DNA from: Nitrospirota bacterium | GTDB taxonomy: Bacteria; Nitrospirota; Thermodesulfovibrionia; Thermodesulfovibrionales; Dissulfurispiraceae | Assembly (NCBI GenBank): GCA_040752355.1 | Contig: JBFMHE010000008.1 | Span: 1-64,000 of the forward strand | Length of the DNA: 64,000 nt | Direction: 5' to 3' | Shown here: positions 1-64,000 of the stretch, piece after piece | How positions within the stretch are numbered: position 1 is the stretch's first letter | Layout: every line of letters begins with the position of its first letter | Notes under the pieces: generated by a model | Seen by the model: the letters and a program-made list of their open reading frames with translations, nothing else | Told to the model about the DNA's origin: nothing | Databases searched by the model: none | Translations under genes and position numbers: made by a program

Positions 1-117
1 TCAACCGCCCCGCCGGGGCGGCCGCCGCGCGCGGCGGCGCCGCGCTCTCCCGGCTCCCTCCTTTCCGGATGCCGGGCATACAGGGAGGGCATTGAGCGTG
101 CCGAAGGGAGCAGCGCG

Positions 118-1119
118 GTGACGGTCCTCTGGCTGGCGTTCTTCGGCTGTACGGCGGTGATCGTCTATTCGGGGATGAAACTCTCGAAGTACGGCGATAT
201 CATTGCCGAAAAGACCGGCCTCGGCGGGACCTGGGTCGGGGTAGTGCTCATGGCTTCGGTCACCTCGCTCCCGGAGCTGGTGACCGGGATCAGCTCCATC
301 ACCTATGCCGACGTTCCCGATATCGCCGTCGGCAACGTACTGGGCGCCTGCGTGCTCAACATGTTCACCCTGGCCCTCCTCGATGCAGTGCATCGGCCGG
401 CGCCGCTTTCGGCACGGGCGCACTACGGGCATGTGCTTGCTGCTGCCTTCGGCATGCTTCTTCTGAGCCTGGTAGTGGTCAATCTGTTCCTCGATGAGCG
501 GGCAGCGCCGTTGGGGTGGATATCCCCTTCGAGCCTGCTCTTCATACTGCTCTACTTCGTCGCCATCAGGCTGATTTACTCCTATGAGAAGAGGAGGCTC
601 TCCGAGTACGTGCGGGAGAGGGCCGAGGAGCTGAGATACGAGAAGGTGCCGCTGAGAACGGCCCTGCTCAACTACGGCCTCAATGCACTGGTCGTCATTA
701 TTGCAGCGCTTTTTCTGCCGGGCATAGGAGAGGGGCTTGCGAGGGTGACCGGGCTGGGGCAGACCTTTGTCGGCACTATATTCATCGCCGTTTCGACGAC
801 GCTTCCCGAGCTGGTGGTCTCTTTCTCCGCCGTCAGGATGGGGGCGGTCGACCTGGCCATAGGGAATCTTTTCGGAAGCAATATATTCAATATACTTATT
901 CTCTCCATCGACGACCTGTTCTTCACGAGAGGACCTCTCCTCGCCTTTGCACAGCCCGACCACATCGTCTCGGGGCTTTCGGCGACCGCCATGACCGCCG
1001 TTGCGGTGATAGGCCTTACCTACCGGGCGGAACGAAAGCGCCTGCCCCTGGCATGGGACTCCCTCGGTATCATCCTGATTTATCTGATGAACGTTATGGT
1101 GCTCTATATGCTCCGCTGA
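118..1119 (+). CDS. Sodium/calcium exchanger family membrane protein
   Basis: This 333-residue integral membrane protein has the two-repeat layout of the CaCA (YrbG-like) cation antiporters. Each half carries an alpha-repeat: in the first, the SLPELVTG segment near residue 53 and the GNVLGACVLN segment near residue 76; in the second, the TLPELVVSF segment and GNLFGSNIFN. A charged loop (about residues 155-185) joins the halves. The chosen start is GTG at 118, preceded by GAAGGGAG at good spacing. The reading frame stays open to the left edge of the window, so a longer N-terminus cannot be excluded. The transported ion is not determined by sequence. Confidence 0.85.
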   Translation: MTVLWLAFFGCTAVIVYSGMKLSKYGDIIAEKTGLGGTWVGVVLMASVTSLPELVTGISSITYADVPDIAVGNVLGACVLNMFTLALLDAVHRPAPLSARAHYGHVLAAAFGMLLLSLVVVNLFLDERAAPLGWISPSSLLFILLYFVAIRLIYSYEKRRLSEYVRERAEELRYEKVPLRTALLNYGLNALVVIIAALFLPGIGEGLARVTGLGQTFVGTIFIAVSTTLPELVVSFSAVRMGAVDLAIGNLFGSNIFNILILSIDDLFFTRGPLLAFAQPDHIVSGLSATAMTAVAVIGLTYRAERKRLPLAWDSLGIILIYLMNVMVLYMLR

Positions 1120-1224
1120 GCGCCGGTGTGCGGACCGCTTTGCCCGCACGCCTTTATCCACGGCAACCGCCCAGGAATATATTGCATAAATAAAAGCCTT
1201 ATCAATGCCGGACAGGAGAGGCGC

Positions 1225-1272
1225 ATGAGGGTTATTGCATTATTGTTCGGGATGCAGCTAATATATAACTAA
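1225..1272 (+). CDS. Possible 15-residue leader peptide
   Basis: A short ORF (MRVIALLFGMQLIYN) starts with ATG at 1225 behind a good AGGAG box six bases upstream, and lies 74 bases ahead of the rhodanese gene. Nothing in it points to attenuation. It is listed because the ribosome-binding site is convincing and the gap otherwise holds no gene. The same gap has a weak GTGCGG/CCGCAC hairpin just after the exchanger gene. Confidence 0.2.
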   Translation: MRVIALLFGMQLIYN

Positions 1273-1345
1273 ATTAGGTAAATAGTTTGTAAACTCTTTA
1301 GAAATGCCCGACTTCGTCCGGGCTACTTTTCAGTGGAGGGTTTGT

Positions 1346-2710
1346 ATGGTAATGAAGAGCAGAGTCGCCTTATTGGCCGCCCTCATGACCGCAGCACTGT
1401 TTCTTTTCAGTGTCATGGGAATAGCAGCCGATGCGCCGCAGAAGCCGAAGATCGCGCCGCCCTGCAAGCAGTGTCATAAGCCTGATGAGAACATCCTGCG
1501 CGGCGCTTTCGGCGGGGTATCGAACAAGACCGGCACCGTTCAGATCAATATCGGGCCTGCCGCCTGGGTCGTGACCTACGACGATGACACGAAGCTCATC
1601 GGCGCGGAGAAGTGGAGCCAGATTCCGAAAGAGAAAGAGATCGCCATCGCTATCAGAGAGCAGGACGGCGGCCTCTATGCGCAGAGCGTTTCGGTCAAGC
1701 CTCCCGCAAAGGTGGCCCCCGAGAAGCTGATATCGACCGAAGAGATAGCGAAGCTCGTCGCCATGGGCCCCGAAAAGGGGAATTTCACGCTCGTCGACTC
1801 GCGGCCGGCGCCGCGGTACATCGAGGGACATATCCCCGGCTCGATCAATATATACGATGCCGAGTTCGAGAAGAACACGGACAAGCTTCCGAAGGAGAAA
1901 GATCAGCTGCTCGTCTTCTATTGCGCCGGCCCTACGTGAAGACTGAGCACGTCCTCTGCAGTTAAGGCAGAGAAAATGGGTTATACCAGGGTGAAAGTAT
2001 ACCTCGACGGCATGCCTGCCTGGAAAAAGGCGGGCAATGCAGTGCTCTCCTCCACGAAGAACCTCAAAGAGATGATGGACAAGGATATCCCCAATGTCCT
2101 TATCGATGTCAGGCCGACCGCTGAAGCGAAGAAGGGTCACATCCAGGGCGCTGTTTCGATCCCCGCAAGCGAGCTCGCAAAAGCCAAGGACCGCTTCCCC
2201 GGCAGCAAGTCGGCCCCGATCATTCTCTACGGCACTGATACGAAGGCTGCGGTAGAGGCGTTCAAGACCGTGCGCGGCTGGGGCTATTCCAATACCTCCG
2301 CGCTCGAAGGCGGTCTCGAAGCGTGGAAGGGTATCGGCGGCCTCGTGGTCAGCGGCGACGTGGGCACCACGGTCGTTTATGTGCCGAAGCCGAGACCCGG
2401 CGCGATCTCGATCGACGACTTCAAGGTCGTTGCCGAGACCCTGCCCGCGGGCAAGCTCATCCTCGATGTCCGGGATGAGGACGAAGCGATGCAGGGCATG
2501 CTCAAGGGAGCGCTGAATATTCCCGGCGGCGATATCAAGGACAGGCTGAAGGATATCCCCAGGGATAAGGAGATCATCACCCACTGCGTCACCGGCGTCA
2601 GGGCCGAGATGGCCTACAATATCCTGAAGGACGCCGGCTACAAGGTGAAGTTCCTCGATGCCGACATCAAGATCGACAAAGACGGCAAGTACACGATAAC
2701 CAAAGAGTAG
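1346..2710 (+). CDS. Secreted three-domain rhodanese-like protein, probable selenoprotein (in-frame UGA, codon 198)
   Basis: Read through a TGA at 1937-1939, the frame gives one 454-residue protein. It has a signal peptide (residues 1-28), a CKQCH motif at 40-44 that could bind one c-type haem, then three rhodanese modules. The first (about 128-225) holds C193 and, five residues on, the UGA at 198 in an FYC-x4-U setting where relatives commonly carry a second cysteine. The second (about 235-335) has no cysteine. The third (about 350-454) has a full active-site loop with C414 (HCVTGVR). The frame is unchanged on both sides of the UGA, homology is continuous across it, and a SECIS-like hairpin follows. 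ATG at 1346 is chosen over an upstream in-frame start because of GGAGGG at 1335. A nonsense mutation (TGC to TGA) is the main alternative. A sulfur-transfer role in the periplasm is inferred. Confidence 0.75.
1940..1975 (+). promoter_or_regulatory. SECIS-like stem-loop just after the in-frame UGA
   Basis: CTCTGC (1954-1959) pairs perfectly with GCAGAG (1967-1972) around a seven-base loop, AGTTAAG. The loop begins 20 bases after the UGA and has G as its second base. Bacterial SECIS elements are small apical stem-loops at this sort of distance with a G at the first or second loop position, so the geometry fits. Actual SelB binding is inferred. Confidence 0.65.
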
Positions 2711-2729
2711 TCCGGTTCGCCCCGTTAGA

Positions 2730-2766
2730 AACTCCCTGCAGCGTGCTGCTGCAGGGAGTTTTTTTC
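2730..2766 (+). terminator. Rho-independent terminator after the rhodanese gene
   Basis: ACTCCCTGCAG pairs perfectly with CTGCAGGGAGT across a seven-base loop and is followed by a run of T. It lies 20 bases after the stop codon. Confidence 0.92.
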
Positions 2767-2794
2767 GGAGAGCAGGCATCCTGAAAGGCGGCTG

Positions 2795-3244
2795 TCACTT
2801 CCTCTTGTATAACCCTACGATTTGTCCCTGCGCAATGACATGCCCCTGCATCGCCTTCTCCAGGTCGGCCTTTTTCGCCTTCTTGTCCAGATGAAGCGTC
2901 GTATCGAGCGCGTAGAGTTTGAAAAAGTAGCGGTGTGTGCCCGAGGGCGGGCAGGGGCCGCCGTAGTCGTGCCTCTTGAAGTCGTTGATCCCCTGCTCGG
3001 CCCCTTTCGGAAGCGCGTGCTCCCCGATCGTCCTCGTGGCCGGATCGATGTTCCACACCACCCAGTGCACCCAGGTGCCCATCGGCGCATCGGGGTCGTC
3101 GACGATCAGGGCCAGGGAGCGGGCAGCGGGCGGCGCCTTGTCTATGACGAGCGGGGGGTTGATATCGTCGCCGTCGCAGGTATACTTTTCAGGGATGGGA
3201 CCGTTGTCCTCGAATACGGGACTGGTAATTCTCATAGTACCCAT
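2795..3244 (-). CDS. YbhB/YbcL family PEBP-like protein
   Basis: The 149-residue protein matches the bacterial phosphatidylethanolamine-binding (Raf-kinase-inhibitor-like) family in length and motifs: the DDPDAP segment near residue 50, HWVVWNI near 60, and the GGPCPPSGTHRYFF segment near 95-108 that forms the ligand pocket. There is no signal peptide. A GGAGGG box precedes the start. The bacterial family has no firmly known ligand. The gene is monocistronic and separate from the convergent rhodanese gene. Confidence 0.9.
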   Translation of the reverse strand: MGTMRITSPVFEDNGPIPEKYTCDGDDINPPLVIDKAPPAARSLALIVDDPDAPMGTWVHWVVWNIDPATRTIGEHALPKGAEQGINDFKRHDYGGPCPPSGTHRYFFKLYALDTTLHLDKKAKKADLEKAMQGHVIAQGQIVGLYKRK

Positions 3245-3407
3245 TCTCGTACCCTCCTTGCCGTGTCTCTTTGAATCGTATCAAAATGATAGCAGGAGAA
3301 GAGAAAAAGTCAACGGTCCGAACAGGGTAGTGCAGGAAGGATATAACACTGCAGGATGGTACACGGCAGCGCTCTCCCGCGTAATAGTGAGAGGGCCGGT
3401 CGGACCG

Positions 3408-6400
3408 TTACTGACATCCGATAATCTTCTCCTGATGGCCAATCCGGATCGTTATCTCAGAAAAGAAGGTGACCGAATCGGCCTTGGTCCATAGCCCGAC
3501 AAATCCCTCGACCGGCTGTTCAGCCGTGTGCTCTACTACCACTCTGCCGTCGAGACAGCCCCTTATACGATTTCCGCTTACTTCAACCTTGAGCTCATAC
3601 CAGGTGCCGGACCGTATCGTCTCCTGCGCGCCGACGCGCTTAATCCTCTTATTGTTGACATACTCGAAGAGTATCACGTTATCTTCGAGCGCATTGATCC
3701 GGAGCACGAAGTAGTTGCTCGCGTTGCGCACGCCGAAAGCGATACCCCCCGCTCTGTCGATATGTCCGCCGATCGGTTTTACGCGAACGCTGACCGACCC
3801 ATCGGCCATCTCGCTGTCTTTTGCGATGGCTAGAGGAAAATAGTAGTAGGCCTCTATAGTATCGAGGAACTCCTGGAGCGACGGGCCGACAAATTTCCCC
3901 ACGATTCCCGCCACTCCCGACGAAAGAGTGAAACCAGACTTTGAGCCGTCCTGGACGCAACAGCTCTGATCATCTTCCCGGTCTCTTTTCCAGTAGCCGC
4001 CGTAGGTGTAAAAGTTGCTCAACTGATCGGCCCGTCCTTTCGAGAGGAGGTCATAGTCGCCCTTGAAGAATGCGGCGATCGCTCTCTCTACGTCGCCCTG
4101 GCTCGAGAGCGCCATATCCAGAAGCCGGGAACAGGCAAGGAGCCTTCCCAACCGGTCGAGTCTGTCTTCAGTCGAAGCGCGGTCATAGCCGGTGAGGTAC
4201 GCTTCCAGAAGATCGCCTTTCGCGGACACCTGGAACCCCAATCGCTGTAAGACACCGCCGAGGAATGAGACCCTCAACGATTTTCCGTAATAGTTTCCTG
4301 CACCTCCGGCGAACTGGAGGGCGATATAGTTCTGCGTGCTTCTATTTCCGCAGAACGCATCAAGGGTTGCAAAGTGGTAGCCGAACTTCGCGCTGAGATT
4401 CAGGTAGTCTCCGGAGAGAACCGCATAACTGGTGCCTCCCGGTATCTCCCCGAATTCGGAAATCGCGCTCGAGGCAAAGAGGGTCATCATCTTCCGCATA
4501 GAGAGATTGATCGTTCCTTCCCAGGTTATGCCGGGATAGGTGAAGCCCCTCCACAATGCCCTCATAGGGACCGACTCGATATGCTCGGGGGTAAGGGCAT
4601 CGCAGGTGGTCAGCCCCGGTCTGAGCCCGCCGCCCAGATCCACCAGGCGGAGCGTCAGGGGGATAGGTGCGGTCAGCTCAACCGATTGCGTCCCCTCCGC
4701 TTCATCGGTGAGGCCGAACATGCTCTGCATCGCACGTTCGTGGGTAAACCGCACGATATCGTGCAGTGTTTTGCACCCTTCCGGAGAGAAGGTCGACGCC
4801 TCCGGATCGATCAGGGCAAGAGAGGCGATCCGGTCAAGGATACGTCTTACCCTCCGGTGGACAGGGGTATCGAAGATGAATCTTCTGGCAGGGTGTGCAG
4901 CGCGGGTGAGCGCATCGACCACTCCCTTGTATACCCTCCCGGTGGACGCCGAAAGCGTAATCGTCTCTCCGTCAGGGAGCAGGTCGGTAGCGTTCTTCGT
5001 ATCCACGAGGGCCGGTATGCCGAACTCTCGGGCAACCGAGGAGAGGTGGCTGGTGATGCTGCCGATATCGGTGATGATTCCGCTGAGCCTGCCGGCGAGG
5101 TTCGCATAGTGGGGCGACGCGGTCTTTGCGACGAGGATGGCGTTATCCGGAACCGCCGCCATCCCCTGCCCCTCCTTTACCATGAAGACAGTGCCGACCG
5201 CTATTCCTTCAGAGGCGGCTTGTCCTCCCGAAAGGAGGAGCGGATGGTCGGGAAATTCCCGTGCGACGGGCTCCCGATCCTGCTGAGGCTCCGTAATCAT
5301 CAGGGGACGGGACTGCAGAATGACGATAGTGCCCCTGCTGTCCAGAGCCCACTCGATATCCTGGGGCGTTCCGAAGTAGTTTTCGAGCGTGAGGCTGCAG
5401 CGAGCGAGGTCGGCGATAACGGCGTCATTTATCGAGGGAAGCTGCTGCTCGGGTTCCGGCACCTCTTCGAGGAGGGTACCCCCGGCAGCGGCGCGTACAC
5501 TGCGCTGCTCCTTCCTGCTTATTTCCCTCGCTACTATTTCCCCGTTATCTCGTGCAACGAGGAATGAGTCGGACGATGCGCTCCCCTCCACAAGGCGCTC
5601 GCCCAGACCCCACAGGGACGTTATTCTGATGACCTTCCTGTTTTCAGGGTCAATCCCTCCCGTATAGATAACGCCGCTGGCCCGTGCATCGACCATGACC
5701 GTTCCCGCAACGCACATGGGAGTCTCCCGGTCGTCCAGCCCGTAATGCATCCGGTAGGAAATGGCCCTGCTGGAATACTTGCCCGCAACAACGGTCTTAT
5801 AGGCTTCGATAAGGTGTGATCGTGTAACGTTGAGCACCGAGGTGTACTGTCCGGCAAAGGTGGCCTCCGAATCCTCGCCTATGGCGCTGCTCCTCATGGC
5901 TATGGGGATGCCGCTGCCTGCCCTCTCCTCGAGAGCGGCATAGGCGCTCATCAATTCCCGATGAAGATCCTGCGGCAGCTCGGCCTTGAGAATCATCATC
6001 CGGATGGTCTTACTCATCTCATCCATATCCTCGGGGGAATCAGGGTTGATCTTCCCGAGCTGCTGTTCGATCGGTTTCCTGAGGCGGTTCTCTCCTATGA
6101 ACCGCTCGAAGGCATAGGCGGTAACGGCAAAGCCATGCGGTGCCGGCACGCCGAGATTATTCCTGATAATCGCGAGATTCCCTGCCTTCGCGCCGACCAT
6201 GCTCTTCAGTTCAGGGGTAATGTCCTCAAAAGGGAGCACGAGGGCCTGGGAGAGTAAGGGGTAGCGCGGACTGAGATCATCCGAGAGGGCATTATCTATT
6301 TCAGCAAGCGTAGCAGCGAGCCGGGCACAGGAGGTGCCCGAGAGGCTTTCGAGCGAATGGATGGCGCCGTAGACCGCTTCCAGCAGCTCCTCGTATGATG

Positions 6401-6593
6401 TCCGTATCGAGGTCGGGATGAAAGGCTTTCCGCTGTAGTATCTCTGCTCGAGATCGGCAATGATCTTGAGCGCCGTGTGGTTGTGGTTAAGGTAGCTCTT
6501 GAAGGAGCGGTATTTCCGCACGTGGGTCCCCTGCAGGTTGATCAGCGGCATGCAGACCTGTCTCCGTGTGAAGATGCTGCGCAGTCCTGTCAT
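3408..6593 (-). CDS. PEP synthase/PPDK-like protein with C-terminal lectin-like domain
   Basis: This is a 1,061-residue fusion. Residues about 125-440 are the PPDK N-terminal ATP-grasp domain (KAGNL near 136, AMRSSAIGEDS near 233, QDIEWA and LQSRPL near 430). Residues about 455-560 are the swivelling phosphohistidine domain; its ITSH-LSSVAREFGIPA segment carries the expected catalytic His. The C-terminal TIM-barrel PEP/pyruvate domain is not recognisable. Instead there is a long region of unknown family and, from about 920 to 1050, a beta-rich laminin-G/concanavalin-like segment (SNYFVLRINALEDN, GTWYELKVEVSG). It probably moves phosphate from ATP to a His, but the final acceptor is unknown. 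A GGAAGGGG box precedes the start. Confidence 0.75.
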   Translation of the reverse strand: MTGLRSIFTRRQVCMPLINLQGTHVRKYRSFKSYLNHNHTALKIIADLEQRYYSGKPFIPTSIRTSYEELLEAVYGAIHSLESLSGTSCARLAATLAEIDNALSDDLSPRYPLLSQALVLPFEDITPELKSMVGAKAGNLAIIRNNLGVPAPHGFAVTAYAFERFIGENRLRKPIEQQLGKINPDSPEDMDEMSKTIRMMILKAELPQDLHRELMSAYAALEERAGSGIPIAMRSSAIGEDSEATFAGQYTSVLNVTRSHLIEAYKTVVAGKYSSRAISYRMHYGLDDRETPMCVAGTVMVDARASGVIYTGGIDPENRKVIRITSLWGLGERLVEGSASSDSFLVARDNGEIVAREISRKEQRSVRAAAGGTLLEEVPEPEQQLPSINDAVIADLARCSLTLENYFGTPQDIEWALDSRGTIVILQSRPLMITEPQQDREPVAREFPDHPLLLSGGQAASEGIAVGTVFMVKEGQGMAAVPDNAILVAKTASPHYANLAGRLSGIITDIGSITSHLSSVAREFGIPALVDTKNATDLLPDGETITLSASTGRVYKGVVDALTRAAHPARRFIFDTPVHRRVRRILDRIASLALIDPEASTFSPEGCKTLHDIVRFTHERAMQSMFGLTDEAEGTQSVELTAPIPLTLRLVDLGGGLRPGLTTCDALTPEHIESVPMRALWRGFTYPGITWEGTINLSMRKMMTLFASSAISEFGEIPGGTSYAVLSGDYLNLSAKFGYHFATLDAFCGNRSTQNYIALQFAGGAGNYYGKSLRVSFLGGVLQRLGFQVSAKGDLLEAYLTGYDRASTEDRLDRLGRLLACSRLLDMALSSQGDVERAIAAFFKGDYDLLSKGRADQLSNFYTYGGYWKRDREDDQSCCVQDGSKSGFTLSSGVAGIVGKFVGPSLQEFLDTIEAYYYFPLAIAKDSEMADGSVSVRVKPIGGHIDRAGGIAFGVRNASNYFVLRINALEDNVILFEYVNNKRIKRVGAQETIRSGTWYELKVEVSGNRIRGCLDGRVVVEHTAEQPVEGFVGLWTKADSVTFFSEITIRIGHQEKIIGCQ

Positions 6594-6637
6594 AGGTTCC
6601 CCTTCCGTACGCTGTGTTCAGGGCGCGGTAGTGGAGC

Positions 6638-7846
6638 TTACCCGCTGCCCGTACTAAGATGACCGGAATTCTTATGACCGATATCGGTTACTCCTGCCCA
6701 GAATACGAGGGTGGCTGCCGCAAGCACCAGTGCTGCTCCTGTAAAAGACGAAGCGAGCCCGAAGCGCACCGCTACGATCCCCGAGACCAGCGGTCCCGTA
6801 GTATGCCCGATATCCATGATCGAGCCCAGCACTCCCATGGCCGAGCCATGCGTCTCCCGCCTGCTCAGATCGGCAATAAAGGCGGAAGTCGCCGAGGTGA
6901 CGATCGAGAGGCTGAGGCCGAACAAAACGCTCAGGAGCAGTAACGGAACGAATGACCGGAGAAGCGAGAGGCTCCCGATGCAGAGCGAGCCGATGAGGGC
7001 GCCGGTAACGATCTGAGGTTTTCTTCCATGCTTATCTGAGAATCGTCCCATGGCCGGCTTCGTCAGAGCCAGGGTAATTACCTGCGCGGAAAGGAAGAGA
7101 CCGACCTCATAGGCGCTGAGTCCTGCTTGTATGGCATAGAGGGGGAGAAAGGTCTCGAACGTCCCGTAGGCAAAGAGGATCGCTGCCTCGGCCCCGCTCG
7201 TAATAAGGATATTCCTGCTCGAGACTACCGATCTGAGAGCCTGCAGGGTTTCCTTCCACCCCTGACCGCTCTTCCGCCCTGCATCGGGGTCGGGTATCCT
7301 GAGGGCAAGCAACAGGACGACTACTCCCGCTGCTCCGCATACCAGATAAACCGCCTTGTAGCTGATGCCCGGATTGAATACCAGCGCGCCGATAATGCTC
7401 CCTCCCGCTATAGGGGCCATAAACCTGCCCAGAAGGGTCGCAGTGGAGAACCACCCTAACCTCTCACCCCTCTCCCTATAGAACAGGTCCGAAACCAGTG
7501 CCATGGCGACGGGGATGAAGAGGGCGGTGGCGAAGCCGTGATAGAACCTGACGAGAGCGAGCTGCCATAGTTCCCGCACGAAGAGATAGAGGAAGGGAGC
7601 CGTCGAGAATACCGCCGCCCCGATCAGCAGCACCCTCCTCCGGCCCCAGCGGTCGGAGAGCATGCCCGCAGGTATGCTGGCGATGATGCCGGTGAATGCG
7701 GATACCGCGGCGATCATGCCGACCCCGGCGGGGTCGCTGCCCAGGTGCGCGGCGAAGAGGGGCAGCACCGGGCTCTTCGAGATGGTCGAGCTGAAGATCG
7801 CGAAGAGCCCCGCCGTACACAGCATGGTGAAAGGATCCGGTCTCAC
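6638..7846 (-). CDS. MFS transporter, distal gene of the chrB operon
   Basis: This 402-residue protein has about twelve membrane segments. The major-facilitator loop 2-3 signature DRWGRRRVL lies near residue 66 and a second copy (DKHGRKPQ) near 268. It starts at GTG behind AAGGAG, 20 bases after the HD-domain gene, and is the last gene of the leftward chrB operon. Its substrate is unknown. Because ChrB-type proteins usually accompany the chromate pump ChrA, an exporter role in oxyanion or metal stress is a reasonable inference. Confidence 0.85.
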   Translation of the reverse strand: MRPDPFTMLCTAGLFAIFSSTISKSPVLPLFAAHLGSDPAGVGMIAAVSAFTGIIASIPAGMLSDRWGRRRVLLIGAAVFSTAPFLYLFVRELWQLALVRFYHGFATALFIPVAMALVSDLFYRERGERLGWFSTATLLGRFMAPIAGGSIIGALVFNPGISYKAVYLVCGAAGVVVLLLALRIPDPDAGRKSGQGWKETLQALRSVVSSRNILITSGAEAAILFAYGTFETFLPLYAIQAGLSAYEVGLFLSAQVITLALTKPAMGRFSDKHGRKPQIVTGALIGSLCIGSLSLLRSFVPLLLLSVLFGLSLSIVTSATSAFIADLSRRETHGSAMGVLGSIMDIGHTTGPLVSGIVAVRFGLASSFTGAALVLAAATLVFWAGVTDIGHKNSGHLSTGSG

Positions 7847-7866
7847 CCGTTGCCGCTCCTTTTCCT

Positions 7867-8427
7867 TCAGCGCTGCTGCCTGCCGATCAATCCCTGTATC
7901 TCGCGGTGATAGCCGAGATACCGCTCGAGGGTCATTGCATTCTTGCCGTACTTCGGATACCCCCTGAGTATCTCTTCGAACCTTCTCTCGGCCTCCCGCT
8001 CATCGCTGCCTATGTCGACGATGCCGTCGGTGATGATGTCGACGAGCCGGTCGGCATAGATCACGATCCGCTCCTCGAGCCTCCTGAGCGTATAATCTTT
8101 TGCCGGAAGCCCGAGCTCCTTTGCCTCTTCTTCGGTGAGACCGCCCCTGATGTGTTTTTCCATTATGTCCGTTACGGCGCTGGGGAGACCGAGGGCCTTT
8201 CCCATCTCGGCGCCGATCTTCCCGTGCTCGATCTCGTGCGTCTTCGCTTTTCCGAGATCGTGGAAGAGGGCGCCCCTCCCGACAAGCTCCCTGTCGAGGG
8301 GCGCCCCGGTCCGCTGCGCAATCTCGAGGGCTTTCTCCGCAACTTTCCTGCAATGCGCTCTATCATCCTCCGAAACTCCTGCCTTCCGCAGCAGTTCGAT
8401 ATCGGCGTTGCCAGCGGTGTAGGTCAT
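7867..8427 (-). CDS. HDIG-type HD-domain protein
   Basis: The 186-residue protein contains an HD phosphohydrolase core: GRGALFHDLGK near residue 52 supplies the HD pair, and later His/Asp residues (HEIEHGKIG, EKHIRGG, YADRLVDI) complete a metal site. Length and order match small HDIG proteins whose substrate is not known. It is 13 bases from the upstream small gene and 20 bases from the MFS gene. Confidence 0.8.
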   Translation of the reverse strand: MTYTAGNADIELLRKAGVSEDDRAHCRKVAEKALEIAQRTGAPLDRELVGRGALFHDLGKAKTHEIEHGKIGAEMGKALGLPSAVTDIMEKHIRGGLTEEEAKELGLPAKDYTLRRLEERIVIYADRLVDIITDGIVDIGSDEREAERRFEEILRGYPKYGKNAMTLERYLGYHREIQGLIGRQQR

Positions 8428-8440
8428 ATGAGCTCCCCCT

Positions 8441-8725
8441 TTACTTCACCCCGAAGTAGGCGAGCGTATCCGCTATCGCCTTTTCGAGGTCATGCTGCAC
8501 ATGTTCGAACTTCGCCTTCAGGTCGTCGTGGATGTGGCGGATGTACTCCCGGTGCGCCTCCGGGCCGTACTTCTCTTCGATCATTCTCCCGTACTCGTAC
8601 ATCTTCGTCACGTCGTGCCGCTCGGCCTTTTTCTCCGGGTCCTTGTCGAGCCATTCATGGACGTCCCGGTATTCCTTCCCCGTGCTCTCGATGCTTGCCT
8701 TGATGTGTTTTTCAACAGGCGGCAT
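8441..8725 (-). CDS. Small charged protein in the chrB operon
   Basis: The 94-residue protein is rich in Lys, Glu and His and probably all helical (MPPVEKHIKASIESTGKEYR at the N-terminus; DVHEWLDKDPEKK; HIHDDLKAKFEHVQHDLEKA). A GGAGGGAC box precedes the ATG at 8725. The family is not recognised. It lies 17 bases after chrB and 13 bases before the HD gene, so it is co-transcribed with them. Confidence 0.7.
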   Translation of the reverse strand: MPPVEKHIKASIESTGKEYRDVHEWLDKDPEKKAERHDVTKMYEYGRMIEEKYGPEAHREYIRHIHDDLKAKFEHVQHDLEKAIADTLAYFGVK

Positions 8726-8742
8726 AATGGTGTCCCTCCCTC

Positions 8743-9735
8743 TTATTGAGTCTTCGATGCATACAGCATCTCGAATACGGCCATTCCCTTCAGGAGCGCC
8801 TCCCCGTCGTCCCTTACCGTTTTTCGTATGCCCGTCAGTATCTCTTCGATCCCCCTCGACTCCTCGTTCCGGTACCGCTCGTCCTTTATGTCCAGCTCGT
8901 GCACGATCTCCGCAATCTTTTTGAGCGCCCGGTCCCTGAGCTCGAACGACTTCATCAGCACCTCGAACGTGCAGAGGTCCCCGGCGTGGGTGAACTCGCC
9001 TCCCCGCATATCGAAGGTGACGGCGCCTGCTCCCGCGGCGGAGGCGGCGGTTTCGTCGACAAAGCTGAACGACGCATGCGCATCGATGAACGTCCGGATC
9101 AGCCATGCCGAGGCCATCCGGTCGATGAAGGGTCTCTTGCGGGTCGCCCAGGTCTTTTTCTGGTAGTCCTCTCTCCGCTTCGGGACTATGGCGGCGGCCC
9201 CTCCGGGAGCGGCGCCGGTGAGCTCTCGCAGTTCCGTGCGTACGGCCTTGAATCTCTTCTCGAGCTCCCGTCCCGCCCTGGAGGAGAAGAAGTCTGCCTT
9301 CCTGATCTCCTCGAATGCCTTGAGGTGCCGTGCATGCTGCTCGGCGAGCGTCTTGTCTTTCGGTGCGCCGCCCCCTTTCCTGATGCTGCCGACCTTCCGT
9401 TCCAGTTCTTCGATCCCTTTCTCTACGGAGCGGTACTCCCGCTCCCGCTGCTGGTTGAAGAGCTCGACGATCTCCCGGTCGCTCATCGTCTCGATCCGTT
9501 CGACCCTGGCGAAGCCGCCGTCGCCGTCCATTGCAGCGATCTCGGCGATGAGCCACTGGAGGAGCTCATAGTGCTCGTCACTGTAAGGCAGAAGGTATAC
9601 GGCGCCTTTGAACTGCAGCGCTCCCGCCTTGAGCAGCTTCCTCCAGACTTTCATCCGGTTGCTGACCGGCTTCGACGGAACGCTGTAGAAGAAGAGCAGC
9701 CATCCCGACAGGTCTTTCTGTGATGAATGTATCAT
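8743..9735 (-). CDS. ChrB-domain protein (chromate-resistance ChrB-like)
   Basis: The 330-residue protein joins a ChrB N-terminal module (WLLFFYSVPSKPVSNRMKVW near residue 12, then FKGAVYLLP) to a ChrB C-terminal module (TWATRKRPFIDRMASAWLIR near 206; FDMRGGEFTHAGDLCTFE near 245). A coiled-coil linker of about residues 95-180 separates them. ChrB proteins act as chromate-responsive regulators or accessory resistance factors. ATG at 9735 is preferred; a TTG nine codons upstream is possible but lies under the promoter. First gene of a four-gene operon ending in an MFS transporter, with no chrA in view. Confidence 0.85.
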   Translation of the reverse strand: MIHSSQKDLSGWLLFFYSVPSKPVSNRMKVWRKLLKAGALQFKGAVYLLPYSDEHYELLQWLIAEIAAMDGDGGFARVERIETMSDREIVELFNQQREREYRSVEKGIEELERKVGSIRKGGGAPKDKTLAEQHARHLKAFEEIRKADFFSSRAGRELEKRFKAVRTELRELTGAAPGGAAAIVPKRREDYQKKTWATRKRPFIDRMASAWLIRTFIDAHASFSFVDETAASAAGAGAVTFDMRGGEFTHAGDLCTFEVLMKSFELRDRALKKIAEIVHELDIKDERYRNEESRGIEEILTGIRKTVRDDGEALLKGMAVFEMLYASKTQ

Positions 9736-9744
9736 TTGATCGTA

Positions 9745-9772
9745 ATGTAACAGTTGATACAAGGAAAGTCAA
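9745..9772 (-). promoter_or_regulatory. Predicted promoter of the chrB operon
   Basis: On the minus strand, TTGACT (9767-9772) and TTACAT (9745-9750) are 16 bases apart. The start site would fall about 5 bases before the ATG at 9735, which implies a very short or absent leader. Confidence 0.45.
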
Positions 9773-9858
9773 CCCCCCTGCTGCCGCTGCCGGCTGCCGG
9801 TGCGGTATTCATCTAGGAAATCAAGGCGTTCGGGTTAGCTCGCTCCTTGAAAAACCGC

Positions 9859-9887
9859 TTGACAGGAGGGGGTGTTATTGGTTACAT
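9859..9887 (+). promoter_or_regulatory. Predicted promoter of riboswitch-htpX transcript
   Basis: TTGACA (9859-9864), a 17-base spacer and TTACAT (9882-9887) place transcription start near 9894, five bases ahead of the riboswitch P1 stem. Confidence 0.55.
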
Positions 9888-9898
9888 TTGATATATAC

Positions 9899-10008
9899 GT
9901 AGAGGGGAGTAGCTTCCTCGGCGGGCATCGTCAGCACGGCCGGCAAAGAAGGTAATCGGCCCGGTGCCCCCGGTCAGGACAACAGGACTGATAAGCGAGA
10001 CCTTTACC
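9899..10008 (+). promoter_or_regulatory. yybP-ykoY (manganese) riboswitch ahead of htpX
   Basis: The family's hallmark GGGGAGTAGC follows the 5' strand of P1 (GTAGAGG, 9899-9905). P1 closes on CCTTTAC (10001-10007). The internal conserved block CGTCA-x-CACGGCCGGC and the 3' tail AAGCGAGACCTTTACC also match. The second copy at 18757 has the same blocks with compensating stem changes. Members of this family sense Mn2+ and usually switch expression on. With nothing else in this 358-base gap, it controls htpX. The metal specificity is family knowledge, not shown here. Confidence 0.85.
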
Positions 10009-10054
10009 ACGATGAATAGCTGGTTCGGGCATTGATCGGGGTAAGGGTTTTTTT
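10000..10054 (+). terminator. Riboswitch-controlled attenuator before htpX
   Basis: ACCTTTACC (10000-10008), the 3' strand of P1, can instead pair with GGTAAGGGT near 10040-10048, followed by a long T run. P1 and the terminator are mutually exclusive, so ligand-stabilised P1 should allow read-through. Confidence 0.75.
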
Positions 10055-10120
10055 ATATGCACTCATGAACCTGTATGCAAGGATGCCCGCGAGCGAGTCG
10101 CGGGGTAAAGGAGGATACGG

Positions 10121-10972
10121 ATGAACGGCTTGAAAACGATGGTGCTGATGGTGACGCTCACCCTCATGCTGGTCTTTGTCGGGGGCGCGCTGGGCGGGAG
10201 GACGGGCATGACCTTCGCCCTCATTATGGCCTTCGGCATGAATTTCATTACCTACTGGTTCAGCGACAAGATCGTGCTCAGGATGTACCGCGCCAAGGAA
10301 GTGAGCGAGGCGGAGGCGCCCGAGCTCTACGGTACGGTGAGGAGGCTTGCCCACAAGGCGGAGCTCCCGATGCCGCGGGTCTGCATCATTAACGAGGACC
10401 AGCCGAACGCCTTTGCTACCGGAAGGAACCCGAGCCACGGCACGGTGGCGGTCACGACCGGCATTATGCGGATCCTCTCGCGCGAGGAGCTCGAAGGAGT
10501 GCTCGCCCATGAGCTCGCGCATATCAAGCACCGGGATATACTCGTGAGCACGGTCGCCGCTGCAATCGCCGGGGCGATCAGCTACCTGGCGCAGATGGCC
10601 CAGTGGGCGATGATCTTCGGCGGCGGCAGGCAGAACGATGACGAGGGAGGCAATCCCATCGCCGCGCTGGTCATGATGATCGTCGGCCCGATCGCGGCGC
10701 TGCTGATCCAGATGGCGATCTCCCGGTCGAGGGAGTACGGGGCCGATGCGGGCGGGGCGAGGATCGCGGGCAACCCGATGCACCTCGCGAGCGCCCTCAA
10801 GAAGCTGCAGATGGCGTCCCAGCGCATCCCGATGGACGCGAACCCCGCGACCTCGCACCTGTTCATCGTGAACCCCCTTTCGGGCGGCGCGCTGCTGAAG
10901 CTCTTCAGCACCCATCCGCCCATGGAAGAGCGGATCGCGAGGCTCGAGGGCATGGCCCACAGGCGCTCGTAA
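10121..10972 (+). CDS. htpX: HtpX-like M48 membrane zinc metalloprotease
   Basis: The 283-residue protein has two N-terminal membrane segments, the zinc motif HELAH (about residues 130-134), two further membrane segments (about 145-200) and the third zinc ligand in [10 protein letters not shown] near 207. This is the full HtpX architecture and length. HtpX cleaves misfolded membrane proteins in partnership with FtsH, also encoded in this window. AAAGGAGGAT precedes the ATG. It sits alone behind a yybP-ykoY riboswitch, an uncommon control for this family, and ends in a strong terminator. Confidence 0.93.
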
Positions 10973-11002
10973 GCGATAGACACGGAAGTATCCGAGCAGA
11001 GA

Positions 11003-11037
11003 GGCTGAAGGCGCGGAAAGACGCCTTCAGCCTTTTT
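11003..11037 (+). terminator. Rho-independent terminator after htpX
   Basis: GGCTGAAGGCG pairs perfectly with CGCCTTCAGCC and is followed by TTTTT. Confidence 0.92.
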
Positions 11038-11174
11038 CATTAGAAAGACATAATGGTGTCGCTTTTATTTTTTTGTAGCGTTAAGCGCGGCATTTCTGCT
11101 AAAATTTTTGACCTTAAAAATACGACCCGCCGGGGGAGCGCGACCCCTCGCAGGGGTGGCAGCAAGGAGGCGCA

Positions 11175-11666
11175 ATGAAGAAACCGCTGGTAGGAATTCT
11201 CATGGGGAGCGACAGCGATCTGCCGGTCATGGAGAAGGCTGCCGACGTGCTTGCAGAGATGGGCGTACCATACGAGATCGATATAAGCTCTGCGCACCGG
11301 CTCCCCGAGAAGACCGCCGACTACGCCAGGACCGCCCGCGAGCGGGGCATCGAGGTGCTGATAGCAGGCGCTGGCATGGCGGCGCACCTCGCAGGAGTCG
11401 TCGCCTCGCATACCACGCTCCCGGTCATCGGCGTCCCGCTCAAGTCAGGGGCATTGAACGGGGTGGACGCCCTGTATTCCACCGTGCAGATGCCCCCGGG
11501 CATCCCCGTCGCCACCGTGGCGATCGACGGCGCAAAGAACGCCGCCTATCTCGCCTGCTCGATCCTCTCGATAAAGCACCCGGAGCTCGCACAGAAGCTG
11601 GAAGCCTTCAGGGAGGATACGAGAGCGAAGCTCCTCGAAAAATCGAAGAAGCTCAAGGAGAGATAG
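11175..11666 (+). CDS. purE: N5-carboxyaminoimidazole ribonucleotide mutase PurE
   Basis: The 163-residue length and motifs match PurE: GSDSD near residue 11, SSAHR near 39 and the [14 protein letters not shown] loop near 64. It performs the carboxylation step of purine synthesis. Class I (mutase, needs PurK) and class II (direct CO2) cannot be separated here, and no purK is in the window. AAGGAGG precedes the ATG. It is six bases ahead of pycA, which groups two carboxylation functions in one operon. Confidence 0.95.
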
Positions 11667-11672
11667 CGCGCT

Positions 11673-13130
11673 ATGCAGAGAACGATAGAAAAGATTCTCG
11701 TCGCCAACCGCGGCGTCCCGGCGGTGCGGATCATGCATACCTGCAGGGACCGGAAGATCCCCACCACGGCGGTCTACAGCACGCCCGACCGGCTGGCCCA
11801 CCATGTCTTCATGGCCGATACGGCGGTGCACATCGGTGAGGCGCCTCCCGTCGAATCCTACCTCAATATGGACAGCATCATCAATGCCGCCCTGCGGAGC
11901 AAGGCGAACGCGATTCACCCCGGCTGGGGCTTCCTCGCCGAGAACGAGGAGTTCGCCCAGCGGGTCATCGACGCGGGGCTCATCTGGATAGGCCCCTCCC
12001 CGCAGGTGATCAGGATGATGGGAGACAAGATCGAGGCGAAGGTCCTCGCGCAGAAGGCCCACGTGCCGACCATCCCCGGCATCAGCGACGTAACCGACGT
12101 GGCGCAGATCAAAAAATGGATGAAGGACGAGCAGGTGGCGTTCCCCATCATGATCAAGGCGGCTGCAGGGGGCGGCGGCAAGGGGATGGCGAAGGTCGAC
12201 AGCGAGGAGCAGATCCCCCAGGCCTTCGCCCAGGCGCGTTCCGAGGCGAAGAAGGCCTTCGGTGACGAAAAGATACTCGTCGAGAAATACATCGAGCGCG
12301 GCAGGCATATCGAGGTCCAGATCGTCGCCGATGAACAGGGCAATGTGGTGCACCTCTTCGAGCGGGAGTGCACGCTCCAGCGGCGGAACCAGAAGATCAT
12401 CGAGGAGGCGCCGTCGCCCTCGCTCGACAACAACCTCCGCCAGGAGATATGCTTCACCGCCGTGCGCCTGATGCGCGAGATCGGCTACACCACGGCGGGG
12501 ACGGTCGAGTTCATCTTCGACGCGCCGACCAAGAAGTTCTATTTCCTCGAGGTCAACACCCGCCTCCAGGTGGAGCACGGCACGACCGAGCTCATTACCG
12601 GCCTCGACATCGTCGGCATCATGATCGATGTGGCCATGGGCAAGAGGCTGCCCTTTACCCAGGACGAGATCGTCCCGAACCGCTGGTCGCTCGAAGTCAG
12701 GCTCAATGCCGAGGACCCCAAGACCTTCAGCCCCTCCTTCGGCACGATCACCCGTCTCCAGATACCGCAGGGTCCCGGCGTACGCATCTCTTCAGGCGTG
12801 TATGAAGGCGCCGATATCCCGCCCTACTATGACTCGCTCTTCATGCTGCTCATGACGGCGGGAGCTGACCGGGAGGACGCGGTGCGGACCATGGACCGGG
12901 CCCTGAGCAGGAACCTGAGGGTCGAGGGGATCAAGACCCTGGCGCCGCTGCTCCTGAGCATCATCAGGCACCCGGCGTTCATGACGGGGGAGTTCTCGAC
13001 CCGTTTCATAGAAGAGCATATGGCCGAGCTCATCTCGATGTTCAAGGAAAAGAACAGCGAGGACGAGGCGCTTAAGATCGCGAAATACGTTGCGGAGATT
13101 TCGGCCCTGGGCCCCCAGAAGTGGATGTAG
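11673..13130 (+). CDS. pycA: Pyruvate carboxylase subunit A (biotin carboxylase)
   Basis: The 485-residue protein is a biotin carboxylase of the ATP-grasp family. Visible motifs are ILVANRG near residue 8, HPGWGFLAEN near 82, the ATP loop AAAGGGGKGM near 163, EKYIERGRHIEVQI near 200 and the catalytic FLEVNTRLQVEHGTTE segment near 290. It carboxylates biotin with ATP and bicarbonate. The pairing with pycB supports two-subunit pyruvate carboxylase over acetyl-CoA carboxylase AccC. No biotin domain is present here; it is on the partner. A 57-base gap separates it from pycB. Confidence 0.9.
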   Translation: MQRTIEKILVANRGVPAVRIMHTCRDRKIPTTAVYSTPDRLAHHVFMADTAVHIGEAPPVESYLNMDSIINAALRSKANAIHPGWGFLAENEEFAQRVIDAGLIWIGPSPQVIRMMGDKIEAKVLAQKAHVPTIPGISDVTDVAQIKKWMKDEQVAFPIMIKAAAGGGGKGMAKVDSEEQIPQAFAQARSEAKKAFGDEKILVEKYIERGRHIEVQIVADEQGNVVHLFERECTLQRRNQKIIEEAPSPSLDNNLRQEICFTAVRLMREIGYTTAGTVEFIFDAPTKKFYFLEVNTRLQVEHGTTELITGLDIVGIMIDVAMGKRLPFTQDEIVPNRWSLEVRLNAEDPKTFSPSFGTITRLQIPQGPGVRISSGVYEGADIPPYYDSLFMLLMTAGADREDAVRTMDRALSRNLRVEGIKTLAPLLLSIIRHPAFMTGEFSTRFIEEHMAELISMFKEKNSEDEALKIAKYVAEISALGPQKWM

Positions 13131-13187
13131 GGGAGCGGCGGAGCGCGGAACGCAGAACACTACCGATATCAGGGAAGAGGAGCGCCG

Positions 13188-15314
13188 ATGGTGGAAAAGA
13201 AGACCGAGCAGAAAGAAGATAACGCCCAGGGGAGCAGCCCCCGAAAAAACAACGGCAGCTGTCCGGCCCCTGTACTCGTCAAACCGGGCATGTCGCCCCG
13301 GGAGGTCGTCAAGGCGGTGCGGTCCGCTCCCGGCGTTTTCCTCACCTCCACCGGCATGCGCGACGCAGGGCAGTCGGACTACAAGAACCGCCACCGGATT
13401 TACGATCTCAAGACCCTCGCCCCCTTCTATAACGAGATGGGGCTCTTCAGCGCGGAGTGCCACGGCGGCGCGCGGTGGCATGTGGGGGTCATGAACCGGA
13501 GGGAGACGCCCTTCGAGGAGATCGACCTGCTCCGCGAGCTGATGCCGAACGTGCTGCTCCAGACGCTCATCCGCGAGACCAACCTCTTCGGCTACCGTCC
13601 CTATCCGAAGAACCTGATCGAATACGTGGTCTCGAGGGTCGATATCGACGTCTGGCGCTGCTTCTCGTTCCTCAACGATGTCCGCAACATGCGCACCGTC
13701 GCCGAAGTGGTGATGAAGCGGGGGAGGATCTTCCAGCCCGCCATATCCTTCACGCAGGCCGACTGGACGACCAACGACTACTATCTCAGTGTCGTGAGGG
13801 ACATGGTCGATCTCTGCGGCGGCGTCGACGAGATCATCCTCTGCATCAAGGACATGGCGGGCGTCGGCAGCCCGCAGCGGATCCGCAGCCTCGTCGATGC
13901 GATCAAGCAGAAGTACCCCCGGCTCGAAGTGCAGTACCATCGCCACTCGACTGACGGCATCGCCATGCCCGCGCTCCTCGCCGCGGCACAGGCAGGGGCG
14001 AAGATCCTCGATGTGCAGGAGGATTCGCTCACGCGGTTTTACGGCCAGGCGCCCATCCTGGGGCTGCAGGCCTATCTCGAGGAGTCGGGTATCGCGGTCA
14101 ACATCAGCAGGCCGCATGCGGAAGCCGCTGTCCAGAAGGTCCGCGACTGGATCGGGCATTATGAATGGGCGGAGTCGCCGTTCAAGGGATACGACCACAC
14201 CGTGACCGAGCACCGGATGCCCGGCGGGGCCTTCCCGAGCTCGTTCGAGCAGGCGGCGAACGGCGGGTTCCTGCACCTCATGCCCGCCATACTGAAGGTG
14301 ATGTCCCTGTACAACAGGATCATCAGGTACTTCGACGTGACCCCCGGCTCGCAGATCACCTGGGTCACCTGCAGCGGCATCGTGAACCGGTACGACAAGG
14401 AGAAGGGCGCCGCCGGCGTGCGGCACATCATACAGCTCCTTACGAAGTTCGTCGAAGGGAAGGAGCAGGTCTTCGAGAGCATGGAGAAGCACGAGCAGGA
14501 GGAGCTGCTGCAGCTCTTCAAGAATGCGCCGGGCGACTTCAAGAACCTCCTGCTCGGCGGCTATGGAAGGCTCCCGATGGGATGGCCTGCCGAGTGGGTC
14601 TACCGGAGCACCTTCGGCGAGGAGTGGAAGGCGAAGGTCAAGGAACGCAAGGAGACCTCTCCGCTCGAGTCGGTGGCTGACGACGACCTCGAACGGCTCA
14701 GGCAGAGCCTGGCCGACAGCCTCGGCAGGACGCCGACGGAAGAGGAGTTCATCCTCTATCTCATGCACCCTAAGGACGCGCTCGAGGTGATCAACTTCAG
14801 GGAGCGCTACGGCGAGGCGCCGCTCCTCCTGCCGACGAATGTCTGGAGAGGGGGACTGCAGAGGCCGGGCGACAAGGTGGAGTTCGAGCTCTGGGGCAAA
14901 CCCTACTGCATCGAGCTCGTCTCGGTGGGCGCCGAGCACGAGGGACTGATCCATGTCGTCATGAAGGTGAACAACAAGACGCGGGTCTACACCGTCGAGA
15001 CGCCGAGGGCGAAGCGGGTCGAGATACGGATGGCCAAGGGGCCGCACGAGGTCGGCGCGCCGATCAACGGCAATCTCTGGAGGATCGGCAACCCCGAGCG
15101 CGGCGCCATCAAGGCCGGCGACATCGTCCACAAGGGAGAGGAGATCGCGAACCTCGAGGCGATGAAGATGGAGAACGCGATCGTGGCGCCCTTCGACGGG
15201 CAGATCGTCGAGGTCTGCGTGAAGCTGAACGATACGGTGCAGGAGGGGCAGGTGCTCTTCGTGCTCGCGAAAGTAGAGCCCAAGGCCCCGGAGCCTGCCG
15301 AGAGAATCGATTAG
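13188..15314 (+). CDS. pycB: Pyruvate carboxylase subunit B (carboxyltransferase plus biotin carrier)
   Basis: This 708-residue protein has an HMGL-like carboxyltransferase barrel (about 45-320), a conserved carboxylase middle domain (about 325-520), and a C-terminal biotinyl domain with EAMKMEN; K660 is the biotin attachment site. It resembles PycB and oxaloacetate decarboxylase alpha. The usual DAHQS start of the barrel reads DAGQS, and the first ~45 residues are a low-complexity extension. No membrane beta/gamma decarboxylase subunits are nearby, so carboxylation of pyruvate is favoured. Its stop overlaps the stop of the convergent lysR gene. Confidence 0.88.
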   Translation: MVEKKTEQKEDNAQGSSPRKNNGSCPAPVLVKPGMSPREVVKAVRSAPGVFLTSTGMRDAGQSDYKNRHRIYDLKTLAPFYNEMGLFSAECHGGARWHVGVMNRRETPFEEIDLLRELMPNVLLQTLIRETNLFGYRPYPKNLIEYVVSRVDIDVWRCFSFLNDVRNMRTVAEVVMKRGRIFQPAISFTQADWTTNDYYLSVVRDMVDLCGGVDEIILCIKDMAGVGSPQRIRSLVDAIKQKYPRLEVQYHRHSTDGIAMPALLAAAQAGAKILDVQEDSLTRFYGQAPILGLQAYLEESGIAVNISRPHAEAAVQKVRDWIGHYEWAESPFKGYDHTVTEHRMPGGAFPSSFEQAANGGFLHLMPAILKVMSLYNRIIRYFDVTPGSQITWVTCSGIVNRYDKEKGAAGVRHIIQLLTKFVEGKEQVFESMEKHEQEELLQLFKNAPGDFKNLLLGGYGRLPMGWPAEWVYRSTFGEEWKAKVKERKETSPLESVADDDLERLRQSLADSLGRTPTEEEFILYLMHPKDALEVINFRERYGEAPLLLPTNVWRGGLQRPGDKVEFELWGKPYCIELVSVGAEHEGLIHVVMKVNNKTRVYTVETPRAKRVEIRMAKGPHEVGAPINGNLWRIGNPERGAIKAGDIVHKGEEIANLEAMKMENAIVAPFDGQIVEVCVKLNDTVQEGQVLFVLAKVEPKAPEPAERID

Positions 15315-16237
15315 CGGGTGCGTTCTCCTGCGGAGAGGTGCTCGTAAGGGTAGGATTTGACGGAGAGGGCGAATTCTTCGACGGCGGGCGAGAGCCGGGC
15401 CTTCGACGGCATGATGAGGGAGAGGCTCCTGAGTATCTTCCCCTCCCTGAGGACCGCCAGCTTCAGCCTCCCGTCTTCCACCTCTTTCTTTACCGCCAGT
15501 TTCGAGACGATGGATATCCCGATGCCCGCTTCGACGGCCTCTTTTATGGATTCCGTGCTCCCCAGGGTCAAGGCGATATGCATATCGTTGGTAGTGACGC
15601 CGTGGGCCTTCAGGTATCCTTCGATCTGGTCCCTCGTGCCCGAGCCCTCTTCCCGCAGGATGAAGGGCTCTCGCGTGATGTCGAGCACGGGGACCACCTT
15701 CTTCCGCGCCCACGGGTGGGCAGGGGGGACGATCAGGGTCAGCTCATCCGGCACGATCGGCTCTATGCGCAGGGTGGACCGGGAGACTTCCCCCTCGACC
15801 AGGCCGAGGTCGATCAGCCCGGACATGAGGAGATCCTCGATCCGTTTCGTGTTGCTCACGAGCATGCTGAACTTGATCTTGGGATGCTTCCTCTTGAAGT
15901 CGATGATGACGCGGGGCAGGACGTGGTTGCCGAGCGTGGTGCTCGCGCCCACCGTGATGCCGCCTTTGATCATGCCGGTGACTTTCCCGATCTCCTTCTC
16001 GATATCGGTGTAGTGCTGGAGCAGGTGTTTTGCATGCCGGTAGAGAATCCTCCCGGAAGGAGTCAGCCTGACAGCCCCCTCGGACCGGTCGAAGAGCTTG
16101 GTCTCGAAAAACTCTTCGAGCGCCTGTATCTGGAGGCTTACCGCGGGCTGGGTGAGATGGACGATCTTGGAGGCCTTCGAGAAACTCCTGGTTTCGGCGA
16201 CCGCGCAGAAGAGCTTCAGCTTGATATCCATACGCAT
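15311..16237 (-). CDS. LysR-family transcriptional regulator
   Basis: The 308-residue protein has an N-terminal winged helix (MDIKLKLFCAVAETRSFSKA; LTQPAVSLQIQALEE) and a two-lobed effector domain from about residue 90. It lies between pycB, with which it shares stop-codon bases (15312-15313), and the divergent NuoF-CBS gene. The regulated target is therefore probably NuoF-CBS and itself, by the usual divergent arrangement. The effector domain resembles CysB/CbbR-type sensors in general layout only. Confidence 0.92.
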   Translation of the reverse strand: MRMDIKLKLFCAVAETRSFSKASKIVHLTQPAVSLQIQALEEFFETKLFDRSEGAVRLTPSGRILYRHAKHLLQHYTDIEKEIGKVTGMIKGGITVGASTTLGNHVLPRVIIDFKRKHPKIKFSMLVSNTKRIEDLLMSGLIDLGLVEGEVSRSTLRIEPIVPDELTLIVPPAHPWARKKVVPVLDITREPFILREEGSGTRDQIEGYLKAHGVTTNDMHIALTLGSTESIKEAVEAGIGISIVSKLAVKKEVEDGRLKLAVLREGKILRSLSLIMPSKARLSPAVEEFALSVKSYPYEHLSAGERTR

Positions 16238-16238
16238 T

Positions 16239-16256
16239 ATAATACCACAGTACTAT
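16239..16256. promoter_or_regulatory. Candidate LysR operator (T-N11-A dyad)
   Basis: ATAATAC-CACA-GTACTAT is an inverted repeat with one mismatch and contains T-N11-A (16240-16252), the LysR box form. It abuts the lysR start codon in the 136-base divergent gap, as expected for an autoregulatory site. Confidence 0.4.
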
Positions 16257-16373
16257 GAGATTTCGTTATGAAGGGATAAGACCGGTGATAAAACCATGCG
16301 AATCCGTGTAAAGTGATAGTAAAATGATACAGTGAAAGCGAGGCTCGACGGCAGAAGAGCGGCAGGGAGGATC

Positions 16374-18713
16374 ATGACGAAGCTGAGGAACAGAGAGGAT
16401 TTGGTGGCGCTGCGGAGCGGCCTGAAAGAGGAGCCGTCCGATAGCGGTATGCAAAAGGTAAAGGTGTGCTGCGGCACCGCCTGCGCGGCGATGGGATCGC
16501 ACGAGGTCGTCGCCGCCCTCGAGGACGAGGGCCGTAAGAAAGGGCTTCCCCTGGATGTCGTCAAGACCGGCTGCCAGGGCATGTGCCAGAAGGGGCCGGT
16601 CATGAGGACCGATCCCGAGAATATCTTCTACCAGAAGGTCCGGCCGGAGCATGCAGGGCCTATGATAAGTTATCTGTCCCGGGGCGAGGACCACTTCAGG
16701 CAGGGGCTCTACCGGGAGGATATCACGAGCGAGCCCATCCCCGAGATGACGGAGATCCCTTTCTACAAGAAACAGATGAGGGTCGCGCTGAGGAACAACG
16801 ACAAGATCGATCCCCGCAACATTCACCACTATCTTGCGGTCGGCGGTTACGGCGCGCTCGAGAAGGCGCTCTTCTCGATGACCCCCGAGGAGGTGCTGCA
16901 CGAGGTCGACCGCGCGAATCTGAGAGGAAGGGGCGGCGCCGGGTTCCCCGCGGGCCAGAAGTGGCGGCACACCAAGGGCGCGACGGGCAGCGTGAAGTTC
17001 GTCATTGCCAACGGCGACGAGGGGGACCCGGGAGCGTTCATGGACCGCTCGATCATGGAAGGCGATCCCCACAGTCTCTTCGAGGGCATGCTCCTCTGCG
17101 CCTATGCTACGGGTGCGCAGTACGGTTTCATCTATGTGCGGCATGAATACCCCCTTGCGGTCAAGAATCTCAGGCATGCCATTCGTCAGGCCGGGGAGCT
17201 GGGGCTCCTCGGGCAGAATATTCTCGGCACGGGCTTCAGCTTCCACCTCGATGTGCGCGAGGGCGCAGGGGCCTTTGTCTGCGGCGAGGCGTCGGCGCTC
17301 GTCGCCTCGATCGAGGGCGAGCGCGGATATCCGAGGACCCGGCCGCCGCTTCCCTCGGAAGTGGGGGGAGGGGTGTGGGGCTATCCGAGCACCATTAACA
17401 ACATCGAGACCCTCGCCTGCGTTCCGGTCATCATCGAGAAGGGAGCGGAGTGGTTCAGGAGCATAGGGACCGAGAGCGCGCCGGGCACGAAGGTCTTCGC
17501 TCTCACCGGCAAGGTGAGGAATACGGGGCTCATCGAGGTCCCGATGGGTACGACCCTGCGGGAGATCATCTTCGATATCGGCGGCGGGATTCTCGAGGGC
17601 AGGGCGTTCAAGGCGGTCCAGACCGGCGGCCCCTCCGGCGGCTGCATCCCGGCGAGCCATCTCGATCTGCCGGTCGATTTCGATTCGCTCATCCGCGTCG
17701 GGTCGATGATGGGCTCGGGCGGCATGGTGGTCATGGACGAGGACACCTGCATGGTCGATGTAGCGAAATACTTCCTCTCCTTCACGCAGTCCGAGTCGTG
17801 CGGCAAGTGCCCGCCCTGCAGGATCGGCACCTACCAGATGCTCCAGATCCTGGAGCGGATCACCAGGGGAGAGGGCCGGCACGGCGATATCGAGCGGTTG
17901 ATTCAGCTCGGCAAGAACATACAGAAGGGCTCGCTCTGCGGCCTCGGCAAGAGCGCTCCGAACCCGATCCTCTCGGTAATCAAGTACTTCAGGGAGGAGG
18001 TCGAGGAGCATGTCTATGACCGCTACTGCCGCGCCCAGGTCTGCGCGGGGCTGGGCGTGTTCATCATCAACCAGACCGAGTGCCTGCGGTGCGGCCTCTG
18101 CAAGGAGTCCTGCGCCTTCGATGCGGTCAAGGAGACACGGGACCAGTATTTTATCGACCGCGATTACTGCACCCAGTGCAGGGCGTGCTACAACGTCTGC
18201 CCGGTGCAGGCGGTCACTATTCACAAGCAGAGCGTGGTGAGGCTGCAGGAGCAGTTCGGCATACCGTCGGAAAATATCGAAGTACTCGAAAGGAGCGCGC
18301 GAATGACGTTAAAGGATCTTCTTCAGAGCAAGCCGATGCGCGTCGAGACCTGCAGTCCCGACTGCATTGTCGCCGATGCGGTTACGATCATGGACGGCAA
18401 GAACATCGGCTCCTTGATCGTGGCCGATGCGAACGGGGAGCTCATCGGTATCTTCACCGAGAGGGACATTATGCACTGCTTCGTCAAAGGGGTCCAGTTC
18501 AAGAACGAAGTGATGAGGAATGTCATGACCCCCAACCCGATAACGCTCGACGCCTCGGCCGACCTCGGCGTTGCCATCAATCTCATGTCCGAGAGGAAGA
18601 TCAGGCATCTGCCGGTGACCGAAAACGAGAAGGTCATAGGGATCATCTCCTACCGGGATGTCGTCTCTTACCTGCTCCCCGAGGTGATCTATCTGTCGGA
18701 GGACATTTATTAG
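16374..18713 (+). CDS. NuoF/HydB-like NADH oxidoreductase fused to CBS domains
   Basis: The 779-residue protein has, in order: a thioredoxin-like [2Fe-2S] domain (C32, C37, C67, C71), the NuoF FMN/NADH core (GRGGAGFPAGQKW near 185; IANGDEGDPGA near 211), an SLBB region, the NuoF [4Fe-4S] site (ESCGKCPPCR near 475 and C522), two [4Fe-4S] ferredoxin clusters (C570-C580 and C599-C609), and a CBS pair (644-779). All but the CBS pair matches HydB-type subunits of electron-bifurcating enzymes. No NuoE, NuoG or hydrogenase gene is adjacent. CBS domains usually bind adenine nucleotides, so energy-charge sensing is inferred. GGGAGG sets the ATG at 16374. An internal in-frame ATG at 18303 has its own AAGGAG. 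Confidence 0.88.
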   Translation: MTKLRNREDLVALRSGLKEEPSDSGMQKVKVCCGTACAAMGSHEVVAALEDEGRKKGLPLDVVKTGCQGMCQKGPVMRTDPENIFYQKVRPEHAGPMISYLSRGEDHFRQGLYREDITSEPIPEMTEIPFYKKQMRVALRNNDKIDPRNIHHYLAVGGYGALEKALFSMTPEEVLHEVDRANLRGRGGAGFPAGQKWRHTKGATGSVKFVIANGDEGDPGAFMDRSIMEGDPHSLFEGMLLCAYATGAQYGFIYVRHEYPLAVKNLRHAIRQAGELGLLGQNILGTGFSFHLDVREGAGAFVCGEASALVASIEGERGYPRTRPPLPSEVGGGVWGYPSTINNIETLACVPVIIEKGAEWFRSIGTESAPGTKVFALTGKVRNTGLIEVPMGTTLREIIFDIGGGILEGRAFKAVQTGGPSGGCIPASHLDLPVDFDSLIRVGSMMGSGGMVVMDEDTCMVDVAKYFLSFTQSESCGKCPPCRIGTYQMLQILERITRGEGRHGDIERLIQLGKNIQKGSLCGLGKSAPNPILSVIKYFREEVEEHVYDRYCRAQVCAGLGVFIINQTECLRCGLCKESCAFDAVKETRDQYFIDRDYCTQCRACYNVCPVQAVTIHKQSVVRLQEQFGIPSENIEVLERSARMTLKDLLQSKPMRVETCSPDCIVADAVTIMDGKNIGSLIVADANGELIGIFTERDIMHCFVKGVQFKNEVMRNVMTPNPITLDASADLGVAINLMSERKIRHLPVTENEKVIGIISYRDVVSYLLPEVIYLSEDIY

Positions 18714-18756
18714 GTCTATTGACTTAATGGCGTATTTAGGGTAAGTTAAAACTAAT

Positions 18757-18863
18757 GTAAAGGGGAGTAGCTGTTGCAGCGGTGGTCGTCAATACGGTCG
18801 GCACAAAGGGATGGTCGGCCCGGCGCCGCTGGTTAGAGCAACCTAACAAGCAAGACCTTTACC
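18757..18863 (+). promoter_or_regulatory. yybP-ykoY (manganese) riboswitch ahead of carbonic anhydrase-PEPC
   Basis: P1 is a perfect pairing of GTAAAGG (18757-18763) with CCTTTAC (18856-18862). The hallmark GGGGAGTAGC follows the 5' strand. P2 (GTTGC/GCAAC) and an upper helix (CAGCGG/CCGCTG) enclose the conserved CGTCAATACGGTCGGC block. The element differs from the htpX copy at many stem positions but keeps pairing, which supports a real structured RNA. A TTGACT at 18719 could be its -35 box, but the -10 is weak. Confidence 0.88.
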
Positions 18864-18974
18864 TCCTGCGAAGCAGGAAGGAAGAGCGGGGAAGCAGGAA
18901 CTGAAGGCGTATGCTTCTGGCTTCTCACCTCGTACTTCCTGCCTCTTGCCTGAAAGGGGGTAAAGGTCTTTTTT
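18852..18974 (+). terminator. Riboswitch-controlled attenuator before carbonic anhydrase
   Basis: AAGACCTTTACC (18852-18863) is a perfect 12-base complement of GGTAAAGGTCTT (18959-18970), which runs into TTTTTT. The same CCTTTAC is needed for P1, so the two folds exclude each other. About 95 bases with several CAGGA/TCCTG mini-hairpins lie between the arms. Confidence 0.8.
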
Positions 18975-18987
18975 ATGGAGATGCATC

Positions 18988-19626
18988 GTGGATAAGCTCT
19001 ACAAGGGCATTCATACCTTTCAACGGTCCTATTTCAAGAGGGAGGAAGATTTCTTCAGGCGGCTTTCGGCGGCGCAGACGCCGGAGGTGCTCTTCATCAC
19101 CTGCGCCGATTCGCGCGTGGACCCCAATCTCGTCACCCAGAGCAGGCCCGGGGAGCTCTTCATCGTGCGGAACGTGGGCAACATCATCCCGCCCTACGAT
19201 GCCATCAAGGATAAAAACAGCGTCGCCGCTGCGCTGGAGTTCGCCGTTCTCGTGCTGAAGGTGAAAGATATCATCGTCTGCGGGCATTCGAACTGCGGGG
19301 CCATGCAGGCGCTCTACAGCGACGAGGATGCCTTCAGGCGTACTCCCCACCTCGGCGAGTGGCTCGATCTCGCGAGGCCGGTGCGCCGCATCGTCGAACG
19401 GTTCTACCCGCAGGCGCATACGTCGTCGGCGGTCCGCCTGCGGATCACCGAGGAAGAGAACATCCTGCTGCAGCTGAAGAATATCCAGTCCTACCCGTTC
19501 GTCTCGCGGGCGCTCGAAGAGGGCAGCCTGCATCTCCACGGGTGGTACTACGACATAGGGATGGGGAGCATCTGCTCCTACAATCCGTCGACCGACCGCT
19601 TCGAGGGGATCGGGGGCAGGGCATGA
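18988..19626 (+). CDS. Beta-class carbonic anhydrase
   Basis: The 212-residue protein has the beta-carbonic anhydrase zinc and catalytic residues: C39-A-D41-S-R43 and H100-S-N-C103-G. Residues about 125-200 complete the typical fold. It interconverts CO2 and bicarbonate in the cytoplasm. Start GTG at 18988 follows a GGAG. Its last four bases overlap the start of PEP carboxylase (ATGA), so the enzyme that makes bicarbonate is translationally coupled to one that consumes it. Both are controlled by the upstream riboswitch. Confidence 0.94.
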   Translation: MDKLYKGIHTFQRSYFKREEDFFRRLSAAQTPEVLFITCADSRVDPNLVTQSRPGELFIVRNVGNIIPPYDAIKDKNSVAAALEFAVLVLKVKDIIVCGHSNCGAMQALYSDEDAFRRTPHLGEWLDLARPVRRIVERFYPQAHTSSAVRLRITEEENILLQLKNIQSYPFVSRALEEGSLHLHGWYYDIGMGSICSYNPSTDRFEGIGGRA

Positions 19627-21101
19627 GCGGGGAGAAGAGCGTGAAGATTCCGCGGGTGATGTCGACGCAGCATCCCGACAATGTCATCCTGCCCTTTTTC
19701 GCGGAGAGCCAGGACATGTCGGGCGACGACGAGATACAGGAGGCGTATTACGCCTATTCGCATCTCGGGATCGATGAGCAGATGTGGGATTGCGAGGGCA
19801 AGGAAGTCGACGACTTCGTGGTCCGGAAGCTCTTCACCAAATACGAGCATTTCTTCAAACAGAGGCGGCTGGGGGAGGATGTCTTCCTCACGCTGCGGGT
19901 CCCCAATCCCGACGTGGAACGGCAGGAAGCGAAAGTGCTCATCGAGACGCTCGAGAGCATACCCCGCTCGTGCGATGCGGCGCGGCTGTTCTACGGGCAG
20001 GATATCCCGTCCATCTTCGAAGTGATCCTCCCGATGACCATGTCCCCCGAGAGCCTGAACAGGGTGTATTATTACTACAAGGACTTTGTCGTCGGGAAGG
20101 AGCATAAGCCCTTCTATCCCGGCGACATCCCCATCGCCGAGTGGATCGGCGAGTTCAAGCCCGAGACGGTCAACGTGATCCCGCTCTTCGAGGACAAGGT
20201 CCATATGCTCGAGGCCCACCGCATCATGGGCGCTTATCTGAAGGGGAAGGATATCAAGCACCAGCGGGTCTTTATCGCCCGGTCCGATCCGGCCATGAAC
20301 TACGGCATGGTGAGCGCGATCCTCTGCAACAAGATCGCGCTCCAGCGGCTGCGGAGGCTCTCCGAGGAGACGGGCGTTGCCCTCTATCCCATACTCGGTG
20401 CCGGCTCCGCGCCGTTCAGGGGGCATCTCACCCCTGATACGGTCGACATGATGCTCGAAGAATATCCCGATGTCCAGACCTTCACCATTCAGTCGGCGTT
20501 CAAGTACGACTATCCGGTCTCGTCGGTCATCACCGCAATCGAGACCCTCAGGAAGACGCAGATGACGCGGGGCTATGACCTTGACGAGGGGAAGTGCATC
20601 GAGATCATCGAAAAGGTGTCGGCGGAGTACCGGCGGCTGATAGAGCATCTCGCCCCGCTCATCAATCACCTGGCGGGGTTCGTTCCGAGGCGGCGGATGC
20701 GGAAGCTCCATGTCGGCCTTTTCGGGTATGCCCGGAGCGTCGGCGCGACTTCGCTGCCGAGGGTCATCAGCTTCTGTGCGGCCTGCTACTCCATCGGTTT
20801 GCCGCCGGAGCTCCTCGGGCTGAATGTCCTTACCTGCGAGGACATCGCCTGCATGAAGGATATGCATGTGAATTTCATGTTCGATATGAAGACCGCGATG
20901 TCCTTTTTCAACGAGGAGGTGCTCGCCCTGCTTCCGGATGAGGTGAGGAGGTCGCTCCGGCTCGACTGGGGGGAATACCGCGTACTCCCCGAGTACAGGG
21001 AGGTGACGTCGCGGCTCATACGGGCGCTCAGGGAGAACGACCGTGCGAATATCCAGGGGATGCTCGTAGAGGCGGCGCACATAAGAAAGTTCCTGGGATA
21101 G
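19623..21101 (+). CDS. ppcA: Archaeal-type phosphoenolpyruvate carboxylase
   Basis: The 492-residue protein is the short, archaeal-type PEP carboxylase rather than the ~900-residue bacterial enzyme. It opens with the typical IPRVMSTQHPDN segment, followed by DEIQEAYYAYSHLG, then FIARSDPAMNYG near 215 and LGAGSAPFRGHL near 257. It makes oxaloacetate from PEP and bicarbonate. The start is fixed by the ATGA overlap with carbonic anhydrase. Its presence beside pyruvate carboxylase gives two routes to oxaloacetate. Confidence 0.93.
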   Translation: MSGEKSVKIPRVMSTQHPDNVILPFFAESQDMSGDDEIQEAYYAYSHLGIDEQMWDCEGKEVDDFVVRKLFTKYEHFFKQRRLGEDVFLTLRVPNPDVERQEAKVLIETLESIPRSCDAARLFYGQDIPSIFEVILPMTMSPESLNRVYYYYKDFVVGKEHKPFYPGDIPIAEWIGEFKPETVNVIPLFEDKVHMLEAHRIMGAYLKGKDIKHQRVFIARSDPAMNYGMVSAILCNKIALQRLRRLSEETGVALYPILGAGSAPFRGHLTPDTVDMMLEEYPDVQTFTIQSAFKYDYPVSSVITAIETLRKTQMTRGYDLDEGKCIEIIEKVSAEYRRLIEHLAPLINHLAGFVPRRRMRKLHVGLFGYARSVGATSLPRVISFCAACYSIGLPPELLGLNVLTCEDIACMKDMHVNFMFDMKTAMSFFNEEVLALLPDEVRRSLRLDWGEYRVLPEYREVTSRLIRALRENDRANIQGMLVEAAHIRKFLG

Positions 21102-21179
21102 CCGCATCGCGGCGGGGCGTGCTGGCTGTTCGAGGAGAGTGAAAACCAGGCTGCAGAACGGGAAAAGGAGGAATACGCC

Positions 21180-21479
21180 ATGAAGCCAAGCGAGAGAGAA
21201 GAGGAGTATGTAGCGCGGAAGGAGTATGAGAGGTTACGGAAGATCGAGGAGGAGAAGCATGAGCGGCTCGCCGAAGAGGAGAAGAAGCGGCTCAAAGAGC
21301 TCCATCTCATGCGCTGCCCCAAGTGCGGCATGGAGCTGATAGAGATCGACTACAAGGCCATAAAGGTCGATAAGTGCTCGGAGTGCGAAGGGATATGGCT
21401 CGATGCCGGAGAGCTCGAGGCCGTATCGCGGCTCGAGAAAGGCGGCCTCGACAAGCTCTTCAGCGTGTTCAAGAAGTAG
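21180..21479 (+). CDS. TFIIB-type zinc-ribbon protein
   Basis: The 99-residue protein has a charged helical N-terminus (about 1-42) and a zinc ribbon with CPKC and CSEC pairs followed by EGIWLDAGELE, the signature of the zf-TFIIB family. The helical part is rich in Glu, Lys and Arg and may form a coiled coil. AAAAGGAGG precedes the ATG. Function in bacteria is unknown. Confidence 0.85.
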   Translation: MKPSEREEEYVARKEYERLRKIEEEKHERLAEEEKKRLKELHLMRCPKCGMELIEIDYKAIKVDKCSECEGIWLDAGELEAVSRLEKGGLDKLFSVFKK

Positions 21480-21546
21480 GCGGGGCGAAGATCGATGAGG
21501 AGTCCTGCTGCACCATAGCCTCTGCTTTGGCGATAAGGAAGCATTC

Positions 21547-24186
21547 ATGCGTTGGCATCAGAAAAACATCGAGGATACCATCGGAGGACTGCGCTGCTCT
21601 CCTCAGGGGCTCTCCCCTGAGGAGGCGCAGCGGCGCCTTGCCGAGTACGGACGGAACGAGCTCAGAGAGAAGAAGCGCAGGACGCCCTTCATGATGTTCC
21701 TCGACCAGTTCAGGGACTTCATGATCATGGTCCTCATCGCTGCTGCGCTGGTCTCGGGCATCATCGGCGAGCCTTCCGATACCATCGCCATCATCGTCAT
21801 TATTGTCCTCAATGCGATCATCGGCTTCGTCCAGGAGTACCGGGCCGAAAAGGCGATAGCCGCGCTCAGGAAGCTGGCGGCTCCCACGGCGACGGTGATC
21901 AGGGGAGGTGTGCCGACCGATGTCCCTGCAGCGGAGCTGGTGCCGGGCGACATCGTGCTGCTCGAAGCGGGAAAGATCGTGCCCGCCGACATGCGTTTGG
22001 TCGAGGCGGCGCAGCTGCGGATCGAAGAGGCTGCCCTCACCGGCGAGTCCGTGCCGGTCGACAAGCATACCTGTGCATTGTATGACGAGTCGCTTCCGCT
22101 CGGCGACCGCAAGAACATGGTCTACAACGGGACGATGGTCTCCTACGGAAGAGGGAGCGGTGTGGTCGTCGCCACCGGCATGGAGACGGAGCTCGGGAGA
22201 GTCGCCGGCATGATCCAGGAAGAAGAGGAGGTGAAGACCCCGCTCCAGAAGCGGCTCGCTGCATTCGGCCAGAAGCTGGCGGTAGCGGTCATCGCCATCT
22301 GTGCAGTCGTCTTTATTGTCGGCCTCCTCAGGGGTGAGCCGGCACTCCATATGCTCCTTACCGCGATCTCGCTCGCCGTCGCGGCGATCCCGGAGGCGCT
22401 GCCGGCGGTGGTGACGATATCGCTTGCGCTGGGCGCAAAGAAGATGGTGCGGCAGAACGCCCTGGTGCGGAAGCTCCCTGCGGTCGAGACCCTGGGGTCG
22501 GTCACCTACATCTGCTCGGACAAGACCGGCACCCTGACCCTGAACCGCATGACCGTCGAGGAGCTCTACGTCGAGGGCAGGGTGGTGGGAGCGGAAGAAT
22601 TGAGCGCGGAAGGAACAGGCGCCCGGAAGCTGATGCTCACGGCCCTTGCGCTGAGCAATGATGCGCAGCAGGGAGCGGAAGGGGATATCCTGGGAGACCC
22701 TACCGAGGTGGCCCTCTACAGCATTGCACAGGAGAAAGGCTTCGAGAAGGCATCGGTCGAAAAGGAGCTCCCCCGTGTTGCCGAGCTGCCGTTCGATTCC
22801 GACCGGAAGGCGATGACCACGTTTCATAGCGTGCCTCCCGATTTTCCCGCAGCAGGGAAAGGGGGATTCGTCTCCTTCACCAAGGGAGCAGTGGAGTCGC
22901 TCGTGGAGAAGGCAGCGGACGAGCTGACTGCCGAAGGAGTGAGGGAGCTCGACAGGCGGGCGCTGCTGAAGACCGCTGAGCGGATGGCGGCAGAGGGGTT
23001 GCGGGTCTTATGCATCGGGATGAGGCGGTGGGAGGCGGTACCTCAGGAGCTGACCCCCGAGGCGGTCGAGACGGGCCTGACGATCATCGGGCTGGTGGGG
23101 ATGATGGACCCGCCGCGGGAGGAGGCGAAGGAGGCGGTCTCGTTGTGCAAGAGCGCGGGGATAAAGCCGGTCATGATCACGGGAGACCATCCGCTGACGG
23201 CCCGTGCCATAGCGCAGCGGCTGGGCATCCTGGAGCGTGAGGAGGGCAGATCGATCACGACGGGGCGGGAGCTGGAGAAGCTGCCGCTGGAGGAGTTCGA
23301 GGAGCGGGTGGAGCATATCCGGGTGTATGCGCGGGTAGCGCCCGAGCAGAAGCTGAAGATCATCCGGGCGCTGCAGGACAGGGGACAGTTCGTGGCGATG
23401 ACGGGAGACGGGGTGAATGACGCTCCTGCGCTGAAGCGTGCGGATATCGGGATTGCCATGGGGATTACCGGCACCGATGTAGCGAAGCAGGCGGCCCATA
23501 TGGTCCTTTTGGACGACAACTTCGCCACCATCGTCAAGGCCGTCAAGGAAGGCAGAAGAATCTTCGACAATATCCGCAAATTCATACGATACACCATGAC
23601 GAGCAATTCGGGCGAGATATGGACGATCTTTCTGGCTCCCTTCTTCGGGCTCCCCATCCCGCTGCTCCCGATCCATATCCTCTGGATAAACCTGGTGACC
23701 GACGGCCTGCCGGGGCTCGCCCTGACCGCCGAGCCGGCGGAACGCAAGATCATGCAGCGGAACCCCCGCCATCCCCGGGAGAGCATCTTCGCCCACGGCC
23801 TCGGGACCCATATCCTATGGGTCGGACTGCTGATGGGGGCAGCGTCCATATTCACACAGGCATGGGCTATCCAGGCCGGCATCGCCAACTGGCAGACGAT
23901 GGTCTTCACCGTCCTCTGTCTTAACCAGATGGGACACGTTCTTGCAATACGCTCTGAAAGAGAATCCCTTTTCAGGCAGGGGCTTTTCTCGAACAAGCCT
24001 CTTTTCGGCGCCTTCCTGTTGACCTTTGTCCTGCAGATGGCGACCATATATGCCCCCTTCCTGAATCCGATTTTCAAAACACAGCCCCTCTCTCTCCGTG
24101 AGCTGCTGATCACGCTTGCCCTCTCCGGGGTGGTCTTCATCGGCGTCGAGATCGAGAAGTGGCTGAAGCGGCGGAGCGGTGAGTGA
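21547..24186 (+). CDS. P-type cation ATPase, Ca2+-type (copy 1)
   Basis: The 879-residue protein is a P2-type ATPase with all modules: N-terminal cation-ATPase domain, actuator loop (LTGESVPV), phosphorylation site D325 in DKTGT, nucleotide-binding domain, [11 protein letters not shown] hinge and six C-terminal membrane segments. Metal-site residues resemble Ca2+ pumps: PEALPAVV in TM4, SNSGE in TM5 and NLVTDGLP in TM6. Ca2+ (or Mn2+) export is likely. Copy 2 lies 1.9 kb downstream beyond ftsH and shares a nearly identical 1.19-kb core; the ends of the two genes diverge. Confidence 0.9.
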   Translation: MRWHQKNIEDTIGGLRCSPQGLSPEEAQRRLAEYGRNELREKKRRTPFMMFLDQFRDFMIMVLIAAALVSGIIGEPSDTIAIIVIIVLNAIIGFVQEYRAEKAIAALRKLAAPTATVIRGGVPTDVPAAELVPGDIVLLEAGKIVPADMRLVEAAQLRIEEAALTGESVPVDKHTCALYDESLPLGDRKNMVYNGTMVSYGRGSGVVVATGMETELGRVAGMIQEEEEVKTPLQKRLAAFGQKLAVAVIAICAVVFIVGLLRGEPALHMLLTAISLAVAAIPEALPAVVTISLALGAKKMVRQNALVRKLPAVETLGSVTYICSDKTGTLTLNRMTVEELYVEGRVVGAEELSAEGTGARKLMLTALALSNDAQQGAEGDILGDPTEVALYSIAQEKGFEKASVEKELPRVAELPFDSDRKAMTTFHSVPPDFPAAGKGGFVSFTKGAVESLVEKAADELTAEGVRELDRRALLKTAERMAAEGLRVLCIGMRRWEAVPQELTPEAVETGLTIIGLVGMMDPPREEAKEAVSLCKSAGIKPVMITGDHPLTARAIAQRLGILEREEGRSITTGRELEKLPLEEFEERVEHIRVYARVAPEQKLKIIRALQDRGQFVAMTGDGVNDAPALKRADIGIAMGITGTDVAKQAAHMVLLDDNFATIVKAVKEGRRIFDNIRKFIRYTMTSNSGEIWTIFLAPFFGLPIPLLPIHILWINLVTDGLPGLALTAEPAERKIMQRNPRHPRESIFAHGLGTHILWVGLLMGAASIFTQAWAIQAGIANWQTMVFTVLCLNQMGHVLAIRSERESLFRQGLFSNKPLFGAFLLTFVLQMATIYAPFLNPIFKTQPLSLRELLITLALSGVVFIGVEIEKWLKRRSGE
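22381..23568 (+). repeat. Near-identical tract in ATPase copy 1 (repeat A1)
   Basis: This 1,188-base stretch (TM4 through the hinge) matches 26983-28170 at a constant offset of 4,602 bases. I count four single-base differences, all synonymous. Sequence on both sides of the tract is clearly more divergent. A second strongly similar block lies at about 21920-22285. Confidence 0.9.
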
Positions 24187-24229
24187 TACTCCTTGCCCCC
24201 GCCTGACCGTTTGAGGAGGAAGCGTTGCC

Positions 24230-26113
24230 ATGGAAAAGAAGATGCGGTTCAGCGTGATCTATTTCATTATCGCGATAGCCGTGCTCCTTTCACTGCAGAA
24301 TTATTTTTTTTCTGGAAAGGTTGCCCCCCTTAGCTATAGCGAGTTCAAGATCCTTCTCGCAGAGGGGCTCGTGAACGACCTCACCATAGCCCAGGATATG
24401 ATCGAAGGGACGTTCGCCGCCGGTGCGCAGGAGCGCCTCATCGCGCTCAGGAACGAAAAGGATAGTGCAGCAGCTGAACAGCTGAAAAAGACCGGCGTCT
24501 TTACGGTGGTCAGGATGGATGACTCCGATCTGGTTCGGGAGCTCACTGCCAAGGGCATCCGCTACGCGGCGCGGCGTGAAGCGACGTGGCTCGTCAACCT
24601 CCTCTCCTGGATTCTTCCGGTCGTCTTTTTTGTCGCGATCTGGGGACTGCTCTTCAGGCGGATGGGAGCCCCGGGCGGCGGGGGAGGGCTCATGGCCGTG
24701 GGGAAGAGCAAGGCGAAGGTGTATGTGGAGGGCGAGACCAAGGTCACGTTCGACGATGTGGCGGGCGTGGAGGAGGCTGAGGAGGAGCTGAAAGAGGTGA
24801 TCGAGTTCCTGAAGAACCCCCAGAAGTTCCAGGGGCTCGGCGGCAAGATACCGAAGGGCATCCTGCTCGTCGGCCCTCCCGGGACCGGCAAGACCTTGCT
24901 GGCGCGCGCCGTGGCAGGCGAGGCGAAGGTGCCATTCCTCAGCCTGAGCGGCTCGGACTTCGTCGAGATGTTCGTCGGCGTCGGAGCCGCGCGGGTGCGC
25001 GACCTCTTCAGCCAGGCCGAGAAGCTTGCGCCCTGCATCATCTTCATCGATGAGATCGACGCCCTCGGCAAGGCCCGGACGCTCAGCCCTGTTTCGGGCG
25101 TGGACGAGAAGGAACAGACGCTGACCCAGCTCCTCACCGAAATGGACGGGTTTGATACGCGCAAGGGCGTGATCATCATGGCGGCCACGAACCGTCCCGA
25201 GATCCTCGACCAGGCGCTGCTCAGGCCGGGGAGGTTCGACCGGCATGTGCTGGTGGACCGTCCCGATATAAAAGGGCGCGAGGAGATCTTCGCCGTCCAT
25301 GTCAAGAAGATCAAGCTCTCCGGGAATGTCGATATCCATGTGCTCGCATCGATGACCCCCGGCATGGTCGGCGCCGACATCGCCAATATCGTGAACGAGG
25401 CGGCGCTTCTCGCGGTGCGGAAGAGCAAGGACATCGTCGAAATGGCCGACTTCGAGGAGGCGATCGAGCGGGTCGTCGCAGGCCTCGAAAAGAAGAGCAG
25501 GGTGATGAGCAAGAGGGAGAAGGAGCGGGTGGCGTACCACGAATGCGGCCACGCGATCGTCGCGAGCGTGCTGCCCAATGCGGACCCGGTGCGGCGGGTC
25601 TCGATCATCCCGCGGGGGATCGCGGCGCTCGGCTATACCCTGCAGCTGCCGACCGAGGACCGCTACCTGCTGACCGCGTCGGAGCTCCTCGACCGGATGG
25701 CGGTAATGCTGGGAGGCAAGGCAGCGGAAGAGCTGATCTTCGGCGAGGCCTCGACGGGGGCCCGGAACGACCTCGAGAAGGCGACCGAGATGGCCCGGAG
25801 CATGGTGCGGGCCTACGGCATGAGCGAGAAGCTCGGCCCCGTCTCCTTCGAGAGGAGCCGCTCGCTCTTTCTCGAGCCGCAGTGGGGCGCTCCGCACAAA
25901 GAGTACAGCGAGGAGACGGCGCAGCGGATCGACAGCGAAGTGAAGACGCTGCTGGTGGACGCCTATGCCAAGGCCAAGGGACTTCTGTCGGAACGGATCG
26001 AAAAACTGAAATCAATCGCCGCATTGCTCCTCGAAAAAGAGGTTATCGACGGAGACGAGCTCAAACGGCTGCTGGAGCAGGACCCCGGGCATTCGTTTAA
26101 GAAAGCGGTATAG
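24230..26113 (+). CDS. ftsH: FtsH-family ATP-dependent membrane zinc protease
   Basis: The 627-residue protein has two N-terminal membrane segments (about 7-24 and 122-142), an AAA+ domain (Walker A GPPGTGKT at 215-222, Walker B IIFIDEID, arginine-finger region RPGRFDRH) and an M41 protease domain with H437-E-C-G-H. The family usually reads HEAGH, so Cys at the third position is a variant but the zinc ligands are intact. FtsH degrades unassembled membrane proteins. The GAGGAAGCG box sets the ATG. The gene is tightly packed between two P-type ATPase genes (43 and 11 base gaps). Confidence 0.94.
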
Positions 26114-26124
26114 GGAGGAGCATC

Positions 26125-28803
26125 TTGAATCAAAGCATATCTGAGCGCCTGTCCTGGCATCAGCGGACGGCCGAGCATTCTCTCGAGGAATTGAAGTCCG
26201 GGCCGGACGGACTGCCGTCCGCAGAGGCGGCAGCCCGCCTTGCCGAGTACGGACGCAACGAGCTGCGGGAAGGCAAGCGCCGGAGCCCGGCGGTGATGTT
26301 CCTCGGCCAGTTCACGGACTTCATGATCCTTATCCTTATCGCCGCCGCCGTTATCTCGGGCATCATCGGCGACCTCACCGACACCATCGCCATCCTGCTC
26401 ATCATCATCCTGAACGCGGTCATCGGCTTCGTCCAGGAGTACCGGGCGGAAAAGGCGATGGAGGCGCTCAAGAAGATGGCCGCCCCCGTGGCGCTGACGG
26501 TGCGGGACGGCGCTCCGGTGAATGTCCCTGCAGCGGAGCTGGTGCCGGGCGACATCGTGCTGCTCGAGGCGGGAAAGATCGTGCCCGCCGACATGCGTTT
26601 GATCGAGGCGGCGCAGCTGCGGATCGAAGAGGCTGCCCTCACCGGCGAGTCCGTGCCCGTCGAGAAGCATACCCGCGCCCTGCACGACGAGTCGCTTCCG
26701 CTCGGCGACCGCAAGAACATGGTCTACAACGGGACGATGGTCTCCTATGGAAGAGGGAGCGGCGTGGTCGTCGCCACCGGCATGGAGACGGAGCTCGGCA
26801 GGATCGCCTCGCTCCTCCATACCGACGAGGGGATGAAGACCCCGCTCCAGAAGCGGCTCGCTGCATTCGGCCAGAAGCTGGCGGTAGCGGTCATCGCGGT
26901 CTGCGTGCTCCTCTTTTTCGTGGGCGTGATGCGAGGCGAGTCGATAACCCTGATGTTCATGACCGCCCTTACGCTCGTTGTCGCGGCGATCCCGGAGGCG
27001 CTGCCGGCGGTGGTGACGATATCGCTTGCGCTGGGCGCAAAGAAGATGGTGCGGCAGAACGCCCTGGTGCGGAAGCTCCCTGCGGTCGAGACCCTGGGGT
27101 CGGTTACCTACATCTGCTCGGACAAGACCGGCACCCTGACCCTGAACCGCATGACCGTCGAGGAGCTCTATGTCGAGGGCAGGGTGGTGGGAGCGGAAGA
27201 ATTGAGCGCGGAAGGAACAGGCGCCCGGAAGCTGATGCTCACGGCCCTTGCGCTGAGCAATGATGCGCAGCAGGGAGCGGAAGGGGATATCCTGGGAGAC
27301 CCTACCGAGGTGGCCCTCTACAGCATTGCACAGGAGAAAGGCTTCGAGAAGGCATCGGTCGAAAAGGAGCTCCCCCGTGTTGCCGAGCTGCCGTTCGATT
27401 CCGACCGGAAGGCGATGACCACGTTTCATAGCGTGCCTCCCGATTTTCCCGCAGCAGGGAAAGGGGGATTCGTCTCCTTCACCAAGGGAGCAGTGGAGTC
27501 GCTCGTGGAGAAGGCAGCGGACGAGCTGACTGCCGAAGGAGTGAGGGAGCTCGACAGGCGGGCGCTGCTGAAGACCGCTGAGCGGATGGCGGCAGAGGGG
27601 TTGCGGGTCTTATGCATCGGGATGAGGCGGTGGGAGGCGGTACCTCAGGAGCTGACCCCCGAGGCGGTCGAGACGGGCCTGACGATCATCGGGCTGGTGG
27701 GGATGATGGACCCGCCGCGGGAGGAGGCGAAGGAGGCGGTCTCGTTGTGCAAGAGCGCGGGGATAAAGCCGGTCATGATCACGGGAGACCATCCGCTGAC
27801 GGCCCGTGCCATAGCGCAGCGGCTGGGCATCCTGGAGCGTGAGGAGGGCAGATCGATCACGACGGGGCGGGAGCTGGAGAAGCTGCCGCTGGAGGAGTTC
27901 GAGGAGCGGGTGGAGCATATCCGGGTGTATGCGCGGGTAGCGCCCGAGCAGAAGCTGAAGATCATCCGGGCGCTGCAGGACAGGGGACAGTTCGTGGCGA
28001 TGACGGGAGACGGGGTGAATGACGCTCCTGCGCTGAAGCGTGCGGATATCGGGATTGCCATGGGGATTACCGGCACCGATGTAGCGAAGCAGGCGGCCCA
28101 TATGGTCCTTCTGGACGATAACTTCGCCACCATCGTCAAGGCCGTCAAGGAAGGCAGAAGAATCTTCGACGGGATCGCGAAGATGATCCGCTATATCCTC
28201 TCGACCAATTCGGGCGAGGTCATGCTCATCTTTTTCGCCCCCCTCTTCGGGCTGCCCCTGCCGCTCCTGCCGATCCATATGCTCTGGCTCAATCTCATTA
28301 CCGACGGCCTGCCGAGCCTCGCCTTTGCCGCAGGACCTGCCGAACCGAATGTAATGGGCAGGCCGCCCCGGGACCCCAAGGCCGGGATCATCGATATGCG
28401 GATGCTGGTGAGCATTCTCTGGACCGGCTTCCTCCTGGCAGGCATCGGGATCGTGCTCCAGGCGGGTACGATGAACGGCGGCTTCCAGGGAAAGTGGCAG
28501 ACCATGGTCTTCACCTTCATCTGCCTGGCCGAGCTCGGCGCCGCACTCGCCCTCACCTCGGAGCAGCAGTCGTTCTTCAGGATGCCTCCGGGGAAGATCA
28601 GGGCAATGCTGGGAGCGGTGCTCGTCACGTTTCTGCTCCAGATGGCGGTCATCTATGTGCCGTTCCTCAATCCCGTATTCAGGACGGTCCCGCTGTCCGG
28701 CCCGGAGCTGCTCCTGATCCTCGCCCTCTCCTCGGTGGTCTTCTTCGCCGTCGAGATCGAGAAGTGGATACGGCGGCGTACGGTCCCCTCCAGCCGGTTA
28801 TGA
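26125..28803 (+). CDS. P-type cation ATPase, Ca2+-type (copy 2)
   Basis: The 892-residue paralogue of the 21.5-kb ATPase starts at TTG behind GGGAGGAG. It carries D333 in DKTGT, the same nucleotide-binding core and [11 protein letters not shown] hinge. The N-terminal ~60 residues and the C-terminal membrane domain differ from copy 1 (TM6 [12 protein letters not shown] against NLVTDGLPGLAL; a longer 7-10 segment region). The ion site keeps the Asn and Thr-Asp of Ca2+ pumps. The differing membrane halves around a homogenised core suggest divergent transport or regulation on a common engine. Confidence 0.9.
26983..28170 (+). repeat. Near-identical tract in ATPase copy 2 (repeat A2)
   Basis: This is the partner of 22381-23568: direct orientation, 1,188 bases, about four synonymous differences. 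It ends abruptly at ATCTTCGAC, after which the two genes diverge at once. Confidence 0.9.
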
Positions 28804-28867
28804 TAGAATAGTGGCTTATATCCATGAAATCATATGCAGTACTGAAAATCGCAGCGAGGAGGCGTTT

Positions 28868-29746
28868 ATGGCTGACGTAGTGATGAAGACCGATTTCAAC
28901 GATGTCAAACTGGTCAGGCGCGGCAAGGTGAGGGATGTCTACGAGGTGGACAACTATCTCCTCATCATCGCCACCGACAGGGTTTCGGCCTTCGATGTGG
29001 TGCTGCCCAACGGGATTCCCGATAAAGGGGCGATGCTGACCCGTATATCCCTCTATTGGTTCGATCAGATGAAGAGCGTTATCGAAAACCATATCGTTGC
29101 CACGGAGGTGAAGGACTATCCCGCGGTGCTCCATAAGTACGGGGCGGTGCTCGAAGGCAGGAGCATGCTGGTGAAGAAGGCGCAGCCCCTGCCGGTCGAG
29201 TGCATCGTCCGCGGCTATCTCTCGGGGTCGGGATGGAAAGAGTACAAGGAAAAGGGGACCGTCTGCGGGATCGCGCTCCCCGGCGGCCTCGTCGAATCGT
29301 CCCGGCTCGATGAGCCGATCTTTACGCCGAGCACGAAGGCGGAAGAGGGTCACGATATCAATATCAGCTTCGATGAGATGAAGAAGATCGTCGATCCCGC
29401 CCTTGCCGAACGGCTCAAGGAGGTGAGCCTCGCGGTGTACAAGAGGGGCAGGGAGATCGCGGAGAAGAAGGGAATCATCATCGCCGACACGAAGATGGAG
29501 TTCGGGCTCTACGAGAACAGGCTGATCCTGATCGATGAGCTCCTTACCCCCGACTCGTCGCGGTTCTGGTCGATCAAGGAGTACCGGCCCGGCAAGGGGC
29601 AGGACAGCTTCGACAAGCAGATCGTCCGCGATTATCTCCTCACCCTCGACTGGAACAAGACTTATCCAGGGCCGGTCCTTCCCGATGAGATCGTACAGAA
29701 GACCGCAGCCCGCTACCGAGAGATCGTGGAGATATTGACGAGATAG
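28868..29746 (+). CDS. purC: Phosphoribosylaminoimidazole-succinocarboxamide synthase PurC
   Basis: The 292-residue protein matches the long SAICAR synthetase form: [10 protein letters not shown] near residue 17, [13 protein letters not shown] near 34, [16 protein letters not shown] near 115 and DTKMEFG near 205. It ligates aspartate to the carboxylated intermediate made by PurE. The ATG at 28868 follows GAGGAGG; an upstream in-frame start at 28811 lacks one. It is 18 bases ahead of mazG. Confidence 0.94.
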
Positions 29747-29764
29747 CGCGCAAGAGCTGAAACG

Positions 29765-30541
29765 ATGAACGATTTCCAGAAACTCATCGATATCATGGCG
29801 GCGCTCCGTTCCGAGGACGGCTGCCCCTGGGACAGGGAGCAGACGCGGGAGTCACTGAAGCCTTTTCTGGTCGAGGAGACCTATGAGGTGATCGAGGCGA
29901 TCGACGAGGGCGCCCCTTCGAAAATAAAGGAAGAGCTCGGCGACCTGCTCTTCCAGATCGTCTTCCACGCTCAGCTTGCGAAGGAGCGCGGCGACTTTAC
30001 GATGGACGATGTCATCGATGCGATCAGCCGCAAGATGATCGGCCGGCACCCCCACGTCTTCGGCGACGCTCAGTTCGGGACCGCCGAAGAGGTGCTGAAG
30101 CAGTGGGAAGACCGCAAGAAAGAGGAGGGAAAGAACCGGGAATCCATACTGGAGGGGATCCCGAAGGCGCTGCCTTCGCTCCTCAAGGCCCACCGCATTC
30201 AATCCCGGGCAGCGCGGGTGGGCTTCGACTGGAAGCGCATCGAGGAGGTGCTCGAGAAGCTCGATGAGGAGCTCGACGAGTTCCGGAAGGCCCTCGAGAG
30301 CGGGGAACAGGAGCATATCGAAGAGGAGCTCGGCGATCTCTTCTTTGTCCTCGTCAATATCTCCCGCTTTGCCGGCGTCAGCCCCGAGAGCGCCCTCCAG
30401 AAGACGATCGATAAATTCGCCTCCCGGTTCCGCTACATCGAAAAGAAGGCCGCCGAAGCAGGACGGTCGCTCTCCGATATGACGCTCGAGGAGATGGACG
30501 CCCTCTGGGAGGAGGCGAAGACCTCTCCCGAAAACCGGTAA
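29765..30541 (+). CDS. mazG: MazG nucleoside triphosphate pyrophosphohydrolase
   Basis: The 258-residue protein has the two-domain MazG layout: CPWDREQTRESLKPFLVEE near residue 21, EELGDLLFQIVFHAQLA near 58 and a second EELGDLFFVLVNISRF near 180. The EExxD-type metal-binding acids are present in both halves. It hydrolyses non-canonical or excess NTPs. It probably shares a transcript with purC. Confidence 0.93.
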   Translation: MNDFQKLIDIMAALRSEDGCPWDREQTRESLKPFLVEETYEVIEAIDEGAPSKIKEELGDLLFQIVFHAQLAKERGDFTMDDVIDAISRKMIGRHPHVFGDAQFGTAEEVLKQWEDRKKEEGKNRESILEGIPKALPSLLKAHRIQSRAARVGFDWKRIEEVLEKLDEELDEFRKALESGEQEHIEEELGDLFFVLVNISRFAGVSPESALQKTIDKFASRFRYIEKKAAEAGRSLSDMTLEEMDALWEEAKTSPENR

Positions 30542-30560
30542 TAAATCAATAATTTTCCTT

Positions 30561-30590
30561 TTGACATTTGAGGTAAGTACATGGTATAAC
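30561..30590 (+). promoter_or_regulatory. Predicted promoter of the cold-shock gene
   Basis: TTGACA (30561-30566), an 18-base spacer and TATAAC (30585-30590) give a start near 30597 and a leader of about 64 bases. Confidence 0.7.
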
Positions 30591-30660
30591 TGAATATTGC
30601 GATACTTTGTCTCGTAATTTCAGTAACCCTTGTACAGGGAAAAAGGAGGACTCAGCAGTC

Positions 30661-30864
30661 ATGGCGTTCGAAGGAAAGGTGAAGTGGTTCAATGAGGCGA
30701 AGGGGTTCGGCTTTATCCAGCAGGAGAACGGGGCGGATGTATTCGTGCATTATTCCGCGATCAAGAGCGATGGATTCAAGACGTTAGCCGAGGGCCAGAA
30801 AGTCCAGTTCGACATTGTCGAAGGAGATCGCGGACCGAAAGCGATCAATGTAGAAAAGGTCTAA
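30661..30864 (+). CDS. Cold-shock domain protein
   Basis: The 67-residue protein is a single cold-shock domain with RNP1 (KGFGFI) and RNP2 (VFVHY). It binds single-stranded nucleic acid and acts as an RNA chaperone. It is monocistronic, with its own promoter, a 64-base leader and a terminator. The GGAGG box is 11 bases from the ATG, a little far. Confidence 0.96.
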
Positions 30865-30904
30865 TATCCGACAACTATACATAATGAACTAATTCCGAAT
30901 AGCG

Positions 30905-30927
30905 GGGCCTGCACAAGGCCCTTTTTT
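30905..30927 (+). terminator. Rho-independent terminator after the cold-shock gene
   Basis: GGGCC/GGCCC stem with a seven-base loop followed by TTTTTT. Confidence 0.85.
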
Positions 30928-31009
30928 ATTGCCCTCTTCCCGGCCTCTCCCCTTGAGTGAGATGCTTGCCACCTCTTTATAATTACACCCCCCGGCTGAA
31001 GGGCGTTTG

Positions 31010-31038
31010 TTGACAGCCGGGTCGTTTCGTGCTACGTT
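31010..31038 (+). promoter_or_regulatory. Possible promoter of the small lipoprotein gene
   Basis: TTGACA (31010-31015), a 17-base spacer and TACGTT (31033-31038). The -35 box is perfect and the -10 box weak. Confidence 0.4.
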
Positions 31039-31107
31039 GTTCTTAGACGCACTCTTTTTCTCTCCCGGTAAAAACCACACACCGTTGTCCCCCCGGAAGG
31101 AGGTCCC

Positions 31108-31353
31108 ATGAAACAGCTGATCGTGGCTCTCATGATGTTGTCCTCTCTCGTTACGGCGACCGGCTGCAGCTCGCGAGGCGGAAGCGCCGTGCTCGGCGCA
31201 GCCGGAGGAGCTGCGGCAGGGGCGGGAGGCTATGAATACGTGGCGCGGCGTGAGATACAGAGGATCGAAGAGGACTACAAGGCGGGAAAAATGGATCAGA
31301 GGGAGTACGAGATACGCAGAGACCAGATACAGAGGATGTCCATATTGAGGTAG
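31108..31353 (+). CDS. Small outer-membrane-type lipoprotein
   Basis: The 81-residue protein has a lipoprotein signal (cleavage before C20, TATGC), a glycine/alanine-rich segment of glycine-zipper type (GAAGGAAAGAGG) and a charged helix containing EEDYKAGKMDQREYEIRRDQ, a pattern like that of SHOCT-type oligomerisation modules. AAGGAGG precedes the ATG. Function is unknown. Confidence 0.75.
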   Translation: MKQLIVALMMLSSLVTATGCSSRGGSAVLGAAGGAAAGAGGYEYVARREIQRIEEDYKAGKMDQREYEIRRDQIQRMSILR

Positions 31354-31375
31354 TGCAGGAGGGCTTTTTCTTTTG

Positions 31376-32545
31376 TTATACCCTCTTGAGATAGTCCGCG
31401 ATCATTGCCATTACATGATCGAGCTGATCCAAGGGGGTATAGAAGTGCGGCGAGAGGCGGATGCCGCCGCTGCGGAGGGCGCAGAGGACATCGTGCTGCA
31501 TCAGATGACGGTAGAGAGGGGCGGGATCGGTGTCGCGAAGGCGAAAGGTCACGATACCGGCAGAGCGGCCAGGCTCGCCCGGGGTCACGAGCTCCAAAGC
31601 CGCCTCTGAACGGATACGGTCGAAGAGGTGCGCCGCCCGTGCGCTTACCCGCCGCTCCACCTCCTCCATTCCTGTCTCGAGGAGCAGCGAAAGGCTCGCA
31701 TCGAGCCCGTGAATCCCGAGCATGTTCGGGCTGCCGCATTCGAACCGGCGCGCCGTCTTCGCCACGCTCCACTCCCTCGTATCGAAATCGCCGAGCGGAT
31801 CGACCATGTGCCAGCCGTACTGGGTGAGCCGGAGCCGGTCGCGCGCACCGGGACGCGCGTAGAAGAGGGCGAGGCCCTCGGGCCCGAGCATCCACTTATG
31901 ACCGTCGGCCATCACGAAGTCCGCCTCCACCTCCCGGACATCGAACGCTGCTGCGCCGAGGCTCTGAATCGCGTCGATGCAGAAGAGTATCCCGCGCTTT
32001 CTGCAGAGCTCGCCGATACGGGAGAGGTCCATGCGGAGGCCGGTTCCGAACTGCACCGAGCTGATCGTGACGAGGCGCGTTCTCCCGTCGACGAGCGCAA
32101 ACAGGGCGCCCTCGGGCGTTGCGGCGGACGCGAGGTCCGCTTCGCGGAGCTCCACCCCGCAGGCAGCCAGGGATTCCCACACGATGCGGTTCGAGGGGAA
32201 CTCCTGGTCGCTGCTCACGATGTTGTCTCCTGCTCTCCAGTCTATTCCGTAAGCGACGACCGAGAGCGCCTCTGAAGTATTCTTGAGGAGGGCGATGTCT
32301 CCCGCAGAGGGGGCGTTCATGAGCAGCGCTGCCTTCGCCCGGAGCTCCGCCTCGACCCCGAGCCACTCGGCGGCATAGTTGCACGAGCTCTGCCGCACAT
32401 TCTCTTCGGCGAAGCGTTGAACGGCCCGGGCTGTCCTCGTCGGCCATGGGGCGACCCCGGCGTGGTTGAGATGGATCAGACCGCTCCGGAGCTGAAACTC
32501 CCGATCGAGCAGTTCCTCAGCAGAGGAGGTATGTTCGTTACCCAT
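31376..32545 (-). CDS. Class V aminotransferase (cysteine-desulfurase-like PLP enzyme)
   Basis: The 389-residue protein has the class V fold. K217 in ADGHKWMLG is the PLP Schiff-base lysine, DAIQSLG near 191 supplies the cofactor-binding Asp, and SSDQEFPSN near 111 matches the isopenicillin-N-epimerase/desulfurase branch. The C-terminal loop has no obvious catalytic Cys of the IscS kind, so desulfurase activity is uncertain. It is monocistronic. Confidence 0.85.
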   Translation of the reverse strand: MGNEHTSSAEELLDREFQLRSGLIHLNHAGVAPWPTRTARAVQRFAEENVRQSSCNYAAEWLGVEAELRAKAALLMNAPSAGDIALLKNTSEALSVVAYGIDWRAGDNIVSSDQEFPSNRIVWESLAACGVELREADLASAATPEGALFALVDGRTRLVTISSVQFGTGLRMDLSRIGELCRKRGILFCIDAIQSLGAAAFDVREVEADFVMADGHKWMLGPEGLALFYARPGARDRLRLTQYGWHMVDPLGDFDTREWSVAKTARRFECGSPNMLGIHGLDASLSLLLETGMEEVERRVSARAAHLFDRIRSEAALELVTPGEPGRSAGIVTFRLRDTDPAPLYRHLMQHDVLCALRSGGIRLSPHFYTPLDQLDHVMAMIADYLKRV

Positions 32546-32810
32546 GGTTTAATTATAAATGATTCGCCGGCGGGAGCGGTCAATCATAAACGACTCGCCT
32601 CTGAACCTCTCCGGTCCTTGCAAGTGCCCGCAGGGCCTTCTTCTTGCGTGTGTCCCGATTCTATGCTATGTAATAGGTAAAAGGCGCAGGGGTTACCCCG
32701 TACCGAGCCGTTATCATCCAGCGATGGTCTTCGGAAGCATCCCTACTTAAGCTCACAACCGATGCCTTCTTTCCTGCTGCCCGTCAAGAGCGCCTGAAGG
32801 AGATGAAATA

Positions 32811-34724
32811 ATGCCGGTTATTTCCTATGCCGGAAAGGTCAACGCGCCTGATTTCCCCAAAGGACTGGAATGGCTCAATACCGAGCACCCGCTCTCGCTC
32901 CGCGAGCTGAAGGGGAAGGTCGTGCTGCTCGACTTCTGGACGTATTGCTGCATCAACTGTATTCATGTTATCCCGGATTTGAAGCGGCTCGAGGCAAAGT
33001 ACCGCAGCGAGCTGGTGGTTATCGGCGTGCATTCCGGTAAATTCAGCACCGAGCGGGAGACCGCCAATATCCGCGAGGCGATCCTCCGCTACGGGATCGA
33101 CCACCCCGTCGTGAACGACCGCTCCTTCGAAGTGTGGGACGCCTATACGGTTAACGCCTGGCCGAGCTTCATTCTCATCGACCCCGAGGGAAAAGTGGTC
33201 GGAAAGCATTCCGGAGAGGATATCTTCGATATCTTCGACAGGGTGATACGGGGTATGATCCGGGAGTTCGACATGTTCGGGAAGATCGACCGGCAGCCGC
33301 TCTCCTTTGTTTCCGAACAGCAGCGCGCCCCCCGCTCGCTCCTCTCGTTTCCCGGCAAGGTCGCCAGCGACGGGACGCACCTCTACATAGCCGATTCGAA
33401 CCATAACCGCATCGTCGTCGTCGCTCTCGCCGACCACAGCGTTGCCGACACTATCGGTGATGGTACGGAGGGATTGGCGGACGGGAGCTGCGAGAATGCC
33501 CGGTTCAGCAGGCCGCAGGGCATCGCCGTGAGCGGGCAGGTGCTCTATGTGGCCGATACCGGGAACCACGCGGTCCGCGCCGTGGACCTCGCGAAGAGAA
33601 AGGTGGTCACCCTGGCCGGGACAGGCAGGCAGGCGCGCCGTTTCAATGTCAGCGGGAAAGGTACGGCTGTCGAGCTGAACTCGCCCTGGGACCTTGTCGT
33701 TCACAACGGTATTCTTTATATAGCCATGGCGGGTCCGCACCAGCTCTGGACGCTCGACCCCGAAACCGGCTGGGCGCGCCCCCATGCAGGCTCGGGCCGC
33801 GAGGGGCTCATCGATGGCCCCCTTGCCGAAGCAGTCCTCGCCCAGCCGAGCGGCATCACGACCGACGGCAGACGCCTCTACTTCGCCGACAGCGAAGCGA
33901 GCGCCGTTCGCGCAGCCGACCCCGATGCCGGGGGCATGGTCGAGACCTTCGTCGGCGAGGGACTTTTCGAGTTCGGTGACAGGGACGGCGTCGGGACGGA
34001 GGCGCGGCTCCAGCACCCTCTCGGCGTGCTCTCCCATGAGGGGGTCCTGTATGTCGCCGATACCTACAACAACAAGATAAAGAGGATTGACCCTGCGAGC
34101 AGACGCTGCGAAACCGTCATCGGCGCCGGACGGCAGGGAATGACCGACGGTCCCGCCGGAACAGCGGAGCTCAACGAACCCAACGGGCTGACGCAGGCGC
34201 ACGGGAAGCTCTACATCGCCGATACGAACAACCACCTGATTCGTATCTTCGACCTTGCGGCGCAGGAGCTCTCGACGATGAGCCTGCAGCATGCGGATGC
34301 GCTCCTGCCGCCGCAGCGCAAGCGAGATCCGTTCGAGGGAAAGCGGGTGGAGCTCCCGGAGCAGACCGTGGCAGCGGGAGCGGGCGCTATCGAGCTCACC
34401 GTACTCTTTCCCGAAGGGTTGAAGCTGAGCGCTATGGCGCCGTTCTCATTCCGCTGCAGCTTTGAGGACGGGAGCGCAGTGCGCATGGCGCCGGGTGTCG
34501 CGGACCAGACCCTCCCTCATCCCGTGTTTCCGCTCAGCCTGCCTGTCGCCTTCTCCCCCGGCGCTGTGCAGGGCGCCATAGATCTCATCGTCTACTACTG
34601 CCAGGCCGGCAGAGAATACCTCTGCTTCATAAAGCATCTCCGCGCCATCGTCCCGGTGCGCGTTGTCGAAGAGGGCGGCGCGCGTACGGTACGGGTCGAG
34701 GTTGCCATAGATGCCGCTGCGTAG
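32811..34724 (+). CDS. Thioredoxin-like/NHL-repeat protein (NHLRC2-like)
   Basis: The 637-residue protein begins with a thioredoxin fold (about 1-150) whose motif is W-T-Y-C46-C47-I-N-C50. It continues with at least five NHL beta-propeller blades (repeats of LYIADSNHNRI, LYVADTGNHAVR, LYVADTYNNKI, LYIADTNNHLIR type) and a C-terminal beta domain (about 520-637). This is the NHLRC2 architecture. There is no signal peptide, so it is probably cytoplasmic. A redox role is inferred from the CxxC site. A short gap separates it from the esterase gene. Confidence 0.9.
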   Translation: MPVISYAGKVNAPDFPKGLEWLNTEHPLSLRELKGKVVLLDFWTYCCINCIHVIPDLKRLEAKYRSELVVIGVHSGKFSTERETANIREAILRYGIDHPVVNDRSFEVWDAYTVNAWPSFILIDPEGKVVGKHSGEDIFDIFDRVIRGMIREFDMFGKIDRQPLSFVSEQQRAPRSLLSFPGKVASDGTHLYIADSNHNRIVVVALADHSVADTIGDGTEGLADGSCENARFSRPQGIAVSGQVLYVADTGNHAVRAVDLAKRKVVTLAGTGRQARRFNVSGKGTAVELNSPWDLVVHNGILYIAMAGPHQLWTLDPETGWARPHAGSGREGLIDGPLAEAVLAQPSGITTDGRRLYFADSEASAVRAADPDAGGMVETFVGEGLFEFGDRDGVGTEARLQHPLGVLSHEGVLYVADTYNNKIKRIDPASRRCETVIGAGRQGMTDGPAGTAELNEPNGLTQAHGKLYIADTNNHLIRIFDLAAQELSTMSLQHADALLPPQRKRDPFEGKRVELPEQTVAAGAGAIELTVLFPEGLKLSAMAPFSFRCSFEDGSAVRMAPGVADQTLPHPVFPLSLPVAFSPGAVQGAIDLIVYYCQAGREYLCFIKHLRAIVPVRVVEEGGARTVRVEVAIDAAA

Positions 34725-34748
34725 CGGCTGCTGCCGAAGGGAGGCGTA

Positions 34749-35405
34749 ATGGATACGAACACACAGAAGAGCATCACCCGGACCGCCGGATACCGGTATC
34801 TGCTTTTTCTCCCGAACCGCTACCTCGACCAGGAGGAGCCGTGGCCGCTGGTCCTTTTTCTCCACGGCGCGGCTGAACGGGGTAACGATCTGAAGAGGAT
34901 AAAGGCCCACGGGATACCGAGGGTCGTCGAGGAGCGGAAGGACCTTCCCTTCATCGCCGTCTCTCCCCAGTGCCCTGAGGGCGAGTACTGGATACCGGAC
35001 ATGCTGGCCGTGCTGCTCGACGAGGTAGAGGCCGAGCACCGCGTCGACCGCGACCGCATCTCTCTCACCGGGATCAGCATGGGAGGCTACGGCGCCTGGC
35101 GCATGGCGATGGACTACCCCGACCGCTTCGCCGCGCTCGCGCCGATCTGCGGGGGAGGCGACCCCGACGAGGTATGCAGGATCAAGCACCTGCCGGTGTG
35201 GGCATTCCACGGGGCCAGGGACAGGGTCGTCCCGCTTTCGGAATCGGAGGAGATGGTGAACGCGCTGCGGAGCTGCGGCGGCACGGTGCGGTTTACGGTA
35301 TATCCCGATGCCGGCCATGATGCATGGACCGTAACGTACAACAACCCGGAGCTGTACGCATGGCTGCTGCAGCACCGGAGACAGGCCGTATTCAGTAACG
35401 AGTAA
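34749..35405 (+). CDS. Alpha/beta-hydrolase esterase (phospholipase/carboxylesterase family)
   Basis: The 218-residue protein has the oxyanion segment FLHGAAERG near residue 37, the nucleophile elbow G-I-S110-M-G-G, an Asp in FHGARDRVVP near 160 and the catalytic His in DAGHDAW near 195. The layout matches small intracellular esterases and peptidase-like hydrolases. The substrate is unknown. It lies 24 bases after the NHL gene and 17 bases before the membrane protein gene, so the three probably form an operon. Confidence 0.88.
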   Translation: MDTNTQKSITRTAGYRYLLFLPNRYLDQEEPWPLVLFLHGAAERGNDLKRIKAHGIPRVVEERKDLPFIAVSPQCPEGEYWIPDMLAVLLDEVEAEHRVDRDRISLTGISMGGYGAWRMAMDYPDRFAALAPICGGGDPDEVCRIKHLPVWAFHGARDRVVPLSESEEMVNALRSCGGTVRFTVYPDAGHDAWTVTYNNPELYAWLLQHRRQAVFSNE

Positions 35406-35422
35406 CTACCAGGAGGTGCAGA

Positions 35423-36304
35423 ATGGCAACTGTTTACAGAGAACCGGCAAGCACACGGACAACGGAAGTGGGATTCTTCAGGCGTATATCCTGGGGAGCG
35501 ATCTTCGCAGGGACGATAGTCGCTCTGGTGATCGGCCTGGCGCTCAGCCTGCTGGGCATGGGTATAGGGCTGGGGACCATCAACCCGGCGACGGAACAGA
35601 ATCCCCTCGGCGGCATAGGGATAGGTGCCGGCATCTGGATGGCGATCAGCACCCTGATCTCGCTCTTTGCCGGCGGCTGGGTGGCGAGCAGGATGGCGGG
35701 CTATCCCCGCTCGCTGCTCGGCGTCCTGCACGGCGTCGTCGTCTGGGGGCTCGTGACGCTCTTCTCGTTCTACCTGATGACGACGGCGATCGGCATGCTG
35801 TTGAGCGGTGTGGCGGGTGTGCTCGGAAGAGGCATCTCGCTCCTGGGCAGCGGGGTGGCAGCCGTTGCCCAGCAGGCGACGAGAGGAGAAGGCGATCCGG
35901 TCCAGACGATCATTAACCAGGCGCAGCAGCTCTTCTCCCAGAGAGGAGCGACACTGGACCCCGAGATGAGAGAGTCGCTCCAGAGCATCCTCACGGGACA
36001 GGACGTGACGCCTGCGGACCGCGAGCGGGTCATCAGCATGCTCGCGCAGCGCACGCAGATGAACCGGAGCGAGGCGGAGCAGGCGGTGAATACCTGGATC
36101 CAGCAGCGGCAGCAGGCGGAGCAGTTCCTGCAGCAGGTCCCGGGCACGGCGGCGCAGGTGACGGAGCAGGCCATGAGTGCGCTCTCGACTGCGGCGATCT
36201 GGGCCTTTATCGCGGTGGTGCTCGGCGCGATAGCAGCAGCGGCGGGGGGCGCCGTCGGCACTCCCAAGGATGTCTTGATGCCGACGGAAGAGGCGAGGCG
36301 CTAG
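35423..36304 (+). CDS. Membrane protein of unknown function
   Basis: The 293-residue protein has about four to five membrane segments: a glycine-rich N-terminal group (about 25-55, 70-95, 103-140) and one near the C-terminus (about 252-275). Between them is a soluble helical stretch (about 150-250) rich in Gln, Glu and Arg. The family is not recognised. CCAGGAGGTG precedes the ATG. Confidence 0.75.
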   Translation: MATVYREPASTRTTEVGFFRRISWGAIFAGTIVALVIGLALSLLGMGIGLGTINPATEQNPLGGIGIGAGIWMAISTLISLFAGGWVASRMAGYPRSLLGVLHGVVVWGLVTLFSFYLMTTAIGMLLSGVAGVLGRGISLLGSGVAAVAQQATRGEGDPVQTIINQAQQLFSQRGATLDPEMRESLQSILTGQDVTPADRERVISMLAQRTQMNRSEAEQAVNTWIQQRQQAEQFLQQVPGTAAQVTEQAMSALSTAAIWAFIAVVLGAIAAAAGGAVGTPKDVLMPTEEARR

Positions 36305-36334
36305 GGCTCCGGCAAGAGAGCCCGTTCACCACAA

Positions 36335-36369
36335 AGGGCGGTCCGCTGTCACAGGGACCGCCCTTTTTA
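36335..36369 (+). terminator. Rho-independent terminator
   Basis: AGGGCGGTCC pairs with GGACCGCCCT, followed by TTTT. It closes the 32.8-36.3 kb operon. Confidence 0.9.
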
Positions 36370-36381
36370 TTGGTGCGCCCG

Positions 36382-36786
36382 TCAGGTCCGCTTGTTGCGA
36401 TAGACCGAGGACTTGAAGTGTTCCGGATGGAATGAGGCGAGGCGCACTACTGTGAGCCGGGGAAACCGCCGGCGGATCTCTTCTTCCGAGACGCGCTGAT
36501 CGTATCCCAGGGCGATGACATCGGGCCCGAGCTCGTCCACTATCTCGAAGAGATCGGTGTCGAGGTGCCCGAGAACGACGAGGTCGGCGATGCGGGCGGA
36601 CTCGACATTGGCGCGCCGCTGCTGCTCGTCGTGGGAGGGGAGAAACCCTTTTATCCGTCGTACCGTCTCATCCCGCGCCACGATGACCATCAGCTCATCG
36701 CCGAGGGATTTCGCCTGCTTGAGAAAGTCGAGGTGCCCCGGATGAAAGTGGTCGAAGGTGCCTGCGCAGATAACCTTTCTCCCCAT
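36382..36786 (-). CDS. Cytidylyltransferase-like nucleotidyltransferase
   Basis: The 134-residue protein has the nucleotidyltransferase signature GTFDHFHPGH near residue 8 and a later segment RRIKGFLPSHDEQQRRAN in place of the ISSTx-R site. It resembles the archaeal FAD synthetase and glycerol-3-phosphate cytidylyltransferase group. Which nucleotide is transferred is not clear. GGGAGG sets the start at 36786; in-frame ATGs upstream lack a box. Confidence 0.8.
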   Translation of the reverse strand: MGRKVICAGTFDHFHPGHLDFLKQAKSLGDELMVIVARDETVRRIKGFLPSHDEQQRRANVESARIADLVVLGHLDTDLFEIVDELGPDVIALGYDQRVSEEEIRRRFPRLTVVRLASFHPEHFKSSVYRNKRT

Positions 36787-36995
36787 GAGTTCCCTCCCCA
36801 TGAGTTCAATGATACCAGAAGGGCATACTGCCTGACAATCAAAGGATCGGTCGGCATAAAAGATGTTGACAACCGGCATATTTTGCTCTAAAAGGTAAGT
36901 AGAATGTCAGTAACGAGGGGGACTGCGGCAGCAGGCGCCGCGCCCTGAGCATGCCGCTGTGAAAGGAGCGCCGGCACGAAAAGGAGGGGACGACG

Positions 36996-37232
36996 ATGCG
37001 GCTCGGTGCAGGGCTCAGGATGGAGTGGCTTTTCGGATCGATCTTCGACGCTCGCTTGTCGAGGAGAAGAAGGCGAAAACTGCGCAGGATGCTCAGGAAG
37101 GTCGCACGCGTAGCTCTCCACCTGTCCCTCCTGGGACTGGTCCTCTTCTCGATGTCCGCCTTCCCCCTCGAGACAGGCATGCTGCTCCTCGCCCTCATCT
37201 TCCTCAGCCTGCTGAACAGGGAGCCGGAATAG
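36996..37232 (+). CDS. Small basic membrane protein
   Basis: The 78-residue protein has an Arg/Lys-rich middle (LSRRRRRKLRRMLRKVAR) followed by one or two membrane helices (about 42-72). AAGGAGGGGACG before the ATG is a very strong ribosome-binding site, the main reason to call it. No family is recognised. Confidence 0.6.
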   Translation: MRLGAGLRMEWLFGSIFDARLSRRRRRKLRRMLRKVARVALHLSLLGLVLFSMSAFPLETGMLLLALIFLSLLNREPE

Positions 37233-37259
37233 CATTCAGAATTGGAGAGTCTCAAAACG

Positions 37260-37296
37260 AGAGGGATAGCATCTTAAACGGCGTTATCCCTCTTTT
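37260..37296 (+). terminator. Probable terminator
   Basis: AGAGGGATA (37260-37268) pairs with TATCCCTCT (37285-37293) around a 16-base loop, followed by TTT. Confidence 0.55.
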
Positions 37297-37420
37297 CCCT
37301 TTCCACTTCACGGTTTAGTTCACACCCAGGCTGTTTTTAGATGGAAACGTCTGCGCTATGCTGAGGATGTGCGGTGTCCATCGAAGAAATCGCGGATACG
37401 TTTAACCCTTCCTTTTAGAA

Positions 37421-37449
37421 TTGACTGACTAGCCCATAACTGGTATAGC
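37421..37449 (+). promoter_or_regulatory. Promoter of the DUF6516-type toxin-antitoxin locus
   Basis: TTGACT (37421-37426), a 17-base spacer and TATAGC (37444-37449). The start would be near 37456, only five bases before the ATG at 37461. Confidence 0.6.
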
Positions 37450-37460
37450 AGAACTACTAT

Positions 37461-37747
37461 ATGAGAGCAGAGCTTGTTTTGCACGACAAGGTTAAGAAGC
37501 CGACGGCAGCATTATTGAAATCAAGGGGTGGGCTGTGCCGGCTGTGAAGGGCTCACCCCACGGCTATAAATATTCTCTGGTTTATATCAGGCACGGCAAG
37601 CGCGTTGTGTGCTATGACAACCACGAGGGCAAGGGCGATCACCGGCATTATGGCAATAAAGAAGAGCCGCACAGGTTCAGCGGCATTGACAAGCTTTTTG
37701 AGGACTTTTACAGAGATGTAAGGAGGGCAAGAAAACATGAGAGTTAA
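37461..37747 (+). pseudogene. DUF6516-type toxin gene with a one-base frameshift
   Basis: The start MRAELVLHDKVKKP (37461 onward) and the continuation DGSIIEIKGWAVPAVKGSPH (from about 37502) both match the small DUF6516 family, but they are in different frames. One base is missing at CCGAC near 37500, where CCGGAC would restore the frame. The downstream half (GSPHGYKYSLVYI, GKGDHRHYGNKEEPHRF) is well conserved. The C-terminus overlaps the antitoxin start. A single-base sequencing error would give the same picture. Confidence 0.7.
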
Positions 37748-38117
37748 GAATGTCACCGTAGGGATAAAGAGCGTCGAGGCGATGCTTAGCGAGGCAAAGG
37801 ATGTAATGAAGCGTCTCGATAGCGGGGAGAAAGTGAGAAAAAAGAGACCGGGCGTTTATTTTGAAAACCTTGAGACAATGAGAAAGGCTATTACAGAGGA
37901 AAGGATACGGATCATCAAGGTTATTAAAGAGAGACACCCGGAATCCATCTACGAGCTTGCAAAGATGCTGCATCGGAATATTAAGAACGTTTCTGATGAT
38001 GTCCACTACCTGGCGGGGTTGGGCCTTATCGAGTTGGAAAGAGCGAAAGCCAACGGCAGGGAAAAAAAACTACCCTCTGTGAATTATGACAAGATTCTTC
38101 TGGAGATACCGGTTTAG
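37737..38117 (+). CDS. Helix-turn-helix antitoxin-like protein (partner of the DUF6516-type gene)
   Basis: The 126-residue protein has a C-terminal winged helix (RIIKVIKERHPESIYELAKM, then NIKNVSDDVHYLAGLGLIEL) of the HVO_A0114-like group, which is found beside DUF6516 toxins. Its start overlaps the toxin gene end by 11 bases. It probably represses the shared promoter. It remains intact while its partner is frameshifted. Confidence 0.75.
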   Translation: MRVKNVTVGIKSVEAMLSEAKDVMKRLDSGEKVRKKRPGVYFENLETMRKAITEERIRIIKVIKERHPESIYELAKMLHRNIKNVSDDVHYLAGLGLIELERAKANGREKKLPSVNYDKILLEIPV

Positions 38118-38251
38118 GAAAGACAGCAACGGTGCAAGAAAGGCATTAGTTGATAAATGTGCCCGTACTCTTTTTATAAAGCGACTCGAAGTGAAGATAG
38201 CCTGAAAAACCGCAGATCAGCTATAATTCAAGGAAACGGAGGTGAATAACA

Positions 38252-38461
38252 ATGAAAAAAGAATTCACCGTAATTATCGAACAGGATGAACAGGGATATT
38301 TTATTGCGGAAGTCCCTGAGCTTGCAGGATGCCATACACAGGCAAAGTCTCTTGACGTGCTCCTTGAACGGACAAAAGAGGCAATTCAACTCTGCCTTGA
38401 AGTGTATGGGAGAAAATCTCCTAAGACACATCTCGTCGGCGTTCAGAAAGTAGCGGTATGA
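38252..38461 (+). CDS. hicB: HicB-family antitoxin
   Basis: The 69-residue protein is the small HicB form, essentially the degenerate RNase-H-like fold: FTVIIEQDEQGYFIAEVPEL, then GCHTQAKSLDVLLERTKEAI. There is no DNA-binding tail. ACGGAGGTGA precedes the ATG and TATAAT at 38222 is a likely -10 box. Its stop overlaps hicA by four bases, so the pair is coupled with antitoxin first. Confidence 0.9.
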   Translation: MKKEFTVIIEQDEQGYFIAEVPELAGCHTQAKSLDVLLERTKEAIQLCLEVYGRKSPKTHLVGVQKVAV

Positions 38462-38682
38462 GCCAATACCCCTCCCTTACCGGGAAGCAGCTCATCTCCC
38501 TATTGAAAAAAAAGGGTTTTGTTGCTACCAGACAAAAGGGAAGCCATGTATTTTTGCAGCACCCTGATGGAAGGGCAACAGTAGTGCCGGTCCACTCTGG
38601 TGAAAGTATTGGACCGGGACTGTTATCAAAGATCCTGAGGGATGTTGAAATGACGAGAAATGAATTGATAAAGAGCCGATAA
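38458..38682 (+). CDS. hicA: HicA-family mRNA interferase toxin
   Basis: The 74-residue protein has the HicA dsRBD-like fold: GKQLISLLKKKGF, then the catalytic-His segment KGSHVFLQHPDG and the VPVHSGESIGPGLLSKIL tail. The catalytic His (GSH) is present. It cleaves mRNA when free from HicB. Confidence 0.9.
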   Translation: MSQYPSLTGKQLISLLKKKGFVATRQKGSHVFLQHPDGRATVVPVHSGESIGPGLLSKILRDVEMTRNELIKSR

Positions 38683-39008
38683 AACGGTAAATCCCACCCG
38701 CCGCTCCGCAGCTACGAGGGTTACCCGCAGTCCTCGCTCAGTCATTTTGCTTGTGATCCTGTCATGCACCTTACAAAGAGTGCCTTCATGATCCTTTGAC
38801 TCCGCACGGAACATTCCGGCACGGGCAAGGGCAAGGGTCCGGTCGATTCGACCTCATGCCAGGGGAAGCACATGCCCTCGCTCCTCCAGAGCCTGCCCCG
38901 TAATTATTTAATACGGGGCTTGTCCTTTTACCCGCCGATTAGTGTGGCGGGTGCTTTGTAAAGCTTCCGCGATGCTTTCAGCAAGTCTCGGCCAAGCGCC
39001 GGATATGA
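38683..39008. other. Gene-free stretch between hicA and the IS remnant
   Basis: No supported gene. It holds a hairpin GCCCCGTA/TACGGGGC (38895-38902 with 38912-38919), terminator-like but with few T, and a CCCGCC/GGCGGG hairpin at about 38931. A 62-codon ORF on the minus strand has no recognisable family. This may be decayed mobile-element sequence. Confidence 0.5.
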
Positions 39009-39377
39009 TTTCAAATTGACAAAGCGCAGGAGGACAAGAAGGAGGCAATGAAGAAAGCCTCTTCAGTAGTGGAAAAGCTCAAAGCGATGAAGCTGGGCAA
39101 GGCAGCGGAGATCGTCAAAGAGGGCATAGAGGAGACATTACGGTATTATCATTTCCCGAGCGAGCAGTGGAGGAAGATACGGATGAATAATTCTCTTGAG
39201 CGGATCATGAAAGAAATTAGGCGGCGCACACGGGTAGTCGGATCGTTTCCTGACGGCAACTCCGCCCTGATGCTCGTAGCGGCACGGCTCAGGCATATCG
39301 CCAGTACGAAGTGGGGACTGAAGCAGTATCTGAAAGTGGACCGGCTCGATGAGCAGGCCAGGGAGTTAGCAGCTTAA
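39009..39377 (+). pseudogene. C-terminal fragment of an IS256-family (Mutator) transposase
   Basis: About 120 residues remain of a ~400-residue transposase. The part present is the conserved end: AEIVKEGIEETLRYYHFPSE, NNSLERIMKEIRRRTRVVGSF, PDGNSALMLVAARLRHIAST. The catalytic Glu region may be retained, but the first two Asp residues are gone. The frame is closed by TGA at 39006 with no transposase homology before it. Confidence 0.85.
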
Positions 39378-39407
39378 GGCACGGCCACATTGAGGGCACC
39401 ATTAAAA

Positions 39408-39431
39408 GTGCGAAAAATTCTTGACACTATC
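39408..39431 (+). repeat. Right terminal inverted repeat of the IS256-family remnant
   Basis: GTGCGAAAAATTCTTGACAC-TATC is the characteristic IS256-type terminus and sits 31 bases after the transposase stop. Confidence 0.8.
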
Positions 39432-39533
39432 ACAGACTCTCCATCCACCCGATGAACCAAATTATACCATAACATGCTGATGGTAAAGGAGATTAAAGAG
39501 AGGTGAATTGTTGAAAATGAAGGATGGAATAAG

Positions 39534-39606
<73 letters not shown>

Positions 39607-39662
39607 GAACAATCCAAGTTTGTTACCTTACACCGGAACGAACGAAAATCAATAAATAGTTA

Positions 39663-39908
39663 CTACAAAATCCCTTGTGCTTTAAGCTCTAAGCGGCCTT
39701 TAACTGATTTAAAATGCTTTTCCCGCCGCACTGCTTCAGCGCGTGTCTGGTACACTTCTTTATAAACCAATCGCCACGGCCGTTGATTTCTTGTTGAGAG
39801 ACTTTTGCCATTATTGTGCTCTCCAAGTCTCTTCTCCAAATCCGAGGTCTGGCCTACGTACGAGGTTCCCGTTGCATCGCTCTTGAGAATATATACAACG
39901 TAGGGCAT
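39663..39908 (-). CDS. Single-domain GIY-YIG nuclease
   Basis: The 81-residue protein is one GIY-YIG domain: YVVYILKSDATGTSYVGQT (the Y...Y-V-G core), then LEKRLGEHNNG with the catalytic Arg, and the C-terminal YQTRAEAVRREKHFKS segment with the catalytic Glu. These small proteins have no assigned target. It is encoded between a tRNA remnant (3 bases upstream) and an intact tRNA-Ala (56 bases downstream), all on one strand, which recalls homing-type behaviour at a tRNA gene. Confidence 0.88.
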   Translation of the reverse strand: MPYVVYILKSDATGTSYVGQTSDLEKRLGEHNNGKSLSTRNQRPWRLVYKEVYQTRAEAVRREKHFKSVKGRLELKAQGIL

Positions 39909-39910
39909 GC

Positions 39911-39975
39911 GAAACGGATTGAGGCCAACCGTCGACCTGTCGATACGACCGCTCTCCCAGCTGAGCTACAGCCCC
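39911..39975 (-). pseudogene. Degenerate tRNA remnant
   Basis: The first 26 bases match the neighbouring tRNA-Ala exactly (GGGGCTGTAGCTCAGCTGGG, then AGAGCG), and a later GGTCGACGGTT block also matches. The anticodon arm does not pair as 5 bp with a 7-base loop, and the T-arm and acceptor 3' side are lost. It runs straight into the GIY-YIG start codon. Confidence 0.75.
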
Positions 39976-40109
39976 GAGATATATAAATTATCATCTTGCC
40001 AGGTATGATGTCAACAGAGCGTTGACAAAGGATTCTATCCGTGCTACTAAGAAAGTAGCATCCGCTGCGATGCCGTTCTGCACCATTTTCCATCTGAAGG
40101 AGGCTCCTC

Positions 40110-40292
40110 ATGCAACGGTATACGCCGCTCTTTTCCCTGCTCGTCGCCGGCATGCTCATCATGAACGGTGCCGCCTGCGAGAAGAAAGGTCCGGCAGAGC
40201 GCGCCGGAGAGAAGATCGATGAGGGAGTGGAGAAGGCCGGGGAGCGCGCCGAGGAGGCGGGCGAGAAGGTGAAGAAGGAGCTCGAGAAGTAG
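40110..40292 (+). CDS. Small charged lipoprotein
   Basis: The 60-residue protein has a lipoprotein signal (cleavage before C23, NGAAC). Its tail is an amphipathic helix of repeated Glu-Lys-Ala units (AGEKIDEGVEKAGERAEEAG), similar to entericidin-like or YtxH-like tails. GAAGGAGGC precedes the ATG. Confidence 0.65.
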   Translation: MQRYTPLFSLLVAGMLIMNGAACEKKGPAERAGEKIDEGVEKAGERAEEAGEKVKKELEK

Positions 40293-40336
40293 GCGCGCAC
40301 GGCAGCAGCTCTCCCGGGCTCGTCTGCACCGGCTCC

Positions 40337-41542
40337 TTAATAAACCACGTTCAGCACTTCATCGATGCGCTGCAGCGCCTGGAGCATGCATGCCGCTTCA
40401 CCGGGAGAGAGCGCCTTGCCTCCGCCTGACTCGAGCACCCCGGCAACGCCGTCGAAGGCCTCCTTCACATTGAGATCGTTATCCATTCCCGCCACGAAGG
40501 CGGCCTCGACCCGGTTGACCAGGGGACATGCCGCTGGCTTCGGGCCGGCCCGCTTTTCCGTCTTCTTTACGTATGTCTTGAATCGGCGCAGCCTGTTTGC
40601 AACCTCTTCCATGGCCCGGTCCGAATAGTTCAGCCGCGTCCGGTAATGGCCATAGATGAGGAAGAACCGTATTTCGCTGAGCGAATATCCCCGCTCCTGA
40701 AGCGTTTCTGTGTAAAGGATGTTCCCCTTGCTCTTCGACATCTTATGGCCGTCGACATAAAGATGGTGACCGTGGAGCCAGAAGCGCGCCATCGGATAGG
40801 GCCTGATCGTCTCGAGAATAGCGAGGTTGTAGTCGTGGTGCCTGAAGAGATTGTCGATCCCCCCGCAGTAGATCGAGAGCGTCTCATCGAAGCAGTCGCT
40901 GATCATGCTCGGGTCCTGTATATTCCATGACGGCCTTCCCCTCCCGATCGCCGTCTTCCAGGCGCCGTGCGGCGTCCCGTGCCAGAGAATGAAATCGCCG
41001 AGGTTCCACTGCATGCCGGGATAGGTATCCCGGTGGAAGCGGCGCTTTCTTTTCGGCCATCGGGACATATCGAGGCCGTAGAGCTTGCCGAAGCCGGGGA
41101 AGGTGAGGGGATCGAAGTAGACGCTTCCCTTATACCAATAGGCGCTGCCGCGGTCGAGGAGCTCTTGAATGATCTCGACCGCCTTCTCCACATGCTCCGA
41201 GGCGCGGGGGAGGTAGTCGGGCATCTTTATCCGGAGCTGCTCCATCTCTCTGCAGAAGGTGCGGATGTTCTTCTCCGTAAGGGCGCGCACGGTGGTCTTC
41301 TTCTCCCGGGCCGCCTTGTATGCCTTGTCCTCCACATCGGTGAAATTCATGCCCCGCCGCACGGCGCATCCCTTGTACTCGAGATAGCGCACGACGATAT
41401 CCTCGAAGAGAAAGGTCCTGAAATTGCCGATATGCGACCGCTGGTAGACCGAGGGGCCGCAGGTGAACATGGTGACCACCTTCTTGCTGACAGGGTGGAA
41501 GGTCTCGAGTCTTCTTCCCAGGGTGTTGAAAAGTTTCAACAT
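40337..41542 (-). CDS. Cysteinyl-tRNA synthetase paralogue lacking two zinc ligands
   Basis: The 401-residue class I synthetase has the CysRS first zinc Cys (C28 in FTCGPSVYQ), the HIGH-type H37-I-G-N and KMSKS at 267-271. In CysRS the site is completed by Cys (WHIECSAM), His and Glu (FPHHENE). Here the segments read WNIQDPSM and FRHHDYN, so Cys becomes D210 and Glu becomes N239. It is also ~60 residues short of typical CysRS, ending in the helical domain. Canonical cysteine recognition is doubtful; another amino acid or a non-tRNA substrate is possible. Confidence 0.8.
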   Translation of the reverse strand: MLKLFNTLGRRLETFHPVSKKVVTMFTCGPSVYQRSHIGNFRTFLFEDIVVRYLEYKGCAVRRGMNFTDVEDKAYKAAREKKTTVRALTEKNIRTFCREMEQLRIKMPDYLPRASEHVEKAVEIIQELLDRGSAYWYKGSVYFDPLTFPGFGKLYGLDMSRWPKRKRRFHRDTYPGMQWNLGDFILWHGTPHGAWKTAIGRGRPSWNIQDPSMISDCFDETLSIYCGGIDNLFRHHDYNLAILETIRPYPMARFWLHGHHLYVDGHKMSKSKGNILYTETLQERGYSLSEIRFFLIYGHYRTRLNYSDRAMEEVANRLRRFKTYVKKTEKRAGPKPAACPLVNRVEAAFVAGMDNDLNVKEAFDGVAGVLESGGGKALSPGEAACMLQALQRIDEVLNVVY

Positions 41543-41558
41543 ACGACCTCTCTTTATT

Positions 41559-42944
41559 TTATTCTACCGTGACTTTTTTCCAAAGTCCGCTGCGAAACCG
41601 TGCCGCCATCAGCATGCCCTGGATCACCATGGAGACCACCATCGCCGTCCAGACCCCGGGAGCGCCGAAGTCGAGGACGATGGCCGCAAGATACGCCAGG
41701 GGCAGCCTGATGAACCACATCGCGATGATGATCACCCACATGGTCCCTTTCGTATCTCCCGCGCCCTGGAGCCCTCCCCCGAGGATGGCGCTCAGGGCCA
41801 TGAAGGGTTCGGAGAGCATGGTGATCCTCAGGTAGCGCGTCGTCTCTTCGAGCACGGCGGGGCTGTTGGTCACGAGGGCGGCGAACCGCTCTGCCCCTAT
41901 GAATATTATAAGCGCCATCGAGCTTACGAGCGCTATCCCGACTGCCGCCATGTGCCATCCCGCCTTCTCCGCCCGCACGACCTGCCGGGCGCCGAGATTC
42001 TGTCCCACGAGCACCGAAGCGGCCATATTGAGCGCAAACGCGGGGAGATAGATGATCGCTTCGATCCTGAGGCCGTTCGTCAATGAGGCGAGGGCGGTAA
42101 TGCTCCCCTCATCGAGCCGGCTCAGGACGTTGTAGAGGACGATGCTCCCGGCGTTCCAGGCGATCTGGAGCATGGCCGCCGGCCAGCTGAGCCTGAATAC
42201 TCTCTTGATGACGGAAGCCGACACCCTCCAGGGTCCCTCGTAGAGCGCCCGCCACCGGCTGAAAGCGAAGAGGCCGAAGTTGATGAGCATGCCGGCGGTC
42301 ATGGCGAGGGCCGTCGAAAGGGCGATGCCGACATGGCCGAGCGCGGGAACGGAAAAGAGGCCGAGGGCGAAAACGAAATTCCCGACGATGTTGATGACGC
42401 TCACAAAGAACATGGTGAAGAGCGTCTTCTTCACCTCGCCGCTCGAGCGGAATACGGCGTTGGTAATGATTACTATGTAATTCGGCCCTACGGCAAGGGC
42501 ATAGATGCGGAGGAAGTCCTCGGCGATCTTCCTGATGTCCGGAGGAAAGCCCGCAAGGACCACGATATCGCGGTACAGGAGGAGCCCTGCAGCCGTTATC
42601 GCGGCAGCAGCGAGCAGGCTGAACAGGAGCGACTGGCGGGCAAGGCCCACCGCCTCATCGAAATTGCCGGCGCCGAGGGCGCGCGAAAGGAGCGCCACCG
42701 TGCCGATGCTGATCGCGTTGGCGATGATGATGATCAGGAAGAATATCTGGCTGACGAACCCTACGGCCGCCTGCACCGGCGGGCCGATGAATCCCGCTAC
42801 GTAGACATCGGCCAGTCCCACGAGGAAATTGAAGACCATGATGAGCAGCATGGGCCACGAGAGCTGCCAGATAGTCGTCCGCAAGCTCCCTTCAGTAAGG
42901 TTGACCGTCCTCTCCTTCAGTGCTCTTCTCCTCCACGGCAGCAC
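41559..42944 (-). CDS. MATE-family multidrug/cation exporter
   Basis: About 461 residues with twelve membrane helices in two similar halves. Typical features are LTEGSLRTTIWQLSWPMLL at the start, the SRALGAGNFDEA motif of the first half and VGQNLGARQ of the second. It exports drugs or metabolites in exchange for Na+ or H+. The start is uncertain: GTG at 42944 is chosen for family-like length, but no good ribosome-binding site is seen, and the frame opens as far as TTG at 43052. Confidence 0.85.
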   Translation of the reverse strand: MLPWRRRALKERTVNLTEGSLRTTIWQLSWPMLLIMVFNFLVGLADVYVAGFIGPPVQAAVGFVSQIFFLIIIIANAISIGTVALLSRALGAGNFDEAVGLARQSLLFSLLAAAAITAAGLLLYRDIVVLAGFPPDIRKIAEDFLRIYALAVGPNYIVIITNAVFRSSGEVKKTLFTMFFVSVINIVGNFVFALGLFSVPALGHVGIALSTALAMTAGMLINFGLFAFSRWRALYEGPWRVSASVIKRVFRLSWPAAMLQIAWNAGSIVLYNVLSRLDEGSITALASLTNGLRIEAIIYLPAFALNMAASVLVGQNLGARQVVRAEKAGWHMAAVGIALVSSMALIIFIGAERFAALVTNSPAVLEETTRYLRITMLSEPFMALSAILGGGLQGAGDTKGTMWVIIIAMWFIRLPLAYLAAIVLDFGAPGVWTAMVVSMVIQGMLMAARFRSGLWKKVTVE

Positions 42945-43155
42945 GAACGGCGTGCAGCAGGATACGCCCTCCTCCAATCTTACCAGGTAATCGTACCGGC
43001 CAGGTAATCGTGCCGGTCCGGCCGGGTCGCCGGGTTGGATACTGAGGGCCAACAGGGTATCCTACCAGAAATCACCTGCGCGCTGCGGGAAGCGGGGAGC
43101 TGAGGGGTTGCCAAGAATGAGCACGGTGCTATGATTGAGATAAGGGGAGGAACCG

Positions 43156-43512
43156 ATGAGACCTTACCATTACCGTGCCGTGACAATCATGCTTGCGGTT
43201 GCCGTGCTTGTCTGTACTGCATCCGCCGGGTCGCTGGGATACCTGAGCATACCGTGCGGCGGCCCGGTTGCGGGCGGCGGTCCTGTTCCCGTCTATGCGG
43301 ACCCCGACGAAGTGAAGCGGAGCATCTTCCTCAGCGACAGGGAATCGGCAGCGGGCTGTGAAGCGCTGGACAATACCCCTGTCGAGATCTTCGAGGAGGA
43401 CCGCGTCGAGGTGGAGTTCCGGGGCGTCTACGTGAAAGTGCATGTCCTGGAGGGAGACTGCAAATATAATTTTTCAGGTAATTTGAGAAAAGAGAAAAAA
43501 GAGGTCTATTGA
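43156..43512 (+). CDS. Secreted protein of unknown function, 3' end probably altered by the prophage
   Basis: The 118-residue protein has a signal peptide (about 1-24) and a cysteine-containing, Asp/Glu-rich body. GGGGAGGAACC precedes the ATG. Base composition switches from GC-rich to AT-rich near 43465, and the last ~15 residues (after VLEGDCKY) are encoded by sequence that looks like the phage left end, so the native C-terminus may have been replaced. Confidence 0.6.
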   Translation: MRPYHYRAVTIMLAVAVLVCTASAGSLGYLSIPCGGPVAGGGPVPVYADPDEVKRSIFLSDRESAAGCEALDNTPVEIFEEDRVEVEFRGVYVKVHVLEGDCKYNFSGNLRKEKKEVY

Positions 43513-43617
43513 AGGTAAGTACCTAAGTTATAAAAAAAAAGGATATCCGGGGTCTCGGAATCCAGTTTGAGAAAAAATGCCAGTTTTACCACCTATTTAC
43601 CACCCAAAATGAGAAAT
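43482..43617 (+). repeat. Repeated TTTGAGAAAA motifs at the presumed prophage left end
   Basis: TTTGAGAAAA occurs at 43482 and 43566, with a related AATGAGAAAT at 43608, all in one orientation. Mu-like phages carry several transposase-binding sites just inside each end, so these are candidates. TTTACCACC also occurs twice between the second and third copies. Confidence 0.4.
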
Positions 43618-43653
43618 TAAAAGGGGCTGCAACAGGGCTTTAAAAAGGGCGCG

Positions 43654-43673
43654 AATACATTAATTAATGTATT
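43654..43673. terminator. 20-base perfect palindrome at the end of the leftward cargo genes
   Basis: AATACATTAATTAATGTATT followed by TTTTATAT overlaps the first bases of the convergent stop region. It could form an AT-rich terminator or a protein-binding site. Confidence 0.4.
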
Positions 43674-43674
43674 T

Positions 43675-44094
43675 TTATATCGGGCGCGATCCCTTAATTT
43701 TTTCCGGCCGCATGGTCCATACCATTATCCCGTAGCGCTCCGATACCGATCTCAGCCGCCTCATTTCACGCTCGCCACCCCCTCTCTCAATGATGAGGAC
43801 AACAGCTGGCCGCTTCCCCGTCTTCAGGGAATAGTACAGGCTCTGACCGATCGCCTCGGCCCACTTCGGCGCGAAATCGAACTCTACAGCATACTCTTCC
43901 GTCAGGCAGTCCACCCTGGCTCCATCATCGAGCACGTATTCCAGGGTGCCATTATGTGCAGTGCACCAGGCCTCCTGGTATTCACGTTCCTTGTGCCGAT
44001 GAGCGGCAAAGGAGTAGTTACCGAAACACAATAAAAGAATGAGCAGCGGTATAACTATCCATCTGTTCATTTCGCGGGCGCGATCTTTTTTCAA
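43675..44094 (-). CDS. Secreted nuclease-like (possible PD-(D/E)XK) phage cargo protein
   Basis: The 139-residue protein has an N-terminal signal or anchor (about 11-29), then a compact domain: GARVDCLTEEYAVEFDFAPK, then WAEAIGQSLYYSLKTGKRPAVV. The D...ExD...K spacing and following helix resemble PD-(D/E)XK endonuclease-fold proteins. Metal-dependent nuclease activity in the envelope is an inference. It overlaps the upstream lipoprotein gene by four bases, so the two are coupled. Confidence 0.6.
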   Translation of the reverse strand: MKKDRAREMNRWIVIPLLILLLCFGNYSFAAHRHKEREYQEAWCTAHNGTLEYVLDDGARVDCLTEEYAVEFDFAPKWAEAIGQSLYYSLKTGKRPAVVLIIERGGGEREMRRLRSVSERYGIMVWTMRPEKIKGSRPI

Positions 44095-44756
44095 AGACCG
44101 ATCACTCCCTTGGCCTTCTCCTTCTCATCAGGTCGGCTTTTCTTTACCGGGGCATTACTCTCTGCTGCTTCACCCTCAAAAGCAATAGAGAAGAATTCTC
44201 TGAAAGCTGGCCGGGCTGTCGTGGGCCTATCCTGAGAAAAAGTCCCTTCCACATAGGTCTTGCTTGAATTAATACGAACAGCTACCTTTTGTGCGCTGAT
44301 CATCTTTTGCAAAAGCGCCTTATCCATTAAATATTGCTTTACAGACCAGTTTGAGGGTGGAAGATAAAAGCCTGGCAAAATAACTTTAGGTGAGTAAGCG
44401 GGTGGGAGATAGACCCCTTCGGTAGAGGAGATATCCGTCATTGAATCAATCGATACAAGTTTTAAAATTTCTCCGTCGATATTCAAGAGCAAGGACGGCT
44501 CTGAAAAGTAAAAGACCCCTTGGACCATAGCAATCAATATAATCTGATCACCTGGCATCGTAGAGCGCCGCTGCAGCCCCAGCTTAAAAGCGCACCCGCT
44601 CAGAGATGCTTCTTTGCATATCCATGCTGGCTCCATAGTAATTTCCGTGGCCCCATCAAATTCAGACTGAGCGGTCTTTATAGCGCCGGGCATTGACACA
44701 CAGCCGAGGACAGCAAGAGTGATAATCAGTACGGCGGATGCTTTTACGGTGCTCAT
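44091..44756 (-). CDS. Lipoprotein of unknown function (phage cargo)
   Basis: The 221-residue protein has a lipoprotein signal with LAVLGC (C19). The mature part is beta-rich without recognisable family and ends in a Lys/Glu-rich tail. It is coupled by a four-base overlap to the nuclease-like gene. Both lie outside the repressor, a usual place for lysogenic-conversion genes. Confidence 0.6.
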   Translation of the reverse strand: MSTVKASAVLIITLAVLGCVSMPGAIKTAQSEFDGATEITMEPAWICKEASLSGCAFKLGLQRRSTMPGDQIILIAMVQGVFYFSEPSLLLNIDGEILKLVSIDSMTDISSTEGVYLPPAYSPKVILPGFYLPPSNWSVKQYLMDKALLQKMISAQKVAVRINSSKTYVEGTFSQDRPTTARPAFREFFSIAFEGEAAESNAPVKKSRPDEKEKAKGVIGL

Positions 44757-44780
44757 AACTCCCCCTCTTAGAATATCGGT

Positions 44781-45476
44781 TTAGACTTCCTGCAGCACCC
44801 ACTTCACGCGGCCGATGATATTCTCGGTCTGGAATTCCTTCAGCGGCACCGAGAACACCGGGTACCGCGCGTTCCGCGACTTGAAAACTATATCACTCGG
44901 CGTCGTATAAATCTCCTTTAGGACAGTCCCGTCGTAGGGCAGCCAGATCGCATAGATTCGTCCGCTCAGGATCTCGCGGTCATGCGTGTCGATCCCGACG
45001 AACGCGCCGTCGTGAATGTAGTCTTCCATGCTGTCGCCGCGCACCTTTACGACCTGTATAGACGGCTTCCAGAACTCCCGCGGCACCGCGATCGTCTCAA
45101 TCGGGTCCGTCTCGACCAGCATCTTGCCCATTCCTGCCCCCCCCAGAGCATGCACCGTAACTGAGACCGCATCACTCTTCATAAATTCGGCAGGCTGCTC
45201 AGCGATAATCATCGATCTCTCCGCCGGAGCCCGATACATATAACTCTCTTTCTCGGTCGTCCTTCCGGTTAACAGCCAGGTCGCATTAATATCCGTATGG
45301 CGAACAATCGCTGCGATAGTCTCTGCGCTCGGCTTCGTCTTCTCATTCTCGATATCAGACAGGGTGCCCTGAGAGATACCGATTATAGAGGCAAACTCAG
45401 CTACTTTGTAATGCTTTTTCTCACGATACTCCCTTAGTCTTGCTCCAATCGGCATAGCGATTTTTTTTCTTGACAT
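44781..45476 (-). CDS. Phage repressor, XRE helix-turn-helix plus S24 peptidase
   Basis: About 231 residues: an N-terminal XRE domain (KVAEFASIIGISQGTLSDIE) and a LexA/CI-type C-terminal domain with GDSM (catalytic Ser), VLKEIY (catalytic Lys) and an upstream ALGGAGMG cleavage-site candidate. It should maintain lysogeny and self-cleave after DNA damage. ATG at 45476 is used; an internal ATG at 45455 is also possible. It is divergent from the early operon across an operator region. Confidence 0.9.
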   Translation of the reverse strand: MSRKKIAMPIGARLREYREKKHYKVAEFASIIGISQGTLSDIENEKTKPSAETIAAIVRHTDINATWLLTGRTTEKESYMYRAPAERSMIIAEQPAEFMKSDAVSVTVHALGGAGMGKMLVETDPIETIAVPREFWKPSIQVVKVRGDSMEDYIHDGAFVGIDTHDREILSGRIYAIWLPYDGTVLKEIYTTPSDIVFKSRNARYPVFSVPLKEFQTENIIGRVKWVLQEV

Positions 45477-45507
45477 CTTATCGGCATGACGATATAATGT
45501 CGCCGAT
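45448..45507. promoter_or_regulatory. Repressor operator cluster
   Basis: ATCGGCATAGCGA (45448-45460) and ATCGGCATGACGA (45480-45492) are direct repeats, and TCGCCGAT (45500-45507) is the inverted half-site. They surround the early promoter and the repressor start. Confidence 0.6.
45470..45498 (+). promoter_or_regulatory. Phage early promoter (consensus sigma-70)
   Basis: TTGACA (45470-45475), exactly 17 bases, TATAAT (45493-45498). The start near 45505 coincides with the ATG at 45506, so the first transcript is nearly leaderless. Operator copies overlap the spacer. Confidence 0.85.
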
Positions 45508-45814
45508 GGATAAAAAATCATCCAAGCAGACGCACAAATATAGCACAAATAAGGAACTTATTAAAGGCCTTATTTTTCTTTCCGGATTCCCATCTGTGGG
45601 CGCATTCGCTTCTGCGCTTGGCACCACGCTCATGCAGCTTTCGCGCGTGATCAACGGAGATCGCCAGGGCCGAGCAATGCGCCTCGCAATCATCAGGGAG
45701 ATCAGAAGAGGCCTGCACAGGAAAAAGATACGTGGCATTCGGGTCATCTATAAAGACCTCTGGCCCGAGCTCCGGTCGAAACCCTCATCACCAGCGAAAG
45801 GCAGCGGGGCGTGA
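45506..45814 (+). CDS. Ner/Cro-like phage DNA-binding regulator
   Basis: About 102 residues, basic, with a helix-turn-helix-like segment (FASALGTTLMQLSRVINGDR) and an Arg-rich tail. It is the first gene of the early operon, opposite the repressor, as Ner or Cro would be. ATG at 45506 is chosen; ATG at 45497 lies inside the -10 box. Identity as Ner rests mainly on position. Confidence 0.65.
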   Translation: MDKKSSKQTHKYSTNKELIKGLIFLSGFPSVGAFASALGTTLMQLSRVINGDRQGRAMRLAIIREIRRGLHRKKIRGIRVIYKDLWPELRSKPSSPAKGSGA

Positions 45815-46067
45815 TATGGTAAGGCTCCTCGCACTCAGCCGCGTAGTATCCGTTCGTCTGGCACTGGTAGGCGTGGGGGCACGTTGCGAACATATAAAAG
45901 ATCGTCTTCAGGTCCCTCACGCCATCCAGCTCCGCGGGGTAGAGAAACGCCCCGCACTGCTTGCAGATCAAGCCGGGATACCGCTTCACCGGCCATGCAT
46001 CGGGAGGCTCGCAGCGCACCACCTCCCGGTGGCCGAACGTGCATCGATAGAGGACGCCCGAAATCAT
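45744..46067 (-). CDS. Possible cysteine-rich zinc-ribbon protein
   Basis: The 107-residue reading frame on the minus strand has ordered Cys/His pairs (YRCTFGH, LICKQCG, TCPHAYQC, AECEEPYH), suggesting one or two zinc sites. It runs against the operon and overlaps the Ner-like gene end by 71 bases, and no clear ribosome-binding site is seen. A plus-strand frame over the same span has no such pattern. Confidence 0.4.
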   Translation of the reverse strand: MISGVLYRCTFGHREVVRCEPPDAWPVKRYPGLICKQCGAFLYPAELDGVRDLKTIFYMFATCPHAYQCQTNGYYAAECEEPYHITPRCLSLVMRVSTGARARGLYR

Positions 46068-46101
46068 GATGACAGTTTACCCGCCCGCTCCGGAGGAATG
46101 A

Positions 46102-46593
46102 ATGTCAAAGAGCAAGCGTAAAATTGACAGCGGCAACCAGATAAGCATTTTCGCCCATCTGAAGCCTGAAGCGCCTCCCGCTCCCGGCAGTATGAATATC
46201 AGCGCACGCGCTCGACAGATCATCTCCGACGCCATACGCAAGTCAGGCAAAGACAGGATAGATATCTGCGCCGAGATATACAAGCTCACCGGCATCGAGG
46301 TCCCCAAAAGCACGCTCGACGGCTGGTCGGCTGAGAGCAGAGATTTCTCGGGAGACGCGCTCGATTATAACGGCAATAAGCGGTGGGGCATGTCCATCGA
46401 TGTTGTCAATGCCTTCTGTGAAGTCACCGGTGATTACTCTCTTCTCTTTCTGCTCGCCGAGACCAGCAACTATAAAGCCCTCAAAGGCAAGGATGTCGTG
46501 AGAGCCCGACTCGGCCTTCTCAAAGAAGAGATCACCAAGAAGAACCAGGAGCTGAAGGAACTCGAAAGAGCGCTCCTGGAGACCAAGGAATAA
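46102..46593 (+). CDS. Phage early regulatory protein of unknown family
   Basis: The 163-residue protein has a helical, possibly DNA-binding middle (DRIDICAEIYKLTGIEVPKS, then TLDGWSAESRD) and a C-terminal coiled coil (LLKEEITKKNQELKELERAL). CCGGAGGAATGA precedes the ATG. Similar proteins occur early in other transposable phages; the role is unknown. Confidence 0.65.
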   Translation: MSKSKRKIDSGNQISIFAHLKPEAPPAPGSMNISARARQIISDAIRKSGKDRIDICAEIYKLTGIEVPKSTLDGWSAESRDFSGDALDYNGNKRWGMSIDVVNAFCEVTGDYSLLFLLAETSNYKALKGKDVVRARLGLLKEEITKKNQELKELERALLETKE

Positions 46594-46602
46594 GGGGAGA
46601 AG

Positions 46603-46791
46603 ATGGACAGGAGAGAAAAGATCATCAGAATATTTCTCATGGAAAAGCCTTACCTCCTCTCATACGAGTGGCGGAAGCAATTTTATAAGGATGATAAACC
46701 CGTACTCGATGAGCTGTTGAAAGAAGGGCTGATCGAGCAGGTTAGCATCGATAGCAAGCGGGTCCTTTACAGATATATAGGTCCCGTATAA
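46603..46791 (+). CDS. Small winged-helix-like phage protein
   Basis: The 62-residue protein (EKPYLLSYEWRKQFYKDD; LDELLKEGLIEQVSIDSKRV) has the helix-helix-wing pattern of small winged-helix proteins. AAGGGGAG precedes the ATG. Its stop abuts the next start. Confidence 0.55.
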   Translation: MDRREKIIRIFLMEKPYLLSYEWRKQFYKDDKPVLDELLKEGLIEQVSIDSKRVLYRYIGPV

Positions 46792-46989
46792 ATGACTGTA
46801 ACGATCGTCATACACGGACGGATCACCGGCACGATTGAAGAGATCACCCAGATCATAGAAAAACTGGAGCAATCAGGAGGAGCAAATGGCAAAGAAGAAA
46901 GTGGAACACCTGCCGGCGAAGCGCAAAGCAGCAGAGGAATCGCAAACATCTCCCGAGCATCAGAAGCTCGTCGCGCAGATCGAAGGTGA
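46792..46989 (+). CDS. Small phage protein, overlapping
   Basis: The 65-residue frame begins immediately after the preceding stop (TAA-ATG). The first ~30 residues (MTVTIVIHGRITGTIEEITQ...) look like a genuine beta-alpha unit, but the second half overlaps the next gene in another frame. Confidence 0.4.
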   Translation: MTVTIVIHGRITGTIEEITQIIEKLEQSGGANGKEESGTPAGEAQSSRGIANISRASEARRADRR

Positions 46990-47689
46990 TTTGCCTTATG
47001 ACCGGACGCTCTATATCAATGAGGCATGCAGGTATCTGAGGCGCTCAATCGAGGATATCCTCACCGTTGGCAAGATACTGCTGGTCATTCAGGCGAGAGA
47101 AAAAGGTCACTTCAGAGAGATCGTCGAAAGCAACATAGGCATTCCGCATACGACAGCCTACCGTTTTATGAATGCTGCGCTCAAAGCCGATAAGTTTCCG
47201 GCTATCAATATGTCCCAATTGGGACACGTGAGCAAGGTCTACACCCTCCTGGAGGCCCCTGAAGAAGAGCTCCAGAAACTGGAGCAGCTCGGCCTCTTCG
47301 CCGGGAAAGACATGGACGAGCTCGATAAGATGAGCGTCAAGGAGCTCCGTGATCTCGTCCGGGAGCTCAAGACCGATACCGACAAGATCGTCAAAAAGGA
47401 AACCGGCAAGCTCAAAAGCCATAACGACATCCTCCGCAAAGAGCTCAAGGAATTCCACGAGTTGATCCCCGACAGCGCCGGTGATACCAAATGGGCAAAG
47501 TCCCGCGCCCTTGTATCGGCCCTCTACGACAACTTCGACGCCGCCCTGAGCTACATCATCTTCGAGGAACTCGACCTCAACGACGGATCCGGCGTCGCCG
47601 CATTGGAGTCCGAGCTCCAGCGGATGTACAGCAGGATCACGCACAAGATGGAGGAGCTTCAGAAATACAAACGGGGCGAGGCCCGGTAA
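46886..47689 (+). CDS. DUF3102-like phage protein
   Basis: The 267-residue protein has a DUF3102-type core (DILTVGKILLVIQAREKGHF; IPHTTAYRFMNAA) near residues 50-100 and a long coiled coil (about 150-200). These proteins often lie just before phage or plasmid replication or transposition genes. TCAGGAGGAGC precedes the ATG. It overlaps the transposase start by one base (TAATG). Confidence 0.65.
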   Translation: MAKKKVEHLPAKRKAAEESQTSPEHQKLVAQIEGDLPYDRTLYINEACRYLRRSIEDILTVGKILLVIQAREKGHFREIVESNIGIPHTTAYRFMNAALKADKFPAINMSQLGHVSKVYTLLEAPEEELQKLEQLGLFAGKDMDELDKMSVKELRDLVRELKTDTDKIVKKETGKLKSHNDILRKELKEFHELIPDSAGDTKWAKSRALVSALYDNFDAALSYIIFEELDLNDGSGVAALESELQRMYSRITHKMEELQKYKRGEAR

Positions 47690-49623
47690 TGACCCCGTCG
47701 GGCGAATTCCCTCTCATGGCCGCGCAGAATCTGCCAGAGCAGGTATGCCCTCCCGCTGCCGGCGCCGACGCTGCCGACGGCGTCCCTGAAAAGGCCCGTC
47801 AGGAGGCTATTGCACGGCTCACGCTGCTGCGCATGCGCGACGGCTACCGGGCTGCGCGTCCGGGGCGCAAAATGACCGAGGTGGACAAGGAGTTCGTTAC
47901 GGCTTACAACGCTGGGCTCATCTATCAGACCATCTATTCCGCAGCGGGAAAGACGTCGGTGCAGACTCTTTACCGGTGGGAAAAGGAGCTTGACGGCACG
48001 CAGGATTGGACCCGTCTCGTGCCGCGCTACTATCTGAAAGACAAGACGCCCCGCCTCAATCCCGTCGAGGAGCGCGTCTTCCTCGCCTTCCTGCTGAGCC
48101 CGAACAAAATACCCGTCGGCACCGCCACCCGGTTCACCCGGCTCCTGCTGCAGCAGCGCGGCTGCCCGACGGACAAGTCCGACATGACCTACCGCCGCTA
48201 CGCCGAAGACTTCATGGCGCGCCACTACGATCTATGGGTCCTCATGCGCGAGGGGCAGAAGGCGCTCAAAGATAAGGTAGAGCCCTACATCAAGCGCGAC
48301 CCCTCGCTGCTCGAAGTCGGCGACGCCTTTGTCGCGGACGGCCACCGGCTGAACTTCCAGGTCGTCAACCCCTTCACCGGCAAGCCCTGCAGGGCGGTGC
48401 TCGTCGCCTACATCGACTGGAAGAGCTACGACCTCGCCGGGTACGAAATCATGGTGGAGGAAAACACCCAGTGCGTCGCCAGCGCCATGCGCAACGCGAT
48501 CATCTCCCTCGGCAAACTGCCAAAGGTCAGCTACCAGGACAACGGCAAGGCCTTCAAGAACCGCTTTTTCATGAGTTCCCCGAGTTTCGAGGAGGTGGGC
48601 TTCTACGGCCTCTTCGGCAGGCTCGGCATCGTCCCGCTCTTCGCCGCTCCCTACAACGCCCGCGCGAAGATTGTTGAAAGGTGGTTTAAAGAGTTTTCGA
48701 ATACCTTTGAACGCCTCTTCCCCAGCTATATCGGCGCCTCCATCGCCGACAAGCCCGCCTATATGATGCGGAACGAAAAATTTCATAAGGCGCTTCATAA
48801 CGAGTACGTGCCCACCATCGAGGAGACGGTCCACCTCCTCGAGGCCTGGCTCGAATTCCACCGCAGCCAGGAGTGCCCTCACGTAAAGGGCATCTCCATC
48901 GGCGACGTCTTCTCCCAGGGCAAAGGCCCCGGCGTCGATGTTGCCGGGCTCGACGACCTCATGATGGACGCGAAGATCACCCGCATCGACCGCAACGGCA
49001 TCCGCTTTCTCAGCGGGGACTATTACGACGACAATCTCTACGGCCTCAAGGAACAGGCCGTCATCAAATACAGCCTCTTCGATCTTTCTGCCGTAAAGGT
49101 CTACGCCGTAAGCGGCGAGTTCATCTGCGTCGCCCGGCGGGTGACGCCGGTTCATCCCCTCGCACGCATCACCGGCACTGCTGCGGATTACGACTCGGTG
49201 AAGCGCGGCATTGCGCAGCAGAAGCGGCTCGCCCGGCAGACACTGAAGCTCGCGAAGGAATTCAAACGGGCCGGCGGAACAGTGGAGCTCGACTGGCAGA
49301 AGGTCACCGAGATCGCCCCGCGCATCGCCGACAAGCTGGAGCGGGAGAATATCGAGCTGCCGGCTATCGAGGAGCGCATCCCTGACGAAGCGGTGAGCGT
49401 CGAGCCCGAGCCCCTGGAAGCCGCCAAAGGCCCGGCAGACGTCACGCGCCTGGAGCCTGAGACCCGGCCCTTCTTCGCCTCTCCCGCCGAGCGCTACCAG
49501 TGGCACCTCGACCACGGCGTCTTGACCGAGGAGGATCAGGCCTGGTGCGTCTGGTTCAGGACCACGAGCGATTTCAAAATGCTCTTTCAGTTCTTCGATC
49601 AGCAGCAGCGGCAGCAGCAATAA
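47689..49623 (+). CDS. MuA-type DDE transposase/integrase
   Basis: The 644-residue protein has an N-terminal DNA-binding region (about 40-190), an RNase-H-fold core with D217 (ADGH), D284 (YQDNG) and E330 (ARAKIVERWF), and a Mu-type beta-barrel and C-terminal tail (about 430-644). It cuts and joins phage ends during replicative transposition. The start is fixed by the one-base overlap with the previous stop. It ends with poly-Gln and is followed by a GC-rich hairpin and then the ATPase gene. Confidence 0.92.
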   Translation: MTPSGEFPLMAAQNLPEQVCPPAAGADAADGVPEKARQEAIARLTLLRMRDGYRAARPGRKMTEVDKEFVTAYNAGLIYQTIYSAAGKTSVQTLYRWEKELDGTQDWTRLVPRYYLKDKTPRLNPVEERVFLAFLLSPNKIPVGTATRFTRLLLQQRGCPTDKSDMTYRRYAEDFMARHYDLWVLMREGQKALKDKVEPYIKRDPSLLEVGDAFVADGHRLNFQVVNPFTGKPCRAVLVAYIDWKSYDLAGYEIMVEENTQCVASAMRNAIISLGKLPKVSYQDNGKAFKNRFFMSSPSFEEVGFYGLFGRLGIVPLFAAPYNARAKIVERWFKEFSNTFERLFPSYIGASIADKPAYMMRNEKFHKALHNEYVPTIEETVHLLEAWLEFHRSQECPHVKGISIGDVFSQGKGPGVDVAGLDDLMMDAKITRIDRNGIRFLSGDYYDDNLYGLKEQAVIKYSLFDLSAVKVYAVSGEFICVARRVTPVHPLARITGTAADYDSVKRGIAQQKRLARQTLKLAKEFKRAGGTVELDWQKVTEIAPRIADKLERENIELPAIEERIPDEAVSVEPEPLEAAKGPADVTRLEPETRPFFASPAERYQWHLDHGVLTEEDQAWCVWFRTTSDFKMLFQFFDQQQRQQQ

Positions 49624-49627
49624 AAAA

Positions 49628-49646
49628 GGCCGCCCCTGGGGCGGCC
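49628..49646 (+). terminator. Strong hairpin between transposase and ATPase genes
   Basis: GGCCGCC-CCTGG-GGCGGCC, flanked by A-rich sequence on both sides and lacking a T run. It may cause partial termination or protect mRNA, lowering ATPase relative to transposase expression. Confidence 0.5.
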
Positions 49647-49678
49647 CATAAAATAACCGTTCAAAAGGAGTTTAGCAC

Positions 49679-50380
49679 ATGCGAAAGGTTTTCGCAAAAA
49701 CCTCCAACGTCAACGCCTTTGTCGCGGCCATGAACCGGCTGCAGCACCGGCAGGAGGGCATTCCCGGCATGGCGCTCATCTTCAGCGCGCCGGGCCTCGG
49801 CAAGACGCGCACCGCCCTCTGGCACTGGATGAACAATCAGAGCAACTCCGCCTTCCTGCGCATCAAAAAACTTATGACCGGCAAATGGCTCCTCGCCGAG
49901 GTCGTCAAGGAGCTCGGCGGCGATCCCGCCGGCTCCACGCAGAAGCTCTACGAGCAGGCCCGCGAGATACTCTCGCACCGGCAGACCTGTCTCTTTATCG
50001 ACGAGGTGGACTATCTCGCGCATGACCAGCGCATCCTCGAAACCCTCCGCGACCTCCACGACGAGACCGACGCGCCCATCACCTTCATCGGCATGGACAA
50101 GGCCGACAAGAAGCTTATGAGGTTCAAGCACCTCTACAGCCGGTTCAGCGAGATCGTCGAATTCAAGCCCCTCAGCGCCGCGGACATCAAGTCGATCGCC
50201 GAGCAGATGTGCGAAGTCCCGCTCACCGACGACGCGGTGCAGCACATCTACAACGAGACACGGGAGTACAGCGTCGGCTTCCGCCGCGTCGTGGTCTGGC
50301 TCTACCGCGCCGAGGCGATCGCACGCACCAACAGCCTCAAGGAGATCGCTGCGCAGCACCTGAACGGAGCGAAGCGATGA
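49679..50380 (+). CDS. MuB-like AAA ATPase
   Basis: The 233-residue protein has Walker A APGLGKT (37-43), Walker B CLFIDEVD near 100 and an arginine-finger segment near 150. Size and position after the transposase match MuB, the ATP-dependent target-choice and transposase-activating factor. The four-base ATGA overlap couples it to the next gene. Confidence 0.88.
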   Translation: MRKVFAKTSNVNAFVAAMNRLQHRQEGIPGMALIFSAPGLGKTRTALWHWMNNQSNSAFLRIKKLMTGKWLLAEVVKELGGDPAGSTQKLYEQAREILSHRQTCLFIDEVDYLAHDQRILETLRDLHDETDAPITFIGMDKADKKLMRFKHLYSRFSEIVEFKPLSAADIKSIAEQMCEVPLTDDAVQHIYNETREYSVGFRRVVVWLYRAEAIARTNSLKEIAAQHLNGAKR

Positions 50381-50847
50381 GGAACATCATCAAGCCCAAT
50401 ACCAATCGAGCAAAGGCATGGAAGGTGATGCGCGTTATGGGAAAGTTCAGCGCAGTGGACATCATTACGACGGCGGGCATCCCCGGAGCGAATATCCACT
50501 ACTATATGTTCGGCCTCACTAAGGCAGGCTACCTGGTCAAGGTCGGCTGGAGACGCACTGCCGGTCAGGCCGGCGCCGAGATGGTGTACCGCCTCGTGCG
50601 TAACACCGGGCCGCAGCCTCCCATCCTGAAGACGCTGCATCTCCTGTACGACCCCAATACCAATGAGTATTGGTCCGAGGATCCCGAGGTCGCCGCATTG
50701 GCAGCCGCCGAGGCTGCAGCAGAGGAGCGCACGCGTCAGCTCGAAGCCCTCCCGTTGAACAGCCCCAAGAAAAAAGTCGCCCTCAAGGAGCCTGTCCGGC
50801 TCCTTTCTCCACGGAGGAAGACATCGGAGGCCGACCATGTGGACTGA
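50377..50847 (+). CDS. Winged-helix phage protein
   Basis: The 156-residue protein has an N-terminal winged helix (KAWKVMRVMGKFSAVDIITT, then GLTKAGYLVKVG) and a charged, Ala-rich tail. It is coupled to the ATPase by ATGA. A regulatory role is inferred. Confidence 0.65.
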   Translation: MRNIIKPNTNRAKAWKVMRVMGKFSAVDIITTAGIPGANIHYYMFGLTKAGYLVKVGWRRTAGQAGAEMVYRLVRNTGPQPPILKTLHLLYDPNTNEYWSEDPEVAALAAAEAAAEERTRQLEALPLNSPKKKVALKEPVRLLSPRRKTSEADHVD

Positions 50848-51151
50848 TATTCTGCGCCGCGAGGTAGAGGCCAAGGGGCCGAAGGCGGTCGGCAAAGAGA
50901 TCGGTTATTCCCGCGCAACTGTCGATCTGGTGATTAAGGGTACGTATCAGGGCGATCTCGCGAAGATAGAGCGGATCGTGATGAAGATATACGGGAAGCA
51001 CGGCAAGGTCCTCTGTCCTGTTATGGGCGAGATCGCGCCGGCCGACTGCGCGACCAACTGGAAACAGGCCAAGCAGTACGGCGGCCAGTCCGGCAATCCC
51101 ATCAAGCTCCGGCTTTTTCGGACATGCCTGGGCTGCTCGGTGAGGAGGTAG
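50837..51151 (+). CDS. Small helix-turn-helix protein with C-terminal cysteines
   Basis: The 104-residue protein has a helix-turn-helix (GPKAVGKEIGYSRATVDLVI) and four later Cys residues (LCPVMG, ADCATN, RTCLGC) that could bind zinc. ATCGGAGGCC precedes the ATG. It overlaps the previous gene by 11 bases. Confidence 0.6.
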   Translation: MWTDILRREVEAKGPKAVGKEIGYSRATVDLVIKGTYQGDLAKIERIVMKIYGKHGKVLCPVMGEIAPADCATNWKQAKQYGGQSGNPIKLRLFRTCLGCSVRR

Positions 51152-51153
51152 CC

Positions 51154-51600
51154 ATGCAGCGGATCGACAAACGGCAGATCCGGCTCATCCACACCCTCAA
51201 GAGTGCCCTCAAGCTTGCAGATGACAACTACCGCGCGCGCGTCCAGGAAGTCCACGGCTTCAGCGGCACGAGCAAGGACCTCACCAGCGACGAGGCAGAG
51301 CAGCTCATAAAGGCGCTGGAGGCCGAGGCGGTTGCAAGGGGCGCATGGCAGCGGCGCACGTCGAGAAAGTCGAAATACGAGGACCTGGGCGAGCGTAGTG
51401 GCATGGCCTCGCCCAAGCAGCTCCGGATGATCGAGGCCATGTGGAAAGACGTCTGCCGCTACCACGCCGAGGATGAACGCGCCAGGGCGCTGCGGTCGTT
51501 CCTGTTCAAGCGTTTTAAGGTGTCTGACCCGAAGTTCATCACCAGCAGGCAGGCCTCGAAAATTATTTTCTCCCTCGAAAATATGAGGGGTCAGCGATAG
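51154..51600 (+). CDS. GemA/Mu gp16-like regulator
   Basis: The 148-residue protein matches the GemA family: RQIRLIHTLKSALKLADDNY, then GMASPKQLRMIEAMWKDVC and a basic C-terminal FLFKRFKVSD segment. Mu GemA modulates host gene expression and DNA topology. GAGGAGGTAG sets the start at 51154. Confidence 0.82.
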   Translation: MQRIDKRQIRLIHTLKSALKLADDNYRARVQEVHGFSGTSKDLTSDEAEQLIKALEAEAVARGAWQRRTSRKSKYEDLGERSGMASPKQLRMIEAMWKDVCRYHAEDERARALRSFLFKRFKVSDPKFITSRQASKIIFSLENMRGQR

Positions 51601-51610
51601 GAGGCACGCG

Positions 51611-51814
51611 ATGAAGCTGAGAGATGCCAGACTCTGTTTAGACTGCGAGGAAGTGTACCAGGCCGAGGGAGTGCTCAGTGCAACGTGCCCGGTCTGCGGC
51701 AGCGAATCAGTCACGCTGCTCTGCAGATGGGTGCCGACCATGAGAGAATTCGAACAGGTTACCGTAGAAACCAAAGCAGCAGGCGACGATGTTACAGCAT
51801 CGACCGCCCGCTAA
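51611..51814 (+). CDS. Small zinc-ribbon protein
   Basis: The 67-residue protein has CLDC and CPVC pairs (residues about 9-12 and 26-29), a compact zinc ribbon. AGGAGGCACG precedes the ATG. Confidence 0.65.
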   Translation: MKLRDARLCLDCEEVYQAEGVLSATCPVCGSESVTLLCRWVPTMREFEQVTVETKAAGDDVTASTAR

Positions 51815-51829
51815 GGAAAGGACACGACT

Positions 51830-52237
51830 ATGAGCATAGCAGAGCGATCAGCAATCAGCCATCAGCAATCAGCATTCGATCCCCTGCAGAGCTACAAGCA
51901 GGCATACTTCGAGCTCTACGGAGAGCTCCTCGCTGCGGTCAGAGAGGCGAGAGAGCGCGGCATGCACGACGCCGATCTCCTCAGGCTGCTCGACGCCGCT
52001 ACCGACCGCGTGATGCAAGCCAGGTCTGCGTTCCTCCTGGGCGCAGACACTAACTGGCAGTGGCACTGCGTCGGCCTCTCGTTGGAGCTGCTGCACCGTC
52101 GCGCCGAGGAGGTCATGCGCCAGAGTATCGATGACAACCAGTTGGTCGAGCTCTTCGGCCGCTCCCAGGTCCTGGCCCTGCAGGCCCACATGATCACCAG
52201 GGGCAAGGCCGCCGCCATGGAGGCGCTATGGTCATAG
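51830..52237 (+). CDS. Hypothetical phage protein
   Basis: The 135-residue helical protein (YFELYGELLAAVREARERGM; WQWHCVGLSLELLHRRAEEV) has no recognised family. Its N-terminus is encoded by four 7-base repeats and is probably a recent extension. It overlaps the next gene by 10 bases. Confidence 0.55.
   Translation: MSIAERSAISHQQSAFDPLQSYKQAYFELYGELLAAVREARERGMHDADLLRLLDAATDRVMQARSAFLLGADTNWQWHCVGLSLELLHRRAEEVMRQSIDDNQLVELFGRSQVLALQAHMITRGKAAAMEALWS
51847..51874 (+). repeat. Four tandem 7-base repeats (ATCAGCA/C)
   Basis: ATCAGCA, ATCAGCC, ATCAGCA, ATCAGCA in a row inside the start of the coding region; they encode AISHQQSA-type residues. Confidence 0.8.
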
Positions 52238-52428
52238 TCGTCGACCTCAAGACCGTGGCCCCGAAGACCCTTCGAGCCCTGCTCCATGCCGACATCGAGC
52301 GGAGCCAGGCAGAGGAGCGGCGCACCCAGGCGCCCCGCCTCAAAGAGCAGCTGCGCATGCGCGTCGACTTCTGCATGGCGGTGCTCAGGGGCATGGACGA
52401 ATGGGATGCCCTGGAGGTGCGGCGATGA
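52228..52428 (+). CDS. Small hypothetical phage protein
   Basis: The 66-residue protein is a beta strand followed by basic helices (MVIVVDLKTVAPKTLRALLH). It overlaps genes on both sides (10 and 4 bases), which supports translation within the operon. Confidence 0.5.
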   Translation: MVIVVDLKTVAPKTLRALLHADIERSQAEERRTQAPRLKEQLRMRVDFCMAVLRGMDEWDALEVRR

Positions 52429-52682
52429 TCATACAGGTCGACATCCCCGATGAGCTCGTCGAAAAGACCCTTGTGCGATTCACGGCGCTCTCTGAGCACA
52501 ACCGGGGGATCGAACGGACCGTAACCAGCCGGGCCTCTGCCCGCGAGGCCGGAGACCGCGCGATCGTCTACGAGGCAATACTGGACGGCATCCATAAAAG
52601 ACAGGAGGAGGACAATGGCCACAATGGAGGAGATCGAGCTCGCAGCAAAACGGTATCACGAGGCCGAAGAGGCGCTCGCTGA
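52425..52682 (+). CDS. Small hypothetical phage protein
   Basis: The 85-residue protein starts at ATGA overlapping the previous stop. Its first ~60 residues (MIIQVDIPDELVEKTLVRFT) look real; the last ~23 overlap the Gam-like gene in another frame. Confidence 0.45.
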   Translation: MIIQVDIPDELVEKTLVRFTALSEHNRGIERTVTSRASAREAGDRAIVYEAILDGIHKRQEEDNGHNGGDRARSKTVSRGRRGAR

Positions 52683-53157
52683 GGCCATCAGAGCGATGCA
52701 GGACGCAGTAGACAAGATCACCAGGCATCACCTGCCCGTCATCAAGCGCAAGTTCGAGCGGGCGGGGGCAGCTTATGCTGAGCTTCACTCCGGAATATCC
52801 GCGTCCCCGGAGCTGTTCCGGAAGCCCCGCTCGAGGGTGTTTCACGGCGTCACCGTGGGGATCAAGAAGGAAAAGGGACGGGTCATCATCGCCGACGAGG
52901 AGGCCACTGTCAAGCTCATCGAGCGGCACCTGAAGCATCAGGTCGACATCCTCCTGAAGATCACTAAAAAGCCCGTTAAAAAGGCTCTGCAGGGCCTCTC
53001 CGGCGCCGACCTCAAAAAGATCGGCGTCACTATCGACCAGGACACTGACAACGTCTACATCGCCCTGGTCGCCTCGGAGGTCGAAAAGATGATCCAGGCG
53101 TTCCGCGAGGAGTACATGGCTAAGGTGCAGGAGAAAGAGGAGATGGAGGCGGCATGA
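52615..53157 (+). CDS. Mu Gam-like host-nuclease inhibitor
   Basis: The 180-residue protein has the Gam pattern: long N-terminal helix, FRKPRSRVFHGVTVGIKKEK near 64, then KKPVKKALQGLSGADLKKIG near 120. Gam is related to Ku and protects linear phage DNA ends from exonuclease. GGAGGAGGAC sets the ATG. It overlaps the next gene by four bases. Confidence 0.82.
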   Translation: MATMEEIELAAKRYHEAEEALAEAIRAMQDAVDKITRHHLPVIKRKFERAGAAYAELHSGISASPELFRKPRSRVFHGVTVGIKKEKGRVIIADEEATVKLIERHLKHQVDILLKITKKPVKKALQGLSGADLKKIGVTIDQDTDNVYIALVASEVEKMIQAFREEYMAKVQEKEEMEAA

Positions 53158-53351
53158 AGGAAGGGTGGATCAAGACTGAGCTAACCCCGAAGCGCCCGAA
53201 ATGGCACTTCTTTGCAGAGGGATCAAACTACTCTCTGTGCTGGAAGGTTCACACGTATATGAAGCCCGATCTTGAGCAGCGACACATCACAGCAGCAGGG
53301 AATTGTTTGACATGCGCGAAGCTTCTGAAGAAGAGAAGGGAGTCGGCATGA
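53154..53351 (+). CDS. Small Cys/His phage protein
   Basis: The 65-residue protein has CWKVHT and CLTCAKLL elements that may bind zinc. It is linked by ATGA overlaps to genes on both sides. Confidence 0.5.
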   Translation: MKEGWIKTELTPKRPKWHFFAEGSNYSLCWKVHTYMKPDLEQRHITAAGNCLTCAKLLKKRRESA

Positions 53352-53545
53352 TCTTCGGGCGACAATTGGTTATAGCCTCTATCGCAAAACAAGCTATCGA
53401 CCTCAACATTGATGTCGATCAAATACGCGGATTGAAGCTGGTCGCTATGGTCAACACTCTCAGGAAAATGGATCTCCCGAATCGCACGCAGCTTAATCGA
53501 GTTATTCGGGAAGTTTTAAAACGCGAATTCAAAGGAGGTGAATAG
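53348..53545 (+). CDS. Small hypothetical phage protein
   Basis: The 65-residue helical protein (MIFGRQLVIASIAKQAIDLN; LRKMDLPNRTQLNRVIREVL) begins at an ATGA overlap. No family is recognised. Confidence 0.5.
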   Translation: MIFGRQLVIASIAKQAIDLNIDVDQIRGLKLVAMVNTLRKMDLPNRTQLNRVIREVLKREFKGGE

Positions 53546-53546
53546 T

Positions 53547-53828
53547 ATGGCATCAGTAAGTTTTGGGAGTGTGAATCCGGGGTTGATAGCTGATCTTGAG
53601 AAGACCTTCGGCAAGCCCGCAGCATTCAGAGACATGTATAACGCCTTGTTCGACCAGGTTGACACTATCGACCGGGCGACTATGGGCAAGCTTGCCAATG
53701 AACACAAGCAGCCTATCACAGCAAACATCCATGTGCCAGGCGAGACCGTGAAGATGAGCGACGGCACCGAGTACGTTGTCGCAGCGGACGGCTCCTGGCG
53801 CAAGGTAGACAAGGAAGGAGGTGAATAG
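53547..53828 (+). CDS. Small hypothetical phage protein
   Basis: The 93-residue protein follows an excellent AAAGGAGGTGAATAGT ribosome-binding site. The C-terminal part (VKMSDGTEYVVAADGSWRKV) is beta-rich. No family is recognised. Confidence 0.55.
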   Translation: MASVSFGSVNPGLIADLEKTFGKPAAFRDMYNALFDQVDTIDRATMGKLANEHKQPITANIHVPGETVKMSDGTEYVVAADGSWRKVDKEGGE

Positions 53829-53829
53829 A

Positions 53830-54129
53830 ATGATTACACCAACAGTCGGAAGAGTCGTATTGTTTACCCCTGCGAAGTCGGACTTTATGGCGACTATCGA
53901 CAGGCAGCCGTGCGCCGCAATCATCGCGGCAGTACATTCGGACACGTGCGTTAACCTCGCGGTCTTCGACGCGAACGGCGCACACCATAGCAGGACCAGC
54001 GTTCCGTTGATCCAGGACGGCGCTCCGAAGCCTGAGGCTGGCGACTACTGCGAATGGATGCCCTACCAGAAAGGGCAGGCGGCAAAGACAGAGGAGCTGG
54101 AAAAGAAGCTGACTGAAGCGGGCTCATAG
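53830..54129 (+). CDS. Small phage protein with SH3-like start
   Basis: The 99-residue protein begins TPTVGRVVLFTPAKSD, then CAAIIAAVHSDTCVNLAVFD, a pattern of small phage beta-barrel proteins. Its ribosome-binding region GAAGGAGGTGAATAGA nearly repeats that of the previous gene. Confidence 0.6.
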   Translation: MITPTVGRVVLFTPAKSDFMATIDRQPCAAIIAAVHSDTCVNLAVFDANGAHHSRTSVPLIQDGAPKPEAGDYCEWMPYQKGQAAKTEELEKKLTEAGS

Positions 54130-54167
54130 CTCGTGGCTGATGCCCCACATTGTGGGGTATCGGTTAA

Positions 54168-54208
54168 GAGAGATGATTTCGAAGGCACACGACTGGAAAT
54201 CGTGTGTG
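54168..54208 (+). other. tRNA-Ser(GGA)-like fragment with intact anticodon arm
   Basis: GAGAGATG followed by CGAAGGCACACGACTGGAAA and TCGTGTGTG matches tRNA-Ser, including anticodon loop CTGGAAA (anticodon GGA) on a CACGA/TCGTG stem. The D-arm is shortened and the variable, T and acceptor 3' parts are missing. It ends in the ribosome-binding site of the next gene. A CCCCACA/TGTGGGG hairpin lies just upstream (about 54142-54157). Confidence 0.5.
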
Positions 54209-54221
54209 GGAGGAAAGGGTA

Positions 54222-54629
54222 ATGATCCAGACACTCATCATAATTTTCAGCTGCAGCTCAGTGTATCTCTTCAGCACGAAGACGAGATTCAAATACGGCT
54301 TCATAGCCGGGCTCCTGGGCCAGCCCTTCTGGATATACGAGACCTTTACGAAAGAACAGTGGGGAATGTTGATCGCAGCCCTCTGGTTCACGGCCTCTTA
54401 TATTAAGGGCATAAAGAACAATTTCAATCTGCCCGTATTCATGCAGTCACTCTTGAGCTGGATATTCTTCCTGCTTTGCCCTTTTCTCCTTGGTGGATGC
54501 TTGCCTCTGGTATTTCTAATGCTCGGTGTCGCTGAATGGATTATCAGTTTAGGCTTTGCAATTTACTGCATTGCCTACTTGGCAATTTTGGACGGACCGC
54601 TCGAACAAGGGAGAAAGCTGAGGATATGA
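54222..54629 (+). CDS. Phage membrane protein, possibly holin-like
   Basis: About 135 residues with four hydrophobic segments (about 1-17, 25-40, 47-62, 75-125). GGGAGGAAAG precedes ATG 54222. Position before the methylase and late regulator, and the small hydrophobic character, would suit a holin, but no lysis enzyme is adjacent. Confidence 0.55.
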   Translation: MIQTLIIIFSCSSVYLFSTKTRFKYGFIAGLLGQPFWIYETFTKEQWGMLIAALWFTASYIKGIKNNFNLPVFMQSLLSWIFFLLCPFLLGGCLPLVFLMLGVAEWIISLGFAIYCIAYLAILDGPLEQGRKLRI

Positions 54630-54826
54630 AAAGGAATATTCCCGAATTCTACGCCTACGAGATTAACGAATTAGCTCGGCGTGCCAGGACAAAGGACTAT
54701 TACGCCAGGTGCCTCAAGCTCATTAAAGATACCGTGCTGAATGATCTGTTCGATGTCACGATGCTCCATGAAAAGGAGATCAACTGGCTGTGGAGAATCA
54801 AAAGGGATTTGCAGGAGAGCATGTAA
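54626..54826 (+). CDS. Small hypothetical phage protein
   Basis: The 66-residue charged helical protein (MKRNIPEFYAYEINELARRA) is joined by ATGA upstream and TAATG downstream. Confidence 0.55.
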   Translation: MKRNIPEFYAYEINELARRARTKDYYARCLKLIKDTVLNDLFDVTMLHEKEINWLWRIKRDLQESM

Positions 54827-55629
54827 TGGTAAAACGGGTGCTGAACTATCCGGGGAGTAAATGGACAATTGCAGACTGGATCGTGCAGCACATGCCGCAA
54901 CACGACTCCTACCTTGAGCCCTTTTTCGGATCCGGCGCTGTGTTCTTCCAGAAAGAGCGCAGCGTGATCGAGACGGTCAACGACCTTGACGGTAACGTAG
55001 TCAACCTGTTCAGCGTTATCAGGGACAGGGGTAATGAACTGGCTCGCCTGATTCAAATGACGCCCTGGGCAAGGGATGAATACGAGCTTGGTTATGATGC
55101 GGCCGTCGAAGACCCTCTCGAGAGTGCAAGACGTTTTCTCGTGAGATGCTGGCAAGCTGTGGGTAATAAGCTCTGCCAGCGCACGGGATGGAAGAAAGAT
55201 ATCGTCCAGACAAAAAAATACTACCCTGGCATGTGGAATGATCTCCCCTACAGAATCCTTGCTATAGCGACCAGGCTAAAAGAGACACAGATCGAAAACC
55301 AGGATGCATTTAAGCTGATACCACGGTACAACGATCGTCGCGTGCTCATTTATGCCGACCCTCCCTATATGCTCGGCGTGCGTTGCAGCAAACAATACAA
55401 CCTTGAGCTTACCGAATGGGAGCACGGGTTTCTGCTTGATCTACTGTCACAGCATCGCGGCCCCGTAATCATATCCGCCTACGATAATCCTCTCTATAAG
55501 GATCGGCTGAGGGACTGGAGGAGGCTCTCTATTAATACATATACGTTTGGAGCTCGTCCACGGCAAGAAGTAATTTATTTGAATCGAACTGCAGTACAAG
55601 GAATGGATGATGGAGCAGGCAGCGTTTGA
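54826..55629 (+). CDS. Dam-type (D12 class) DNA adenine methyltransferase
   Basis: The 267-residue protein has the SAM motif FFGSG (34-38) after YPGSKW, and the catalytic DPPY at 178-181. These place it in the D12 class (Dam, T4 Dam, DpnM). It probably methylates phage DNA to evade host restriction or to time transcription. The start overlaps the previous stop by one base. Confidence 0.9.
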   Translation: MVKRVLNYPGSKWTIADWIVQHMPQHDSYLEPFFGSGAVFFQKERSVIETVNDLDGNVVNLFSVIRDRGNELARLIQMTPWARDEYELGYDAAVEDPLESARRFLVRCWQAVGNKLCQRTGWKKDIVQTKKYYPGMWNDLPYRILAIATRLKETQIENQDAFKLIPRYNDRRVLIYADPPYMLGVRCSKQYNLELTEWEHGFLLDLLSQHRGPVIISAYDNPLYKDRLRDWRRLSINTYTFGARPRQEVIYLNRTAVQGMDDGAGSV

Positions 55630-55957
55630 TTTTGATTTAACTGGCGAGGAGCGCATGATACTCGCAGCTTTGCGGGAGGGGAAGGAAAATGCCATCTTGG
55701 GAGATGAAATCGTGAAACTGACAGGGATAGGATACGACAGAGTTAGGCAGGTAATCTCGCATTTGGTTAACGAGCATTTCTATCTGATCGCAAGCTACTC
55801 TCGAGGCTATTACATCCCCACGAGCGCAGAGGAGGTCTCCGAAACAACCCGGAGCCTTCGCCATCGTGGCATCTCCATTCTTGTCCGGGCCGCGAAGCTG
55901 CAAAAGAAAAGCGTCGAGGAAATTTTTAATCAATCAAAACTGGAGTTCCAGCAATGA
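55607..55957 (+). CDS. Winged-helix phage protein
   Basis: The 116-residue protein has GEERMILAALREGKENAILG, then LTGIGYDRVRQVISHLVNEH, a winged-helix DNA-binding pattern with a wing around YSRGYYIPTS. It overlaps the methylase end by 23 bases and the next gene by four. Confidence 0.6.
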   Translation: MMEQAAFDFDLTGEERMILAALREGKENAILGDEIVKLTGIGYDRVRQVISHLVNEHFYLIASYSRGYYIPTSAEEVSETTRSLRHRGISILVRAAKLQKKSVEEIFNQSKLEFQQ

Positions 55958-56301
55958 TTGCGACGGTAATTCCTCAGCACAAATTATCAGAGATCGAGGC
56001 CGGTACCCGCAAGGTCCATCACCTCGCCGCCTCGCCATTCTGGAAGCGGAGACTGCTGAACCGGCACCACGGCGCGATCCAATTCCTCTGCGGCCACAAG
56101 TGCCGGGCGTTCACCATAGAGAGGATTGAATATATAGCTACGCCTGAGGATGTCCTTGAGGTCATCCTCACCCCTTACTGCTTCGCCCTCTACTTGGGGG
56201 GGGGGCTTCACCTGGCCGAGGCAGGAAGAGATGTTTACTGCAGATCACGCGTCACGCGTTACGCGTCACGGGAGTTACTGTGGAGTGGATTAAAGAGCTG
56301 A
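55954..56301 (+). CDS. ASCH-like phage protein containing a G10 tract
   Basis: The 115-residue frame begins with MIATVIPQHKLSEIEAGTRK, RRLLNRHHGAIQFLCG, an ASCH/PUA-like start. At residue 82 it crosses ten consecutive G (56196-56205). The remaining ~33 residues include a dispersed repeat and look artificial. One extra G would instead join the frame to the Mor-like gene with no stop between. Confidence 0.5.
   Translation: MIATVIPQHKLSEIEAGTRKVHHLAASPFWKRRLLNRHHGAIQFLCGHKCRAFTIERIEYIATPEDVLEVILTPYCFALYLGGGLHLAEAGRDVYCRSRVTRYASRELLWSGLKS
56196..56205 (+). repeat. G10 homopolymer in coding sequence
   Basis: Ten G in a row, the longest G run in the window. Such tracts are prone to slippage. With 11 G the frame continues without a stop into the gene at 56280. 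Confidence 0.8.
56243..56270 (+). repeat. Dispersed ACGCGTTACGC-type repeat, copy 1
   Basis: GATCACGCGTCACGCGTTAC, then GCGTCACG: variant of the element found intact at 63008 and 63261. Confidence 0.65.
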
Positions 56302-56594
56302 CAGAGGAGGAGCTGACCGCGGCCCTGGAGAAAGATTCCGAGCTGGTCTTTCAGCACTGCGGCTTGCCGACGCTGATCGCGCTCTGGGAGAACCTCCCCG
56401 GCATCACGATCTACCTATCGGAGAAGCCGCTCTACGCGCTCAAGCGGCGCTACGCCCGGAAGCACTTCGACCCCAACGATGATAAGCGCAGCGCGAAGGC
56501 TTTGGCGATCCTGCTGAAGGTCTCCGAAAAGTTCATTTACGAGGCGATCTCCTCGTCAGACGAGAAAGACGACCGGCAGGGACGGTTGATCTGA
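56280..56594 (+). CDS. Mor/C-like transcription activator of the phage middle or late genes
   Basis: The 104-residue protein matches the Mor family: GLPTLIALWENLPGITIYLS, then a helix-turn-helix (SAKALAILLKVSEKFIYEAI). Mor and C activate middle and late transcription in Mu. GTG at 56280 is the start, with GGGAG upstream. It is the last clear gene of the rightward operon, just before the convergent head module. Confidence 0.85.
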   Translation: MEWIKELTEEELTAALEKDSELVFQHCGLPTLIALWENLPGITIYLSEKPLYALKRRYARKHFDPNDDKRSAKALAILLKVSEKFIYEAISSSDEKDDRQGRLI

Positions 56595-56621
56595 CGGCCA
56601 TGAAAAGAGGTATCATATAAA

Positions 56622-56828
56622 ATGAGCAATTACTATTTCATTGCCTGTCATAGCTGCGCAGAGTACTGCGATGCATTTGCTCAGCATGTCTCGGGTAACG
56701 CCCACCATCTGGACAAGTCCGAAACGTTGCTTCCTCTTTTTTTGTCGAAGCATCAGGATTGTGCCCGGCTGCAGGTCATCTCGGAGTACTCTGAGCTGAT
56801 CGATCGGTATTCGGAATTCAGAGGCTGA
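56622..56828 (+). CDS. Small Cys-containing phage protein
   Basis: The 68-residue protein (MSNYYFIACHSCAEYCDAFA) has a possible metal-binding C-x2-C-x3-C start. AAGAGGTATC precedes the ATG. A minus-strand frame of similar length over the same span has no supporting features. Confidence 0.5.
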   Translation: MSNYYFIACHSCAEYCDAFAQHVSGNAHHLDKSETLLPLFLSKHQDCARLQVISEYSELIDRYSEFRG

Positions 56829-56853
56829 TTCACGCGTCATGCATTACGGTCGT
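56827..56853 (+). repeat. Dispersed repeat, copy 2
   Basis: GATTCACGCGTCATGCATTA, then CGGTCGT: related to copies at 56243, 63008 and 63261. It sits at the junction of the convergent operons. Confidence 0.6.
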
Positions 56854-56854
56854 T

Positions 56855-57274
56855 TTACTTCCCTCTCAGCAAATAATTCCGCAGCGCCTCTTTAATCTCC
56901 TCGATATCGGCATCGGTCAGCTTTAAAAACGGCCGCGCCGGTATCGTCACCTTCCGGCCTCTCCCGGCCTTCCCGCCGAATTGATGGATCGCCGCATACA
57001 CCGTATTCGTCCCCACGCGGGCGGAGCGGGCATCGTGCTTCTGCGCTATCGAGGCTGCGAGCTGTCCGCTTTTCTGCAGCGTCTTCCCCTGCTGCATCAG
57101 TGCCCGCTTCGAAGGCCTCCACCGGGGCCGTCCTTCGGCCTCGAAGTTCTGCTCCACCGCATCATGCATGATCCCGGCTATCTGCCGCATCACCGGCGAC
57201 ATGTTGGCGCCGCGCCCCTGCAGGTCGGTGAGGAGCCGCAGCGCCTCTTTGTCTTTTACACCGATTTTAATCAT
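56855..57274 (-). CDS. Phage virion morphogenesis (tail-completion) protein
   Basis: The 139-residue protein has the family pattern: MRQIAGIMHDAVEQNFEAEG, then RPRWRPSKRALMQQGKTLQK and the C-terminal TIPARPFLKLTDADIEEI. It helps join head and tail (Mu gpG/P2 gpS-like). It is the last gene of the leftward head operon in this window. Confidence 0.88.
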   Translation of the reverse strand: MIKIGVKDKEALRLLTDLQGRGANMSPVMRQIAGIMHDAVEQNFEAEGRPRWRPSKRALMQQGKTLQKSGQLAASIAQKHDARSARVGTNTVYAAIHQFGGKAGRGRKVTIPARPFLKLTDADIEEIKEALRNYLLRGK

Positions 57275-57393
57275 CGCGGCTCCTGTGGTAAAATATAGTC
57301 AACAGGTCCCGGAAACACGGTGAATCTCCCGGCCGTAGGACGGTCGTATCGACCGGATCGCGTGTGGGTGCAGGGGAGCCCCACCCGGGGCCT

Positions 57394-58617
57394 TTATAAT
57401 TCATCTTTTAATATCTTCCCTTTTTTCCTGACGGTCTTTACCTCTTTCATTTCAGCCTTTCTGAAGGATGTCATAAAGAGGGTCTCTCCACTCCTCGTAG
57501 ACTTCACTGCCGAGAAATATATTTCTTCTCCTGCCCTGAAGAAGACGATTGTCTGTTCGCCGTCCTGCACAATGAGCTGCGCTTTTGCGATGATGTCGGG
57601 CAGCTTCCGGTAATCCTCTATGCGCAGCTCCGGATGTCCGGTGATGCCCTCTATCCAGCCTCGCTGTTTCCTGAGCGTCTCATCCGACATAAGGACGGTC
57701 TGGCTCTTGGCGCCGATCAGCCCTCTGTAGTCCTCGTTGAGCACTGCCACGGGAAAGTTGCCGCCCATCTTACCCTCGTAAAACATTTTGAAGTCCGGCC
57801 CCGTGAGCCCACCCTCAATCCACTTTTTAGCCACATCATAATCGTAGCGGTCCAGGTCCGGCATCCACGCCGCCTTGCCGGGGTTGTAGCTCCAGCCCGG
57901 ATCGGGCGCGACCTTCTCGCCCGTGAGCGGGTCCCGGTAGACCGTCACCGGCCTCAGCTCTCCGGTCGTTTTCGAGATGAGGACCTCTTTTGTGGAGAGC
58001 TTGCCGTCGGACGTCTCGGGCGTTATCCCCTTGCTCTTGAGATTGCGGTCGCTCAGCGCGCGCACGCGGCATCTGCAGCCCCAGCCGTTGGGCGGATAGT
58101 GGGAAATCCAAACGGGGTCGTCGTAGCGGAAGGTCTTGCCGTTCAGCGCGGCGTGCGCCGGTCTCGTGCGCGAATCCATCACCGCCACGTACTGCCACCA
58201 GGGCCGGTCGTCCACGTTAGCCATAAAGTCTTTATACCGCCCGGCCATGTACGCAGTCTGCAGATTGTTCTGATAGATCGTCCGCAGCCGGTGCGGCGAG
58301 CCGAGCTGCACGGTCTGCGCCCCGGTTTCGCCGCCGATCAGCTTGCGGCCCCACCATCCCTTAGCCTGGAGCCGCGGCGTCAGTTCTTTTTTGAACTGCT
58401 GCAGCGTGAGCCCCTCATCGAGCGACTTCTGCACCATCTCCTTGATATCCTTAAGGATGTCTGGCCGCATCGCTTTTGCCACGGTGAAGGCCTTGGCATG
58501 GGCTTCCTGCCACGTATCCTGCCAGTCCCAGCTGAAGGTGTAGCCTTTGCCCTTGAAGTACTCTACGGCCTTCTCAGGCGGCAGGCCGATGGCGTAGGAG
58601 AGATCGGGCTTGCTCAT
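57394..58617 (-). CDS. Mu gpF/gp30-like head morphogenesis protein with a C-terminal nuclease-toxin-like domain
   Basis: The 407-residue protein has the SPP1 gp7/Mu F core (about 60-220): RLRTIYQNNLQTAYMAGRYK, then DSRTRPAHAALNGKTFRYDD and PPNGWGCRCRVRAL. After a linker, about residues 300-400 form a separate unit (GITGHPELRIEDYRKLPDII; VQDGEQTIVFFRAGEEIYFS), similar in pattern to the phage-Barnase-EndoU-type nuclease domains often fused to Mu F proteins. The toxin assignment is from pattern only. It is coupled to the upstream gene by a four-base overlap. Confidence 0.85.
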   Translation of the reverse strand: MSKPDLSYAIGLPPEKAVEYFKGKGYTFSWDWQDTWQEAHAKAFTVAKAMRPDILKDIKEMVQKSLDEGLTLQQFKKELTPRLQAKGWWGRKLIGGETGAQTVQLGSPHRLRTIYQNNLQTAYMAGRYKDFMANVDDRPWWQYVAVMDSRTRPAHAALNGKTFRYDDPVWISHYPPNGWGCRCRVRALSDRNLKSKGITPETSDGKLSTKEVLISKTTGELRPVTVYRDPLTGEKVAPDPGWSYNPGKAAWMPDLDRYDYDVAKKWIEGGLTGPDFKMFYEGKMGGNFPVAVLNEDYRGLIGAKSQTVLMSDETLRKQRGWIEGITGHPELRIEDYRKLPDIIAKAQLIVQDGEQTIVFFRAGEEIYFSAVKSTRSGETLFMTSFRKAEMKEVKTVRKKGKILKDEL

Positions 58618-59987
58618 TGCCGGGTATCCTGGGTGATGAGGATCGTGAATTGCAGCGCCGTTTGCGGAGTGGTATCATCCGCATTGCGCACTTCGACCTC
58701 GGCATAGTGCCTGCCGACCGTATCTGTTTCACTCGCCGTCAATGTAATCGTGCATATTCCATTGATTGCATCCGTGATGGTGCATTCCCGGTTGACCTTT
58801 GCGGTTGGCGAGGTCTGATTTGTCTTCATGCAGAAATAGGCTTTCCTCCCGGTCAGATTCCACTGCGCGCCGAGATTGAACGTGAGCGTCTTAACATCTC
58901 CTCGCGTAACTTCCTGAAGGGCGCTGTCCGAGACAGTGATCATATGCTGCAGCACACCGGTCGAGAGATTGCCGGTGAGCGTCTGCTCCCTGGCAATGTC
59001 CTCGCCTGCAGCGATGTTTCTCGATGTAAGCTTCCTCTCGGCAACGTGCGCATTGCTCCAGGCCCGCTGGGCGATATCGGTCTTGTCCGCATCCGAGATG
59101 CTCGCCGTAGCCGTTGCATTGGCCTCCACCTTGTTGTCTGCGGTGACGGCGACCTGGTTGGTCGGCGATGTCCCAGTCTTCTTCAGCAGCGCTGCCGACG
59201 CTTCTATATCGGCCAGGATGAGCGTCGACCGGGATGAGATCGTCGCATCCAGGTTATCAAGCCGCGCGTCATTGGTAAGCAGGGGATTCGTCGGAATATT
59301 GTTGACGCTTGTCTGTGTGGCCCTGCTTGTTACCGTGGTGTCGAGATTGGTTTTGAGCTTCAGCCCTATGCTGTTTGCCGTCGATATGGCTGATTCGAGC
59401 ACATTCCAGACCGAAACCGCCAGCGATGTCGAAAACGCCGTCAGCGTCCGGGTGGCCGAGCTCCATACCTTATCCGCAGCCGTCTGCAGGATATCGACGG
59501 CCCCCTGCTGCACCGATTTGACATAGTTCGACACATCGAACTGCAGCTTATCGGTTTGAGTTTTGATGGCGGTGATGCTCGTATTGTCGGGCGCGGTATA
59601 GCCTGATGTTGCGAGTTTCGTTGAGATATCAGCCGCGATAGAAGCGCCTGCCGGAGCACCCAGGCGGGACATGATATCTGCATTGCTGTCCGCCTCGATC
59701 TCGAAGCAGAATTCCGTCGCCACTGCCTTCGCAGTCGAAACAGTCCCCGCCATGCGGACAATGTATTGACCTGCTGCATAGCCGGTTGTATCAATCGAGC
59801 CGCCGTAATGACCAGTCTTCGCGTTGACCTTCGCAGGAGCGGCAAGAGAGGTAAAGGTAAATGTATCATCAGGTTTTTCGAGCTGTGCTTCGGGCGATGT
59901 CGGGTCTTCAACTGTTCCCTGATCATTGTGAAAATTAGCCCGGTATTTCACCGTTGCCCCTGCCTTGTATTTGCCGAGATAGATCAT
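58614..59987 (-). CDS. Phage fibre/baseplate-upper-protein-like structural protein
   Basis: The 457-residue protein starts with a beta domain (about 1-100: TVEDPTSPEAQLEKPDDTFT; GQYIVRMAGTVSTA). A long low-complexity helical region follows, with repeated Thr/Ser/Ala/Asp patterns (about 100-330) that suggest a trimeric fibre shaft. It ends in a second beta domain (about 350-457). This resembles BppU-like adaptor proteins. It lies between portal and gpF, an unusual place. Confidence 0.6.
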   Translation of the reverse strand: MIYLGKYKAGATVKYRANFHNDQGTVEDPTSPEAQLEKPDDTFTFTSLAAPAKVNAKTGHYGGSIDTTGYAAGQYIVRMAGTVSTAKAVATEFCFEIEADSNADIMSRLGAPAGASIAADISTKLATSGYTAPDNTSITAIKTQTDKLQFDVSNYVKSVQQGAVDILQTAADKVWSSATRTLTAFSTSLAVSVWNVLESAISTANSIGLKLKTNLDTTVTSRATQTSVNNIPTNPLLTNDARLDNLDATISSRSTLILADIEASAALLKKTGTSPTNQVAVTADNKVEANATATASISDADKTDIAQRAWSNAHVAERKLTSRNIAAGEDIAREQTLTGNLSTGVLQHMITVSDSALQEVTRGDVKTLTFNLGAQWNLTGRKAYFCMKTNQTSPTAKVNRECTITDAINGICTITLTASETDTVGRHYAEVEVRNADDTTPQTALQFTILITQDTRQ

Positions 59988-59996
59988 CTCTTCTCC

Positions 59997-61052
59997 TTAC
60001 CTCATAGTCCCGAATGGGCCGACTGCACCGCCGCCTGAGCCTGCTCCATCGTGTATTTTCGATATGATCAACCCAAGAAACGGCCTCACTGTGGCGTCTT
60101 GTGACCACACGCCACTTGACTTCTGTGTCCTGTAACATTTATCTCCTCCAATGTAGCACGCCATCATAGCAGCGTCAGGAAAATTATTGTTAGGCACAGT
60201 TATATTTGTTGACGATTCCGGGACCAATACTGCTCGATACCAGGTGTTTGGCTCAAGTGTCACCGGAGTGCTAAAAAATTCATAGACCGGTGCGGATGAG
60301 GAATTGGAATAATAAAACCCCGCTGGGAAGCTGATGCTTCGAAGTACGCTGCCATCCGAATCGTAGAGCTTCAATGAAAAAACATCTGTATAATTACCAT
60401 AAAACCAAAGACCAGAAACTTCAACCTGCGCTGGTGTCTGTATATATATTCCATGCTCTGTGACCGTAGTGATGTTACTGAACCCCCCTGATGTCCCTCC
60501 CACACCCCAGCCACCCCAAAAAGCGAAGCTACCATCATCGTACTCCAAAATCACGGACAAGAAAGAATTTGATTTCGTCCACGTTGTACCGTTAAACGTT
60601 CCTACGTAATAACTATTTTGATAACCTGAAAAAAGTTTATCGAGCCGGTAGAGGTTCAAATTTCCAGCAACGTAAGAAGGAAATGAAAAATCAACTGCAA
60701 TAGGCTCCATGTATGTAACAGGCAGGTCAGCGGTCAGTTGACCCGCTTTCCAAATATGGTCATCAGTATCAGCAATCACCGAGTTGAAATAAGCGTTCCC
60801 GGCACCCTTTACAATACCGTCGGGAAGTCCGCTGGCATTGACACCCTGTATAGACACCCTGACGGTATCACCTATAGCAACCGTCACTGTGCGATAGTGG
60901 ACCGTCCTTATGCTGCCGGATTTAGGGGCCTTAAATACAAAAGCCACTCTATGACCTGCAGCTGCCATGGTCGCATTCGCGCTATAAAATTGCCCGTAAA
61001 AGTCTGGCACTGGATACGCTACAAAACCGCTAGGAAATATCTGTAATGCCAC
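59997..61052 (-). CDS. Putative phage adhesin/receptor-binding protein
   Basis: The 351-residue protein is beta-rich and aromatic/Gly-rich (YFNSVIADTDDHIWKAGQL; WGGWGVGGTSGGFSN; EPNTWYRAVLVPESS), typical of phage tail-spike or receptor-binding folds. It ends in GAGSGGGAVGPFG. No family is recognised. It starts with GTG that overlaps the preceding stop by one base. Confidence 0.5.
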   Translation of the reverse strand: MALQIFPSGFVAYPVPDFYGQFYSANATMAAAGHRVAFVFKAPKSGSIRTVHYRTVTVAIGDTVRVSIQGVNASGLPDGIVKGAGNAYFNSVIADTDDHIWKAGQLTADLPVTYMEPIAVDFSFPSYVAGNLNLYRLDKLFSGYQNSYYVGTFNGTTWTKSNSFLSVILEYDDGSFAFWGGWGVGGTSGGFSNITTVTEHGIYIQTPAQVEVSGLWFYGNYTDVFSLKLYDSDGSVLRSISFPAGFYYSNSSSAPVYEFFSTPVTLEPNTWYRAVLVPESSTNITVPNNNFPDAAMMACYIGGDKCYRTQKSSGVWSQDATVRPFLGLIISKIHDGAGSGGGAVGPFGTMR

Positions 61053-61291
61053 TATCGCACCTTAAACGTTACGCTTTCGACTGTTGACTTAACTAAAGAG
61101 ATATTCCTCGGGTCAATTCCCTCAAGATTCACACGCAAAAACATATTTTGAAAATGCAAAGGAACGTCGGTATTCCCATTAACCACAAACTGCTCAAAAA
61201 CATCGATCGGCAAGGTATACCCTTCCTGCCCTGACTGCAACTCGATCATGTCATTCCCCGCATCATTTACTGTGATTTCGACTTCCGCCAT
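61052..61291 (-). CDS. Small phage structural accessory protein
   Basis: The 79-residue beta-rich acidic protein (MAEVEITVNDAGNDMIELQS) is coupled to the adhesin-like gene. No family is recognised. GGAGGAAAAG precedes the ATG. Confidence 0.5.
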   Translation of the reverse strand: MAEVEITVNDAGNDMIELQSGQEGYTLPIDVFEQFVVNGNTDVPLHFQNMFLRVNLEGIDPRNISLVKSTVESVTFKVR

Positions 61292-61318
61292 CTTCTTTTC
61301 CTCCTACGTTGATTGTTA

Positions 61319-62830
61319 TTACTGTGCTGCGTTAAACCTTCCCCACAGCTCCGCCACAAAGATCGCCCTGGCGAGCATCTCCTCGATGGATGCGGTATCC
61401 ATGGTCGGATACGCCTCGGTGAGCTTCTCCAGTATCTCCTCGTGCGAGCTGCCCTCGTTAATAAGATCGATAACAGGCTTTAAAACACCCTCCATCTGCT
61501 TTTGCAGATCCTCCGGTGAGATTGAGTCTATCGCAGCGTCGACCGCCTGCTGGTCGGGGAATAACCCCTCCTCCCCTCCCCGTGCCGCGAACTCCGCCTC
61601 CGCGGGCTTCTGCGTTGCCGGGCTGACGACCTCGATGTCGCCTTCCTCAAATCCATACTCCCGCATGAAGTATTGTTTCGTGAACTTCACCTGGCCTGTG
61701 TCGGCAAGGGTCTTGTCCCGCTCCGCAAGAGCCGTGTCCACATCCTCTTCCTCGTACATCGAAAAGGCCGGGCGCTCGCCGCCGCCCCAGTTCAGCTCGT
61801 GGATCCACTCGATCAGCGTATTGAATATCCGCATGACAAGCCGCTTGTCCGCATCCACGATATCCTTCCGCACCTCCATGTGGCCCTTTGTCGCTGCATA
61901 GGAGCCGCCTTTGACTTCGGTAGAAAGGTTCTGGCCGAGCAGCGCGATCGATATCTCGCTCTTGCAGGAATTGATCAGGCGCTCATGCAGGTCTGACGAT
62001 CCGGAGCCGCCCGAGCCTTTGCCCGAGCCGGTCACCAGTTCCACGCTTGAATCGTCCGGCACTACTGCTATCGCATCGTTCACCATATTGGCGAGCATGT
62101 CAGCCAGATCATCGTACTCTTTCGGGTCGAGACCACGGGGCAACTTGCCCAGAAGGAACGGCATACCGAACTTCTCGACGAAGACCACCCAGAACTTATA
62201 GCCGCCTTTTTTAAAGGTTACCGGCCAGAAGCACCGGGAGAGCAGCGGGAAACCATACGGGTTCTCATACGTCGCCTCATGCCGGGCCAGCAGGAATTTC
62301 CGGGGCGGCAGCTCCTCGCCATTGAGGTAGTTCTCCCTGGTCCGGAGACGCAGCTCGTTCTCGTCGCTGAAGACAAACCAGCCCTGCGGCTTGCCTCTGA
62401 TATCCTTCGGCAGCCAGTAATTCCCGACCCGCTCCCACAGCACTTCCAGCGCCTGATACCCGTAGAGCGGCGCATCCAGTATCTCGCCGATAATGCGGTC
62501 CAGGTCGAGGTTCTTAAATACATCGGTGATGAGCTTCGCCTGGCGGCTCTTCGCCTTGCCCCGGTCGATCTCCCATTCCAGGGACTTTACCCCGGCTTTT
62601 CTCGAGACCACGCAGCCGCCCAGGTGCGCGTCGACGAGCAGCTCCCGGTAGACGGTGATATCCTTGCCCATCTTTTTCAGCACCGGGTCCGGGTTGGGCA
62701 GGTACATCCCGAGGCTGTAGAAATCAATCGACTGCTTTCTGGTCGCTATCTCATCGGCCAGCGAGGTCGATCTGTCCGCTGAAAAATTGATAAAAGTGCG
62801 CTCATCTATCCAGAGTCCTTTTTTGGCCAT
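61319..62830 (-). CDS. Mu gp29-like (DUF935) portal protein
   Basis: The 503-residue protein matches DUF935 portal proteins: TVYRELLVDAHLGGCVVSRK, GYQALEVLW near 125, KFGMPFLLGKLPRG near 215, and AFSMYEEEDVDTALAERDKT, then QVKFTKQYFMREYGFEE. The portal forms the DNA channel at the head vertex. It lies after terminase, as in Mu, but on the minus strand. Confidence 0.93.
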   Translation of the reverse strand: MAKKGLWIDERTFINFSADRSTSLADEIATRKQSIDFYSLGMYLPNPDPVLKKMGKDITVYRELLVDAHLGGCVVSRKAGVKSLEWEIDRGKAKSRQAKLITDVFKNLDLDRIIGEILDAPLYGYQALEVLWERVGNYWLPKDIRGKPQGWFVFSDENELRLRTRENYLNGEELPPRKFLLARHEATYENPYGFPLLSRCFWPVTFKKGGYKFWVVFVEKFGMPFLLGKLPRGLDPKEYDDLADMLANMVNDAIAVVPDDSSVELVTGSGKGSGGSGSSDLHERLINSCKSEISIALLGQNLSTEVKGGSYAATKGHMEVRKDIVDADKRLVMRIFNTLIEWIHELNWGGGERPAFSMYEEEDVDTALAERDKTLADTGQVKFTKQYFMREYGFEEGDIEVVSPATQKPAEAEFAARGGEEGLFPDQQAVDAAIDSISPEDLQKQMEGVLKPVIDLINEGSSHEEILEKLTEAYPTMDTASIEEMLARAIFVAELWGRFNAAQ

Positions 62831-63007
62831 TCGAGCCCTCCTGCAGTCCGTTTCTATCGCCGACCGGCCTCTTTTTTGCCGACCGTTTAAAATCCCGCTC
62901 CTGACCCCTCCAAAACCTTTTAATTTTGATTGAAGTCAACGGTCTTACCCTTTGTGCCTTCTGGGCCGAAAGGGCCTTAAATCGCCTTAAATTTAGCCGT
63001 TGCCTTT

Positions 63008-63038
63008 GCCGTTACCGATCACGCGTTACGCATCACGG
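63008..63038 (+). repeat. Dispersed repeat, copy 3
   Basis: 31 bases identical to copy 4 at 63261: GCCGTTACCGATCACGCGTT, then ACGCATCACGG. It spans the stop region of the small gene at 63026. Confidence 0.85.
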
Positions 63039-63232
63039 TTCACGGTCGTTTCGATGTTCCGGACGATCTCCTTCCAGTACCGCTTCCGGGCTCCCCGGTT
63101 GTAGCCCATCCTCCGGAGGCAGTCGTTCATCCCGAAAAGAAGCCGCTGCGCCCTGTCGACCCTCCGCTTGAAAAACCTGTATTTCAACTTCTGAATCGGA
63201 CTCAGATGTTTAAGTGCAGTTAAAAGCTTCAT
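63026..63232 (-). CDS. Small basic phage protein
   Basis: The 68-residue protein is strongly basic (QKLKYRFFKRRVDRAQRLLF; RMGYNRGARKRYWKEIVRNI). AAAGGAGAAA precedes the ATG. It lies between terminase and portal, flanked by two copies of a 31-base repeat, and its last residues are repeat-derived. Confidence 0.5.
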   Translation of the reverse strand: MKLLTALKHLSPIQKLKYRFFKRRVDRAQRLLFGMNDCLRRMGYNRGARKRYWKEIVRNIETTVNRDA

Positions 63233-63260
63233 GTAATTTTCTCCTTTTCTGGGTCGTTTT

Positions 63261-63291
63261 GCCGTTACCGATCACGCGTTACGCATCACGG
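63261..63291 (+). repeat. Dispersed repeat, copy 4
   Basis: Identical over 31 bases to the copy at 63008, 253 bases away in direct orientation; both are followed by GGTCGTT-type sequence. Confidence 0.85.
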
Positions 63292-63294
63292 TCG

Positions 63295-64000
63295 TTACTC
63301 GTAGCCTTTAAGCATCTCATTGGACTCTCTCCTTTTACTGGATGATATATGGATAGGCCCGGAGGTCTTGCTCCTGGCCTGGACTGCAAGCGACTTTGCC
63401 CAGAAGTGGTCCGCATGGCCGATCGAGTCGGTGCGGTCTGCGTCGAACCTGAAGTGGCCGGTATCGGTCGAGGTCCTCTTCACACTGTGGAGGCTCTGGC
63501 GGATCGTGTGATCGGCGGGGATGAGATCCTTCCGGTCCTCGAAGCTCTTCTTGATGCCGTAGGCGAGCGTCTCCTTATTAGCCGTGGTGAAGTCAATCCC
63601 TTCGACCCTGCTCGCGCCGAATATCTCCAGCGCCCGTTCGGCCATATCCGCGCCGATGCCGGTCTTGTCGATGCAGGCGCGTCTGAATCTTGGAAGCCGC
63701 ATGAGCGCAAAGAGCACGTTCCGCTGCACGCCGAAGGGCTGCTTATGGAGCGCGATCGCAGCGCGTGTGAGATAAAAGCCGTCGCGTTCTTCATCGACCC
63801 ATATCACCGAGAGGTGCCGCATCCGGGCAACGTCGAATCCTATATAGAGATCATTGACAAAAGGCACCTCGTCGCGCAGCCACCAGGGTTCGAAGGCAGG
63901 AGGGCGTTCGAGATGCTTATACTGATTGTGGTGTTCGATCGCTTCATTCACCAGGCGCTCGACCCATGACGGCTCGGCAAGGAGTCGCGCATCCTCCACG
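63295..64000 (-). CDS. Mu gp28-like terminase large subunit, C-terminal part (runs off the window)
   Basis: At least 235 residues of the nuclease half: VPFVNDLYIGFDVARMRHLS (first metal-binding Asp), then IDKTGIGADMAERALEIFGA and the C-terminal GHADHFWAKSLA Asp region, all of the RNase-H-like terminase nuclease. The ATPase half and true start lie beyond the right edge. It packages phage DNA. Confidence 0.88.
   Translation of the reverse strand, partial: VEDARLLAEPSWVERLVNEAIEHHNQYKHLERPPAFEPWWLRDEVPFVNDLYIGFDVARMRHLSVIWVDEERDGFYLTRAAIALHKQPFGVQRNVLFALMRLPRFRRACIDKTGIGADMAERALEIFGASRVEGIDFTTANKETLAYGIKKSFEDRKDLIPADHTIRQSLHSVKRTSTDTGHFRFDADRTDSIGHADHFWAKSLAVQARSKTSGPIHISSSKRRESNEMLKGYE

Follow-up and report, generated by a model that had tools for sequence, protein, structure and literature searches.

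Comparison with described systems

Selenocysteine (Sec) in a rhodanese is not new in kind, as five forms of rhodanese selenoprotein are catalogued in a 2026 review (PMC13188914), and the initial annotation of the locus described here was correct in stating that selenium-containing rhodanese-like proteins were already known. The locus lies in a 64,000-nucleotide stretch of a Nitrospirota genome (the window; contig JBFMHE010000008.1 of assembly GCA_040752355.1). The predicted protein has three rhodanese domains, a CxxCH motif and a candidate Sec at residue 198. Form 1 of the catalogue, attributed to Zhang and Gladyshev (2005) and taken here from its summary in PMC13188914, is a rhodanese-like selenoprotein (PF00581; WP_010941598.1) with a single Sec in a UxxS motif. 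The window protein carries U198-R-L-S201 and, compared by motif description only, the two may belong to the same family.

The TsoB model (NF045694, UxxxxU) resembles the window protein in its U/C-x4-U spacing within a rhodanese-type domain and gives a partial HMM match to residues 117-245, but scores 62.4 bits where the cut-off is 805. TsoB, similar to a rhodanese/DsbD fusion, carries two Sec as well as a DsbD-like part; the window protein has a single Sec and, besides the matched domain, a CxxCH domain and two additional rhodanese domains. The LYCAU rhodanese-related (seleno)protein (NF041203, CxU) also has Sec near the active Cys of a small rhodanese domain, although its Sec lies two residues after the Cys, compared with five in the window protein, and the match, at 67.5 bits, falls short of the cut-off of 115. 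BH2092 (PDB 3nhv/3o3w) shares a C-x-G-P-x-C active loop whose second Cys is aligned to Sec198, but it is a single-domain, Cys-only protein without a heme motif. The NADH-dependent persulfide reductase and CoA-disulfide reductase-rhodanese fusions (3nta, 3icr) combine a rhodanese with a redox module, and domain 3 of the window protein resembles theirs; these fusions use flavin/NADH, whereas the window protein, with its probable export signal, has a heme motif and Sec. Identity with ExtH (NF040901) of the selenite operon was not supported, as this model was absent among the window-protein matches up to E 0.1 and its sole match in the genome was elsewhere and below the cut-off.

No NCBIfam model covers the window protein at its cut-off, therefore standard annotation is likely to truncate the protein or split it in two. 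A heme-linked or Nitrospirota-linked selenium rhodanese was not found in the literature searched, and the heme-linked triple-rhodanese architecture, present across Nitrospirota, appears to be undescribed there.

The reading frame and its in-frame UGA

The frame at 1346-2710 on the plus strand (Table 1) contains a single in-frame stop in its translation, the TGA at 1937-1939, which falls at residue 198 in the domain 1 active loop FYC193-AGPT-U198. The initial annotation had claimed that this codon interrupts a continuous frame with rhodanese homology on both sides; both the frame and Pfam agree, with PF00581 matching three stretches of the protein (E 1.3e-49; 167 bits against a cut-off of 22.2). 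Cys193 and Cys414 are both conserved. From composition alone, a 255-codon open extension past the TGA would be expected by chance with P ~1e-4. Genome-wide reassignment of UGA was ruled out, as TGA closes 21 of the 60 long ORFs in the window. No Rfam family scored above its cut-off at the locus.

Table 1. Features of the selenorhodanese gene in the window.
Feature	Position	Strand	Basis or remark
Shine-Dalgarno-like GGAGGG	1335..1340	+	5 nt 5' of ATG 1346; read in sequence
CDS with UGA as Sec	1346..2710	+	454 aa; stop TAG 2708-2710
Probable cleavable signal peptide, residues 1 to ~27	1346..1426	+	judged by eye
CKQCH, probable site of heme c attachment (residues 40-44)	1463..1477	+	CX2-4CH in homologues
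Small beta-barrel (OB-like) domain 3' of CxxCH	1493..1699	+	AlphaFold model mc33819286e51 and Foldseek
Rhodanese domain 1, putative redox-active C-x4-U loop	1733..2050	+	Pfam, sequence and fold matches
Cys193, canonical rhodanese catalytic cysteine	1922..1924	+	conserved in 69/70 rows
UGA, predicted Sec198, residue six of active loop	1937..1939	+	UGA/Cys in homologues
Predicted bacterial SECIS hairpin with a 6-bp stem and a 7-nt loop whose second base is G	1954..1972	+	comparative
Rhodanese domain 2, degenerate, loop GTDTKA without Cys	2063..2344	+	Pfam and alignment
Rhodanese domain 3, canonical loop C414VTGVR	2408..2668	+	Pfam and alignment
Strong intrinsic terminator, T-run preceded by a stem of 12 bp or more	2729..2766	+	read in sequence; not listed by terminator scan

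An antisense open frame of 469 aa (1370-2779, minus strand) spans the whole gene, and like frames lie opposite several homologues. It is probably a shadow of codon bias.

The hairpin downstream of the UGA

A 6-bp hairpin with the loop AGTTAAG had been noticed at the right distance from the UGA. The UGA and the start of the apical loop are 21 nt apart in this hairpin (CTCTGC-AGTTAAG-GCAGAG, 1954-1959/1967-1972), and the second loop base is G. In the SECIS test, 36 nt downstream were read in each Sec row of the homologue alignment described below, with a 7-bp stem formed by columns 15-21 with 27-33 and a loop of 5; the stem of the window gene is 6 bp because its seventh pair is A-G. The stem columns were paired in 92.9% of cells, compared with 41-54% when the partner was slid by 1-3 columns. 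Doubly compensated cells numbered 40, against 2-10 in the slid controls and 12.9 after shuffling. Because coding constrains the hairpin region, a separate shuffle of synonymous codons within columns was also made. All three wobble-wobble pairs exceeded its expectation: 18-30 was paired in 57/57 rows (shuffle mean 50, maximum 55 of 300), 21-27 in 55 rows (mean 49, maximum 51) and 15-33 in 37 rows (mean 27, maximum 32). The apical loop had a G among its first two bases in 56 of the 57 rows. Judged by this comparison, in which pairing is conserved and compensated across the Sec rows and the loop G is kept, the hairpin at 1954-1972 behaves as a SECIS element.

In the rows with Cys at codon 198, pair 18-30 was intact in only 5/10; the hairpin is intact in L053, L025 and L080/L085 and lost in L060, L061 and L038. 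A gene-wide sliding MFE scan showed the SECIS stretch as prominent, yet other segments came near the same z. The scan is a weak discriminator because its shuffles break relatedness, and pair counts with the slide control are the better test.

UGA and cysteine codons among the homologues

Of 396 Nitrospirota genomes searched, 60 were found to encode the protein, and 70 distinct homologue rows were aligned. At the codon 198 column, 57 rows have TGA, 10 have TGC/TGT, 2 are gapped and 1 has TGG. The three rows with neither Sec nor Cys are all remote. The alternation of UGA with Cys that had been suggested as a check is present. The closest relative (72% identity) has Cys, and the next two have Sec. 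In the maximum-likelihood tree there are 7 label changes, 6 of which are forced by well-supported branches, and the Cys rows are nested among the Sec rows. Sec is therefore most simply read as ancestral, having been swapped for Cys several times. This repeated switching, with the SECIS intact or decayed in the Cys rows, provides a natural series for the study of Sec loss.

Purifying selection was equal 5' and 3' of the UGA, with a pair from genus g17 giving dN/dS of 0.065 before and 0.031 after it, and comparison of the window gene with four relatives gave pN/pS of 0.22-0.29. The UGA arrangement is retained in ~50 related bacterial genomes. A base-call error at 1939, or a pseudogene, was ruled out by the 57 TGA rows, which come from different genomes and loci, together with the continuing purifying selection. 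Outside Nitrospirota, a plasmid tblastn search returned ordinary rhodaneses only, and a scan of genome contigs found homologues in Nitrospirota only.

In one locus (L094, G203:C102, ~3540-3560), the loop reads YUGGYHU, with TGA at both the catalytic Cys and the loop end. The spacing is UxxxxU, as in TsoB, and the reading frame is apparently shifted further downstream.

Sec-decoding machinery

The host genome (3.57 Mb, 100% complete) contains a tRNA-Sec (68 bits, anticodon UCA), SelB (2e-106), SelA (9e-185) and two SelD genes on different contigs (L018, L019), so that every component of the machinery listed for checking by the initial annotation was found. In both SelD genes an in-frame TGA occupies the site where Sec is known in SelD (AGUAAK and AGUAGK), therefore Sec is used in at least two other genes of this organism.

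That all Cys forms arose through loss of the machinery was considered and rejected. Only G186 (99% complete) lacks both SelB and tRNA-Sec, and most of the other genomes with Cys forms keep the machinery. G362, G256 and G290 have both, G205 has no SelB match but keeps tRNA-Sec, and G334 has SelB with no tRNA-Sec match at the cut used. Three genomes with the UGA form (G215, G084 and G170) had no SelB match; as tRNA-Sec is present in all three, assembly gaps are the likely reason.

Taken with the hairpin and the homologues, it is almost certain that SelB and tRNA-Sec decode UGA198 as Sec under the direction of the hairpin at 1954-1972. The selenocysteine interpretation of the initial annotation is thus supported: the observations that it had named as contrary (a genome without Sec machinery, homologues with an unrelated residue and a base-call error) were each looked for, and none held.

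Protein architecture and the CxxCH motif

The AlphaFold model, built from eight sequences, had a pLDDT of 82.7, and by Foldseek and VIA-align its three rhodanese domains group with sulfurtransferases and persulfide reductases. By sequence, the closest match of domain 1 is BH2092 (3nhv), with Cys at the Sec198 position in its loop YCWGPACN. The earlier suggestion that FYC-x4-U places the codon where a redox-active cysteine is plausible fits this alignment, in which U198 falls on the second Cys of the C-x4-C loop.

Modelled on its own (pLDDT 79), the N-terminal domain forms a small beta barrel with best Foldseek matches to CusF/cold-shock OB folds (E ~5e-4), which reflect fold similarity only, and it matched no Pfam family at its cut-off. 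Model confidence was low for the CxxCH segment, which is expected when heme is absent. A C-x2-4-CH motif occurs in 62 of the 66 rows having the N-terminus. A few loci (L082, L084, L089 and L095) lack CxxCH, and genus g17 has CSLPGCH (C-x4-CH) at the place of C-x2-CH in others. Heme-attachment enzymes tolerate variable spacing provided that the C...CH is fixed. Variable spacing with a fixed C...CH therefore disfavours a CxxC thiol couple and fits covalent heme c. A second axial heme ligand was looked for in the N-terminal domain of the homologue alignment, and none was conserved. The protein combines probable export, with the signal peptide judged by eye, and CxxCH, as expected for a c-type cytochrome, and the motif is most likely a covalent heme c site and not a thiol motif. 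The initial annotation had regarded a three-domain periplasmic form with CxxCH as distinctive; the architecture is present, but it is not peculiar to this genome and belongs to a lineage-wide Nitrospirota family.

Gene neighbourhood

The window gene is monocistronic and lies between the genes of a Na/Ca exchanger and a protein of the PEBP family; neither sulfur nor cytochrome genes adjoin it. A conserved operon was rejected, being absent in the nearest relatives and seen only in genus g17 and distant paralogues. In g17, a membrane-anchored multiheme cytochrome (8 CxxCH, weak NapC/NrfH similarity) lies ~50 nt or less 3' of the gene, and small exported rhodaneses are divergently upstream. A distant Sec paralogue (L093:1-8273, G118:C38) is clustered with a second rhodanese, a YeeE/TsuA-type thiosulfate transporter and TusA, as well as a PhnD-like binding protein, a sensor kinase and an NtrC-like regulator. 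A YeeE-like gene also occurs near L060 and L056. These neighbourhoods, in relatives and paralogues, link the family with electron transfer and sulfur, though not directly for the window gene.

A PEBP gene (YbhB/Raf-inhibitor-like) adjoins the selenorhodanese, on either side, in the host genome and two of its nearest relatives (window 2795-3244; L053:5238-5775; L054:7434-8004). Further along the window (3408-6593, minus strand) is a PPDK_N and PEP-utilizer protein whose C-terminal region is unusual and weakly resembles 3-keto-disaccharide hydrolase/lectin domains.

Proposed function

Our preferred reading, to which we give somewhat less than even confidence, is that the protein is a periplasmic heme-coupled persulfide/polysulfide reductase using the Cys193/Sec198 pair. 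The selenorhodanese would be exported and heme c attached at the CxxCH. In domain 1, Cys193 and Sec198 could form a C-x4-U redox pair at opposite ends of the sulfur-cradle loop. Cys193 would accept sulfane sulfur, for which polysulfide, thiosulfate and a protein persulfide are candidate donors, and Sec198 would then attack the persulfide, releasing sulfide and leaving a Cys-Sec selenenylsulfide. Periplasmic or quinol-linked cytochromes could supply electrons through the heme to re-reduce it. The physiological substrate may be any of these three donors or a selenium compound. A role in loading or relaying sulfur is probable for domain 3 (CVTGVR), while domain 2 would be structural. The same chemistry could also run oxidatively. 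A broader and more tentative proposal is that the whole Nitrospirota family is a periplasmic heme c selenoenzyme, acting as a cytochrome-linked persulfide/polysulfide reductase or a sulfide oxidase of a hitherto undescribed type, with Sec at both loop ends in some relatives.

Another, unlikely but still serious possibility is that Sec is present in a protein that is not a reductase, serving instead as a periplasmic sulfur/selenium carrier or transferase that feeds YeeE/TusA-type importers, or handling selenite/tellurite. The cluster of the distant paralogue and the YeeE-like genes described above would suit this role, and in Geobacter ext clusters a rhodanese-like protein is coupled with cytochromes in selenite/tellurite reduction (PMC5877670). 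However, the window protein does not match ExtH, and the C-x4-U pair together with the heme motif is what a redox enzyme needs, while one Cys would suffice for a plain sulfurtransferase.

Less probable again, and in our view doubtful, is that Sec is present in a C-x4-U domain which belongs to the Cdc25/Acr2-like branch of the rhodanese fold and reduces thiol-disulfides, peroxides or oxyanions (arsenate/selenite-like). The loop C193-AGPTU-R199 has the C-x5-R spacing in many members, and one PDB sequence match was a Cdc25-type phosphatase (1t3k), but many members have Ala, Met, Ile, Thr, Gly or Pro in place of R199, which is therefore not a required oxyanion Arg, and the best sequence and fold matches remain the sulfurtransferases and persulfide reductases.

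If the reading given here is right, a widely conserved selenoprotein would be added to the anaerobic Nitrospirota, suggesting that selenium, heme electron transfer and periplasmic sulfur chemistry are directly linked at the biochemical level.

Alternative decoding of the UGA

Very improbable is that the UGA is read as cysteine, or that the gene is a pseudogene or a split gene with a true stop: selC*-type tRNA-Cys, some with UCA anticodons, are reported from Nitrospirae (PMC7609411) and the second tRNA-Sec-like genes of two relatives are tRNA-Cys, but these have GCA anticodons and none was detected in the host genome, the hairpin covaries, selection persists 3' of the UGA and TGA is a real stop elsewhere in the window.

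The two tRNA-Cys genes, in g17 genomes (L099:497-589 and L100:497-589, both minus strand), were matched by the tRNA-Sec model, and ARAGORN reads them as 93-nt tRNA-Cys of the selC* type.
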